A stretch of DNA of 64,000 nucleotides. Origin: Isoetes taiwanensis (lineage: Eukaryota; Streptophyta; Lycopodiopsida; Isoetales; Isoetaceae). The stretch covers positions 4,181,487-4,245,486 of the forward strand of contig JAJEKV010000049.1 of NCBI GenBank assembly GCA_021234155.1. Reading direction: 5' to 3'. The position numbers were made by a program, and so were the translations under genes. The notes below the pieces were generated by a model. That model saw only the letters and a list, made by a program, of their open reading frames with translations. It was not told the DNA's origin and ran no database searches. Position 1 is the first letter of the stretch. The number at the start of each line of letters is the position of its first letter. Below are positions 1 to 64,000 of the stretch, piece by piece.

Positions 1-590
1 ATGGGTGCCACTTGCACATGTTGCCCTCGGTAACTGAAGGAGGGGATCCTCAGCTGATGTCAGGATGATATGAGGACCACCTTAGTCTTGGCCAGGTTGA
101 CGTGCATATCAGTCACTTGGCAGAATGTGTCCAAAGCATCGAGATGGTGCTGCATGTCTGTTGGAGTGTAAGCTAGATATATTAACTGCCTGATGATTGG
201 TGCAGAAGGTGAGCTCCGTCGCCCCCATTGTCAGCAAGCCAACTCTCCAACTGATCCATGTAAAGCCCAAACAATGTTGGGGAGAGAGGGCACCCCTGGC
301 GAACCCTGATACTACTATCAAATGGTTGGCTTGTCGGCTGCAACTTGCCCGAGCATCTCTCATATAACCTGTACAGCATATTCTATAAATCTACAGGAAC
401 CCCCAGCTGCCACAATCTTTCCCATAGCATCGAGAAAGAGGCATCCCGAGGCACATGTCAAAGGCCTTCGCAAAATCCACAAGGCAACAATATAGGTCCT
501 GCTTCCGGTTCCTGTTGTCTTCAACCAGAGTCCGCAACGTGAAGATATGGTCAATGGTTGAGTGTTGCTATTCTTACCATGTGGCATCCA
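1..590 (-). pseudogene. LINE reverse transcriptase fragment (5' truncated)
   Basis: On the minus strand, broken reading frames encode parts of a non-LTR retrotransposon reverse transcriptase. In order they show TIDHIFTLRTLVEDN, the catalytic-region motif FAKAFD (about 480-455), RQGCPLSPTLFGLYMDQLE (about 305-245), and a tail similar to DALDTFCQVTDM..VNLAKTK (about 150-80). The pieces lie in different frames, so several indels are present. The same protein family is found at 33.5-34.2 kb, where the matching stretch reads RQGCPLSPTLFGLYIDQLE. RT similarity stops near 570-590 and ordinary AT-rich DNA follows, as expected of a 5'-truncated LINE insertion. The 3' part lies beyond the left edge of the window. 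This is a dead copy. Confidence 0.85.
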
Positions 591-2210
591 ATTTGTACAA
601 CTAAAATTTAAATTCTTGCATTAACCCTCGCACTTAACGCGAGATGTGGCAAAGAAGAGTATGCTATCTTTGCCATGCCACCTCTAATTTGACATAGTAT
701 ATTGATCTGAAAGGTCAGTTATTTTTTTGCATCAATTCTCGCGTTAAGCGAGAAATGTGGCAGAGAATGGTGTGACCTCGAATTAATTTTTCTACAGCTA
801 AAATTCATGTAAATAGACCATTTTTGTACTATATATCTGTAGAATTTTCATAAAATTAATTTTGAATCCGTATTCTATGTTCATATTTTAATGTTTTGAT
901 CAATCTTAAACGAGTGTTTGGAAATTGAAGCCTTAAAATTATATCTTTTACTCTAAAGAACCACAAAATCAACTGTGAAAGACGCATTTTCATGCCATTT
1001 TCAAAAAAATGAAATGTGGAATAATTTCAAATTAACGGAATCGTGGTTCAATTTCTATTGCAGGGAATCCTAGATAAGGAGATTGCATGTTAATGAGCTT
1101 GATGAGCAATCCTTTTGTGTTGATGCATATAGTTTAAGTAATTTTATATATGTAGTATATATGTGGTGAAGCATGTTGATGACTTGCTTTCTGGATTGGC
1201 ATCTTCATAATCTTTTGCATATGTTTAAGTTGGTATTAATATTGAGGTTTTCAAGGTTCTGCCTAATTTGAACTCTTGTGATGTGACTATGTCTATACAG
1301 TACTTTGGAATAATCCACTTTTATTTCTAAAATAAATAATAATGCAAAAATGTCTTGAACAGTAAATATCCTTAGAATATCATGTGATGCAATTGACGCA
1401 TTGGTTTTAGTCTAATTGGTACCGTGCGTGTAGAAACACATGCAATATTTTTCGTTTGATTTAACTCTATTCTGATACAAATGGATCGTAAATCATGAAG
1501 GTGATTTGAGACTTTAAAGGATATGAGCCACAACATGTATACCTACATGTAGTGGCCGCAATTCTATCAGCTCTTTCCTTCAAGCAATATGATGTCAAGA
1601 GGCAATGGAAAGTCCTTCTAATACCATTTAGGGATGGCCAATGCTATAAAAAAATTAAGTTCTCAAAGCTATGGTTAACTAAATTCACTAAATTGGTGAT
1701 GTGGCACGAAAACAATTGCTTGTGCCAATTTACACAACAAAGCTTTGTTTTTGGAGCTTACGGTTAAAGGGAGGGCCGAATCCGATCGGGGATAACGGCT
1801 CTATACAATCCAACCAATGGCAAAAGAAAATTGTCTATATAATTTACGGCTAGGATTAGTGCCCTCAAGAATATTCCAATAGAATTGTTCTATAATAATT
1901 ATCTAAACATGTATAATTATTATACAATGATGCTGTTGGAATATTCTTGTCACCGGGGCACGCATCCTAACCGTTCATTTTGCATCGTATTCATTTGTTG
2001 CCGTTGGTTGGATGTGGAGAACTCTCACCGATCGCTGGAGTTTTGCGGACAATTAGGCAGATGCTGCACGGGGAGAATGCTATCACCAGATTGCACCAGT
2101 GAGAATGCCATCACCGGATTTGGAGAAGGTTGCTCCTACATTAGCTCTAGCTGCTTCTTCCTATGCCGCCATCAAGAATCTGCAAGGACCCCATGTTCAG
2201 AAACAAATGC
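591..2210. other. AT-rich stretch without recognisable gene
   Basis: No reading frame here resembles a known protein, and no clean exon with matching splice sites was seen. Two similar short pieces at about 629-655 and 735-760 both contain a variant of CTCGCxxTTAACGCGAGA, a GC-containing palindromic motif. Near 1865-1960 the motif GAATATTC..TTCTATAATAATTA is followed by its inverse, making a small inverted repeat. Confidence 0.4.
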
Positions 2211-2214
2211 GAAA

Positions 2215-2269
2215 AACAAGGTTTAAAATGAAACGCACTTATTTAAGAAGTGCGTTTGAAAGATTCCTT
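2215..2269 (+). repeat. Left terminal inverted repeat of the 8.8-kb transposon
   Basis: The outer 30 bp match the right end in inverted orientation with one mismatch. The 10-mer AAACGCACTT occurs at 2231-2240 and again, inverted, as AAGTGCGTTT at 2248-2257, so the end can fold into a short hairpin. GAAAGATTCC follows and is shared with the right end. Confidence 0.8.
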
Positions 2270-2691
2270 TATAAAAATTGAAAACTTAAAAAAAACACAC
2301 AAAATAGGGAGCAAAATAGATTGTTGAGCAATTAGCATTCGGGATACCCCCAAAAAAGCAACATTTTTAAAGCTTTTTCATTTTAAAAGGAGGGCCAAAA
2401 AAAAAAAATGCTTGTTTTAAGGAGAGAGACATTAACTTTGATAACTCAGTAAGTATTTATTGTTAAAAACAGAAGGAAATATAGATTGTTTTTTTGCAAG
2501 CTTAATAGAAGTACTAAAAAAGTCAAACATTGGAAAGACAAAGAGTGTGAAATCCTGGAGCAAGAAAGAGTTGTTTCAATTAAGCATTGTTAGAGAGACA
2601 AAGCTTTTCAGGTTTAAAAAATCTTCATCAAAATAAATTATAATATTACTTAGCACATAGTTTACAATGAAAGTGGTTAAGAACTCTGTCT

Positions 2692-2705
2692 GTATAAATT
2701 TATAC
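2692..2705. repeat. Single palindrome GTATAAATTTATAC
   Basis: A perfect copy of the 14-bp palindrome, about 100 bp beyond the stop codon of the methyltransferase gene. It is the outermost copy on the left. Confidence 0.9.
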
Positions 2706-3440
2706 GAGAGGTGGCTCTTCCCAGTCCACAGGACTCTCGTACCCTTTGGGATCTGGCTCTTGCGAGCTTACAACAGCCAGAGAGCGCCTCGCCGATTCCA
2801 AACCTATTGGCCTGGCCGGTTTCTCCGCTCGGGCACCACAGGCTCCAAGTCAACAAACTCCACCTCCTCATCTCTTCTTCCTGTAAGTGGAGGCTGTATT
2901 TCTGTGTAAGTGCCCTTAGCATCGCTGGCACCGTTCTTTGCTCCCAGTTCCTCGTTTTCATCAGGAAAGGATTCGCAAGAGCTTATCCTGGTCCTGATGA
3001 AGCTTACTTTATCTGGGTCTATGTCGACGGAGACGACATTGCGCCCCGCTTAAGAAGCAATGGCTGGCGTGGTGCCCGATCCGAAAAAGGCATCTAGGAT
3101 CCGGCCTCTCCGGTGCCGAGAAAACCATCAGTATCAAATTATTAATAAGCCGATGTGGCTTCGATAATGGGACACCCACCTTTGTCATTTGTGGGTCTCT
3201 TTAATTTCACGCAAAACAATTTGAACCGAAATGCATTGCGGGGAGGAGTCTTTTTCATTGCGTGTTAAAATGAACCATGGTTTTTTGGCGTCCGCGCTAT
3301 ATGAAAATGCTCGAAAAAGCTCACTAAGCGCGGACCACCACCATGACCCTTGACGTTTGTTTTAAGCCTGCCAAGCAATATAGAAATTAGAAATTAGTAA
3401 AAAGAAAACAAGGAAAATAAGTTAGCCCAGTAGTGTGGCG

Positions 3441-3599
3441 GTATAAACTTATACCACGGTTGCCTTGCTGTATAAATTTATACCACGGCGGCAAGCCGTA
3501 TAAATTTATACAGACATTGCCTTGCTGTATAAATTTATACCACGGTTGTTCCAGCCTTTAAAATTTAAACCTTAAGACAGATGTGGTATAAATTTATAC
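3441..3599. repeat. Palindrome cluster in intron 6 of the methyltransferase gene
   Basis: GTATAAATTTATAC occurs at 3470-3483, 3498-3511, 3527-3540 and 3586-3599, with a one-base variant at 3441-3454. Spacing is about 28-30 bp for the first four and 59 bp (twice that) before the last. At 3555-3570 there is a decayed site (TTTAAAATTTAAAC) in the gap. The cluster lies wholly inside the intron between 3643 and 3368. Confidence 0.9.
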
Positions 3600-4659
3600 C
3601 GTGGAGTTACCGTAAAACAAAAAACGTTAATTGTGAAGCTTACCAAACGCAGTTTTCGAAGCCGGCGTTACAGACCGCTCCCATAGGTTTAAGCACCGAC
3701 ATCGTCTGAAGGTCAGAATGAAAAATGATGACCCTCCAGTTTTCAGATGTCGTGACTTCTTTGAGGCCATCCAGGAAAGACCGGACTTGCACGTGAGTGA
3801 AAGCCTCCTCATCAAAAGCGCTATCCTTTATTTTAAATCCATAAGGAATATCTGCAATGCATAATGTAAAATGTTGCTTGTCTAAAAGAGTCCCCAGCCT
3901 TGTACAATCACCCTCAACAACCCTGTATTGGACGTCCTGACCAAATGTGGTAAATCTCTCATATGTACAGTCAAAACTGGAAGTGGCGACCTCTCTACCC
4001 TGTTCAATTGCCTTTAACCTTTGCCTCTCTTCCTTGGCCCTACGAACCAGGTTCAAAAATCCAGTGGGTAGCCCCTTCTTCTTGTTCTGTAAGAGTAATG
4101 TGAGACAAAGGCACAAACACATAACATATTTTTTGCAAAACTTACCCGACCCCAATTGGGTTAATCTGGCGTGCTCTCTGATGATACTGTCTGTGGTACA
4201 ACTTGGGTACAAAAGTTTGCACTCCTCCCAGTCTTCTAGGTTGAGCTGCTTCATTAACTCGGCCTGGCAAGTGACAATGTCTTTCTGACTGCAAAGGGAA
4301 AAATATTGTAAGACAAAAAAAGGTAGAAAAAAACATGGCATAGCAAGTGAGGCTTACGTTTTAGCTTCCTTGGCCATCTCGTCTAATGTGAATTCTTTGG
4401 CAACTACTTTTTCCAACAGGCGAACAAATATTTCTTTGCTTTTAAGACCACAGAATCAAGGCCCGTGGTACAATGCTCATATTTTTTGTTTTGATTCACC
4501 ACCTTTCTTTGGTTTCTTTCCTGCGTCTTTAGCTTGTTCTTTGAGCTCCCCATCTTCGAACATACAAAAAATTCTCTCTTGAAGATCCCACACCTGTAAA
4601 TGGTCAAACGAAGTTTAGTGCTGAATGGTGTAAGAGGATGGGCACGGCGACTCAACACG

Positions 4660-4814
4660 GTATAAATTTATACCGTGCCTGGCGGCGGTATAAATTTATA
4701 CCGTGCCTGTTCGCGGTATAAATTTATATCATGCGACCGTGCACCTGATATAAATTTATACCATAACGCACGGTATAAATTTATACCGCGGCCAGGCACG
4801 ATATGAATTTATAC
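4660..4814. repeat. Palindrome cluster in intron 3 of the methyltransferase gene
   Basis: Perfect copies start at 4660, 4688 and 4773. Variants start at 4716, 4748 and about 4800. Spacing is 25-32 bp. The cluster is inside the intron between exon 3 (ends 4888) and exon 4 (starts 4593). Flanks are often CGG...CCGTGCC, which extends the dyad. Confidence 0.9.
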
Positions 4815-4887
4815 CGTCACTAGGCTATTACAAGATTCTAACCACGCTAAACATACTACAGAAGATTGAATTGAATCTTTTACTTAC

Positions 4888-5842
4888 TTGACCATCTCTG
4901 AAAGCGAGCTGAAAGTAGTTATCGTATTGTTTGACAGCCATAATGGGCTTCTTATCAGAATCATAGCTCAGGCAACACTCCGTCACACAGGCTTCTCGAA
5001 GCTCTTGAAGCTTATTCTTCTGTTTTTTGAAGTCCTCTCCATGCATTTGTTTGAACTCCACGTACTCTCGATGCATGAATCGGATCTTATCTATTAGGCT
5101 CATTTTTAACCGAAAGTCATTGTCAAGATTGTGACTTACGGCAATGACTTTTGCCTCTTCGTCTGTGACACCCACGTAAATATGGGCTTCCACGCTTTTC
5201 CACACCTCGTTACGGGTTTCTTCCTTTGAGAGTTCTTTTCTAGCCTTGTAGCTGTGTGTGCCTCCAAGGACGTAGTAGGTGTAATCTTCAAGTCTCCGCT
5301 TTTTGTAATCCTGCAATCGATTGCATTGACTTCTATCAACCATAACAACTAGAGGCGACACATGCGCATGAGGATTTCTTCTCATTCTTTGCTTAAGAAT
5401 GGCCACATGTGCCGCGTACAACTTTCGGACCTGCAGCACTCTGACCCCATCTTCATTTTTTGGTGGCCTCTTGATAGTGCTTAGTGTCAAAGAAATGGTT
5501 TGTTTGAGCAGTTTGGTTTCATTAACCCGCTTGAGAATAGCACTTGACTTATCTGCGGGCTTCAGCGATATCCGCTCCGGGGCCTTACGAAGAGCTTGGC
5601 GACTCCTCTATAGTCAAGGGCTTTGTTTTTCTAGATTTTTTCTTGGTAGGAGGCTGTGTATCTAGTACCAGGGAATGCTTCCTACCCTTTCCCTTTGTGT
5701 TGACTGGTTCCTCCTCTTCCTCTTCCTCTTCCTCTACCTCTTCCTCTACTACTTCCTCTTCGATACTACGGGGGTACCATAGACCCTTGACCAACACTTT
5801 TTCGTCGCACAACACGATTGACATCAAAATTTCTACTACGTC
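4888..5842 (-). other. Exon 3: acidic linker plus ParB-like domain
   Basis: The exon is bounded by ATTACAG|GAC at 5842 and GGTCAA|GTAAGT at 4888, both in phase 0, but is 955 nt long, one more than a multiple of three. That agrees with a single 1-nt insertion near 5605, where the frame carrying the Glu tract and KKKSRKTKPLTIEE gives way to the frame carrying RQALRKAPERISLKPADK. From about 5430 to 5100 the protein follows the ParB N-terminal layout: a short beta region, a basic stretch, the GGTHSYKA box (about 5268-5245), and an EEA..A..HNLDN segment like ParB's A..EN..R. A charged helical tail follows. The ParB assignment rests on motif resemblance; catalytic or CTP-binding function is not shown. 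Confidence 0.65.
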
Positions 5843-5874
5843 CTGTAATGCAGGGTTATGTTAAGAGACTGACG

Positions 5875-5888
5875 GTATAAATTTATAC
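5875..5888. repeat. Palindrome in intron 2 of the methyltransferase gene
   Basis: One perfect GTATAAATTTATAC in the roughly 70-bp intron between 5912 and 5843. Confidence 0.9.
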
Positions 5889-6502
5889 GGAAAGCACCTA
5901 AGAATAACTTACAAAGCCGTTCTTGTAATTGTCCGAAATATAATCATGCACGTCTTTAGGCTTGCACATGCTTATTTTAAACATTCTAGTATTCAGAACA
6001 TAGTAGACGGGGCCCTTGTCATGGTTGCACTGCATTAGAACTTCATCATCATTCTCTGTAGCAACAAGTTTCATAATTTCGCCAGCAGGGTAATAATCAT
6101 CAGACTTGAACTTGCCCTTCCCTGATTTATTGCACAAGTAAAGGTACGTATCAGTGGGTTTGCTCTCTCTTGCGCCCCTGTGGACGTACCAAGTCTGATC
6201 CTTTAGTTCATAAGTCTGTGGCTCTGGTGGTGCAGCCTTTGATGATGACCCGCCGAGTACAAACTTGATCTTAGGGCTGGAAAACGCGCAAAAAAAACCA
6301 TTTTTACACAAGAATATTAACCTTTTTTGAGTTTTTGAAACACAAAAACAGTAGAAAAAGAGGATGAAAGGGCATAAAATCCACACTAAATTAACACTTT
6401 ATTTGTGTCATTTAAGCTGGAAACACAACAATATTACGAAAATATTAAGGTTCGGGACCATTCGTTGAGCACTAGACATCAAGAATCTGAAATAATTCTG
6501 GA

Positions 6503-6725
6503 ACGGTATAAATTTATACGGCTCGAGCACGAGCGGTATAAATTTATACCGCTCGTGCTCGAGCCGTATAAATTTATACGCCTTGTGCTCGAGCGGTATA
6601 AATTTATACCGCTCCTGAGCACTTGCGGTATACAAGTGCTCGAGCGGTATAAATTTATACCGCTCGAGCACAAGGCGTATAAATTTTTACCGATCCAGAG
6701 TCATCTCGGTATAAATTTATACCGT
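6503..6725. repeat. Nested palindrome cluster in intron 1, potential large hairpin
   Basis: Seven GTATAAATTTATAC copies (six perfect: 6506, 6536, 6566, 6596, 6647, 6709; one variant at 6677) sit about 30 bp apart. The spacers are also symmetric: around 6536-6549 the arms GAGCACGAGCG / CGCTCGTGCTC pair, and the dyad continues through the neighbouring copies at 6506 and 6566. A second dyad, with CCTTGTGCTCGAGCG paired to CGCTCGAGCACAAGG, spans about 6580-6676. The cluster could form a cruciform in DNA or long hairpins in the intron RNA. Confidence 0.9.
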
Positions 6726-6797
6726 GGGGCTTACACTCTAACAGATTAAAACAAAAGAGAAACTAAAACAGTACGGAAAGTAGACTTACGTGGCCAT

Positions 6798-7180
6798 GAC
6801 CGTATGAACTAGCGTATAGAGGTTCCGGAGAGCAAATAAGAGGGGGTATATAAGGCGGACCGCGAGCGCCTTCGACTCCTAGCTGCGTATATGGAAAATA
6901 GGGTGGCCGGCGCCGGGCTTAAGTACCCCTGCTAAGTGCCGTTTCGTATAGCGTTTCTCCATAAAGATTCCAATACAAGTGTATGCGTGTTTTTAGGTAT
7001 AAATTTATACCGTGTCTTCCTCCCTCAGTATAAATTTATACCATCTCTAATATAAATTTATCTGATCTGCCAGCTACAAGTTTGCCTTCTCTGTATAAAT
7101 TTATACCATTCTGTGTAAACTTTTACCGTGCGCTATTACGTCGTATAAATTTATACAATGTGGCGCTTACCTTTAACGGT
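6798..7180. promoter_or_regulatory. Divergent intergenic region between the two transposon genes
   Basis: The 383-bp gap lies between the ATG of the minus-strand methyltransferase gene (6797) and the proposed ATG of the plus-strand gene (7181). The half next to the minus gene is GC-richer than the surroundings. Palindrome copies crowd the other half. A shared promoter is inferred from geometry; no TATA or initiator assignment is secure, because the palindromes themselves contain TATAAA on both strands. Confidence 0.5.
6997..7156. repeat. Palindrome cluster upstream of the plus-strand gene
   Basis: Perfect copies at 6997-7010, 7028-7041, 7093-7106 and 7143-7156, with degenerate copies near 7050 and 7113. 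The last one ends just before an ATG at 7158. This is the rightmost cluster. Confidence 0.9.
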
Positions 7181-10100
7181 ATGGCTCGAGAAAAAGAACT
7201 GCCAGAGCCTCCAACTCCACGTTTGCAAGCTTCCTCCTGCAATGACATTCACACCCCCTCAAGACGACACGAAAGTAGCCTCGAAATTACGCCTCGATAT
7301 TCAAACCCCCTCTGTTGATCTTACTCGGCCGACTACCTACCGGCTTCCACCACCCGGTTCAATTTACTCCACCACACCCTGCTCCTGAACGTCGTTTGCC
7401 CCCACCAATGTGTTTTACTCCACCACAGCCTAGAGAGGTCAGACTACCTCCTCCACTTCATTTCAGTACGTCGCCCTTAGTCCACAATAGGCTAAATCCG
7501 AGGAGGCAAATCACGCCAACTCCATCAATTTAAGCTAAATGGTACTACAACAAGTGGGAGCGGTCGTGACATGCAACTCCTGTTTTCTACGACACCGGGG
7601 AGCTGGTCAACTACGCCACCAACCTCGACATTTTTCCTAGGGAGAGGGAAAGCACCTCCCCTCAGGACTTGCACACACCAAACCTATCAGCATCTACAAG
7701 TACACCTCAAGTTGATCTCTTAGACGAAGAAACACCTCATGTTGATGTCTCAGACGAGGACCTACCAAAGCCACAAGACTCTATGTTCGAATTCAAAGCC
7801 CCTGCAAGTAAGAATCTTAAGCGTAACTTACACAAGAAAGCATGTACAACTGTTAGAAGAAAGAAACTCATGGGACGAGGCTCACTTGCGGGCAACACAT
7901 ACAAACTTTAATTGTTGTTCTCAACGTTGTTTGCTTAAGATTGGACTAAAGGAATTGAGGTTGATTCGTGATAGTTACAGTTCAATGACTCGCTAGACCA
8001 AAGGGGCTACTTAGCCTTCAATATTAGGCGGATGATGGTGAGAAGTTTACTTACACGGCTGGTGGCCACAATGTCCGTCAAACGGCCTTCAAATTGATTC
8101 ATGCTTTAGGCGGCAGAGCGACTTGACCGCCTAAAGAAAAGGCTTGACAAGAATCCGGGCATTAATGACTACCGCCATCGGGGAGGCATAACCAGAATTC
8201 ATGCCCTTCAATGTGTTTCACGGATGGAAGGTTTCTTTAAGGAGTCTTGTGAGAAACTCCCTAATAGCCCTATGTACCACTTGAGTGACAATTTCCACGA
8301 AACAAGAAGTCTCACGATAATTATAAGGAGATGTGTGTTGAGGTTTGGAGAACGCTTTGTCCGCTACTCTTACTTTCTTGTGCTCGAAAAAAGAGTTTTC
8401 TCGCGTGGCCATTCCTAGAAAGCATAGGATGTCTGCATTTTGTGCTACATGCTCAATTAAAAGCTCAGAGACAAAATGCAAGGACACTTCACACTAAAAG
8501 TAAGCTTTCGGGGCGTGTTCTTGCCTAGTTCTACTTAAAAGTAGGTTTTTCCTAAACATATTTTCATTTCGGATGCATTGAAGGAGAAACCGAACAAAAC
8601 CACGAGAACAACAATCTTTGGAAAGGAGAAAATTGACAAAACATAGGAAGAAAGCTTTGGAGCGACCACTCAACTACATATCGGTTGTTATTGATGGAAT
8701 GGACGAGAAGAAGACCACCCTACCACATTTTGTCAATGTGCCTAAGGATGCTGTTGAAGAAGATTTCATACATCTGCATGTTGTTGGTGCTATGGTATTT
8801 AATGGAAAACTATCTTGCAAGGCATTTTTGAATTATCCAAACATTCATGCTGATCCAAATCTCACTATCACAATATTGAATAAGCTTCTTTCCAATCTAG
8901 AACATATACCACCGGTTCTGTATCTTCAGCTAGACAACACGACAAGGGAAAATAAGAATGTCGGCGTTGTTTGCTTTTATCGTTGCTATGCTAGTAGAGA
9001 AACAAATCTTCAAGAAGGTGAAGATTGGTTTCCTGCTTGTTGGTCATACACACGACCAAATTGATCAGATGTTCAGTAGGTTCTCTAAACGTCTTGCTCG
9101 AAAAAAAGCTCTCAGCCTACCAGCAATGATTGAGGTTATCCAAGATTCCTACAATCCTCGTCCAGACATCGAGTTGTTGGAAGAAACTTATGATTTCAAA
9201 GAATGGATTTTTCGAAGAGATCAACTGGGTCACTGTGCTATTGAGCCCTTGAGAAATATTACATTTCAGCATCAGATCAAAATTTCACTTGTAGATGGCA
9301 TTTTACAAGGAAAGAAATATGCCACATCTTTGCAGTGGCAGCCAGCAGCAGGTGGGTAAAAGCATGTTAGGGTGTACCACTTTTGGAACCTGCAAAAGTA
9401 CATACACTAGGTACTTTAGAACTGGGTACTTTCTCATTTTTCTTTTCATTAAAACTAGTACAAAAGTCCAAAATAAAAGTCAAGGACGTGTTAATATTTA
9501 AAGGTAAGATAAATATAATGCTATCTAAGCCCAAAATATATATAAAAGTTCTAAAATGTACCTTTTATTGACATATTACACAGGTACCCAGTACCCAGTC
9601 CTGGGTACCTTTTTAGGTACTTTTTTAGTCACTAAATAATACTTTTTAAGGGACACCCTAACATGCTTTCACCCAGATATTCAATTCATTCGCACCATCC
9701 CCAATACTAGTTCCATGCTCTCTGCAGAGCAAATGCCTCTAAAAAGCTTGAAAGAAATCACAAAGAGTAAAAAGGAGGGAAGAGCATTTGACTCAAGCAA
9801 ATCATTGGATTTTATTGAGACAAGTATTCAGTCGTGCTCTAACCACTTTGGGGAGGCAGATGCTTTATGGTGGCCTCAGTTTTTTTCTCGGCAACGTGAT
9901 ATTTTGCAAGCTTCATTACAAGGTCGAAGACCAGTTACATTCAACTGGCCATCTAGGCAAACTCTCCCTGTGCAAGTTGATAATCAAGAGGAACATGTAG
10001 AGATATTGGCTAGCTTCGGATGAAGATGACATGAGTCATGTACACCGCCCTGTGACGCACAAAGACAACAAGTTGCTCGAGTATCCGGTTGGCCTCCGAG

Positions 10101-10610
10101 AGATTGAAAAGGAATGCTCATAGCTGTCCCAGCTGATAATGATGAATCTGGGAAGCCGTTCTGGCTAGCTAAAGTATTGGAGGTAACAAGAGAGGATGGA
10201 ATTCCCACTCAATTAAAAGTGCACTGGATGAGAACAAATGTTGCCAGTGCTTTCAGTGGGAGTTATACTTTGGAGATGGTAAAAACAGGAGTGGAAAAGA
10301 GAGCAAAGTCCAAAGCAAGCACTGCTAGCTGAAGTAAAGGTTCTTGCATATGACTTTGTTCTGACTGCTGCTAATAAGTTACGTATGGTCACTCAAACTT
10401 TAATAAGGTCGGCATGTGGATTAGACAAACAACCTAGAAAAGTGGCCAAAAAAGATGATGATGAGGACTCACTTGTAGACAGTGAGGAAGAAGATCGTTC
10501 GAGTACATCCAGTTTTGAGAGTGAAGTCGAGGATGAAGGCTCAAGTGATCGAGGGATTAAATGAGTGGGAGGATGAGATGCATCCCGATCTTGCTGCAAA
10601 ATGTAAGTTT
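7181..10610 (+). pseudogene. DUF7869-type, RNase H-like transposase-related gene, decayed
   Basis: The start is proposed at ATG 7181 (MAREKELPEPPTPRLQ). A proline-rich region with repeats of the form RLPPPxxFTPP follows (7225-7480), then an acidic segment (DLLDEETPHVDVSDEDLP). The core carries VVIDGMDEKKTTLPHF (8681-8730), LQLDNTTRENKN (8918-8953) and, after a frameshift near 8956, FLLVGHTHDQIDQMFSRF (about 9030-9085). These resemble what I recall of DUF7869 proteins; the acidic residues (D8693, D8933, D9054 or D9063) could be an RNase H-like DDE/D set. Beyond an intron at 9352-9676 the exon resumes in frame with IQFIRTIPN. Then come PFWLAKVLEV..VHWM and an acidic Ser/Glu tail ending near 10564. 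Frameshifts also occur around 7230-7330, 7915-8400, 8956 and 10020-10110. The gene is divergent to the methyltransferase gene within the same TIRs. Confidence 0.7.
9352..9676 (+). other. Introner-like intron with terminal inverted repeats
   Basis: This 325-bp intron joins the exon ending GCAGCAG with the exon starting ATATTC, and splicing keeps the frame (GCA GCA G|AT ATT). Its first bases, GTGGGTAAAAGCATG plus TTAGGGTGT, are matched by the reverse complement of its last bases, CTGGGTGAAAGCATG plus TTAGGGTGT, over 24 positions with two differences. The inverted repeats start at the splice sites themselves. CAG lies directly before the donor and is also the last triplet of the intron, a possible 3-bp target duplication. 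Inner sequence is rich in GGTAC motifs and has no coding potential. Confidence 0.7.
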
Positions 10611-10954
10611 GTCCGATGACTCAAACATGTAAAAAAGTAAAAAGAGCGGTGATGTAATGCGTCAAAATGTTCTATATTTTTGACAATTTTGTTCATAATT
10701 TTGTACAATTTTCACAACCATGAATATATCACTTCTTTGTCACTCTATTACCCTTGCTATTTTTTTAATTGCCCCTTTTTTGCTACACTTTATAAAAGTA
10801 ATTATTTTTTGTTCTAGTTTAGGAGGATGAAAATTGCTATTTAAAATTTTTGCATGAAAGTTATGTTCAATCAACCCCTCAAAAATGGTACCTAAATTAC
10901 TTAAATTGTCACACCTGTCACAAAAAAATCTTAAAAATGGACTTTTTTAAGGGA

Positions 10955-11030
10955 ATTTTAGGGAATCTTTCAAAGATTCCTTTTGAAGTGCGTTTCCAGC
11001 AAATAAGTGCGTTTCATTTTAAACTTTGTT
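10955..11030 (-). repeat. Right terminal inverted repeat of the 8.8-kb transposon
   Basis: Read on the minus strand it begins AACAAAGTTTAAAATG and then has AAACGCACTT twice in direct orientation, about 20 bp apart. This differs from the left end, where the two copies are inverted. GAATCTTTGAAAGATTCC follows, a small palindrome whose second half matches the left end. Confidence 0.8.
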
Positions 11031-11034
11031 GAAA

Positions 11035-11690
11035 TCCAAACAGAACCACTCCTGCATGTCAATAAGTCCAAAATCCGGCCCAGATTATGCGAGGTTTGAT
11101 ATGGCCAGGAGCATAGAAGAACGCAAGCTGCCATATGGCTTTGACCTTTTTTACATGCAATCTTAAATGGCTCCTCAGTTATGTTGGCTATGCCCACACT
11201 CAATATAAACCAGCTTTGCAAAGAGATCCGGTTTTCTTTTTGTAGTCTTGCATTTAGGAAAAATGACGGTCTCTTCTTCACAGCAAATCTGGAGTTTTGA
11301 AAAATCCTGTCATGCAAAGGACTTGAAAAGGTTTATCAGATGATTATTTCTAAGTTGGACTGTGTAGCCTAAGTCCATTGACCATTCAGATAGTTGCCAT
11401 ATTTTTTTCCTTGAAGGCATCTGCATTTATGATTTATTCTCTGTAAGAACAGATTTTGTGCTATTGCATGCTTTTGCAGTCTTTATTTGCTTGAATCGAA
11501 AATTTTCATGCATTGATCCTACCTCATAGATGAAAGAAAATTCAGGAACCTGGAATTTCCCTCAACATTTGTATTTGGTTTGTGTTTGTTATTATCTTCT
11601 CAGCAATTATTTTTGGTGCAGGGTTTCCATATGATTAATGTTACCTGCAGACACAAGTTATAGTCAGGTTTAAAGGGAATGCATATGTTT
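11035..11690. other. Non-coding flank right of the transposon
   Basis: No reading frame with recognisable protein similarity and no repeat structure was seen here. Confidence 0.4.
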
Positions 11691-11696
11691 TCTTAT

Positions 11697-12464
11697 TTCT
11701 TTCCCATGGCCGAGAATAGGGATGATCCATTTAGTGATGTTCCATGTGACATTCCACAATTCTGCATTGGTACAAGCCACATGAATACGATTCAAGTAAA
11801 TAGGCCAAGCATAGTATCCCCATTTTTGGACGAGTTGTACAAAGAAATTCGTACCAAGCCAAATCGTGTTGACACTTTGGATAGGCAGTCTATCAGAGAT
11901 GCTGAATCTTATTGGTTAGTTTTGTTTAAGGGCGGATGTAATAATATTACAAGTTGCCTTTTTTATTTAAAATGTTTGGCTGGCAGGTTAGAACTTGATG
12001 CCCATGTTTGGGAAGATGCTATTGGAAAGAAGTGGTACTATTTAGTAATGGATACTTTTGTTATCATTCATTAACTTTGTAACTAACTGCTATTTGTCTT
12101 GCAGAGGATATCCAAAGCAGGCTAGCAGTGCCACCACTGTGCACGGTTACTTTAGTATCACTCAATTCCCTGCCCCTTTATAAGTTGGATTCACATAATG
12201 CAGCACCATATATTCTATTATCGAATCTTTTTTATGTTGTCAACATATGGCAAGAGGCTATAATAGTTAGAAAGAGAAAGAAAAAGTTCTAAAGCAGGAA
12301 CACAGCTATAGTCTGCTTGTGGTTGAGGGCACAACCCATGTTGTAGAGCATTGGCAGTCATGTTTGATTCAGGGTGGAAGATGCCATTTCTATCTTAGAG
12401 GGAGATTCGATTATGGTATTAACGAGGGAGACATATTAAACATTGAGAAATGTCAGCAGAAATA
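11697..12464 (+). CDS. Unidentified multi-exon gene segment
   Basis: Possible exons on plus. The first runs from about 11697 to 11915 and encodes a stretch with DIPQFCIGTSHMN, PFLDELYKEIRTKP and RDAESYW. It ends TATTG|GTTAGT, and a following acceptor (GGCTGGCAG|GTTAG, about 11988) would join it in phase to LELDAHVWEDAIGKKW. A further possible exon at about 12300-12464 follows AAAGCAG and encodes HSYSLLVVEGTTHVVEHWQ and GRFDYGINEGDILNIEK, then TAG. I do not recognise the family. The two main exons join in frame, which supports real coding ancestry, but no full model could be built. It could be a gene remnant. Confidence 0.4.
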
Positions 12465-12469
12465 GTCCT

Positions 12470-13253
12470 CTAAGATGCTCTTTCCAATGATGCAATCACA
12501 TTAACAATCAGGTAAATCAGGAACCAAGTTTCGATAGCATCTCTTATTTGAATATATTGGCATGTTGCTGTTTCAATATCTGCTATTTTGACAATGCTTT
12601 TCTTACATAGTATGTCACCACTGTTTGTTATAATGTTGCTAGGTTTTAGAGCTCTCCATGAAGTATGTTCTGTGCATATAGCCAGCACATGGCCCTTGCA
12701 ATCTGCAAAGTTATATTCAGATACATGCGGAATGCAAGTTTCTCATTCAGCAAATCTAGAGGTGATTTCATACATTTCGTGACCATTGAAATTTGATGCA
12801 TATTATCTGAGGAAGACATTTGAAGGTTGAAGTCCAATGTTGAGGAACCAATTACAGTCACAATGTTAGCGTGCCTTAAACTTGCTGCAAGTGTATACTT
12901 CTACCCAAGATTTCATAGCAAATGTTGCACTGTTCCAACGACTTTCATAGACACCTCCTTCAAGATGTCTTACCTTTCTTATAATGCTTTGAATACGGGA
13001 CCCTATATCAAAAACTTGACCAAATCCAATTCTTAAATTTGTGGCTTATATCCTCCGATATTCTCTTGAAAACATTCCATGTCTTTTTGTCCTCCCTCAA
13101 AATTGAAAGACACAATTCTTTTAAGTCACCCAAGACCTCTCCAGGGGATACTAGATGAATTAGTAATTCACAATATTCTTGTGGAGCAAATTGGCAAGCA
13201 GGTTGATGGATCAAATTGGGAAGTAGGATACATGCCTGAGACAAAGGTGGCAC
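12470..13253 (-). pseudogene. Protein kinase fragment with catalytic-loop motif HGELKPSN
   Basis: Minus-strand pieces in different frames follow protein-kinase order. An N-terminal helical piece (FAPQEYCELLIHLVSPGEVLG.., 13253-13008) is followed by VYESRW..FAMKSW (glycine-loop end and ATP-binding Lys, about 12960-12910). Next comes NITLQIARAMCWLYAQNILHGEL (about 12730-12650), broken across a frameshift into LKPSNI (catalytic-loop equivalent HGEL-KPSN, with Gly-Glu where Arg-Asp is usual), then VKIADIETA in place of the DFG segment. The layout resembles plant TKL-type kinases. Loss of the catalytic Asp and of DFG, plus several frameshifts, marks it as a pseudogene or pseudokinase relic. Confidence 0.65.
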
Positions 13254-13800
13254 TAAATAGTAATGAGTTTTGTCCTGATAACACTTTAATGACTAGTACT
13301 TCAAACGCACTTCATGTTATGTTTTTGAAAGCGGGAAAAATTCAAAAGCATATTCAGTGAGGTATTAAATGATATTGTGGAAGAGAATAATATAAAATTG
13401 ATAATGATAACTATGAGACGAGTTCAAATTTTATAAAAGAATGCGAACGTCGGATTTGTACTTCTAAAGTGGTCCTCATTATCCCCATGGAGTTCTACAG
13501 AGAGAAGGCCATGACATTTCATATCTCTTCTTGAGGAGAGGATTGACCTGAATATATAATGCTGAAGACATATGTTGAATCCATATAAATTCCATATAAA
13601 CCTTATGTTAGGATATCTAGATCCATATTATTGTGCTAAAAGATTCAAGGGCATTATTTTGAGTATATTTGGTCAGGTCTTATAGGCAAAAGGTAGAATC
13701 TTCATGAATATGTGTACTAGATAATGTATTGAGGTTGTTGGCCATAAATAGGATAGCAACTATTTGGTTGGTTGTCATTTGGTATAGACAACAAAGTGTT
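13254..13800. other. Non-coding spacer before the tandem array
   Basis: AT-rich DNA with no recognised gene. It ends in ACAACAAAGTGTTT directly before the first 2.6-kb unit. Confidence 0.4.
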
Positions 13801-16434
13801 TAACTTCAATTGTTAACTTCTAAATCCCAAAGTGTTTTTGGTATTCGAGATGCCAACAATTCTTTTATTTGGGAAATGTGATGGTTGATCATGAAGAAAT
13901 ATCGTGATTGGCAAGTGAAAACCATCTTCATATGTCATGCAAGTAGCAACAATAAATTTTGAGCCTAGCTTCTCCTTGGAGATATTTATACCGCGAGAAC
14001 TTTGCTCAATGGCATCCTAGCCTTTTGGGTGCTCACTAAATAAAAAAAGAAAATTATGCGATTGGAAACTCAATTCACAACGGAAAATATACCAGTCGAA
14101 TATTTGCTTGCCTCCATCCCAACTGCCCTAGCAACTACCATCAGTGGGTGGGAATCCCACAATATCATTTTTGAGATGGTACTAATGTTTAAAGTTATTT
14201 TTTATCTGCATTTATATTGAGAGTGGAAATTTTGTAGTCCCAAGGAATAATACCTCAGTATCCTAAAATGGCATGGGAACACAAACAGAAAACGGGTTCA
14301 TGCACTGCATGTTCAAGAGGACATTGCATTATCATGATTGGTCATTAACAGTGGGTTCAATCGCATATGTTTAGAACCAAAGAAATTTATCGCGACGGCC
14401 TTGGGGTGTTGTAGACATTCATAGGCCTCCAGTTGAGATAGTAATGGATGTCACTGACCCATTAAATGGGATGCATAATCAGCTTCAAAAGCAATGCTTC
14501 TGCATTTTCTTCCAAGAATAGTTGTTTCAACCCTAGTTCATTATTCCTTAAATGATGAGTGCTTCATACAGTATGTTGGGGTAACCATTTAACACCATAC
14601 AGGGACACAAAGTGAGCAAGATATAAATCTAGTTGACTTTTGCATTTTTATGTTGTATATGTGTGTTTGTTTATTTTTGTTTGCATGGTTTTCAGTTGTT
14701 TCTAAGAAAGAAGATAAAATGAGAACTCACAACGTCACTCTTGGCAATGTATTATGTTACTCCTCCTTGCCCAAACCTTGAGGTCTTATATGATATACAC
14801 CACCATCCCACATTCATCACTTTTATCATGTTTGTGGATTTCTAAGCAATATATTGGGGAACAAATGAATCAGGACAATGTAATGCACCTGCAGACATTA
14901 TATTATCAGAGTGCTGCATCCAAATATGCACAAGAGCACCTTCAACACGGGCTATAGTGATTCAAATTTGTTAAATGATCTCGATGATTTCACGTTAACC
15001 ATCTCAGGAGATCATTAATCCTTTTCTGGTTCACTAGGATCAAGTTGATACATCAAGTATAGATATTCTTAAGGAATATGATGCCATTGAATAGATTAGC
15101 CTCAACACGGGGTTACTCATTGCTTTCGAGAAAATATTAGCTCTGCAATGGGAATTAAATATTAGGTTCAAGGTACATGCGATGCTTTCTCTCGTCCATC
15201 ATCTAGGTCCTCAATTAAACTTGGGGTTAGAAGTGTGATATTTTAATTTTGCTTCGGGTTCAAAATTCCCTTAACTTTGATAAGCGACATAATGGCTAAT
15301 CAATGTAGCACAAGTAATGCTCCTATCTTACACTTCCAAAATATACAATCTAATGCAGTCCAAGCCCAATGGTGTATGCTTGATCTATTAGATGTTTGTT
15401 ATTCAAACATGTAATGCGTTAGAAGTAAATTCTATAAAAACATAGGTCGGAAATGCACCATTTTTCAAATATCTCAAAAATATTTTGTGAATTATTTACG
15501 TCCTCTAAATTTGGGCACCAAATTAGCAAACTTACAACGTTGAGTAAAGTGGCATCATAGTGCATATCATCACCTAACCTTGAAAACCTAACCTTGAAAT
15601 AAATTGTGAACAAGATTGAACCTTTTTAGACTATTATCGGACAACAACAATTTCAACTCATTGCACTTTCTAGAAATTTTCTAGGGCCCTCATATGGCAA
15701 AGTTGTGCTTTTGTGCTTGAGCTGTTGTAGCACATGTAACCTAATTGTACATAAAGCCACTTCAAAAGTTTTATGGTGACTTTTAAGTCAAACGCAATTT
15801 AAAGTTGATTTATTGATTTTAAGGTTGTGATGATGCCATAATATCCCCCCTATCCCCTAGTCTTTTAGACACAATTGTAAAGCCCAACTTTCGTCAATGC
15901 ATAAAGCTGTATGTATTTTTTGCACTTGGTGTCTTTCACAGAATCTGGAATGGTCACAAGTTCAAACCAATAAGCCAACCAAACAAAGGAAATGTTAGTG
16001 GGGCCGCCACGATAAATTTCTTGTATATATTGATGTATAGTTTCAGATAATTGTATGAGCTCAGATATCATATCATATCATATCATAATATATATACAAT
16101 AACTTCAGCAGCCCCCTTGTCCATAGAGATTTTCATCTGGACCGTTGATTGTGAAATCGATGGTTTTAGTGCAGCCACCTCGTCATTACCTAAGCACCCC
16201 TTTTGTTACATAGAGATTGATCCTGGCCATTGAAACATAAATCGACGGCTTGAATGTAGTCACGTCACAATCCCCCAAGCAGCCCCCTTATTTGGGGCTT
16301 TTAATCTGAACCATTAGATTCAAAAGTTCGATCTGGGCCGTCGATAATAAGTCATAAACAAATGGGACTTTTGATCCAAACCGTTGGATTTAAGGATTTG
16401 ACTTCAATTGTTAACTTCTAAATCCCAAAGTGTT
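13801..16434. repeat. Tandem 2.6-kb repeat, unit 1
   Basis: The unit starts TAACTTCAATTGTTAACTTC and is followed by two further near-identical units. Most of its length is non-coding. Copies share a 67-codon open stretch (14754-14957) that has no recognised domain. Compared with unit 2 it lacks about 17 bp and 6 bp near 14405 and 14470. Toward its end are several related motifs of the form gaccGTTGATTgtgaaat / ctgggCCGTCGATaata, remnants of an older short repeat. Confidence 0.9.
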
Positions 16435-19085
16435 TAACTTCAATTGTTAACTTCTAAATCCCAAAGTGTTTTTGGTTCGAGATGCCAACAATTCTTTTAT
16501 TTGGGAAATGTGATGGTTGATCATGAAGAAATATCGTGATTGGCAAGTGAAAACCATCTTCATATGTCATGCAAGTAGCAACAATAAATTTTGAGCCTAG
16601 CTTCTCCTTGGAGATATTTATACCGCGAGAACTTTGCTCAATGGCATCCTAGCCTTTTGGGTGCTCACTAAATAAAAAAAGAAAATTATGCGATTGGAAA
16701 CTCAATTCACAACGGAAAATATACCAGTCGAATATTTGCTTGCCTCCATCCCAACTGCCCTAGCAACTACCATCAGTGGGTGGGAATCCCACAATATCAT
16801 TTTTGAGATGGTACTAATGTTTAAAGTTATTTTTTATCTGCATTTATATTGAGTGGAAATTTTGTAGTCCCAAGGAATAATACCTCAGTATCCTAAAATG
16901 GCATGGGAACACAAACAGAAATCGGGTTCATGCACTGCATGTTCAAGAGGACATTGCATTATCATGATTGGTCATTAACAGTGGGTTCAATCGCATATGT
17001 TTAGAACCAAAGAAATTTATCGCGACGGCCTTGGGGGCATATCGTCTAAGGCTGTTGTAGACATTCATAGGCCTTCAGTTGAGATAGTAATGGATGTCAC
17101 TGACCCATTAAATGGGATGCAAATGCATAATCAGCTTCAAAAGCAATGCTTCTGCATTTTCTTCCAAGAACAGTTGTTTCAACCCTAGTTCATTATTCCT
17201 TAAATGATGAGTGCTTCATACAGTATGTTGGGGTAACCATTTAATACCATACAGGGACACAAAGTGAGCAAGATATAAATCTAGTTGACTTTTGCATTTT
17301 TATGTTGTATATGTGTGTTTGTTTATTTTTGTTTGCATGGTTTTCAGTTGTTTCTAAGAAAGAAGATAAAATGAGAACTCACAACGTCACTCTTGGCAAT
17401 GTATTATGTTACTCCTCCTTGCCCAAACCTTGAGGTCTTATATGATATACACCACCATCCCACATTCATCACTTTTATCATGTTTGTGGATTTCTAAGCA
17501 ATATATTGGGGAACAAATGAATCAGGACAATGTAATGCACCTGCAGACATTATATTATCAGAGTGCTGCATCCAAATATGCACAAGAGCACCTTCAACAC
17601 GGGCTATAGTGATTCAAATTTGTTAAATGATCCTAATCAGTTTACGGTAACCATCTCAGGAGATCATTAATCCTTTTCTGGTTCACTAGGATCAAGTTGA
17701 TACATCAAGTATAGATATTCTTAAGGAATATGATGCCATTGAATAGATTAGCCTCAACACTGGGGTTACTCATTGCTTTCAGAAAATATTGCGCTCTGCA
17801 ATGGGAATTAAATATTAGGTTCAAGGTACATGCGATGCTTTCTCTCGTCCATCATCTAGGTCCTCAATTAAACTTCAGGGTTAGAAGTGTGATATTTTAA
17901 TTTTGCTTCAGGTTCAAAATTCCCTTAACTTTGATAAGCGACATAATGGCTAATCAATGTAGCACAAGTAATGCTCCTATCTTACACTTCCAAAATATAC
18001 AATCTAATGCAGTCCAAGCCCAATGGTGTATGCTTGATCTATTAGATGTTTGTTATTCAAACATGTAATGCGTTAGAAGTAAATTCTATAAAAAACATAG
18101 GTCGGAAATGCACCATTTTTCAAATATCTCAAAAAATATTTTGTGAATTATTTACGTCCTCTAAATTTGGGCACCAATTTAGCAAACTTACAACGTTGAG
18201 TAAAGTGGCATCATAGTGCATATCATCACCTAACCTTGAAAACCTAACCTTGAAATAAATTGTGAACAAGATTGAACCTTTTTAGACTATTATCGGACAA
18301 CAACAATTTCAACTCATTGCACTTTCTAGAAATTTTCTAGGGCCCTCATATGGCAAAGTTGTGCTTTTGTGCTTGAGCTGTTGTAGCACATGTAACCTAA
18401 TTGTACATAAAGCCACTTCAAAAGTTTTATGGTGACTTTTAAGTCAAACGCAATTTAAAGTTGATTTATTGATTTTAAGGTTGTGATGATGCCATAATAT
18501 CCCCCCTATCCCCTAGTCTTTTAGACACAATTGTAAAGCCCAACTTTCGTCAATGCATAAAGCTGTATGTATTTTTTGCACTTGGTGTCTTTCACACAAT
18601 CTGGAATGGTCACAAGTTCAAACCAATAAGCCAACCAAACAAAGGAAATGTTAGTGGGGCCACCACGATAAATTTCTTGTATATATTGATGTATAGTTTC
18701 AGATAATTGTATGAGCTCAGATATCATATCATATCATAATATATATACAATAACTTAAGCAGCCCCCTTGTCCATAGAGATTTTCATCTGGACCGTTGAT
18801 TGTGAAATCGATGGTTTTAGTGCAGCCACCTCGTCATTACCTAAGCACCCCTTTTGTTACATAGAGATTGATCCTGGCCATTGAAACATAAATCGACGGC
18901 TTGAATGTAGTCACGTCACAATCCCCCAAGCAGCCCCCTTATTTGGGGCTTTTAATCCTAACCATTAGATTCAAAAGTTCGATCTGGGCCGTCGATAATA
19001 AGTCATAAACAAATGGGACTTTTGATCCAAACCGTTGGATTTAAGGATTTGACTTCAATTGTTAACTTCTAAATCCCAAAGTGTT
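16435..19085. repeat. Tandem 2.6-kb repeat, unit 2
   Basis: Near-identical to unit 1. The junction with unit 1 has a 35-36 bp direct duplication (16400-16435) of the unit start. This copy keeps about 17 bp and 6 bp that units 1 and 3 lack, so here a reading frame (16997-17185; KEIYRDGLGGISSKAVVDIH) stays open longer. Unit 2 may be closest to the ancestral form. Confidence 0.9.
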
Positions 19086-21665
19086 TAACTTCAATTGTTA
19101 ACTTCTAAATCCCAAAGTGTTTTTGGTATTCGAGATGCCAACAATTCTTTTATTTGGGAAATGTGATGGTTGATCATGAAGAAATATCGTGATTGGCAAG
19201 TGAAAACCATCTTCATATGTCATGCAAGTAGCAACAATAAATTTTGAGCCTAGCTTCTCCTTGGAGATATTTATACCGCGAGAACTTTGCTCAATGGCAT
19301 CCTAGCCTTTTGGGTGCTCACTAAATAAAAAAAGAAAATTATGCGATTGGAAACTCAATTCACAACGGAAAATATACCAGTCGAATATTTGCTTGCCTCC
19401 ATCCCAACCGCCCTAGCAACTACCATCAGTGGGTGGGAATCCCACAATATCATTTTTGAGATGGTACTAATGTTTAAAGTTATTTTTTATCTGCATTTAT
19501 ATTGAGAGTGGAAATTTTGTAGTCCCAAGGAATAATACCTCAGTATCCTAAAATGGCATGGGAACACAAACAGAAATCGGGTTCATGCACTGCATGTTCA
19601 AGAGGACATTGCATTATCATGATTGGTCATTAACAGTGGGTTCAATCGCATATGTTTAGAACCAAAGAAATTTATCGCGACGGCCTTGGGGTGTTGTAGA
19701 CATTCATAGGCCCTCGGTTGAGATAGTAATGGATGTCATCGACCCATTAAATGGGATGCATAATCAGCTTCAAAAGCAATGCTTACGCATTTTCTTCCAA
19801 GAATAGTTGTTTCAACCCTAGTTCATTATTCCTTAAATGATGAGTGCTTCATACTGGTATGTTGGGGTAACCATTTAACACCATCTGAGGGGACACAAAG
19901 TGAGCAAGATATAAATCTAGTTGACTTTTGCATTTTTATGTTGTATATGTGTGTTTGTTTATTTTTGTTTGCATGGTTTTCAGTTGTTTCTAAGAAAGAA
20001 GATAAAATGAGAACTCACAACGTCACTCTTGGCAATGTATTATGTTACTCCTCCTTGCCCAAACCTTGAGGTCTTATATGATATACACCACCATCCCACA
20101 TTCATCACTTTTATCATGTTTGTGGATTTCTAAGCAATATATTGGGGAACAAATGAATCAGGACAATGTAATGCACCTGCAGACATTATATTATCAGAGT
20201 GCTGCATCCAAATATGCACAAGAGCACCTTCAACACGGGCTATAGTGATTCAAATTTGTTAAATGATCCTGATCAGTTTACGTTAACCATCTCAGGAGAT
20301 CATTAATCCTTTTCTGGTTCACTAGGATCAAGTTGATACATCAAGTATAGATATTCTTAAGGAATATGATGCCATTGAATAGATTAGCCTCAACACTGGG
20401 GTTACTCATTGCTTTCAGAAAATATTGCGCTCTGCAATGGGAATTAAATATTAGGTTCAAGGTACATGCGATGCTTTCTCTCGTCCATCATCTAGGTCCT
20501 CAATTAAACTTCAGGGTTAGAAGTGTGATATTTTAATTTTGCTTCAGGTTCAAAATTCCCTTAACTTTGATAAGCGACATAATGGCTCCTATCTTACACT
20601 TCCAAAATATACAATCTAATGCAGTCCAAGCCCAATGGTGTATGCTTGATCTATTAGATGTTTGTTATTCAAACATGTAATGCGTTAGAAGTAAATTCTA
20701 TAAAAAACATAGGTCGGAAATGCAACATTTTTCAAATATCTCAAAAAATATTTTGTGAATTATTTACGTCCTCTAAATTTGGGCACCAATTTAGCAAACT
20801 TACAACGTTGAGTAAAGTGGCATCATAGTGCATATCATCACCTAACCTTGAAAACCTAACCTTGAAATAAATTGTGAACAAGATTGAACCTTTTTAGACT
20901 ATTATCGGACAACAACAATTTCAACTCATTGCACTTTCTAGAAATTTTCTAGGGCCCTCATATGGCAAAGTTGTGCTTTTGTGCTTGAGCTGTTGTAGCA
21001 CATGTAACCTAATTGTACATAAAGCCACTTCAAAAGTTTTATGGTGACTTTTAAGTCAAACGCAGTTTAAAGTTGATTTATTGATTTTAAGGTTGTGATG
21101 ATGCCATAATATCCCCCCTATCCCCTAGTCTTTTAGACACAATTGTAAAGCCCAACTTTCGTCAATGCATAAAGCTGTATGTATTTTTTGCACTGGGTGT
21201 CTTTCACACAATCTGGAATGGTCACAAGTTCAAACCAATAAGCCAACCAAACAAAGGAAATGTTAGTGGGGCCGCCACGATAAATTTCTTGTATATATTG
21301 ATGTATATGTTTCAGATAATTGTATGAGCTCAGATATCATATCATATCATAATATATATACAATAACTTAAGCAGCCCCCTTGTCCATAGAGATTTTCAT
21401 CTGGACCGTTCATTGTGAAATCGATGGTTTTAGTGCAGCCACCTCGTCATTACCTAAGCACCCCTTTTGTTACATAGAGATTGATCCTGGCCATTGAAAC
21501 ATAAATCGACGGCTTGAATGTAGTCACGTCACAATCCCCCAAGCAGCCCCCTTATTTGGGGCTTTTAATCTGAACCATTAGATTCAAAAGTTCGATCTGG
21601 GCCGTCGATAATAAGTCATAAACAAATGGGACTTTTGATCCAAACCGTTGGATTTAAGGATTTGA
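19086..21665. repeat. Tandem 2.6-kb repeat, unit 3
   Basis: Near-identical to units 1 and 2, with the same 36-bp junction duplication at its left edge. It has an internal deletion of about 20 bp at 20586 relative to the others (loss of TAATCAATGTAGCACAAG-like sequence). Similarity ends near 21665, where the sequence continues GATTTGGGCCATTGATT instead of re-entering the unit start. Confidence 0.9.
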
Positions 21666-23290
21666 TTTGGGCCATTGATTAAAAAGTCAATACAATTTAA
21701 TGCCAACTTCATGAGGTGGCAGGGCACCCTATCAAGGCCGTTGGATTAAGGGATAGAGTTGAAATCGTGGCCTTTGCTGTGAAAAGCAAAGCCAACATTA
21801 AATGTTGACTGATGAGGTGGCAAGGCGTTCTTGAGGACACAAAATTGGCATTAGGCTAAAATTAAAGATAGCCATGGCGTATGATGATGTGTCATTCATT
21901 TGAGGATTGGGCAAAAAAAAAATCGAATTCCTGTTAATTATATTGTTAGGTGGCAAGTTTTCAGTTTCCCCTTCTACTATAACACCGTAGCTATGGCGAC
22001 CTTTTGCAAAATGCCATAGCTAAGCTTCTGCGATCGAATTCTTCATCCTAGATAAGAAATAGCGGGCGGGTTGAAGTGGGGCACTTATTTGAACCAAGAA
22101 TCATACAGAGAATGGAGCTATTGGTCCTGAGTACTCTGGATTGGAGAATGAGTGCCCTAACACCTTTTTCTTATTACATACACAAGCTTGGTTTTGACGA
22201 TTTATGGAGGAAGGAAATGTAGGCTGAAAGGTGATTGCTTGTGGGCAAGAAAGGCAGAGCCATTTCTTTTCAAATGCTTACCTAATATTATATTGTGCAG
22301 ATGTGCAGACATCTATTTTCTGGCCTTTCCACCATCTGTTGTTGCAGCAGCAGCTGCGCTGGAGCCATGGAGCTTCTGCTGTTGCCGATGGAGCTCCTGC
22401 TTGTCTGCTGCCGAAAGCGCGACAGACTATAGTTCTTCATACTATGCTCTGTCGTTTCAATGCCATGAAGCTGCCTATAGTTCCCTACAGCATTTTCGGC
22501 TCCACAAAAGCATTGTGATGCTTGCGGTGTCTCTTCTTGATGGCTCTGCAGGGGAAAGACATCTTAAGAGGTTGTCGTAGGTGCAATCTGGGCTTTGAGC
22601 TTTGCAAGCTGAAGCATTTAATTCTTGCTTGTTAAAATGTGACCACATTTGATTCATGCTATCCGGTAAGCTTTATACACTGTTCTATTGAATTCTAGAG
22701 GATGCTGATGATATTAAGGACATTGTTTTTGTGTAGATGGTTGGGAAATGTTTACTTAAATACTTAAAATATATGGTCAGTTTGTAGATGTAGTATTTCC
22801 ATACAAACTATTTATGGTATCCATGGTTGAGCATGGGAATTTTCATGCAAACGGTTGAGAATTGAAAGCTTATTGTCTTCTAATATAAGATATGTTGTGT
22901 AAAATTGTCATAGAAGTCGTATTTAATTAAAGTGGGACTCATTCCATTCCCACTTTTTTTCGGAACTCTGTTATTTTACACAAAAAGGAGCACCCCGACC
23001 CGAAAATTGTCCTTAATTCGAATTTTTGCCTGTTACTGTGCATCCAAGCTTTCTCCCAGTTTTCTCAGATAGCGAGTCGAGTCCCTGTTTTGGGGCTTAT
23101 TTGTCATTCAAAATAAGAGTTTTTCGCGTGAGGGTGAATTCCTTTACCAAGACATTTTGGCTCTATTTTCTTAGGTGGGTAGACAAGAGATCACAAATTC
23201 CAACAAAAATTAAGCAAATTGTTTACTTAATCACCAAAAAATACTAGTTTTAAGATACCTTATATTTATAAATGGGCTCATTACAATATA
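21666..23290. other. Non-coding region right of the tandem array
   Basis: No convincing gene. A 130-codon open stretch at 22188-22577 has no recognisable domain. Another overlapping frame is equally open, so neither is called. Confidence 0.35.
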
Positions 23291-23419
23291 TATTACATTG
23301 GGTGAAGCGACCATAGTGGTCGTATTATCACAATGATTACACCCTCTTCACACATGAACCATCTAGTGCAAACGGCGCATTGAGCTCTATCCAAGTCACG
23401 GAGCAACTTACAGACAATA

Positions 23420-24265
23420 GAAATTTGTATGAGTTCCTTCATAGGCCACGTGCTTGTATGTCCAACTGATGTCACCACCCTCTTCTCGGCATCTTTCTTC
23501 AATGAACTGGTCTTTTCATTGCTCCCAAGCATGTACTATCTGGTCGAGATAAGGACTGCAAAAGACAAAATCAAGTTAGTCAAGTGATGCTACAGGCAAA
23601 AAAATTAAAATAAAACACAGCTCTTAGGGCCATTTTTGGAAAATACTGTTAGGTAATGTAGTTGTGCATATAGAAGTCGTTTGCTTATCCAGGCGCTGCA
23701 TTTGAACGCCAGTTTCCCAATGGTGCTGTTGTAGAAGATTATTGTTCTACTTAGTCATCTAATGAATGGCCATTGTCAGTATGCAGGTCTGTGTCATCTT
23801 ATCTCCATCGTCTGGTCTTATTCCAAGAACATCGAACAACTCTCTCCCTTGGACACATTTCGACTGCCTCCAAGGCCTTTGCCATATGATGCAGATTTTA
23901 AGGTACATTAGAGTGCAAAGAGATGGTCTTTGTTTGCATTTCCTTTTTATAGCTTCAAATGCGTTCTTCATTGAGGGCCTGAATTGCATGGTCACTCTAG
24001 ACATTGAGATGTGTTGATTTTGTTTGAAGATTTAGAATCAAGGGGGCTGCGCATGCTAATTGCATTATTAGTTCAACTGTTTGCATTTCTTAGATTTACC
24101 CTTTTCAGCCTTGCTCTTGCCATTGCCCCAAGCATAGTATTTTGTTTTTGCCTCACAGTGTCAATCTTGATCAATTGGCTGAGCTTTTCCGCGTTCCGAC
24201 ACTCCAATTGCCAGCTATCAATGTCAATGGGTATCTGCTTTATCTTCTCATCTTTGAGCCTTTAA
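23420..24265 (-). CDS. Possible exons of an unidentified minus-strand gene
   Basis: Two stretches look exon-like. At about 24265-24110 the minus strand reads KDEKIKQIPIDIDSWQLE and continues to GAMARARLKR, followed by a GTAAAT donor. At about 23520-23415 it reads QFIEERCREEGGDISWTYKH and continues to HTNFYCL, followed by GTAAGT. Between them (24004-23760) is another open frame with MQFRPSMKNAFEAIKRKCKQ. I do not recognise a family and could not check the phases of the joins. Confidence 0.3.
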
Positions 24266-24269
24266 ATGC

Positions 24270-26500
24270 AAATAGAAAAGAATTATATTAATGACAGACT
24301 TAAGCCATTACTGTTGTTTTTTTGGAACAATTGCAAATGCTGGCAAATAGGATATTTGACGATCTCTGCTGCTTATTGTTTTTGTAAATGTGGTCTGCTG
24401 CTCAATGGATCTTAATTTGAAGCGTGCAATCGGTGAATAGCCCATTTTGAACAAACTAATCTTCACTTATTTGGAAGTGGCCACACAGAATTAGGCAGTT
24501 CTCTGGTAGAATTTTGGTAAGTTGCCAGGGAATGTAAATGGCGCCATGATGGGCTGCACTGGGTTTAGAATCGACAAACTTGTGGAAGATTGTTTGGACA
24601 TTTCATTTATTTTTGAAATAGCTGTCCTTCATGTTTAGCATCTTAATATAGTGTAATTTTTTTCTCAAGTTCTGAAAAAGGCAAGCAAGTTTCATGGGCA
24701 TTTCAATGTTGTGCATTTGCAACTATTGCCTAGGTGAATGCGAGCCTTTGAAGAAGCAGAGCATGAGGTAAATATGCCTAGTTAATTGTGTTTCAGGTTC
24801 CATACTACTTAATTTGGCATATCGTTTTGCGTCTCTGTTATTGAGGACCGTTAACTCCTCATATTGGCACAGTGAGATAAATATCAGAATATGGGAACAT
24901 TATCTGCGAACTGACCACTTTCAGCACAATGATTAAATGACAAACAGTTTTACTTCAAAACTTTGCTAAATTGGTGCTATTTTCAAAGGTGTGAGAATGG
25001 ACAGAAATATGAATTTAGCTTATTCACCATAGGGTAATACGATGAAGCCGATGTTTTTACTTACTCTTGGCCCACATTCACTAGTTGCAGGCAACTATGT
25101 GAAGGCAAGCCCACCCTCAAGTACGTCTGTAACAGCCTCATTACCTGTTTTCATGCAACAAATCTCGCGAAACTGTTTCATCATGCCATATCTTCAAGCT
25201 GTAAAGGCAAAGTATTAAAAGAACTATTGCTTGCACCTGTATCTCTAAAAGTAAGGCATGAGTTTATCTTTTGCAAAGGCAAGATTTTGATATTGTTTGA
25301 ACTTTGGATGTTGTATACGTAGGTGCCATTCTTTGTTGCGTCGGTCGTTGTTCGTACTAAAGTTTCCACACATAGAGAATTGTGTCAGGAGCAAGTATTA
25401 AAGCTATTCAAAGCTATTTCGGGTCCTCTGCATGTGTATGATCTTTTCTTTTTTTTTTATAATAACTCAAGCATTTTGTAGAAGAGATGGATTGTGCAAG
25501 GTTCAACCCTTCGGAATTTTCAAGTCACTCTTGGGGTTTGATGCTTTAGTTAATTTAGGTAACAATATTGCCAAGCCAAATTAATATGAAAAAAGGATAT
25601 TTTGTTTTCTTTTATTGATATCTTGATGCCTCTATATTTGGATGCCTATTAGGAGTAGTTTAGAATAGAGTGACGATCAAAAACTTTATTGAAATCCCCA
25701 ACTAGATCAATACGCATTTCAATAACATATGCAAAATAGCACGAGCAAATTATAGCAGAATTGTAGGACCATCATAAATGTAGGACCACCAAGAGAAGCT
25801 GTTGATGCAGCTGTGTACTTGTTGTCTGCAAGGTACATTCTTGATGCATTTAAATGGAGGAAAGAAGCGCGGATATCCATTCTTTCAAAGTCTCCTAATG
25901 AATATTGGCAGGAGATTCAAAATGTACAAGGTGAAATGCTCAAATTAGGCCCAACATATCAACTTTTTGTCTTCATGTTCAAATGTCTATACAATTTTAG
26001 GATTCTAGCACATTATGTACATATGTGGATTGTGTCTTTTGGCTGATGTGGTTAATTTGTCCTTGGGTTGCATAGAAGCAGCTTATGATCCTTTTTCTAG
26101 ATTCTCTTGATAGTATGCGAGTTTTTCTAGCTGTTATGGTGCAAGTTTCTCTTTTAAAAGATAAGATTGTTGATTGTCGTAGGTGTCTATCCACCTACGT
26201 TGACTCATCAACAAAAGTCATTTTGAAGCCAGAGCTCATGTCTATTGTATTAATTGATGTCTTCCTTTGCAATTTTTGCCTAATGGCTCAGCTCATGTCT
26301 ATTGTATTAATTGACATTTTCCTTTGCAAGTTTTGCCTAATGCCTCGTGTTAGGGTGTTTATTGCCTTACATGTTACATTTCAAAGTATGTTCTCACAAA
26401 TTGAATATTGACATTTGTGTTCGTAATTGTCGGATGTTGGTTAAGCTCTTACATGTCCGATAGACTTTTGGTCGCCGTGGATGTTAAAAACCAATTCAAT
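24270..26500. other. Long region without recognisable gene
   Basis: AT-rich sequence. A short open stretch at 25813-26043 (RYILDAFKWRKEARISILSK) might be an exon relic but matches nothing I know. Near 26236-26345 a piece containing CATGTCTATTGTATTAATTGA is repeated twice in tandem, about 56 bp apart. Confidence 0.35.
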
Positions 26501-26507
26501 TTATAAA

Positions 26508-26660
26508 CATATGAATATGTAGCATAATAACAGGGGGTTTTCTTTGTGTTTTTGTACGCTTTTCACTAAGGTTTTCCTATGATTTCGTGATGTATTCAAA
26601 TGGATGTACTAATGCGTACATCTAGAGTGCACCATTTCTGAGCCATTGATTTTAGCTTCT
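26508..26660 (+). repeat. Interspersed repeat family A, copy 1
   Basis: Runs from ATGTAGCATAATAACAGGGG to AGAGTGCACC...CCATTGATTTTAG. Two more diverged copies occur at 28430-28580 (same orientation) and 40775-40885 (inverted). Confidence 0.7.
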
Positions 26661-26690
26661 TTTTTCTTTTTTTTTTCTTTTTTTTCCAAT

Positions 26691-26866
26691 GGTCAACAAC
26701 CAATGGCTCACAACAAAAGCCCTTTTTTTTGTGCGTGTGGTGCATAATGGTCAACAATCAATGGCTCACAACAAAAGCCCTCTTTTTGTGCGTGTGGTGC
26801 ATAATGGTCAACAACCAATGGCTCACAACAAAAGCCCTCTTTTTGTGCGTGTGGTGCATAATGGGC
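26691..26866 (+). repeat. 58-bp minisatellite, 3 copies
   Basis: Units start at 26691, 26749 and 26806 with GGTCAACAA(C/T)CAATGGC and end GTGCGTGTGGTGCATAAT. They follow directly after a pyrimidine-rich tract (26655-26686). The reading frames across them are a by-product of the repeat. Confidence 0.9.
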
Positions 26867-26944
26867 ACATGAAGGGCTTGAAGGGCGCATGTAGTGCAGT
26901 TTCCCCGCCGGCAACACATTTCTTATCATAACTTTTGATCCAGA

Positions 26945-27440
26945 GCTTTGTTTGAGATGATTTTTATTGCATTAGAAAGCTCTCTCCGAGATCTTTTTTG
27001 ATAGTGTATGATATGGATATGTTTGGTTAAGTTATCTATGCTAAAACAGCAATTTTTCGGCCGGGTTTGGTAGGCTTTCACATCCTACCAGCTGATTAAT
27101 ACAAGATTGCGCTATTGGATATTGTTTTATGGCTCATTCCGAATGAAGGTTGCAAAAAATTACCATGCATTTTTAGATTTTGAGGCAGTTATTAAGCAAA
27201 TTCCAAGGCTTCTAGATCCTTGTGCTAACAAGCAGAAAAGTTTCCCACTTTGGTTTCTCACCACAAGAATCCATGGAGGCCAAAGGCTGCTGTTAAATTC
27301 CAGTTGAAAAATGTTTACGTATGGGTGTTGCAAACTTTATGACTTTCAGAATAATGGGATCAATCCGCTCTATCTTTATGGTAACTTTTACTTATGTTCT
27401 ATTTGTTTTATTGTGATGAAATTCAAAAGCTACAGGTGAT
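26945..27440. other. No recognisable gene
   Basis: Nothing beyond ordinary AT-rich sequence. A 66-codon open stretch at 27107-27304 has no recognised similarity. Confidence 0.3.
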
Positions 27441-27539
27441 GAAAGCCTCAAATGAATTCTAGTTTTTTTCTGGTTTGAATTATAATTTTTTTTTTTGCAA
27501 CACAAATCATTAACATCCAACATATAAAAATTAAATCCC

Positions 27540-27705
27540 CCAACACATAACAACCATTGACATTAACAACCAACACATAACTACCATTGACATTAATTAA
27601 CACAACTATTGAGTCGAACACATTTAAATTAAAATCCCCCTTAAACCCCCTTTGGTTTGGGTGCATATTCACACGGGGGGTGACTCCGGGCAACGAGGAA
27701 TACTG
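27540..27705 (+). repeat. Solo arm related to the foldback element at 37.9-38.3 kb
   Basis: Contains CAACACATAACTACCATTGA and, further on, AATCCCCCTTAAACCCCC followed by TTTGGTTTGGGTGCATATTC and ACACGGGGGG. It matches the left arm at 37875-38009 and, inverted, the right arm at 38195-38330. It ends GACTCCGGGCAACGAG, like the right arm. Confidence 0.8.
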
Positions 27706-28429
27706 TACTTGTTGCTTCGTTTGTGCTAATATGGCATGCGTACTTCACCGAGACTCTCTCCGAGACAGTGCCCAGATTGTAACGCCTTTCGTGCAGGTCG
27801 AAACTTACCCGGCAAAGAATTTCGTTAACCGTTATAGTTACGACCACAGTTCATTGGGACTAAGACTGTATTAAGAGCATGTCTAATGGGACCACCATCT
27901 TGAGATGAACACGACATGGTAGATGATGGGAGGATTGAATTGTTGGTATATGGCAGAGCTTGAGGTATCAAAAGCATAATGGCGAAGGGAATTGGTTGAG
28001 AAGACCCAGTGGTAGAGTAATCATAAAGCAAAGGATTAGAGCATTGCCAAAATTGCAAGGCATGATATTTTGGGGCCCTACAACGCATGTCAATGTAAGT
28101 AGAGGATTTTATTCCCAGGTGTTCGTAAACTATAGTTCATAGGCCCATTTATAGTACAAAAATGCACCTTTCAACTACAAATAGCGTATACCTATACAGA
28201 AATGTCTAGCATCGAGTGTTCCTGAGAAAGCCCAAACTAATTCACCCAGGACTCAAGGACAGGCTTTTTGTTTGTACATTTGATACCACTTTTGAATTTG
28301 CCTCTAATAAAATTGGATACGCATCAAGAATAAGAAAATAAATGAAGTTGATAAGCAGGGAACAAAATATTTATCAAAGAGTTTGTTTATCAATGAGTTG
28401 TGTGGATGCATGTAGACTGTTCACCAAAT

Positions 28430-28580
28430 ATGTAGCATTATAACAGGGGGTTTCTTTTTGTGTTTTTGTACTGTTTTCTCTAAGGTTTTCATATGATTTG
28501 GTGGCCGTATTCATCCAGGTGTACTAAATAGTATTTCTAGAGTGCACCCTTTTGTAAGCCGTTGATTTTAGAAAAGGGGG
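28430..28580 (+). repeat. Interspersed repeat family A, copy 2
   Basis: Starts TATGTAGCATTATAACAGGG and ends AGTGCACCC...GCCGTTGATTTTAG. Diverged from copy 1 at 26508-26660 by scattered substitutions and small indels. Confidence 0.7.
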
Positions 28581-28797
28581 CAAATCCTGTGGTGAATATC
28601 CTCCCATTAGTTTTAGGGTTTTTTTATGGTTTTAGGGTTTTTTTAGGTAATCTTCATCCACTAACATGACCATAACTTGACTTTTTTTAAATCCTATTTC
28701 AAACTAACTGTTTATTTTTATTTTCTTTTAAACCTAACGTGCAGGTTACAGATAGCTCACGAATCCGGCCTCCAGGCCATAGAATCCAGCCCAAATC

Positions 28798-29105
28798 ATC
28801 AAGGCACATCCCGATTTTGCCTTCTTAGGAATTCTTTGATCATTTCGGGAGAGATCTGACTAAATATGAGGAGCTAGACAAGGAAGGACAGGCACAGAGG
28901 AGCTTTCCGGGTGGAAACTAGTAGTGGGAGGTGTGTTTCGTGCACCTTCACATCCACAGCTGCTCTGCATGATGGTTGGCAATGGAGTGCAGATCTTGGT
29001 TTTTCCCTCTTTTCCGATTTTGTTTTCTTAGGGATTCTTAGATCATTTCGGGAGAGATCTGACTAAATATGAGGAGCTAGGCAAGGAAGCACAGGCACAG
29101 ACTCG
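28798..29105 (+). repeat. Direct duplication of about 90 bp
   Basis: The segment with GATCATTTCGGGAGAGATCT and ACTAAATATGAGGAGCTAG occurs at about 28808-28895 and again at about 29020-29105, with roughly 225 bp between starts. No coding function is seen. Confidence 0.8.
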
Positions 29106-29565
29106 CTAGGATCTTATCTCTAGGACATCGTGGATGCTCGCACTCAGTTAAGTCCTCGAACGAGGCACAGAGACACATCATGATGTACCATTGTCATATA
29201 TCATTGTACAGTTTCTCAGCATACGCTATTACTGCAAGTTTTTCTCTCGAAAATCCTCCGGGGCGGCGGTTTTTTAATCCTTGCAGTAATATACTTTGAT
29301 GTATTCCTTGTTTGGATCCCATAGACCAATTAGTCTCTACAAACGATAAAAAGCAATTCAATTTAATTCAATTCTAAAAACTAGACTTTCAAATAGCACG
29401 GCATAATTTAAATTAGACTTTCATCTGTATTGTTAGTCCACAAATAATATTGCACGGACTTAAAGTTTTTTTTTTTCCTTAAAATACTTAAAAGTAACAA
29501 TGCACATATAATATTTATAACACATAAATAGAGACATGTGCTCTAAAACATAAAGAATCAGAATT

Positions 29566-29756
<191 letters not shown>

Positions 29757-29774
29757 TATTTTAACGTCACGCCA

Positions 29775-32380
29775 CTAGGCAAAATAGTGTGTGTTTATTG
29801 AGGTTTTGAACAAGCAGATGAGGTTACGAAAGATAATGAGATTACAGATAGAGAGTCAGACACTTTTTTGATCCGAAAAGTGATCTTTTCTTCTAACATG
29901 CCACTGTTGGATGAGGGACTAAATCTTCCTGTCATAATTAAAGAATGCGAGATGTTGTAATTAAACCCATTTCTTGGCTATCTTGAACACGTATTCCATC
30001 TCTCTTGAAGTCAATCCAATGGATTTCGATTTATAGGTCATGTAGAAGGTCTGTGTTTCTGCATTGCCCCTGTATGGACTGTGGATGGATGGTAGCTTCT
30101 TTACCACCTTGAAACAAGGACCGAGACTTACATGTGGTTTTCTAAAAGGATTGCAGATTTGTGGAAGGATTTAGTTGTGAATAGGCTTTTTCCAGACAAT
30201 ATGTTCACAGTAAAGTATACATTTGTGCCAAATTGTGAGGAATTTGAGATATAGTTAGTTTAAACTTGGCTCGCCAAATTCACTAGTAACTCGCCGGTAC
30301 TTGGAATCTTCAATGTCTTTTGCAACAAAAATCCTCTTATAATTGTTGCCTTTGGCAACATTGCCAACGGTAAGCAATCATTGAGAAGATCTCTACACTA
30401 TGGGTTGTTGGAGGATGGACATGTGCCAGTTAGTCGAAGATATTCCTGTGCAAGTAGTGGTCATGCAAGATTTTGATGTGCAAAACACAGTGACATAATA
30501 CGCATACGGAAATGAATACGAGGACCCAAAAATGAATACGGAATACGAATACGTAAAATACACATATGGAAAATACGGAATATTCTCTTAGAATATTCTA
30601 TAAAATATCATATTTGTACTTGATCTTATCAGCTTAATCTCTATTTTTTAAATATGAAAACTGTAAATTCTTCTTCGATAATGTTCTTACTAAGGCTACA
30701 ATCATATTAAAGAAAAGATTCTTTAAACGACCTCGTTCATAGTAAGCACATACAAACCCATATCTACCCTGGATTATGCATCCAGGCCACATCAGGTACT
30801 CTTACTCCCATTTACGAGACTTAACTTAAATAATGTTTAAGGAAACTCTTGAGTCATTATAGTGTCATATACCTTATAAAAGTCGCTTAATATTTAAATA
30901 TGAGGATCATAAACGTCTTATTAATCAAGTATTTTTTATAAAAAAGGAATATTATTCACTTGATTTATGGATGTAACAGTGTAAGGCATATTCTTATAGT
31001 CAAAGAAGAAAGGAAGAATATCAAAGAACAGCTAATTAGTGACCTTCATTGTAGTATACTATCAAACATATTTTCTGCATGCAAAAATTTGTATTATAGA
31101 GAAACTTTGTGAAGTCTTACAGAGCAGATCATAAAATCTTCCAATAAGGAATGATGTAACAGGTCAGAATAATAAGAGATACAAAAACAATTATTAGAGT
31201 ACATCTCTTATACAATTATCCAACCAAAGAATTACTGGTTATCACCCATATTTATAGGAAGGATCTCACCAATGGAATTGTACAGTGTATAAAGAGTGGT
31301 CCACTCATTAGTTTTGGTCCCACGAATACACCAAAGAAGACCGAAAACAGCAATAGGAGAGATTGCTCCGGTTACCTGCACCTAAACAATGTATAAGTTA
31401 GCAAATATTATGGTAACTACACAAGGGGCGTCAGGTAAGCAGAGGATCAATCTGGCTCTTCGCCCTTCACCTATCCCATTTTCAGAAAATAGATGTGACC
31501 CGACAACGCAGGTAAAAATAGGCTTCGAGGTCTAGTGAATAATATAGACCATTCACCAAATCAATTTTAGCAAACAGGTCAAATATATATGAGTATAAGC
31601 TCAGATTATACATGATGTAAAAATCAGTAACTTAAGGTGCAGCCAAACTCAACAAACCTACCATCAGATATTTGTGCACCATACCTCATAGCTCATATCC
31701 ACATCAACTACTTAAACAAACACAAAAAAACAACTAGAGTACAAATAAGAGAGAAAGGTTCTTATAACAAATTATTTGTATTATGACCAGCCAAGCTATT
31801 CATACTCAAAACATCTGCAACAGGCATGGACGGGGTCATAATCGCATTGTTTTTTTTATTTCTCTTATTATGCTGGGATATTGTGTCTTACTTTTCAGCT
31901 TCCAAATTGTCTCACACATATAGACTGCCTCTCCTGTTCTTGTCTTATTATTTGTCCTGTTACATTCCCAAAAAATTGCGTCTGAGTCAACATTCCAAAC
32001 CTGCTAATTGCTTGTGTAGAGGAAGCAGAGAAATGACCATTGAATTCCAATCATCTTCCTCCACCAGATCTGGGTCTAATAGCCGAACCTGATCTTTGAT
32101 AAGCAAAAAGGGAAAAAAGAAAAAAATTAAAAAAATTCAAAGTGTCAAGGTTAATGATTCAATGTGATAAAAAAAAACAAAACAAAAAAAAAGTGCTTCG
32201 TTACTTTGGCGAGCTCGAAGTCCTACAAAAACCCTAGATCTGAAAAAAACTTGCCTTCGCCGCATCCCTCCCTGGAAATCCATCATGTTTGCCTCTGATT
32301 TAGGGCCATGTTCTGCTGATTCCTTGTTCTTTTACCCGTGGCAAATATCCCACCATAACAGGAGAGATAATTGAAAAATG
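29775..32380. other. Long AT-rich region without recognisable gene
   Basis: No exon-like structure was found. Around 30500-30580 a short run of ATACGGAATACG-type direct repeats is present (AATACGGAATACGAATACG). Confidence 0.4.
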
Positions 32381-32566
32381 GTGAGGAAGGAAGGTTCTTT
32401 TATCGTCCGCGGAGGCCAATTGGCCTATGGGACCCAAATTACACGGGTGTAGCAATCCCGTTGCTACCCAGATTAAAAAAACCCCCCTTAGGAGGGAAAA
32501 ACTGTCGCAGCAACAAGCCTGCTGGTAGCTGTACAAATATACATATAGACATGAATTCCCGGCACC

Positions 32567-32962
32567 TCAAGTATGCGCCCGGGGGCAGTGGTGAGTCCGC
32601 AGATCCAAAACCTCCTGGAGGTAGGAGCCAAGGGATCGAACTGACGGCGTATTGAGTAGCTCGTGCAGGGGCAGACCAGGTCGCACCAAGAGAATGTAGC
32701 GAGCCCGAATCGGACAGCTCTGGAAGGCATGGCTTTCATCCTCAACAACCCCCAGCGGGCAACACTGACAAAGCCTGTCCTGGCGCGGCTCTCCAACCCA
32801 CCGACCCGTCTCAAGCCGAAGATGGTGGGCCCTCGTTGAATGGGCGATGATCATGCGCTTCTTCATGGGCAAAGCGAGAACGGAGGTAGAGAGCTGTGTG
32901 CCTCGAACCGAGGTGGGGTTTATGTGATGTTTGTAGTGTGCCACCTTTACTGTTCCGAGCAT
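32567..32962 (-). pseudogene. LINE C-terminal Cys/His segment
   Basis: A minus-strand frame with HHLRLETGRWVGEPRQ, then DRLCQCCPLGVVEDESHAF and QSCP. This matches the zinc-binding C-terminal segment usual in plant LINE RT proteins (W..  ..R.C..C....ED..H.L..C). It is separated from the RT part by frameshifts. Confidence 0.8.
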
Positions 32963-33527
32963 GGTGGTCCCAGCTTCCTCGAGGAAACAAAGAGTCCAAG
33001 TACCCCTCGGCCTATCCCGGTCGGGCGTCTATGTGCACACTGGGCGCACCTATGTCGTCTACGTTCCGGTAGCTATGCGGGCTCTCTTGTCCTTCCAACA
33101 AGCCACGAGTCGTTGCGGGCTCATCGCCACAGCGTAAGCCAAGTCGCGGGAGCAGTGCCGCCCCATCTGGCCACCTTGCGAAATAAACAATGTCTATCGA
33201 GGGCCGTCTTTGCGGGGGCATGAATCTGTCTCGCAACAAGATCTCGATATGGGCGAGGGGGGCTTGACCCTAAGTGCCCGCGTCAAAAAAAAAATACGGA
33301 CTGCTCTAAGTCGTTCCAAGTCGCCAAAGACACCATTGGGCCCCACACCTCGACCCCCATCTGGGAAGAACTGCCCCACGGTGCGGAACAAATGTATTTG
33401 GTGGCCCACGGCCCTGTGACTATTGTTTTGCATTGCGCGTCTGGCCTTTCGCCAAGGCGAATGGATGCATCCCAATACATTGAGGGACGGAAATTCCACC
33501 CCGTGTACTTGTAGTTGGATGTAACCT

Positions 33528-34187
33528 CTACCATCCCCCCGATAAGTGAGTATTTGGAGGTGCTGGATGACGTGAGGAGGATATGAGGACCACCTTAGTC
33601 TTGGCCAGGTTGACACGCATGTCCGTCGCCTGGCAGAATGTGTCCAGGGCATCTAGGTGTGCCTGCATGCCCTCTGGTGTATGGGCCAAGAGGTCCACAT
33701 CATCCGCATAGATGAGCTGCTGGATGACCTGGTGCAAGAGCTGTATACCGTCCTCCCCATTGGCAACAAGCCAGGCTTCCAACTGGTCAATGTAAAGTCC
33801 AAAGAGTGTGGGTGAGAGAGGACAACCTTGCCTAACTCCAATGCTACTGGCAAATGACTGTCCTTCCGGTTGCATGACATACGGGTCCATCCTGTCCACC
33901 TCCGGGTGGCTGTGATAGAAGGGGCTCTCTGCATGGGAAAAGTAGCAAGCAGCTAGGAAGAGAGGATCTCTGCCAGGGTGGTGCACTCGGATCCGGTTAT
34001 GTCTGTCGGTCTTCTGGAGGGAAACCAAATGTGCCAAGGCTACCCGGTAGTAGCAGGCAACCCCACCGTGCCCACGTCTCCCTGTACAACTATTGAACAC
34101 TGAAAAATGCTGGTACCCTGGCAGATCGGGCAGCCTGTGACCTGGGTATTCCCATGTCTCCATGAGGAAGATGGCGTCCATGTCCAC
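33528..34187 (-). pseudogene. LINE endonuclease joined to reverse transcriptase by deletion
   Basis: A single open frame of about 219 codons. The first half is an APE-type endonuclease piece (AIFLMETWE, GGVACYYR, LFLAACYFSH). Without a break it passes to reverse transcriptase (FASSIGVRQGCPLSPTLFGL, then LIYADDVDLLAHTPEG with the catalytic YADD, then VNLAKTKVVLIS). The intervening endonuclease end, linker and RT fingers, present in full-length LINEs, are missing. The join lies near 33890. The product would not be a working enzyme. Confidence 0.85.
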
Positions 34188-35999
34188 AGCCCATCGAATT
34201 GAGGCTTATCGCCTTTACGCCCGGGGAAACCCCGGCGGTTCAGACCACCACTCGGGAGGCACAATTCCTATTGGCCGGGTCGGAGATGCTTGTGTAGTGT
34301 GTGTCACGGATGGACCGTGGCCGAGCGCATCGAAGTTGTGGGGGCGGAACCCGGACAAAAGCGGCCCCGAGGCACAGGGGACATTTGGTCGGAATCCGAG
34401 CGTAAGGGGAGTTGTAGGGGCAGATGCGGAGGGATCGAGGGAGCCCGGAGGCGGCCGGGGTAGCATTTGGCTGTGCAGGTAGCCGCAGCATTTGGTCGAC
34501 CTTGGGCATTCCCTAACCCTCGGCCGAACTCCCTCCCCGCGTGCCCGCCTGACCGAGTAAGATCCCGCTCTGCTCTGAGAGATGTGCCCCTTCAAGAATT
34601 TTACCACTGTCGCAAGATGGCCTCTCGGACTTCGATGCATCCAGAGCCAGTGAACACCAATTTGACTTCGGCTGTGGCCTGCGCCGCTGGACCCCACAGC
34701 GGCTGGTCCATGTCATCTGAACAGGTCCTCGACCGAGAAACATCATGCCCAAGGATCTCGCAGGTGTATCTTATCGGTTTGTGAGACCCCTCGAACTACG
34801 GGTTGTGGCTCACGTCGCTGCGCTCCGAGGGCTCGGCGTCCAATGAGGGCAGCGGCCCTTTTCGGCGATGGCGGCCGCGGCGTGATGATGGTGCGGCGGG
34901 CGGGACTGCGGTGCCCGGCGTTGAGTTGACCGGTGACCCGATTGGCGTCTTGCGGGTTGTTGGGCTTGCGGCGGTGTGTCATGTCTTTGCGGCTTACGTT
35001 CTCTACGAAATCACGGGCTCGGCTCTTGCAAAGCTTGGTCTGTCTTGCCATCTCGGCGTGCGGTGCCGCCATTGTTCATGCGCCTACGCACGGAGGCCCT
35101 TGCCCTTTGCGGGCAGCGACAGTCCAGGCTCTTTGCATTTCGGTGCCCGTGCCAAATCCTTCTCTCGGCGCTCGATCGCCACCGTTAACCTCCAAAGGCG
35201 GCACGCAGCCCTCGTCTTTGTAGCGGTAGCCTCCTCAACTTCCAAGCTGGGGTGTGGCTTTGTGCTGGCGTCGTGCCATGGCATTGGCCTCATCAACCTC
35301 GATGCGGGTGAGGCGTGATTGCAAGTGTCTCGGCGGCCGCCCGGTCCCGGCCCTATCTCGCGGCGTCCGGGGGTATCCATGCGAGCCCGCATGTGCGAGC
35401 ACTGCGGTCTTCTTTGTCTCTCGAGTGCACCAAGCGGATCTTTGTCGTCGGCCGGTGTGCTTGGGTCTCCAACTTCGGTGATGCGTTGTTTTGCTATCAC
35501 CAATTGTCGGCAAGCAACAAGTGGGATGTTGCGGACTCCATCTCGATCTCGGGCCGCAACTGCACTGTTAACCTCAACCCCAGCTTGGATGGCGGTCCAA
35601 GGTTCTGGGGGGCCGTGTGGGGCCTGAGCAGCCAACTTCCAGCTGCCGAGCCGGTCTGGCTGTGTGGGCCTTGGCCCGGGCCTCCTTCTTCATGGAAGAT
35701 GTCTCTTCCTTGCCCACTGCGTCTGCACGGGGCCGCTTCCTTGGTGGCCCTTCTTGGTTTTCCAGGCGAGGGCTCTACTGGGGGAGGTCGGCAGGTCTCT
35801 TGGCCGGGTTTGCCCGAGGTGGGGTGCTATGGTCTGTGGAAGCTCACCTGCTAGGGGTGAGTCCGGACACTGGGCTGCTTCTGAGGAAGAAGGGTGCAAT
35901 TTGGGGCGACGGTGAGGCAATGGCAAGCTAGAAGAAGGAAAAACTGGAAGGAAGAGGGGTCGGCTTCTTCAAGGGCGGATCAATACAAGAATTTTTTCC

Positions 36000-36930
36000 T
36001 TCGATTTATCATCACAGAGTAGGCTTTTGATGGCAGAAATGTATGCAGAAGGGCATACTTGCACAGGTTAGCTGGTTGTTTTCATAAACTTGTATTTCAA
36101 TTCGTATAGAGCAGAGATTGGATAGCAAAGTGTTGCTGATAAAAGGAAAAAAAAACACACACACACACACACAAGGCAGGTGATCATTAGTAGAAGAAAT
36201 AATCCAGAAACTGCATTATTCAGTGAAGATCCTATGGGAAGGACTTCAATATTACAAGATAGAACAGGGAAGTGCTTCAATATTACAATGCTAGATCAGT
36301 AGAGAATATTGTGGAAGGGTTGTACAGTTTTTTCGAAGATGACACTTATTAGTAATTGTGACACCTCTCAACTTTAGACAAGATAGTTCAAGAGATTTAT
36401 AAAGTGGCACCTAGGGGATGTTTAGCTACCCCAAGCAAATATTATAACGTCTTTAGGGGTGAGGATTACCGGAAATTTGTGCAATGGTGTTTACTCGAGG
36501 TGCTAAGAAGGTTTCCGAATGCAATGTTGCCAATTAATGAATATACATTAAAGCGACAAAGTATAATAATTAGTAAACTTAGTTTACATATGTTTCACTA
36601 ATGAGATGCTTTGTTTGCAGTTGGAATAAAAGATGTTGGGATTTACTCACCAAAATGTTACATTGCTTTTTTGGTTGGAGCCGAGTACATGGATATTCAA
36701 GGGAAGCTCTTTACATAATGAGAAAGGTTCTCATCCTAACGTTGAATAGTTTGCATGATAGAACCCTCATGCAAAGGTTCTAGCTTATCAGCTGATCTGA
36801 CCACTTACATCTGACCATTATATATTTTGAAAGTAAATAGCAAACTGACTTGAGCGAATATTTAGCTAGTACACAACTATAAACTTATTTCTAATTAAAA
36901 AATACCTTTTTCTTGACACTACCCTTTTGT
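36000..36930. other. No recognisable gene; short (CA)n
   Basis: A (CA)n tract of about 20 bp lies at 36154-36173. Open stretches at 36404-36598 and 36601-36780 have no recognised similarity. Confidence 0.4.
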
Positions 36931-36934
36931 TTGA

Positions 36935-37265
36935 AAATACCCTAGTATTTATTGCAATCCTCTGTTTTTTCGGTAATTTCGTTTCACTCAATGCCCGTTT
37001 ATTTTAAAAATTTTCCAATCCGTTCACAAATTCCCTTTTGAACCAATCCCCTTTCCTAAAAAGACCCCAATCCATTCGCAAATTCTCTTTTCGAACCAGT
37101 CCCCTTTTCTTGAAAATACCTCAATCCATCGCAAATTCTCTTTTGACCTAATCCCACTTTCTTGAAAGCACCCCGATGTGTGTGCGATCCCCTATTTCGA
37201 CTAATACCCCCATTAGAATATACCCCTTTTGATCAAGAAACCCCCCCTTTTGTTCAAGAATTCCC
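36935..37265. repeat. Degenerate minisatellite, unit about 57-63 bp
   Basis: Four to five imperfect units with AATCC(A/G)TTC(G/A)CAAATTC, then TTTTGAACCAATCCCC and TTTCTTGAAAATACC. They change gradually into C-runs at 37200-37260. Confidence 0.75.
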
Positions 37266-37874
37266 CTTTGCAAAGAAAATAACCCATTGTTCTCGATTCC
37301 CCAGGTTCCTCAATGGGAGATTTTCCGGGGGATATGAGCATCTTTTTCGTTGTGATATGCCTGGTGAGTAGCCTATACCTGGAATGCCCGTTAATCTTCC
37401 CGTCGTCCCTGTTGTTGGTCGAGCCCCATCGCTTTATGTTCAAAACCAGCTAACAGCCGAGGCAACATTGTTTCTAGAGAATGCAACCGTATCACAAACA
37501 AATCAAGTAAGTGTTCTTATTGTAAATGTCCAAGCTATTTCAAATGAAGACTTATCAACTGGTCTACAAGCATAAATGTTTTTGTAGTGGCATTGTGAGG
37601 TCCATCAAGGAAGGTTGGGTGAAGAGAACCTAGAAAGTGCTTCCAACCACTCATTGATGCAGTGCACTACTCCCACACTAAGGGTGTTTGTCATCAAGAT
37701 TTAAAGGTATTGGTAGCAATCATAAGAACAAATTGGGGTATGGCTTGATGCCACATGCTTGAATGCAGCCAGAGAATCGAAGTATAAACAAGGCCAATTC
37801 TTAAAAATTAAATGGAACTCAATAGTGCCTGAGATGTTCTGCTCAAATTGTAAGCCGTTTCTTTAACTACCATT

Positions 37875-38330
37875 AACAATCAACACACAACTACCATTAA
37901 CATTATTAACATAAACCATTGCATTTAACACATCTAGATTAAAATCCCCCTTAAACCCCCTTTGGTTTGGGTGCATATTCACACGGGGGATTACGTAGGG
38001 CAGCGAGAGCCCTTAAAATATATTCACAATACATGTACGAAATTAACACCATTAAGTACATTCTCTCAAACCTTATAGTATTTTGCAAACCTTAATATAC
38101 AGTATACAAAAACTTGTACATGCATACCCCACAAACGAGGATCGCTATGTACGGTCCAGATCTTAGAATAAAGGGCAAATATGCCCATCCGACAGCTCTC
38201 GTTGCCCGGAGTAACCCCCCGTGTGAATATGCACCCAAACCAAAGGGGGTTTAAGGGGGATTTTAATCTAGATGTGTTAAATGCAATAGTTTATGTTAAT
38301 AATGTTAATGGTAGTTGTGTGTTGATTGTT
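37875..38330. mobile_element. Foldback element (MITE-like), 135-bp arms
   Basis: The left arm 37875-38009 and the right arm 38195-38330 are inverted copies with few differences, separated by about 185 bp of unrelated sequence. The outer ends begin AACAATCAACACACAACTAC. The arms contain runs AATCCCCCTTAAACCCCC and TTTGGTTTGGGTGCATATTC and end at the inner side with GGGCA(A/G)CGAGAGC. No coding frame lies inside. A related solo arm is at 27540-27705. No target duplication is clear. Confidence 0.85.
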
Positions 38331-38497
38331 ATATTTAAAAAAATTTTGGGCCCTTCGGGCCCTAACTAAAGCAAACATAGATAAACTTTATGGGCCTAAA
38401 TATTAATTACTAAAAAGCACAATAACATGAAGACAAACGAATTATTTCCATGGCAAATGGATTCAACAGATGATTGCATGTATGCATTCTTATATAC

Positions 38498-38633
38498 ATG
38501 GCATTCAAGTATTACCCACTCAAAACAGTCAATAAGCCGCTTAAGAATTTCCTAGCACTCTATATATACATGGCACTCAGATATTTCCCATTCTTCTCAA
38601 AATAGTCAATAAGCCGCTTAAGGAAGCCCCGAG
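38498..38633 (+). repeat. Tandem duplication of about 70 bp
   Basis: Two diverged units, each with ATACATGGCA(T/C)TCA and ending CAGTCAATAAGCCGCTTAAG or AGTCAATAAGCCGCTTAAGG. Confidence 0.75.
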
Positions 38634-38689
38634 ACACTGTTGCAGTATCACAAATGATTTCCTATCATATATTGGCATTTATGGATTAA

Positions 38690-39745
38690 TCACGAGTCGG
38701 AGTATGATCTATGCATAATACAACCATAGGCCAGGCACAAGCTAATCCTAACCATAGCCAGGAAGCGTTTGTTTCCTCTAGTGAAGATACGTCTGAAAGT
38801 AGCAATGTCAATAATTTCTGGAACTCCTGTGGCAGATAAACACTGCTCAATTCCTCATCCTTGCCCATAACAATTTCATTGTGACGAATCATATCTTAGG
38901 TAAATGCCTTTTCCAACTAGAAAGGGGAACAGATAAAGTTTACCTTGCGGACCTTGTCTTGTATAACAAATTGTAAACTGAGGCAATAACAAAATATTTC
39001 AAGGAACTGCAGCTGACAGTAGCGCCCAGCAAAATTTGTAAAGATAGCAATTGCATGGCTAGCTGAACATCATAAGCTCGTGATTCACCAGTTTTCAATT
39101 TTTCTATGTTAATTGACGAGATAAATGACCAACAAGTATCAAATTGTTCATTTCCCGGATTATGCAATCCTTGCCTTCTTTCCATGTGGAATCTCATCCC
39201 ACCAAGGATGATTGCTGCTGATAACCAGCGAAGCAACTTTTCAGCAAGGCTTTCTGAGTAGCCTTTTGCATTATTATAAACCTGGTCATGATTGGCCATA
39301 GGGCATTCATTCACTAGGGATGATAGAGCCCATCTTCCTATGAAAAAAGTCGCACTTTTTCCCTAAATCAAAACAATAGAATACTTTCCACTTGCCCTTC
39401 TAGAAACAAGAATCCTAACAATATAAAACAGACCTTTTCAGTTGAGACGGACGGTGGAGAGCTATGGAGAAGCATACAAAGAGCTAAATTACGGGTCTCG
39501 TTCATGGCCACAATATCAACACATGGCTCTGTTATACGCTTCAACCCAACCGGATGATTTCCCAAGCACCATAGAAAGAGCGGCCACCTAAATATCTTCT
39601 TTGCTTTAAAGATGCATCATGTTGTTTAAATCAAGCATCATGAGAGCAATTTTATAGTATTCTTGGGAGAGCCCAACATTGAGCCTTGCCGCAACTTTTT
39701 TTGCGGAAGTGATTGGATCAGTTTGTACAAAAGTCGCTTCCCATT
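38690..39745 (-). CDS. Exons of an unidentified minus-strand gene, possibly decayed
   Basis: Three or four exon-like stretches lie in order on minus. About 39745-39612: TDPITSAKKVAARLNVGLSQ and YYKIALMMLDLNNM. About 39590-39435: FLWCLGNHPVGLKRI, then CVDIVAMNETRNLALCML, ending STEK before GTCTGT. About 39345-38945: ANHDQVYNNAKGYSESLAEK, LLRWLSAAIILGGMRFH, LAMQLLSLQILLGATVS. About 38890-38690: VYLPQEFQKLLTLLLSDVSS. The helical, leucine-rich character suggests an ARM/HEAT-like scaffold. I considered URB1-type nucleolar proteins but cannot support that. A TAA (about 39620) breaks the first stretch. Confidence 0.4.
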
Positions 39746-39959
39746 AAATCAGGATATTTTTGCCTCGCATTGGCATATATAAAGCCATTTTATTCATATT
39801 AGAAAGCTTTTATAATATCAGTAGTGCTAAACTTGCATCTTCAAGGCTTTCTTTTCTCATCAAGCAAAGACTTATTTTGTCACGACATCAACAATTAATG
39901 ATGCAAGCCACAAAAGCAAACCCGGTATTTTCCATCAAGTATTTACACAACCTAGAATA

Positions 39960-40770
39960 ACCAAATTCCAAGCTTCACACTTTTTATCCAAGCCTTGATG
40001 ATTTGGGCTGGATTCTATGGCCCGGATGCCAACCTTTCTCATTTACAATGTAAAGTTCAGTCCAAAAAGAACCGCAGACAAAACATTGACGGATGGTATC
40101 AACTCTTTGTTGTAATTGAGCTCTTAAGAACATCGATCATTTTTTTCGATGCAGCTGGCAATGAAATCTAATGCAACACACAAAGCCAAGCCGACCGCAA
40201 CTGTCTGCAATAACCGAAGTTTTAATCCCGTGAAGTTCCTTACTTGATATTCGCAAGACTTCCCAAAAGGATCAACAAAGACAAACATGATCGTCACACA
40301 TGGCTTTACAGCAAAGATTTTTTCGTTGAGTGAAATATGCGTGCAACCATGTGACGAAACAAATCGCAAAGACGGATTGCGTAAACCTTATTGGGCTGGA
40401 GTCCATTTCCATCTCCATGTACCTCAGATCTTCTCGCATCACTCAACTTTGGGCCCGATACCAATAACCAACTTCAGCAAGAAGAAAGCATGCATGTGTG
40501 AGCAGAACGGCAGAGCATGGATACTCTGCACCAAAAATGAATGCACCACAATATGGAGAAGTTGACGAGGCTGTATTGAGAAGACCAGCAAGAAGGATTG
40601 AAGAGAGGAAACTGCCGGACCCTAAAGTCGAACCCTAAAGTTGAATGGCTCGTGCTTGCATGGCCTTCATAAAATAAAATTAATTAAGTTTTTAAGGAAC
40701 AAAAACATGCAAGGCAAAACCATTGCAAAACCATAGCTAAAATGCCATTCAAATATGAGAATCCAGTGTG
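39960..40770. other. No recognisable gene
   Basis: Open stretches on both strands (40124-40369 minus, 40287-40565 plus) overlap each other and show no recognised domain. Confidence 0.35.
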
Positions 40771-40774
40771 CACT

Positions 40775-40885
40775 CTAGATATACTGATTAATATGCCTCG
40801 TGCAATACGCCCATGAAATCATATAAAAATCATGCCAAAAAACGTATAAAATCACAAAAAAACCCCATGTTATAATGCTAGATAT
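40775..40885 (-). repeat. Interspersed repeat family A, copy 3 (inverted)
   Basis: On the minus strand it reads CTAGCATTATAACATGGGGT and ends with CTAGAGTGCAC, matching copies at 26508 and 28430. Confidence 0.6.
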
Positions 40886-41048
40886 TGATCTTGGTTCATT
40901 ATATAGGTTCTTGAGCACAAAGGTTATGATGGGATGGCGCAAAAACTGACATCTGGTAATGTCGAGTTATCTTTTACGTGCTCATGGCGGGATATCTACC
41001 ATTTGATGAAGCAGATTGTACCCTATATAGAATGGTTTGTATTATATA

Positions 41049-41711
41049 ATGTAAGAGGGAAGAGAGAGGAGAGAGAGAGAAAGATAGAGAGAGATAGACG
41101 AGAAAGATGAGAGGGAGAGGAGAGAGAAGAGAGAAAGGGGAGAGGGAAGAGAGAGGAAAGAGGGAAAAAGATAGAGAGAGAGGGGAGACATAGAGAGAGA
41201 CGGGAGAAATAGAGAGAGAGGAGAGAGATAGGAGAGAGAGAGAAAGAAAGAAGGGGAGAGAGAGGGAGGAGAGAGAGGGGAGAGAGGAGAGAGAGAGACA
41301 GAGAAGAGAGAGGAGAGAGAAGACAGAAAGAGGGAGACAGAGAGAGAGAAAGAGAGAAAGAGAGAGAGAGAGAGGATAGAGAGAAGAGAGGAGAGAGAGA
41401 TGAGGAGAGAGAGGAGAGAAGAGAGAGATGAGAGAAAAGGGAGAAGGGAGAGAAGAGATAGAAGAGAGGAGAGAGAGAAGAGAGAGGGAGAGAGAGGAGA
41501 GATAGGAGAGAGGAGAGGGAGAGGAGAGAGAAGAGAGAAAGGAGAGAGGGAAGAGAGAGGAGAGAGAAGAGAGAGGAAGGAGAAGAGAGAGAGAGAGGAA
41601 TAGAAAAGAGAGAGAAAGATAGAGAGAGGGTAGAAATAGAGAGGGAGGAAGAGAGGGAGAGGGTAAAGACAAAGAGAAGAGAAGAGAGAGGAGAGAGGGA
41701 AGAGAGAGGAT

Positions 41712-41801
<90 letters not shown>

Positions 41802-42318
41802 CTTCTAGAGTGTTATAGAATAAAGCTAGAGAGAGAAGAGGGAAAGACAGAGGGGGAGAGAGATGGGAGAGAGAGAGAAGAGAGAGAATAGAGAGAGGGA
41901 GGAGGGAGGAGAGAGAAGAGAGAGAGAGAGGGAAGAGACATGGGAGAGAAACATGGGGAGAGATAGAGAGGGGAAAGAAGAGAGAGGAGAGAGAAGAGAG
42001 AGAGGAGAACTAAAAGAGAGAGAGGAGAGAGGAGAGGGAGAGAGATGGGAGAAAAGGGAAAGAGGGAAAAGAGAGGAGAGAGTGAGAGAGAAGGGAAATA
42101 AGAGAGAGAAAAAGAAAGAGAGAGAGAGAAGAGAGAGGGAGGAAAGAAGAGAGGAGAGAGAGAGGAGAGAGGAGAGAGAAGCCACAAAGGGTGCAGAGAC
42201 AGAGAAAGATGAGAAGAGGAGAGAGATGGCAGGCAGGAGAAGCGAGAAGAAATGGTGGCAGGCAGGCAGGCGCAAAAGAAAAGAAAAGAAAATCCTTTCA
42301 AGCATCGCTAGGAGATAG
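41049..42318 (+). repeat. Polypurine block (GA-rich), about 1.27 kb
   Basis: Almost pure A/G on the plus strand, mostly GAGAG with GGAA, GAAAG and ATAGAG variants. It includes a perfect (GA)n run of 82 bp at 41716-41797 and one short break (ATGACCTTCTAGAGTGTTAT) just after it. Long open frames on either strand reflect composition only. Confidence 0.95.
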
Positions 42319-42439
42319 GGAGAGAGGGAGGAGCCCGTAGAATAGAAAAGATCTGGAGGGGGCCCTTCTTTTTTTGGTGCAGTTCCGACAAGTCGGCCTC
42401 GACCTGGAAACGACTGCTTCGTCTGGACCCCATTGCCCT

Positions 42440-42960
42440 TCTTTTTTATGCCTTTATTCCCTCTCCTCTCTCTCTTCCTCTCCCTCTCTCTCTATTTCTG
42501 GACCCTTTTATCTTTCTCTCTCTTTTTATTCCTCTTTCTCTCTCTCTCTTCTCCACTGCTCTCTTCTCTCCTCTCTCTCTTCTCTCTCCTCTCTCTTTTC
42601 CCTCTCTTTCAGCTCTCGTCTCTTTCTTCTCTCTCCTCTCTCTTCTTTCCTCCCTCTCTCTCTCTCCCCATGTCTCTCTGCTCTCTCTCTCTCCCATCCC
42701 TCTTCTCTCTCTAGCTTTTCTCTTCTTCTCTCTATCTTTTCTCTCTCTATCTCTATCTCTCTCTCTCCCCCTTTCTCTCTTCTCTCTCCTTTCTCTTCTC
42801 TTTCTTTCTCCTCTCTCCTCTCTTTCTCTCTCTTCCTTCTCTTTTCTCTCTCCTCTCTCTCCTCTCTTTTCCTTTTCTCTCTCCTATTTCTCTCCTCTCT
42901 CCCCCATTCTCGCCCCTCTCCCGATCTCTCTCTGTCTCTTCTCTCTCCTCTCTCTTCTTT

Positions 42961-43000
<40 letters not shown>

Positions 43001-43195
43001 TTTTCCTTCTCTCTCTCCTCTCTCTCTATTTCTCCCCTTTTCTATCTTTCTCTCTCTTTTCTATTCCTCTTTCGCTCTCTCTCTTCTCCCTCCTCTCTCT
43101 TCTCTCTCCTCTCTCTTCCCTCCTCCCCCTCTCCCTCCCTCTCTCTTCTACCTCCTCCCTCTCTTCTCTCTCCTCTCTCCTCTCTCTCTCCCCTG
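42440..43195 (+). repeat. Polypyrimidine block 1 (CT-rich)
   Basis: Mirror-type counterpart of the GA block: C/T almost throughout, with CTCTCT, TTCTCTCTCC and CCCCTCTC variants. It ends at CCCTGTAACCTTCTAATTAG, where the first SINE-containing segment begins. Confidence 0.95.
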
Positions 43196-43261
43196 TAACC
43201 TTCTAATTAGCCAAAAGAACTTCCATTGCCTCCGCCTTAACTAAGCATGGAATTTTTTTAA

Positions 43262-43415
43262 GAAGAGACTGCTTGGTCTAGTGGTAAGGGTGGGGGGTTT
43301 GGGGGGCAATGTCCAGGGTTCAAGTCCATGGTAAATCAAAAAAATTTTGTCCACCAAACTTGGGAGCTTTTGAGAGGGCAAGGCCCACGGACGGCCCAGA
43401 TCAAGCCACGTGGCG
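43262..43415 (+). mobile_element. tRNA-derived SINE, copy 1
   Basis: A pol III A box (TGGTCTAGTGG, 43274-43284) and a B box (GGTTCAAGTCC, 43317-43327) are spaced as in a tRNA gene. Between them is a G-rich stretch (GGTGGGGGGTTTGGGGGG) that replaces a normal anticodon arm, so it is not a functional tRNA. The body continues AAAATTTTGTCCACCAAACT and GGGAGCTTTTGAGAGG. It is about 92% identical by eye to copy 2, and similarity extends about 65 bp upstream, so both may have been duplicated together with flanking DNA. Confidence 0.8.
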
Positions 43416-43419
43416 CATG

Positions 43420-43490
43420 TTCTAGGAGCTTTTAGAAGATTCTAGCATCTTCATTTTCTAGAAGCTTCTAGAACTTTCAAGAATCTGACG
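43420..43490. promoter_or_regulatory. Perfect heat-shock-element array
   Basis: At 43456-43483 six 5-bp heat-shock units alternate without a break: TTC, GAA, TTC, GAA, TTC, GAA, each separated by 2 bp (TTCTAGAAGCTTCTAGAA then CTTTCAAGAA). This fits the nTTCnnGAAn binding rule for HSF trimers. A degenerate version (TTCTAGGAGCTTTTAGAAG) precedes it from 43421. HSF binding is inferred. The nearest elements are the SINE on its left and a CT tract on its right. Confidence 0.65.
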
Positions 43491-43565
43491 GGCGCTTTCT
43501 TTTGCTCCTTTCATTTCGGCTGACCTCCGGCCCTGCCTTCTCAGTTTGGGCCCACCCACGTGCCC

Positions 43566-43811
43566 TATCTCCCTCTCTCCTCTCTCTCTCTTCTCTCTCT
43601 TCTCTCTCCTATCTCTTCCCTCTCTCCTCTCTCCTTCTCTTCTCTCTCTTTGTCTCTTTCTCCCTTCTCTCTGTCCCCTCTCCCTGTGTCTCTCTTCTTC
43701 TCCTCTCTTTTCTTTCTCTCTCCTCTATTCCCTCTCTCTCTCCTCTCTTTCTCCCTCCTTTCTCTTCTCTTTGTCTTTACCCCCCCCCTCTCTCTCTCTC
43801 CCCTCTCTCTA

Positions 43812-43842
<31 letters not shown>

Positions 43843-44305
43843 TCTCTCTCTCTTCTCTACTCTCTCTCTCTCTTCCCTCTCTCATTTCTCTCTTCTCTCT
43901 CCTCTCTCTTCTTTCCCCTCTCTCTTTCAGCTCTCCTCTCTCTCTTCTCTCTTCTTTGCCCCCCCCTCTCTCTTCTTCTCTCTCTTCTCCCTTTTCTCTC
44001 CTCTCTCCTCTCTCTCTCTCTTCCCTCATCTCTCTCTCTCTCTCTCTCTCTCTCCTCTCTATCTTCTCTCTCTCTCTCTATCTCTCTCCGTCTCCCCCTT
44101 TCTGTCTTCTCTCTCCTCTCTACTCAGCTCTCTCTCTCCTCCCTCCTCTCTTTCTCTCTCCTTTCTCTTCTCTCCCCCCTCTTTCTCTCTCTTCCCTCTC
44201 TCTTCTCTCTCTTCCCTCTCCTCTCTGCTCTCCTCTCTCTCTCCTCCCTCTTCTCTTTCTCTCTCCTCTCTGGTTGTCTCTCTCTCTCTCTTCTCTCCCT
44301 CATGC
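43566..44305 (+). repeat. Polypyrimidine block 2 (CT-rich)
   Basis: About 740 bp of C/T with CTCTCT and CCCTCTC variants. Three frames are open through it only because the sequence lacks purines and thus stop codons. Confidence 0.95.
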
Positions 44306-44310
44306 TTACC

Positions 44311-44560
44311 CTAGAGCATCTGAAACATTCTAGGACATTCTATTTGAGTTTTTACTGAGGTGTTTACCTTTGAACATCTGGAACATTCCAGAACATTCTA
44401 TTTTTAGCATTTACAAAGTTTCAAAAAAGTTTCTATTTTTGGATTGAGGTGTTTACCCATGAGTATCTGTAACATTCCATAACATTCTATTTTGAGCATT
44501 TGCAAAGTTTCAAAAAACTTTCTATTTTTAGACTGAAACTTTCTATTTTTAGGCTGAGGT
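44311..44560. repeat. Short tandem repeat with HSE-like motifs
   Basis: Two imperfect units of about 115 bp share GAGGTGTTTACC, (G/T)AACATTCCA(G/T)AACATTCTA and CATTTGCAAAGTTTCAAAAA. At 44381-44398 four heat-shock units alternate (GAACATTCCAGAACATTC). The end has three copies of CTTTCTATTTTTAG. Confidence 0.75.
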
Positions 44561-44567
44561 TCTTTCT

Positions 44568-45050
44568 CTTCTCAATTTCTCTCTCTCTCTTCTCTCTCCA
44601 CTCTCTTGCCTCTCTCTTCCCTCTCCCCTCTCTCTCTATCTTTCTCTCTCTCCCTCCTCCATCTTCCCTCTCCCCTTTCCCTCTTCTCTCTCCTCTCTCT
44701 CTCATCTCTCTTCTCTCTCCTCTCTTCTGTCTCTTCTTTCCCCTCTCTCTCTCTCCCCTCTCTCTTCCCTTCTATCTCTCTTCTCTCTCTTCTCTCTCTC
44801 TATGCTCTTTCTCCTCTTTCTCTCTCCTCTCTCTCCTCTCTCTCCTCTCCTCTCTCTTCTTTCCCCCCCTCTCTCTCTCTTTCCTCTCTCTTCTCTCTTT
44901 TCTCTCTCCTCTCTGCTCTCCTCTCTCTCTATTTATTCCCTCTCTTTTCTATCCCTCTCTCTGCCTCTTCTCCCTCCTCTCTCTTCTCTCTCCTCTTTCT
45001 CTCCTCTCTCTTCTCCCCCTCTATCTTTCCCTCTTCTCTCTCTAGCTTCA
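44568..45050 (+). repeat. Polypyrimidine block 3 (CT-rich)
   Basis: About 480 bp of C/T. It ends with CTCTCTAGCTTCA and runs directly into a second heat-shock-element array. Confidence 0.95.
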
Positions 45051-45078
45051 TTCTAGAACATTCTAGAAGGTTCTAGGA
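45051..45078. promoter_or_regulatory. Second heat-shock-element array
   Basis: TTCTAGAACATTCTAGAAGG followed by TTCTAGGA gives TTC/GAA/TTC/GAA/TTC in exact 5-bp phasing, with a sixth unit (GGA) off by one base. It lies between CT block 3 and SINE copy 2. Confidence 0.65.
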
Positions 45079-45156
45079 TCATGAAGGCTTTTAATTAACC
45101 AAAGGAATTTTCATTGCCCCAGCCTTAACTAAGCATGGACTTCTTATTCTTTCAAG

Positions 45157-45310
45157 AAAAGACTGGTTGGTCTAGTGGTAAGGGTGGGGGGTTTGGGGGG
45201 CAATGTCCAGGGTTCAAGTCCCTGGTAAACCAAAAAAATTTTGTCCACCAAACTTGGGAGCTTTTGAGAGGCCAAGGCCCACGGAGGGTCCGGATCAAGC
45301 CATTTGGTAT
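45157..45310 (+). mobile_element. tRNA-derived SINE, copy 2
   Basis: A box TGGTCTAGTGG at 45168-45178 and B box GGTTCAAGTCC at 45211-45221. The same G-rich insert and 3' body as copy 1 are present (GTCCACCAAACTTGGGAGC). The B-box arm can pair (CCAGGG...CCCTGG), better than in copy 1 (CCATGG), so this copy looks less decayed. The upstream 70 bp also match copy 1 (GCCTTAACTAAGCATGGA). Confidence 0.8.
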
Positions 45311-45769
45311 TAGAATAATAACCTCCTGTTATGACTTGCAGATTTTAGGTGCCCTCCATGGTTTTCTGAAAGTGCAAGGTTCTTTGCGAAATGTACAAGC
45401 AAAACATTCCTCACTTTTTGGCTAGAAGCAAAGATTTTAAATACCAAGCTATATGCATACATGTAACCCCAGTTATATGGCTTTGATTGAAATCTGCTAT
45501 AGATGTGACATAACAATCTAGCTAAGGGTGAAGGCATTTTACCAAAAGCACTGAGGCTGGCGTTCTACTTTCTGGATCTTTTTGAACACTGCCAAATCAT
45601 CAATTTAACTAAGTCAGACATACATGTACTAGAGAGCGGGGAAGGAGATTTGGGTCTATAACTATTTAGTTACATGCAAGAGGAAGGTTTGACACCAGAT
45701 TCCTTAGGATATGTATGAAAAATGTGGGTTTTTGAAAAAATGTTATGTCCTAATGTAGTATCAAGGAAC

Positions 45770-46435
45770 GCAATGTTGTTGGTTACGTGGAGAAAGCAAA
45801 GAGTGAATTGACTTCACAATTATTCACCTGCATGTAGGACAAAGGCTGCACTCCACTTTTACCAAGTTATGTTGTTGCACTAAAGGCTTGTGCCCGGTAG
45901 CAGTATGGAAACTGGAAACGACATTCATATGCAAATTTGCTCAGCTTCAGAATAAGGCAGGGCAAGTTGTCTGTTTGCCTGTTATGGGAGATGTAGGATC
46001 ATGGCTGATGCTGACAAAGTCTTCAATTCAAAGAGTTCAGGAGATTTGGTAGTATGGAATGCACTTCTTAAAATATGCCATTCATAAGAAGGTATTTAAG
46101 CAAGTAGCATCAAAAAATTTCTCTATTCTGAAATGCAGTCTCTCTTGTTGACAAAGGAAAACAGTTACTTTCAGGCAATGTGCCTGCACTATTTGATCAA
46201 TCCTAGAATGGAACATTATTTTTATGTGCTTGATCTCCTTGCCCAATCCAATTACATAGATGATGCAGTGGCAGTAGTAAAAACATGCCTTTTAACTGAC
46301 TTAACAGTATGGAACACAATACTGGGTGCTTACTGGAAACGAAAAAATGTGGTGATTGGAAGGCTTTCTTTCAATTGTATACTAACATTCAATAGTGGAG
46401 ATGATTTTAAGGAGAAAGATGTCCTTCCCTGAATG
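45770..46435 (+). pseudogene. PPR protein pseudogene (PLS class)
   Basis: Broken plus-strand frames follow pentatricopeptide-repeat order. Around 45786 the sequence reads GYVEKAKSELTSQLFTCM, near 45870 YVVALKACA, and near 45910 METGNDIHMQI. From 46200 an open frame reads LINPRMEHYFYVLDLLAQSN, then YIDDAVAVVKTCLLTDLTVW and NTILGAYWKRKNVVIG. The last part matches the usual end of plant PPR proteins (P..EHY..mvDLLgR.G...eA, D...W..LLgAc..h.nv.lg). Plant PPR proteins edit or process organelle RNA. This copy has several frameshifts and stops and cannot be functional. Confidence 0.75.
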
Positions 46436-46439
46436 AGAA

Positions 46440-47235
46440 GTTCAAAAACTGCATCATATAATACCTTATGGTCTTGCATAAGGAAGAGTGTCGAAGCTAC
46501 GTGAGAATACAGTGTAAATGCCTGCTCTGAATTGCAAATGTACTATAATCTATCAATGTCGTTCTTATTCTTATGTACTAGGCCAGCCAATGTCATCCAT
46601 ATCCCATGTGCACTATGTGAGATTTCAAACAGGATAGATAAGTTAAGTGCATACATGTTCTTTCCAATATAGGGCAGTCAAAGCAAACATACATAATTCC
46701 GTTTAACTTTTCTAAAGAAAAGATGTATCCTATCATAAGAGATTTCAAACAATCTTAAATTTCTAAGAGCCCTTACCTTCGAGCAAGGATGGAAAACAGA
46801 ATTGTCTGATTATCTGATTACAGAATTAGCAAATATCAGAAGTTGGCTTTTCGCAAAGTGAAAATACATCAGACTCCATCATATCCATTTTATATAATGT
46901 ATCCTTTTGACTGTCTTAGCATGTACAAGCTCAAACTCGAGCTGGTCAGAAATCAGAAGACAGCCTGAACATGGACCTCTGTAACATGACTGATCAGAGG
47001 TTGAAACATAACTGAAAACCAGAGTTTCTATGATTGTGGAACTGAAAAATTTCAGTAGAAGAGAAAAGAGAAGAATTGAAATATGCAATAAGAAATGCTG
47101 ATATTAAATGATTTCTTTCTCAACATTGCATGTATTGAAATACAAAAAACATAGACATTAATGCTTCAAAATAACAAACAAATATGGAACGAGTCATTCC
47201 ACATCAATGGACATTTCATCAAACAAACAAGGAAA
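46440..47235. other. No recognisable gene
   Basis: AT-rich spacer between the PPR pseudogene and the trihelix-like gene, holding the 3' flank of the latter. Confidence 0.4.
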
Positions 47236-47239
47236 CAGA

Positions 47240-48261
47240 CTAATCCTTCGAGAGCTTTTCAAAAAGTCCAGTTAAGCTGCATGAAAGTTCCTTCAACATG
47301 GTGATTTTCTCCTCCTCGTAGGAGCACTTCTTCTTCTCCAATTCCAAGCTCTCTTCATGAGCCTTCTTATTGAATTTCGTCATAGCACTAACAGCCTTTG
47401 CAACCTCTGCTGCAGCATTCTTAATCTTCTTGGATTTCTGGGCCACGCAAGTGGGTTTCTCTTCAGATTCCTTTGTTGTATCTTCTGGTGCTTTTCTTTT
47501 TTCCACACTAGGCACATCAATCTCTTCAACTTCATCTAGATCATCTGCCATCGGAGTGTTAGCATCACTTTCACTTTCATGAGCATAGCACAGAACATGT
47601 GCTCGTTGGTTCATGTATTGATCTACAAGATCATACCACCTGCATGTCTCACTTCTTTCCGCACCAGACACGTTATTTTGATTTTTATCGGCTTTGTACT
47701 CCTTATACACGGCTTGCCACTTCTTCCTGCAAGCCTCGCTGTCCTTGTCGAAGTCCGGACACTTTGCAACCAATTGCACGTAAAGTTTGTGCCAAATATC
47801 AACACCTTGTCTACCTGCTTTAGTGAGAAATTCCTCGTGCATCTGTCCACGAAGATGAATTAGCATAACGACCCAATGATCCTTCCAATTAGTGCCCATG
47901 CCCTCACAATATTTCCTGCTGGCGTTTTAGTAATCTTGGGTTTACGACCTCGCTTTTTTTTCTCAGATGGTTCATTGGAAACACCTTGGGAGCCAGGTGT
48001 GTCATTTTGAAACATAGGTGGACAGGTGAAGATGCTAGCAGGAGGAGGAGCAGACATCTCAGACATGTCTGGAAAGGCTAAACGTACAACATAAGGATAA
48101 TGTGGACGGCTAACTGGACGGTAGGGATAGTGAACGACAGGAGGTGTTGGTTGGATGTTTGACATGTCTGGAGAGGAATTGTCATCAATGCCTTGAGAAA
48201 GAGGAACGAAGGAGGAATAGCTTGTTTGGGACATTTGGATGTAAGGCTCAAATCTTGCCAT
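47240..48261 (-). pseudogene. AT-hook plus trihelix (Myb/SANT-like) DNA-binding protein, one frameshift
   Basis: It starts at ATG 48261 (MARFEPYIQMSQ) with a Pro/Tyr-rich N-terminus, then an AT-hook-like basic block KKKRGRKPKITK (about 47960-47925). The frame then shifts by one near 47915. The new frame reads SRKYCEGMGTNWKDHWVV and continues as a trihelix/Myb-like domain with spaced Trp and a helix-ending C.KKWQAVYKEYK (about 47740). An acidic region (DDLDEVEEID) and a Lys/Glu coiled coil (LELEKKKCSYEEEKITML) lead to TAG at 47242-47240. Such proteins bind DNA in the nucleus; similar ones are also encoded by PIF/Harbinger transposons, so a transposon origin is possible. The frameshift could be an assembly error, since the rest is open. 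No splice pair was found that would fix it. Confidence 0.65.
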
Positions 48262-49790
48262 GTCTGAAAAAGAGGCAAAGAAAAAAGAAGATTAAAAATT
48301 CTATTGATACAAAATTAAAGTTGTTGATGAAGTAATCTATATCATTCTTGGACTTCTTGAGCAGAATCCAAACAGAATATCATCTGAAAGTATACATCTC
48401 TAATTCGGTCAAAGTAGTATTCAGAGTTTGGCTTACTCTATTCTACAAGGAAAACTTGAGAAAATGGACAGCAACGTCAATAAAAAGTTGAATGAAACAT
48501 CAATGACAATGTCAAATGCCACGAAGAATTTCAGCATTAGCAAATAAAAAGCAATTATTACGAAACCATGTACATCCTAATTCAATGAGATTGGCGCTAG
48601 CAGAGATTTCGATGGATCCAGAGAATTTCGATGGAGGGAAACTACAGGAATTTCGATGGAGGGAAACTGCATGCTCTTGTTTTGGCAACACCGATCCCGC
48701 TTTGCATCCTTGCAAATTTTACGGGCAGGAAGCCTTCCGATTGGCACATAGTTGCTGTCGTATTCTGTTCCGGGGGATTTCCCCTGGAAGAAAATGGGAC
48801 AGCTAGTTCGTACGGATTGGGTTTCGGACATGTCTCATTTCATTGTTGGGAAAAACAAGTTTATTTATTTTTCTGATGTGGCGGAAAGTTTTCCGGTAAA
48901 AAAATGAGACAGTTCGGTAGTGGAAAATCACCAGCTGGAGTCCCTAGTTAGGGCGACATCACACCATGTGCCCGGCCATTAATAAAAAATTCCCTGTCTT
49001 ATTAAAATTCTCCACGTGGACAAGTTGGGCACTTCGTGCTATCACACCAACATGCCCAAAACGATGCTTCGACTTGGGCACACGGCTGAATTTCGGTCGC
49101 ACCCCAGCGGGTGCCCAAAGCTTGGGCACCATATCAACACATGCCATATCATCATCTTCTCCGGCAAAATGTAGCAGAAAAAAAAACTCCCAAATCCTCT
49201 GTTTTTGAAGCCTCCGGAGTCGATTCGTGGGCCGGATTTGTGCCTGACAAAGCAGAATCCTAATCGGTCCTAACCAGATCGACAGATTTCATCATTTGGG
49301 CGACCCCAGATCGGGCTTTATCTGCTCAGATCCTTCCTTTTGTAGAGGTGTTCTTCGCTTTTGTCTCATCGCTGCATTTGCCAAAGCCTGTTATCTATAG
49401 CTAGATCCTACATTTTCCTTCTTCCACCTCTTCTCTGCCATAGCCTGATCCATCTTGTTTTGTGCCATATCCAAGAATCTCGATACCTCTCGCAAGCCGT
49501 TCTGATTGCTGCTGGATTCACCGCCATAGCTGGATTCACCGCAGTGGCTGTTACGTGGCAGTGGGCAGGTGCCCTAGTGTGATACAATGCTCGGACGTGT
49601 GTCTGGGCACTTGCCCAATGCCCATTTCATGCCAGATTTTCAAATTCCAGAATTGGGCAGGTGCCCTAGTGTGATTTCGCCCTTATTTGGTTATGTGCCC
49701 AACCCAAAACGACTAAAATATGTGACACGTGGCGGAAGGATAGCTTCTAACGTGTCGAATATCTGGGTTGGTTAGGGTTTATCAATCATG
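48262..49790. other. Non-coding, with short local duplications
   Basis: AATTTCGATGGAGGGAAACT is repeated in tandem at 48625-48668. GGGCAGGTGCCCTAGTGTGA occurs at 49564-49583 and 49655-49674. No gene recognised. Confidence 0.5.
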
Positions 49791-49799
49791 ATTCAACAG

Positions 49800-50245
49800 G
49801 AATAGACGGTCTTCAAAATTCGATGGACCGTCGCCTAGGTTAGAGCAGAAGATGCTCAACAAAGGCATGGATCGTCGCCTTATGATGCTTCACAAAGGTA
49901 AATCAGGGTTTTTCTTAGCTCTTATTTATCGTAGCTCTATTTCAGCCTTAGTTAAGATCATATTCAAGATCATAGTTCCCGGCAGCACGGGATAATTTGA
50001 GTTGGATGTGCCTTAAGCCATTCGATCACGATCTACGAGAATAGATTGTTTTAAAATTCCATGGCCGTTCTGGACCGTCGCATAGGTTAGAACAGAGGAT
50101 GCGCCACAAAGGCCTATGGTTAAATCAGAGGATGCTCCACAAAGGTAAATTAGGGTTTTCTTAGCTCCTGTTTATCGTAGCTCTACCCCAGCCTTAATTA
50201 AGATCATAGTGAAGAAGTGAAGATCATAGCTCCCGGCATCACAGA
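49800..50245 (+). repeat. Diverged tandem duplication, about 250 bp
   Basis: Each unit contains GGACCGTCGC..AGGTTAGA.CAGA.GATGC, then CACAAAGGTAAAT(C/T)AGGGTT, TTTATCGTAGCTCTA and AAGATCATAG(T/C)TCCCGGCA. The copies are at about 49820-49985 and 50070-50240. No coding function is seen. Confidence 0.7.
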
Positions 50246-50249
50246 ATAA

Positions 50250-53200
50250 TGACGTCTTGGTATTCGAAACGTGATTTGCCTTGCCATGCCATTTGCATTT
50301 CGGATTCTCACTTTAGTATGGACTAACATGTCTATTTGCCAGAGTTTGCTCTGTAATCTGTGCAAATTGATATTTAGATGTGATGTCGTAAGTTTTGCTT
50401 CCAAGGCACGTGCAATGCATTCTTTAGTAAAAACCTCTACTGACATGATTAAAAGTTTTATCTGAGCCTGAGTGATAATTTCTCTGGTACTAGCCTTTAT
50501 ATGGCAATGATACAGTCTATGGCTTTTAATTCGTCAGCACAAAGGTATGCCCAGTCTTTATGTCTCTTAAGTTGCCGCCAGCCTTCAATGCGTCAAATCA
50601 GAATGAACGATTTGAAAATTGAACTCAATGACCAGCATATGGCAATGACTCTTTTACATGGAATTTGAAGGACAAAAAACGTTCCCCTTTTCTTTGATGT
50701 TGGGCACTGACACAGTATAATATAGTGCTCTAGTGAGAATTTGGGGTGACTATTTAGGACAAGAGTGGTAGTCAATCCACATTTTGGTCTACATACCTTG
50801 CTGCTGATGTGTTGCAGAACCAAAACTTCTACATGAAAATGCAGCATTCTGTATCTCAAATGTGGCTATGCTTCGCTCCTTCAGCCTGCCATTTCCTTCC
50901 TAGGTTTACTCTAATCAATATTTATCAGCTCATTATGTTTGCAAACTGATAATAAGTATATATGTGCTGGCACAAGATCTTAAGTTCTGACATTGCATAT
51001 TGCTTTTTATGCTCCTATCTTTTCTTGGATTATAGGGTCTGTGTTTATACTCAGTGTAATAGGGTACCTCTGCATAGGCATCCTCTAAACTAGAGGCTAG
51101 ACGGAGTAAGTATTATAGCTTGGCAGCTCTCCGATTCCAGGCAATTGCATCAGAATATATCTGTTATATTTAGGGCTCTGCATATGCTCAGCACAATAGG
51201 ATACCTCTGCATAGGGATCTTCTAAACTATTGACTAAGCTTTCCAAGGAGTACGGATGCAATAGAATTGACAATTCCTTTTTGGAATAGTTAAACTATCA
51301 ATTTGGCATTACTTAATCTGCTTATTGGAAACCATTTTCTCGGTTTAGGCTTAGTGGAAACGATGATGAAAATTAGTTCGTGTCCTTTCAAGAAAGTTTT
51401 GTCGCTTCGAACCTAAAAAAGTGCATGAGTCCTGTAGCCTCAGCCTGCCGTGACCTGCTGCAGTCTTGTCTGCTAACTTTCTTCTAATTTTGTTTGGTGG
51501 GTAATGCCTTAACTATCTATTTCTTTCTCATTGTAGCTTTCATTTTTAAGGTAATTACTTGTATGAGGATTTCTCATTAAGCTTATGAATGATATCACCA
51601 TTACCCTATCTATGCCATTTTGAACCTGGTAGGAAGTAAAGGATCCTAGGTGAAGTTATCTATGCCCTTTAGAACCTGGTAGGAAGTAAAGGATTATGGA
51701 TGGCACAGGGGAATACTATTCCATCAGGGGTCCAGAGGGCCCTACACCCTATGCCTGGAGGCAATTGAACTTGGCTAAGTAATTGGGTGTGTAGGAACCT
51801 GTCAAGCAGAAGCTGCTTTAAATATTTCCAGAGAATTTTAGTTCAATTGCTGGTTTGCCTCTGCTTGTATTGCAACCTCTTGTATTTTCCTGTCATTACA
51901 TAGTTTAGCACATTGGTTGTTCTTACTTGGTAAAACTGGCCATTGAAACCTATACATGACTTAAAGTCAATCTGGTAAGAAAAACAACCACATCTACTAC
52001 CAGCTTCTACCAAGTAAGTTGATTGTGATTAAACAGGAGACATGATGAAATTCATAGCATCAATGCTTTTTGAGGGAGATGTCTAAAGATTATTTACATT
52101 TAACTTTTAGCTTGTTTTATTTAGAGTTATGATGGTGTATATTGCTTTTTTGCAGAACTTGAGCATGCGACAACCTGCTATTGCCTGAAAGCTTACGAAA
52201 GCTTAAGAGTAAGAAGTAAGAATTCATTGTTGTAGGGGTTTAATTGATGAAGGTTATTAAGGATTTTATGTTATAAGATTATCTTTCTAGACCCCATGAG
52301 CAGATCATTGCAGATGCATGCTTTCACTTTTAGGCAGAGCAGGGCAAATAGATCAAGCTCAGATTTGTTTTAATAAAATACCAATAGAGCCTGATTTGTT
52401 GAGTTCATGAAACAATTCTCATGAATTAGTTGGAGTTCTATGAAGGATTCGGTCGATGAATGATCATCTTCAGGAAGGCAAGACGCTTGCTGCTTATGGA
52501 AGTTAGGCTTGTTTCAATAAATTAAGATCATGAATGATATTAGGCTGTGCTTTTGGTCAGCTTAAGGAATATCCAGATATAAGATTGCATACTCTATGTA
52601 TCTCTAACTACCAACTGTGGCAGAACCTCCTTTCTTTCTAGAATTCTTAGTCAAGTATTCTGTTTGATCTCTCAATCTGGGCATTACAGTTTGATATTTA
52701 AATTTTGGGGTGTCAACTCATTTCATGAAATCATTACTTGTTAAGTTTGATAAATTTGCACGAGAAACCTGGCACGGAGATGCAGGACGTCTTGGAGGAT
52801 TGGATTTTGTGTTTTGCTTTATCCCTTATAGCAAGAATCCTTGCTCCGTAGATCTTCCTCCCAACAGAAGGAATTGCGGCCTCTAATTTACATGTATATG
52901 CTGACATTGGAGAAGGAGGGTCTTTCTTTGTTTTGCGGGAAACCGTCTTGCTCTCATCATACGTGGCATGGCAAACAAGTAGTATTGTAAATGTTCTTTA
53001 GCATAACACAAATTGCCATTCTTCTTTCAAATGGAACGTAAGTAAGCCTACATCTTTTCTTAGTTTTAAAGCACTGTTCCAATTGAAAAGCAGGGAAGTC
53101 TTCTGTGTCTACTTTTGTTTTAAATTGCTGTTGATTTCCCTTTATCAAACTTTCATAGTCCTTTTCTAATACTGCCCGTCTGCAAGAGTTGCTGGAGACT

Positions 53201-55326
53201 TTCAACGCTCGCATGGGTCGATCTAGAACTTGGATATTCTATTTTAAACAAGCTAAACTCTCTGTTTTTGAAGGGAAATTTATTAACTTTAAAGAATGAG
53301 GGAAACAGATGTCTTTTGGGGCCTGGGGTTCAATTCTGCAATTGCACCCCCTTTTTTTTGTGCTTTTGCTTTTTTTTTTTGCGCCTTATTGTAGTTGATG
53401 AACCTAACAGGTCAAGAATTGTGGACATAATCAATCTTTCACTTCAAAGTAAATTTTATGTTTATGGAATTTGATATTTTCTAATATGCACTTTCATGCC
53501 AATTGTAATCTTTTCAAAACTTCAGCTTTTCATATTTGATGATGGTACTCAATTCTAGATTGTAGAACTCTTGTATTTCACCAGGGAACTAGAGGTCTTC
53601 TACCTTTGTAGTGATTAGCTCATCAAGAACCTCCTATGTGGTGTAAGAGAATCATCTTATTCACGTGATGATTGGATTTCTTTCACTTTGATTACAAATG
53701 AGGTGCAAGGACAACTCATATTTTGATATGCTACAATATTCTACATATTCTACTTGTCAGCGATTCATCCATGGCCCTGCATTTTTGATCTCGTACATTT
53801 CACTAAAACTTATATCCTAAGGTATCATACTAATGAACTACAGTGAATGAATTATAAGAGAATGAATTATAGCTACTGTGTGAACCCATTTGCAGAACCC
53901 GACTTGAAAGCTCTAGTATTGCAACATTCTTAACAATCACGTAGCAAAATGTGACTGGATACAATTGTTGTAAACAATGCTCTATTATGATTACTACAAT
54001 CTTGGATCATAACATACGCGTGCTTTTATTAACATTCTTCTATGTGGACAAGCTCATATGTATCATGATGAATAGGTCTGAAACACGAGAGTGGTTTCAA
54101 TGCTAAAATTTGCATATTAGTTGAGATCATAGTTGACATCATTGTTTGTATCTCAGTGCTAATTTGAAGTTAAAGTTTGCATGTCGATTGACACCATGTC
54201 TAGGTTGTAGTGGGTAGAAGCTATCACTTTCTACTTTCTTGCAGTATTGGCTTTGATTAGTCTTGTTCGACAAGATATGTTCGTGTGTAAATGCAACATG
54301 TATCCTTGACAAAAAGAAAAAAATTGCAAGTTGCAAAGATTCTATGAATGGACTGGCAGACTAGGACTAATTTCAAAGGTTCAAGAAAAGTGCAAGTTTT
54401 GGGGATTCTCTAAATGGACTACTTAGACTTGCATTAGCTTCAAAAGTTCAATACTTATTTGTACGAGCATTGGAGCTAAAGTTTGTATCATGGTAGCATC
54501 TAACATCTAAGCATAATTAGCCTTGTATACGTTATTTGAAAATGTCTCTCATCTCTTGCAACACAAAGCACAAGAAAAAGGGATGTGTTATAAGATATAG
54601 AGAGAAATATAAAATAGCTATGGGATTCTATGGGTACCACAATAACTGAATCAACATTGGATGATAACTTCTACAATCTACCTAGTAAAAAACAGTTGGT
54701 TCTATAGAAGCATAATTTAAAATTGCCTCCCACAGTAGATGAAAATGGGCTGGGCCATAAATACTTGTCTATTATTCCCGCAATGTGGTCGGCAATATCA
54801 TAAATAGAAGAGGGAAATAGAATTGTTTCTTGGATTCCACTTTCAATAGATCTTACCAATGATTTAGAATTCCTCATTGGATCATTCGCTTAGAGCAAAG
54901 TAAAAAAGCTTAACTAGCCTATCTACTAGTAGTTAAGATGCACCTCAAATTCCTTGAAGAATATCTATTAGATTTGAATAAGTCTAAGCTTTGTTAAATA
55001 TGTCATTTAAGACTTGCAGCATTCAACCGCTTCTCCGTGCTGCACCCACTTCTCCATTTAAAGTCATCTAATAGAGTGACAATGACTGCTGATTTTAGAA
55101 AATTGGACTGCAGGCTCAAAGGCCACGTGGATACCAGCTCATCAGATGAATATCATTCAAAATGCACCTTCACGGGGATGAAGTGGCCCTTATGAATGCT
55201 GATTTTGCTACTGTATCGAAAACGAAAGATTGATGTGGCAGTCTAAGGAGCTACCAAGCCATCAAAAATATCAACGTAGAATGTAGGAGAGAATCACGAA
55301 GCGGATTCATCAGCCAATTGCCAACT
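50250..55326. other. Long region without recognisable gene, with small duplications
   Basis: Tandem pairs occur at about 51045-51095 / 51172-51222 (AGGGTACCTCTGCATAGGCA and variant) and 51605-51695 (GAACCTGGTAGGAAGTAAAG twice, 57 bp apart). Short open frames such as 52957-53214 minus have no recognised similarity. The last few hundred bases are the 5' flank of DRC10; no promoter motif stands out. Confidence 0.4.
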
Positions 55327-58300
55327 ATGGGAGCAGATATAGTGGTCAAGCCTTTTAGCATTGTGAATACGTCTTCGGGTACTCCAGTATCGCCTCCCAA
55401 ACAAGTAATTGAACCTTTGAAATGCGATTTACTTCTTTCTCTAGTCAACGAGGCATGGATTATGATCAGGTATGACTACAAAAGAATTTGTTTTTACAGT
55501 TTACTTCATATTATTCATAAGCTTTCAAAATATAGCTTTACAAGCAGTATCATAGGTACTGCATTCTTGTCACTTGGACATTCTAATTTGACTAAAGCGA
55601 ATATGTATAGTGATGCATTGAAACTGCATAATATCGATTTTAAATGTTCATAGCTATACCCATTCTACACTGTAGTTCTATTTATAGGTCTGTAAGTGGT
55701 CTTTTATTTAAGTTAGAAATACCTTGTATACCTTATATAAAGTTGTAATCGTTGGAATAAGTGTCATCTCCATTTTGGAATTGAAGGAGTTGTAACCCAC
55801 CATTCATCAGAAAGGAAATGGCATAGAAACAGAGAAAAATATTTTTGAGAATTATCGTAAAGACTTTGACAAAACAATTAAATGCTGATGGAGAAGGTTT
55901 TGCGACATATTGAATATAGTACCCAGAGAGTCTAGAAGTACTTTGGTGCCTTTGTAGAAGGAGGAGCTTCCATGAGGCATTACAATATTTTCTCCATATG
56001 ACAGCATTCATGAAATACCAAATACAACTTGCACAAATTTTTTGTTCAAGTGGAGGGTATATATGTTGTTATAAGAAGTCTACAATATGGATGTGAATTA
56101 GATGCATGCATTACATTTGCATTTACTTTATGGCTCTATCTCCGTCTTGAGTTCTCTTCCTCTTCAATATTTATAACGGTTTTGAATGTATCTGCTTTCA
56201 ACAGGAATGGATGCTCAGTAGTAGAGGAAGATTTGAACAAGGTTTCCACGTTAGCAGAAGCAGGACTAGAGAAAGTAAATGACTAAAAGCTTTTGTGTGT
56301 AGACATGAGTACATGTGCGTGTGCATGGTTTAGATAGTAGTATTAAAAAGCCCTATGCTTGTCATGAAATCCAAGTTGCTGTTTGATTTGAAATTGACAT
56401 GGCACAAGCTATATCTGGTTAGACTTGTTTTTGCTACAGGCAGGACGTAGCGAGTAGCAGTATACAGTTCAGTGGTTTACACTTCAGTTTTTTACCTTGA
56501 AAAACTTGAAATTCTATATGGCATGTGCATTAGGAACACCAATAAAGATAGTCGTCGCTTAAAAAGGATCGAAACTGTTTGCACCCCTTCATTGTACCCT
56601 CAAATCCAGTAGCTTTCATTCTTTTGTTTCCAAAATGTGCTCATATGCAATCATCTTGTCTGCATGTGGAAAAGCTTTTATGCATTGGTTCTTGCATGCT
56701 CAATACATCTTTTAAATTCTATTAGTTCAATGACAAATGAAGCCAGACATTTCTTGGACCCGAACATTCATGCCCTCTCGCAAAGTTGCTGGAAGCATGA
56801 CAAGACATGAAACTTTCTCCTTATTTCATAGTATGCATGGATGGAGAAGAGGAAATTTTCTTGGCCAATATCAATGTTTAACTGATGTAAGAAAACCTTG
56901 AATCACCCTAGGTGACCCCCACATCATATGAGAGATGACAACTAAATGCCCTAGTGTATGTATAGATAGATTCAGAAGGTTGTAGAACTGCCTCTTGGTT
57001 GAAAGCCCCTTATAGTCCATTTGTCTGTTACATACAAATGCTTCAGACCATATCTTGTTACCATCTTAATCTCAACGTTATTTTGAATGTAAAAGATAGA
57101 ATAGTATTGGGAGGGAAAAAGGCAGTCTATTGAGAAACATATTTTATTGGGAGTCGCTTAGAGGTCCTAATGACTTACCCACTTTTGCCTGGCTCGACTA
57201 GAGCTTCGGAAGGCACATATGCTAACCAATAGAGACTTTTCTCGCCTTTCAATGTATCAGCAAATATCTACAGCATATAATTATACTAGATTACTTGGAA
57301 AGCATCCTCAAGTTGCATAGATTTAGCAGCAAATTCTTTTCATTATGTTATGAGATATTGGAGCTTAACTTATAATCATTCAGCTCTCAGTTAGAACCTC
57401 TCTAATTGAGTCCACTCATCGTTAAGATCAGGTGCCCAAACTTCAACACCATACAAACTAATTATCAAACACAAAAGCTCCTTAAGGGGTTTCCATTGTT
57501 TGCCACATGTGCTTTCAATCATGTTGAATAGTCATATGGGTCTCTAATCCTTCCAAGATAAGCTTGAAGGCTGAAAAATGATACTGAAATTGTGAAAACA
57601 GTATATTTAAGAAGCACAATTATTGAGCAGTTTACAGATCCGGAAGAAACAGAAACTTTATCTAATTCAGCTAAATGTTTAGAAGACCTATACGGAGTCA
57701 CTGCTGGCCTTGCTTCATCTCAGCAAAGGCCGACAATGTGCAAGCATTATGTTCTGCACCCAGGGTCTATTTGTTCATATTTGTTAAAGATCACTTTGTT
57801 CTTTTGCGATAAGTGTTTTTGTAGCTCCTCTGGCAAAGAGGGTATTGGGACTACATCATTCTCATAAAAGAGGAGCTTGTGTAGAAAAAGTAGTGACAAA
57901 TACCTTTATCTAATGATGCTTTTCACGTTCTTAGATCTGACATTATTCTTATGTTGACATGTGCGCAGGAGGTAGTGGATGTATTGGAGCAGTACAGGCA
58001 ATGCGCATTGGATTTTTATGCGACAAATGAGTCTGATATAAAAATTGACAAGTTGGCTTCTTCAGCATGGCATTTGTGCCGTATTCTCAGCGTAAATACA
58101 CATCCTTCATTTGATATGCTCTCTAAACTTCTAGTAAAATGGAGTCTTAGCTTGTAGAATGTCATTTTTTTATGCCGAATTTTAATATTATAATTCTTGA
58201 TCAGATCCGTCATGTCCATGCACAAATTGCACATAGATAGTGAACTTGAAATGAAATGGAACCAACACTTAGTGAAATTGAGCAGAGTTTCCTTTAGTGG

Positions 58301-61300
58301 TTTCTTGTAGGATAGAGCATGGCTCAACTCGTTAAATTGGAAGAGAGCAAGTAAAAAACTACAGTTAAGAATATGATGTCGGCTAAGCATCTTAGTCCAT
58401 TGAGTGTTACATAATATTTTTTTCACAAGAAGAGAATAGAAGCCCTTTGGAAAAATAATACTGTTGTGGTCCCAAAATGCTTCATATTTAGGAACGTTTA
58501 TCTATGAAATTGACAAAAGTAAATTCAAAAAGTTCAGCTGATGGGGGATTTCCTCTCGCAAGATCACACTAAGAGAAAGGTAGCTCCAAGGAATGGTGAA
58601 TAAACAGTTCTACTCAAGCAGTGGATTTAAGCACGGGCTTAAATTATGCAAGAGGTTGTAACATTCTCCAACACTGATACAAAGAGTGACAAGAGGAACC
58701 TGGCCTTTCCACATCAAGGACAATATGGCTCTAGAGGCATCTTTTTGAAGGAGTTTAATGGACATCACAACGGAATTGTAAGTATAAGGAAGAATAAACA
58801 TCACCTCGCACTTTGCTCAGCTGCTAGCAAAGAATCTGAGCTATCATAATTTTCAATTCAATATTTTGGTGGTTTTCTTTGACTCCTTTGACTCTAGATT
58901 CTGGATATATTTCTTCAGGTGGACTTTCACTTGACCTTAATTTCAAGCAGTCTCTGTCATACATATAAAATCTTTCTTTCAGTCTCATCTCAGCTTTAGC
59001 GTACAAGATATTTCTTCATCATCACCTTCTAAATCTTCTTTTTACTCCTTGGTTCACCTCTTAAGGAATCGCTTTCGAAGTTAAATTAAAGTCATTGTAG
59101 TCACAATGCTATTCTTGTGACAAAAGTATCGCCAGCAAAGATTGGAAAGAAGTGGCAAGTGGCTAGTAATCAAGGGCAAAGATTGGAAAGAAGTGGCAAC
59201 AATTGCAATCTTCTGAAAGTCAATTCCATAATGCGCAGGTCCCAACATCGAGATTTTAGGTTCTGCATTGCATAGTAGATCTTTTGAGTGGATTGCTAAG
59301 AAATGATGGAATGATTTTTATGGTTGTATTTCGTTCCTTCTTGCTTAGTTTGTACAGACACATCGTGTATGTAATTAAATCTTTAATGTGCTTAACATGT
59401 TATAGCACTAAATTTATATTTATTTATAAACAGTTTTTGTTGTTTCTAGATCCATCATCCTGCACTAGCACAGTTTGTAACCAGGAAATGTAAGGATCCT
59501 GGATTGCTCATGTTCAATGAGACATTTGAAAAGGTGATTCTTTGCACAAGCACTTAACTCTTAATTGATATGTTTTTAAAGAAAGTGGAAAATCAGTATG
59601 TCGACATGATTTTATAGTTGAACTGTACTTTAGGAGGGCAACATGTAATGATGTAACCACTATCAAATTCAAAATGTGTTACATAAATAAGAATTTGTGT
59701 GCTATCAATTGATCAGTTCTCTATCTCTTTTATAGTTTCGGTTGTTGGTGGTTAAACGATTAACTACAACACTAGAAGAAGAAAGTGCAATTCAAGCTTA
59801 TCTGGATGAAGTTTTTCGTCGGGAAGATAAGGTAGACGTAAATTGTAGTATGACAACTAGGCCTCTCCCAATGGCATTGTAAATTCTTGCAGCTGATTTA
59901 TCCTATTTTGTCAGTTATAATATTCAAGTCATATTCTTCCTTGTGAACCTGTTATGGTATTTCAGGCCGTGAAAGATCATACTGCACTTTTACAACTGCT
60001 AGAGATGGAGAGGGATAAACGTCATAAAGCTTTTGAACAATACCAAGATGCAGTTCGCGCTTTCAATGGTAGTGTTACTTATGATGCTTAAAAGATTTCT
60101 AATGTGACAGTGCTTGCCGATAAAATCTACTAGAAACACGATATACAAGTTTGTATAGTTTTGCATACTAAACTAGCTTAGGTGGGAAGGATTTAATATG
60201 AACACCATTCATTTGCGGAAAGCACATATCGATTGCTGGATCATCTGTGAATTTGACAAGCTTTTATTTATGAGAAGAAGATAGTGATGAAGAGTTTACA
60301 CAATTTTCTCCTCATGTATACATATCCAAAGTTTAGACAATTTTATTCTTATGTATGCATAACCGAATAGGGTGGTAGTTATATATTATTAGATTATTGT
60401 ATCAATAGTTCAGTGAATAGGCTATCTTTAAAGAGAGATTATCATATTGAGGTTTTGAATGAGCCATTATACCATACTCCAAACTTTGCTGGTTGCCTAT
60501 ACTGCAGATTACCCCATATCAGGTTTATATTTAACCCAAATAAAATACTCTATCCCTTCTGGAGTATCCAAAACAACTAAAGGTTTTATCGCAAAATGTT
60601 TGTTTTATCTTATGCCTTTCTCTACGTAAAAATACTATCTATCTATTTATTTTACCAAAATATCAGAATTTTTTTTGCTGATCGTTCAAGTAACATAATA
60701 ACCACCTCATAAATAAAAGTATCAAAATCAAAGTCTATTATAAAGTTAGTAAAATGTTCATGACACTTCCAGCAATTTTCAGAGGAAACACAGGCAGAAA
60801 GAGACCGAGCATTGGCCGAAGAACAAGACATGCAGAGTAATTTTGATTCCGTGGAAGCAGATGAATACAATTTCTTTATTGAGAGGGTAGAAGTTGTCTT
60901 GCATGCATGCCCTAGGTACATCACTGTATGAAATAATTTAAAGGTTTATTTTTCCCTTTGTTTTTCAACAGGAGAAACGTCTTTCGGAAGAATCTATTCA
61001 GCTAAAAAGTCAGTTGGCAAACATGCAGGTTGGAGACGTGCTTTTTATTATATAAATAATAACTCCTCTAGATTTTGATTATAGGAATTATCTATGATAG
61101 ACAGAAAATAGAACACTGGAGCTTACAGCACGTGGAAAGAAAGAACAAAGTTCCGAGGAAGTGAGAAGCTCATTACAGGACTACCAAGAAGCCATTGCTG
61201 GAAGGCAAGAAGACTTAAGCAACCTAATAGTGAGTATGCCCACTTGCTAACAAAGTGTGATATTATGCAATTTAATTTGGTTGCACATCAGTCATTGAGC

Positions 61301-62246
61301 GTTTGTGTTGATTTTGGATGTCTTTCCAAGACCTAGAGTTATTATATCAAGGCTATACATGTTCTGTAGTGCTTAACAAAAATGCCATGTGGCATATATC
61401 TCTTGAATTTGGACGTGCATATTTAGTGTATATAAGTCAGTTCTGATCCACTTTTCATTTCCTCTGCCGTAGCAGGAAAAGCACAATGTTGTAGATGAGA
61501 AATACAGATTCCTGAAGGGTTACTATGATGAAAAGGCGCGCCTGGTATAAGAGTTCTTGACATTTATAAATGGTTGTCTATTCATTTTGATAACCTTTTA
61601 CCATCTTTTGTTTTCTAGGAAAAGAAAAGACAGGATGAGGAAAGGGCTCGTGCAGAAGCTAAAGCAGTGAGTTCGATATAGAAAATTAAATAAAGCAAAT
61701 TAAAGTTCTTTATTATAATTTGGTTTTCAAGCGGCCTTACACAGAAAGAGGAGAGGCGGCAAGGAGAAGCTGCAAAAAGGATTCAACGTGTGTGGAGGAA
61801 ATTTCATCGTAAGAAAATCGAGGAACGTAAGAAGGTAATGAAGATTTGTTATTTTATAACTTTTGTTAAATGTGTATTGATCATCACAAAATTCCCATCA
61901 AATGACTGTCACCGTAAAACGTTATATTTTTCCCTGAAAACATAGTCATTTTCTACTTGGTAAAATAGCTGTTCTCAGTACACTTTCAAGTGTCGACCCA
62001 CTTCAGTAGAATCTACATAGAATGGATTTAAAGTAACAGTCATGCCTATTGATAAAGGATTGTAATAATGTTTATTTATTAGTTAACAATGAAAACTTTG
62101 TATAATATATGGATAAACACATTTGTACTTATAACTGGCCCAATGACAGTACTCCAACCATGTAATATACTTTATTGCAGAAGGGGAAAGGAAAGAAAGG
62201 GAAAGGAAAAGGTCAAGGAAAGAAAAAAGAAGCAAAGAAGAAATGA
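55327..62246 (+). CDS. DRC10: Dynein regulatory complex subunit 10 (IQ and coiled coil), 14 exons
   Basis: Fourteen exons join with matching phases: 55327-55469, 56205-56274, 57631-57696, 57969-58091, 59450-59533, 59736-59831, 59966-60068, 60783-60886, 60972-61028, 61101-61229, 61476-61544, 61619-61666, 61745-61834 and 62181-62246, giving 415 residues and ending TGA. The family (human IQCD, about 450 residues) is a subunit of the nexin-dynein regulatory complex on axonemal doublet microtubules and controls ciliary beating. Support: IHHPALAQFV, then FRLLVVKRLTTTLEEESAIQ (residues about 162-181), a long coiled coil, an IQ motif IQRVWRKFHRKK at 377-388, and a Lys/Gly tail (KGKGKKGKGKGQG), all in DRC10 order. 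DRC9 has a similar IQ and Lys tail, but the RLTTTLEEESA..YLDEV stretch fits DRC10 better. Exons 4-14 are firm. Exons 1-3 are less certain, and the exon 3 donor (GGA|GTCACT) is weak. A missing exon near 58200 is possible. Confidence 0.85.
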
Positions 62247-62325
62247 ATTGAATTGTATTGAATTGAGTTGGTTTTTAACGTCCTCAGAGACCAATTGTTC
62301 TATAGGACACAATATCCTAATTGGA
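62247..62325 (-). mobile_element. LINE 3' end directly after the DRC10 stop codon
   Basis: Immediately after the TGA come three imperfect GAATT-type units (ATTGAATTGTATTGAATTGAG), then TTTTTAACGTCCTCAGAGAC and CAATTGTTCTATAGGAC. This corresponds to the 3' end of the local LINE family read from its tail on the minus strand (compare 62884 and 32390). The DRC10 3' UTR therefore probably begins in a LINE remnant. Confidence 0.6.
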
Positions 62326-62329
62326 CATC

Positions 62330-62860
62330 TTCTCTGTGTTTTTTTACTATGTTAATTTTTTCTTTTATTATTATTTTTTATTTTTATTTTAGAGAACATC
62401 TTAATTACAAGTAGACTTATAATGTTTGCAAATGCGTTTTTCAAACTTTTTTGTTCAAACAAGAAGTTAGTCATTAAAGATAAAGAAGAAAGAAGAATAA
62501 CAAAAGTTTTTTGTTTTTTAAAAGGCACAACATCGCATGCTTCATAAACAAGAAAAATGTGCAATTTAAAATAGACAAAGGTTTTTTTTTTTTTTTTTTT
62601 TTTTAAAGGATGCAATAAGCACAACATCAAACATCGACTAACAGCAGAATCCGACTCGATTGCTAAGTTTTAGAGTGATGGCCGATGGAACAGCTATAAC
62701 TGAAGGGTCCTCAAGTAAGAAACCGTGAATCTTATTATTATTGCCATTGCCATGAATTTTCGCAGGGAAGCTCATGGAAGTTGTGATGCCGGACATGTGG
62801 AATAGATAGATGTAAAGAGTTATAGATGTGATTGTATCCGTAAAAGTAATAGAGTATCAA
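62330..62860. other. Non-coding spacer
   Basis: Contains T-rich and poly(T) runs (62581-62604) and nothing recognisable as a gene. Confidence 0.4.
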
Positions 62861-62867
62861 CGGTTTA

Positions 62868-64000
62868 GAAGGAAGGAAGGAAGGAAGTATATTTTAACGT
62901 CCATGGAGGCCAACTGGCCTATGAGACGGTTTTACAATATAGCGGAAAGTTTCCAAACACAAAAGAAAACCACAAAAACCCTGTACAATGTGTCTCTACC
63001 ACTGGGATGAAAAAACCCCCCGTGTGGGAAAAACCCTTGTAGTAGGCGTTGAGAGGCCCTATTTGGGCGCTCAAATTCCCTGTGCTGTGAGACACTCCCT
63101 GACGGTGGAGACTTGCAGAATGTAGGACGCAAGAGGTGCCACCATTGGCGAAGCCAGCAGTTGATGAATTGCTATCTCAGACCATCTGAGATCGGCATGA
63201 GCTACTCGGATGTGTGCATATGCTGGGCATTCCTGTAGAGCATGGTGTTCATCTTCTACTATTTGCATGTGACAAAGGCATAATCTCTCATGCCGGGGAT
63301 TCCCCGCCCCTCCATCCGCAGTACCCGGCCTGTCTCAATTCTCGAGATGGTGGGACCTGTCCTTATTGCAGCTATAGCTCTTCGTTTCTTGGTGGAGATG
63401 TGTGCCTTCAAATACTGGGTGGGGCCGTGTTTCGCCGATGGATTGACTTTGGTGTGGTAGTGCTCTATTTTGGGCTTTGCAAGAGTGGGCGATCCCACGA
63501 GAGGCAAAACAAAGCCGCGATTCAAATGCGGCTCCTCGCCCGCGATATCCGACATATCCATGATGTGTTGATAGTCTATGGACCATCTTATAACCATCCC
63601 CTACAATGCTCTTGCCATACTCTCTTGGGACGTTGCGGCCCTTAAGCCAATAACGAGCCAGGGGAGGAAGGCGTTGTGCATCCATTTCGCCAACCTTATG
63701 GAAATATGCAAGGTGCTCGCAAGATAGCGTGACGCCGCATAGGGCCAAAAGCCGCTCTCTCATACAAACAAAATTGGATAAGGCATCGCGGTCCTTGACG
63801 CTTAGGTCGTATGTCGTGAAAGCCTTTCGCACCCTCTCTAGCTTATCCCAAGTACCCTTGCTAATCGGCCGCCCCTGACCCTCTACCCCATACGCTAGCA
63901 TCCAATCGCAGAGAGATCTATTATGTAACGCCTATTCTCGCATTGCATACTGTGGCTTTCCATCCTGCGGTCGACCCTTCTTTCTACACAGTCATCCCAT
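62868..64000 (-). mobile_element. LINE, 3' part, running off the right edge
   Basis: The tail (five GGAA units on plus, 62868-62887) is followed by ATTTTAACGTCCATGGAGGC and CAACTGGCCTATGAGAC, the 3' signature of the local LINE family. On minus the coding part follows: a frame with DEHHALQECPAYAHIR (about 63255-63205, the C-terminal Cys/His segment), then 63901-63600 with DALSNFVCMRERLLALCGV and LPPLARYWLKGRNVPREYGK. These are C-terminal regions of the RT protein in shifted frames, so the copy is dead. Orientation matches the other LINE pieces in the window. Confidence 0.75.

Follow-up and report, generated by a model that had tools for sequence, protein, structure and literature searches.

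A DNA transposon in the genome of Isoetes taiwanensis encodes, opposite a transposase-like gene, a protein that joins a probable ParB-type domain to a beta-class DNA amino-methyltransferase, and carries in its non-coding DNA a conserved 16-bp palindrome, GGTATAAATTTATACC. Judging from the sequence and from analogy with the VANC proteins of Arabidopsis, we give about an even chance to the view that this accessory protein binds the palindromes of its own element and methylates that element.

Structure of the transposon and its genes

The element lies at 2215-11030 of the window, the 64,000-nt stretch of DNA that was analysed, as a single 8.8-kb DNA transposon with 30-bp TIRs and a 4-bp target duplication (Table 1). 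Five complete copies measure 8.5-8.8 kb, and identical 4-bp flanks were found in five of the six stretches in which both TIRs were located (allowing at most 3 mismatches). In duplication length, TIRs and size it agrees with the Sola superfamily (4-bp TSD, TIRs, mostly 2-9 kb; PMC10741241), features that are not unique to Sola. Its TIRs and TSD, its introns and its recurrence in the genome, with 150 matches or more, make it a eukaryotic transposon, as the earlier note had held.

The two genes are divergent. The plus strand carries a broken, transposase-like DUF7869 gene (PF25273; E 3.8e-17 and 5.7e-29 for plus-strand pieces against Pfam), which is present in 16 of 21 stretches, the window counted. 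The minus strand (6797-2804) carries a broken, intron-containing ParB-methylase gene, whose bounds in the earlier note, 2804..6797, coincide with an ATG and a TAG (2806-2804). Every motif quoted there for a spliced minus-strand gene is present in the stated order, namely VLGGTHSYKA, DIPYGF, WLKTNVKGHGGG and FFGSGTT. The consensus introns claimed for it likewise hold: there are six, each with a GTAAG[T/C] donor and an AG acceptor, where they would be expected; many of the other aligned genomic copies, though not all, share these splice sites; and GTAAGY occurs nine times on the minus strand of 2801-6800 versus twice on the plus strand. The exon count needed revision, since exon 7 of the earlier note and the exon following it look like one: in copy L029 the frame needs no splicing to stay open through both of them to the end. 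The feature had been delimited correctly as a gene, but this gene is only half of the 8.8-kb element, and the palindrome arrays had been missed. The window copy is indeed broken: the frame changes within exon 3 (first part) and exon 4, the phases of exons 5 and 6 do not match, and the last exon contains stops and a degraded stretch.

Table 1. Positions of the transposon's features in the window
Feature	Position	Strand	Basis
Left target-site duplication GAAA	2211..2214		identical 4 bp at 11031-11034
Left TIR, 30 nt	2215..2244		97% complementary to 11001-11030; same TIR in other copies
Palindrome site in 3' flank of ParB-methylase gene	2691..2706		palindrome search
Exon 7 (last): VWLKTN block, degraded stretch with stops, motif I FFGSGTT, C-terminal tail	2804..3367	-	TAG at 2806-2804
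Intron 6 with palindrome array (3440-3600)	3368..3643	-	splice sites and sites found
Exon 6: predicted methyltransferase N-terminal half, GDC..ADIPYGF (motif IV)	3644..4086	-	profile matches
Exon 5	4146..4288	-	copy alignment
Exon 4, frame change inside in window copy	4358..4593	-	copy alignment
Intron 3 with palindrome array (4659-4815)	4594..4887	-	splice sites and sites found
Exon 3: acidic linker and probable ParB-type domain, box VLGGTHSYKA	4888..5842	-	at least 150 genomic matches
Intron 2 with one palindrome site (5874-5889)	5843..5912	-	once in 16/16 aligned copies
Exon 2, N-terminal region, no known domain found	5913..6276	-	domain searches and copy alignment
Intron 1 with palindrome array (6505-6723)	6277..6789	-	splice sites and sites found
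Exon 1	6790..6797	-	ATG at 6797
Palindrome sites between the two divergent genes	6996..7157		palindrome search
Transposase-like gene, broken, rough bounds	7184..10600	+	DUF7869 at 8750-9215
Right TIR	11001..11030		pairs with left TIR
Right target-site duplication GAAA	11031..11034		matches left GAAA

Domain assignments

In the protein, the N-terminal region is followed by a ParB-type domain, which is divergent, and then by the beta-class DNA amino-methyltransferase; both domains were assigned by sequence comparison. For the N-terminal region, a BAH or chromo-like domain suspected by eye was unsupported by Pfam and PDB sequence searches, which found no known domain there.

The methyltransferase, as the earlier note had called it, is clearly recognizable as such. 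Window pieces match Pfam N6_N4_Mtase (PF01555) at 5.9e-6 with 26.8 bits, barely above the cut-off of 26.7, and the phage methylase families phrog_498 (1.6e-8) and phrog_67 (9.1e-8), while the profile-profile probability is 98.1%, with a score reached by none of 60 shuffles. Searches of solved structures with single window exons gave no meaningful match; the L029 copy matches CcrM (1.3e-9), M.MboIIA (2e-8) and M.RsrI (2.5e-7). Motif IV (DIPYGF, exon 6) precedes motif I (F[FS]GSGTT, last exon), and both are collinear with CcrM, as are the VWxKxN block and QKP. These three enzymes are beta-class N6-adenine methylases; they are stand-alone bacterial proteins with DPPY as motif IV, whereas the methylase of the element has DIPY and is fused to the ParB-type domain.

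The domain of exon 3 is probably a ParB domain, and a divergent one. The profile matches expected for the gene were obtained for N6_N4_Mtase but not for ParBc in Pfam, where neither the ParB exon nor P0001 matched ParB_N; this missing match is overruled by the profile-profile result and the conserved fusion. Compared with nine phage/plasmid ParB sequences (hhalign), the ParB exon gave a probability of 91.9% and a score of 45.1 over 46 columns, whereas 100 column shuffles scored 17.6 at most; the test is not fully independent, since the targets had been found via a weak tblastn match of the same query. L029 alone gave 90.3, the tblastn matches of the ParB exon to ParB proteins were non-significant yet concordant, and phrog_723 matched at E 0.014. 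Among eight phage/plasmid proteins annotated or matched as ParB, Pfam ParB_N itself scored two above its cut-off and four below it and did not match two. The structure model of the exon is poor (pLDDT 41), its strand/helix order being compatible by eye only, and a helix-turn-helix (HTH) suspected by eye behind the domain had no HTH family match. Canonical ParB/parS partition combines a CTP-binding GERRxR box, an HTH domain and a ParA partner. The element protein has GGTHSYKA in place of GERRxR and no HTH family match, no ParA partner occurs among the element pieces scanned, and the protein does not qualify as part of a canonical partition system.

Genomic copies and selection

The ParB exon has at least 150 matches in the 1.66-Gb host genome, and the ParB-methylase fusion is therefore no artefact. 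Twenty ten-kb genomic stretches were compared with the window, 21 in all; the gene alignment took 16 sequences (leaving out L031, L034, L036, L039 and L040), and site profiles and spacings left out L040, which was mis-centred. The search of this genome for intact copies was successful in part: L029 has an uninterrupted spliced frame of 941 aa, but the donor of its intron 2 is AT, not GT, and none of the 21 translated copies was shown to be fully intact.

The protein is under strong purifying selection, with median dN/dS of 0.02-0.15 in usable comparisons. For the ParB exon the medians are 0.019 (55 close-copy pairs) and 0.036 (44 close-far pairs), and for methylase exon 6 they are 0.145 and 0.058, respectively. 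Far-far pairs (0.73 and 0.44; n=6 pairs) lend no support for selection, because silent sites are saturated and the copies broken.

Relatives and comparison systems

A search of 5.8 billion proteins, of a kind that finds only relatives sharing short words, returned one relative of the ParB exon, R1sor_018961 of Riccia sorocarpa (E 4.8e-14, 37%), which has no Pfam or PHROGs match at E<=1. The same database held no relative of the methylase exon and no long relative with the ParB core, and no relative appeared in prokaryote genome contigs or in protein and palindrome-array scans of viral contigs. The window methylase matched 175 phage records at E<=10, the best E among the matches listed being 6e-3. 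Its best phage family, phrog_498, is itself a family of ParB-methylase fusions, which share both domains and their order with the element protein and have a beta-order methylase and a GNHT-type ParB box resembling VLGGTHS/VLGGNHT. A phage protein of this architecture, gp50 of prophage prophiT46-2, matches ParB_N at 6-87, below the Pfam cut-off, and N6_N4_Mtase at 187-383; unlike the element gene, it has neither introns nor the N-terminal region, is 408 aa long and is encoded beside terminase.

The earlier note knew of no described plant transposon with such a fusion, but a ParB-methylase has already been published from a eukaryotic transposon of a brown alga: Sola1-1_Ec32 of Ectocarpus encodes a ParB-like/DNA methyltransferase protein of 1104 aa (PMC12477816). 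The available text of that source cites green and red algal relatives (Iyer 2011; Petroll 2025) and suggests that such proteins bind and modify, and so mark, their own transposon's sequence. As in the Isoetes element, ParB-like and N4-C/N6-A methyltransferase domains are encoded on the strand opposite the transposase in a large DNA transposon; the Isoetes protein (941 aa in L029) belongs to a different family, the comparison resting on the published description. The present analysis adds a candidate site and a measure of selection, neither of which is given for the algal ParB-methylases in the available text; copy number, purifying selection and palindrome arrays, all measured here, are not mentioned there for Sola1-1_Ec32 (PMC12477816).

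Palindrome arrays

The palindrome occurs 24 times in the window versus 0.38 expected, and the genome contains 7,218 perfect GGTATAAATTTATACC sites versus none for the reversed control. The sites occupy introns, the region that separates the two genes and the 3' flank, often spaced in 28-32 bp steps. They are excluded from coding sequence: none of the 322 palindromes in 16 aligned copies falls in an exon, though exons make up 61.5% of the aligned window region. A circular-shift control of their placement was modest, 55 of 4,467 shifts likewise avoiding exons. The arrays are also conserved between clades, both of which have the same consensus. In five complete copies the palindromes begin some 470 bp inside the left end and reach no further than 5,129 bp into the element, so that the right half, where the transposase-like gene lies, is free of them. 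The 1.2-1.5 kb of DNA flanking these copies is free of them too, which indicates that the palindromes belong to the element.

Proposed function and alternatives

The arrangement resembles that of the Arabidopsis VANDAL transposons, in which an element-encoded factor, VANC21, binds short motifs that form arrays across the non-coding DNA of the same element, within introns as well as in intergenic and terminal parts (PMC5735166). The likeness is one of site arrangement only and implies no membership: the VANC motif is a 9-bp sequence, YAGTATTAY, in one orientation, versus a 16-bp palindrome here, and VANC is not described in the available text as a methylase or ParB protein (PMC5735166), whereas the element protein appears to carry both domains. 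On the proposed reading, the ParB half, perhaps with neighbouring segments, would recognize the palindrome; the tethered methylase would then modify the DNA of the element itself, adding N6-methyladenine or, with lower probability, N4-methylcytosine; and the mark or the bound protein might label the element as own and counter host silencing, as VANDAL VANC proteins do by binding arrayed motifs, or might tune expression and transposition. Confidence declines along this series, from recognition through methylation to the final effect. We give somewhat less than an even chance to the full version, in which the element marks its own copies with 6mA or 4mC and thereby escapes host silencing, in the manner of VANC with borrowed bacterial parts. 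Against the ParB half as the reader of the palindrome stand its missing Pfam ParB_N and HTH matches and a Riccia relative that matches no family; the transposase, or else a factor of the host, could read the palindrome instead. The site-free right half is not demanded by a purely element-wide mark and counts against this explanation.

Methylation might instead control the timing of transposition or its coupling to replication. Dam methylation controls bacterial IS10 and IS50, and CcrM, the best solved-structure match of L029 (1.3e-9), is a cell-cycle methylase; palindromes between the two divergent genes would also suit such control. Yet hemimethylation would have to control transposase binding at the ends of the element, and neither end has a palindrome close by; we regard this alternative as unlikely, if a serious one. 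Rather less probable is that it is the transposase that binds the palindromes, in transpososome assembly, with the ParB-methylase acting elsewhere, for instance on host genes or in general DNA marking. Internal transposase sites are common in DNA transposons, and sites that belong to the element are what this would predict, but their placement to the left and their absence from the transposase half make them neither subterminal nor both-ended, and they accompany the ParB-methylase gene, in its introns and flanks.

Tandem arrays whose number varies from 8 to 28 per copy (16 aligned gene regions) could also represent a functionless satellite or a small mobile repeat that invaded introns. This is improbable: intron 2 keeps exactly one site in 16/16 copies, and between clades this site is 91% identical while the remaining intron sequence is 32% identical; moreover, sites in different arrays differ in their flanks while sharing an almost invariant 14-bp core. 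A defence or superinfection-type device, in which the ParB-methylase marks DNA and another element-encoded activity attacks unmarked rivals, would parallel the restriction-modification use of such methylases common in prokaryotes, but is very improbable, as no nuclease family matched among the element pieces scanned.

Significance

A conserved candidate site, present in thousands of genomic copies, together with strong purifying selection on the protein, makes the proposal of self-binding directly testable. If true, the self-recognition and self-methylation proposed here would constitute a second, independent route by which a transposon achieves sequence-specific anti-silencing, and would supply a complex eukaryote with 6mA or 4mC.

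A ParB-methylase gene in a multicopy transposon

The spliced minus-strand gene described in the earlier note was confirmed, with six introns, each running from a GTAAG[T/C] donor to an AG acceptor, and with splice sites common to many, not all, of the other copies. It lies, as that note held, in a DNA transposon, the ends of which are 30-nt inverted repeats (TIRs) with 97% complementarity and which is flanked at both sides by GAAA. Both TIRs were detected (≤3 mismatches) in 6 of 21 stretches (the window and 20 genomic stretches), five of which have identical 4-bp flanks (GAAA, CAAT, GTAT, AAGG, AATG); L023, a stretch around another copy, is the only one with differing flanks. The right half encodes on the plus strand a broken DUF7869 protein (PF25273, E 3.8e-17 and 5.7e-29), present in 15 of the 20 other stretches and, judging from its position and the TIR and target-site duplication (TSD) structure, the putative transposase. 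The Sola superfamily, described as having a 4-bp TSD and a size of mostly 2-9 kb and reported from a moss (PMC10741241), is a likely candidate home of the transposon. Within the transposase-like gene, a 26-nt inverted repeat pair (92%) around ~320 bp (window 9353-9675) would be expected of a nested small inverted-repeat insertion.

Coordinates of features in the window
Feature	Position	Strand	Details
DNA transposon enclosing the ParB-methylase gene	2215-11030		8,816 bp
ParB-methylase gene, window copy	ATG at 6797, TAG at 2806-2804	minus	
ORF with reverse transcriptase	33528-34187	minus	PF00078, 4.4e-14; endonuclease match sub-threshold
ORF with Myb/SANT-like DNA-binding domain	47240-47899	minus	PF13837, 3.2e-9

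Elsewhere in the window, the reverse transcriptase ORF is perhaps a LINE-type retroelement fragment, and two tandem-repeat patches (15572-15599 and 16397-16471) recur with the same units ~2.65 kb away (18228-18255 and 19048-19122), which suggests duplication of a few kilobases.

Searching the 1.66-Gb assembly with the ParB exon yielded at least 150 matches, itself included (150 scored of 3,350 candidates), the others scored being 77-96% identical to it. The copies retrieved fall into two clades, close and far, whose aligned parts share 74-94% and 67-74% of their nucleotides with the window. Because of frame changes in exons 3 and 4, a phase mismatch at exon 5/6, and stops and a degraded stretch in the last exon, the window copy is unable to make the full protein, in keeping with its earlier description as broken. 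Among 21 copies spliced and translated (16, including the window, and five more), one, L029, has an uninterrupted 941-aa frame, and is not called intact because its intron-2 donor is AT in place of GT. In exon 3, a glutamate-rich stretch (window 5705-5770) that separates the N-terminal region from the ParB domain is followed by basic motifs that by eye resemble a nuclear localisation signal.

Selection was assessed from Nei-Gojobori medians with the window left out. For the ParB exon, 55 pairs from 11 close copies gave pS 0.51, pN 0.016 and dN/dS 0.019, and 44 close-far pairs gave dN/dS 0.036; the corresponding dN/dS values for methylase exon 6 were 0.145 and 0.058. Far-far pairs (n=6; 0.73 and 0.44) offer no support for selection and were given no weight, because silent sites are saturated and several copies are broken. 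Silent sites thus drifted far apart under a conserved amino-acid sequence, which indicates that the protein was needed for the spread of the transposon family.

The methylase and ParB domains

The proposed beta-order amino-methyltransferase was borne out: window exons 6 and 7, with X placed at breaks, match Pfam N6_N4_Mtase (5.9e-6; 26.8 bits against a cut-off of 26.7), and motif IV precedes motif I. These exons also match UPF0020 (2.7e-4, under the Pfam cut-off), the phage methylases phrog_498 (1.6e-8) and phrog_67 (9.1e-8), and CcrM (7.7e-4, three blocks collinear). The L029 methylase matches CcrM (1.3e-9), M.MboIIA (2e-8) and M.RsrI (2.5e-7), and hhalign against a set of three phage methylases gave 98.1% over 215 columns with a score of 95.7 (maximum in 60 shuffles, 22.6). 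DIPYGF is conserved in 14 of 16 aligned copies, the exceptions being L026 and L035. CcrM, M.MboIIA and M.RsrI, the best three relatives of solved structure, are N6-adenine enzymes, so that the predicted product is 6mA rather than 4mC.

Support for the ParB identity is weaker than for the methylase half, yet consistent. The exon has no match to Pfam ParB_N, and its only database relative, a liverwort protein (Riccia sorocarpa R1sor_018961), has no Pfam or PHROGs match at E≤1; this part of the earlier reading is upheld by profile comparison and by the conservation of the fusion. The liverwort origin of this relative makes a plant the likely host. Two ParB-like families, phrog_723 (E 0.014) and phrog_6392 (E 0.13), both align at one shared box in the window exon. 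A tblastn search of 50,697 phage records with the exon gave five records at E≤10, non-significant alone (E 5-6), all from related Gordonia phages, annotated as ParB-like nuclease domain and covering residues 112-159. When the window exon and its Riccia relative were combined into a profile, this aligned with nine phage/plasmid ParB sequences at 91.9% probability (score 45.1, 46 columns; maximum of 100 column shuffles 17.6, reversed profile 13.1), these targets being no independent choice because they were reached via the weak Gordonia match. The common box is VLGGTHS/VLGGNHT here and VLAGNHT in phage/plasmid ParB, and differs from the GERRxR box of partition ParB. Phages bear the same two-domain fusion: L005 (prophage prophiT46-2 gp50) has ParB_N at 6-87 (4.7e-5, under the cut-off) and N6_N4_Mtase at 187-383, and phrog_498 covers both domains.

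Palindrome arrays

The 16-bp palindrome GGTATAAATTTATACC has 24 sites in the window at ≤3 mismatches (0.38 expected), all within 2691-7157. None overlaps an exon, whereas random placements in the same span would overlap in 62%; circular shifts gave zero exon overlap in 55 of 4,467 cases, the 30 listed being close to the true position. Across 16 aligned gene regions, some cut or rearranged, 322 sites were found and none in exons, which make up 61.5% of the aligned window region. Sites occur in introns 2, 3 and 6 of all 16 regions, in intron 1 of 14, upstream in 13 and in the 3' flank of 10. In copies L031, L034 and L039, arrays or gene parts are displaced relative to other copies, as an insertion of other sequence would cause. 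Spacing is 28-32 bp in 184 of 308 neighbouring distances ≤70 bp (20 copies). Five complete copies have no palindrome in 1.2-1.5 kb of surrounding flank or beyond offset 5,129, in the right part of the transposon.

The consensus is identical in both clades. Intron 2 has exactly one palindrome in all 16 copies, 91% identical between clades against 32% for the remainder of the intron; two site-free introns have 37% and 26% identity. Genome-wide, the perfect palindrome occurs 7,218 times, counted regardless of whether a site lies within the transposon, and the reversed-letter control not at all. We read this pattern as the probable footprint of a DNA-binding protein, with candidate sites kept in the transposon's non-coding parts.

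Proposed function and significance

Given the established transposon, domain fusion, selection and palindrome sites, the ParB-methylase may bind the palindromes and would methylate its own transposon. VANC21 of Arabidopsis is reported to be located at VANDAL21 introns, intergenic regions and terminal non-coding regions via short-motif arrays, and VANC leads to loss of DNA methylation across the whole transposon (PMC5735166). Because the palindrome arrangement resembles these arrays, anti-silencing or self-marking is the preferred role; control of transposition is the next rival. Transposase assembly sites are less favoured, because the palindromes lie at neither transposon end.

The earlier observation and its reading hold, and the claim of novelty was narrowed: a ParB-like/DNA methyltransferase protein in a transposon is not a new concept (Ectocarpus Sola1-1_Ec32; PMC12477816). 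The Ectocarpus paper, which also cites green and red algal cases, suggests that proteins of this kind bind and modify the sequence of their own transposon. Among the papers listed from literature that covers few subscription journals, no other was recognised as describing a land-plant protein of this type or a palindrome array accompanying one. The candidate binding-site arrays, the measured selection and the copy number are absent from the earlier work consulted, and they make a suggestion already in print testable.
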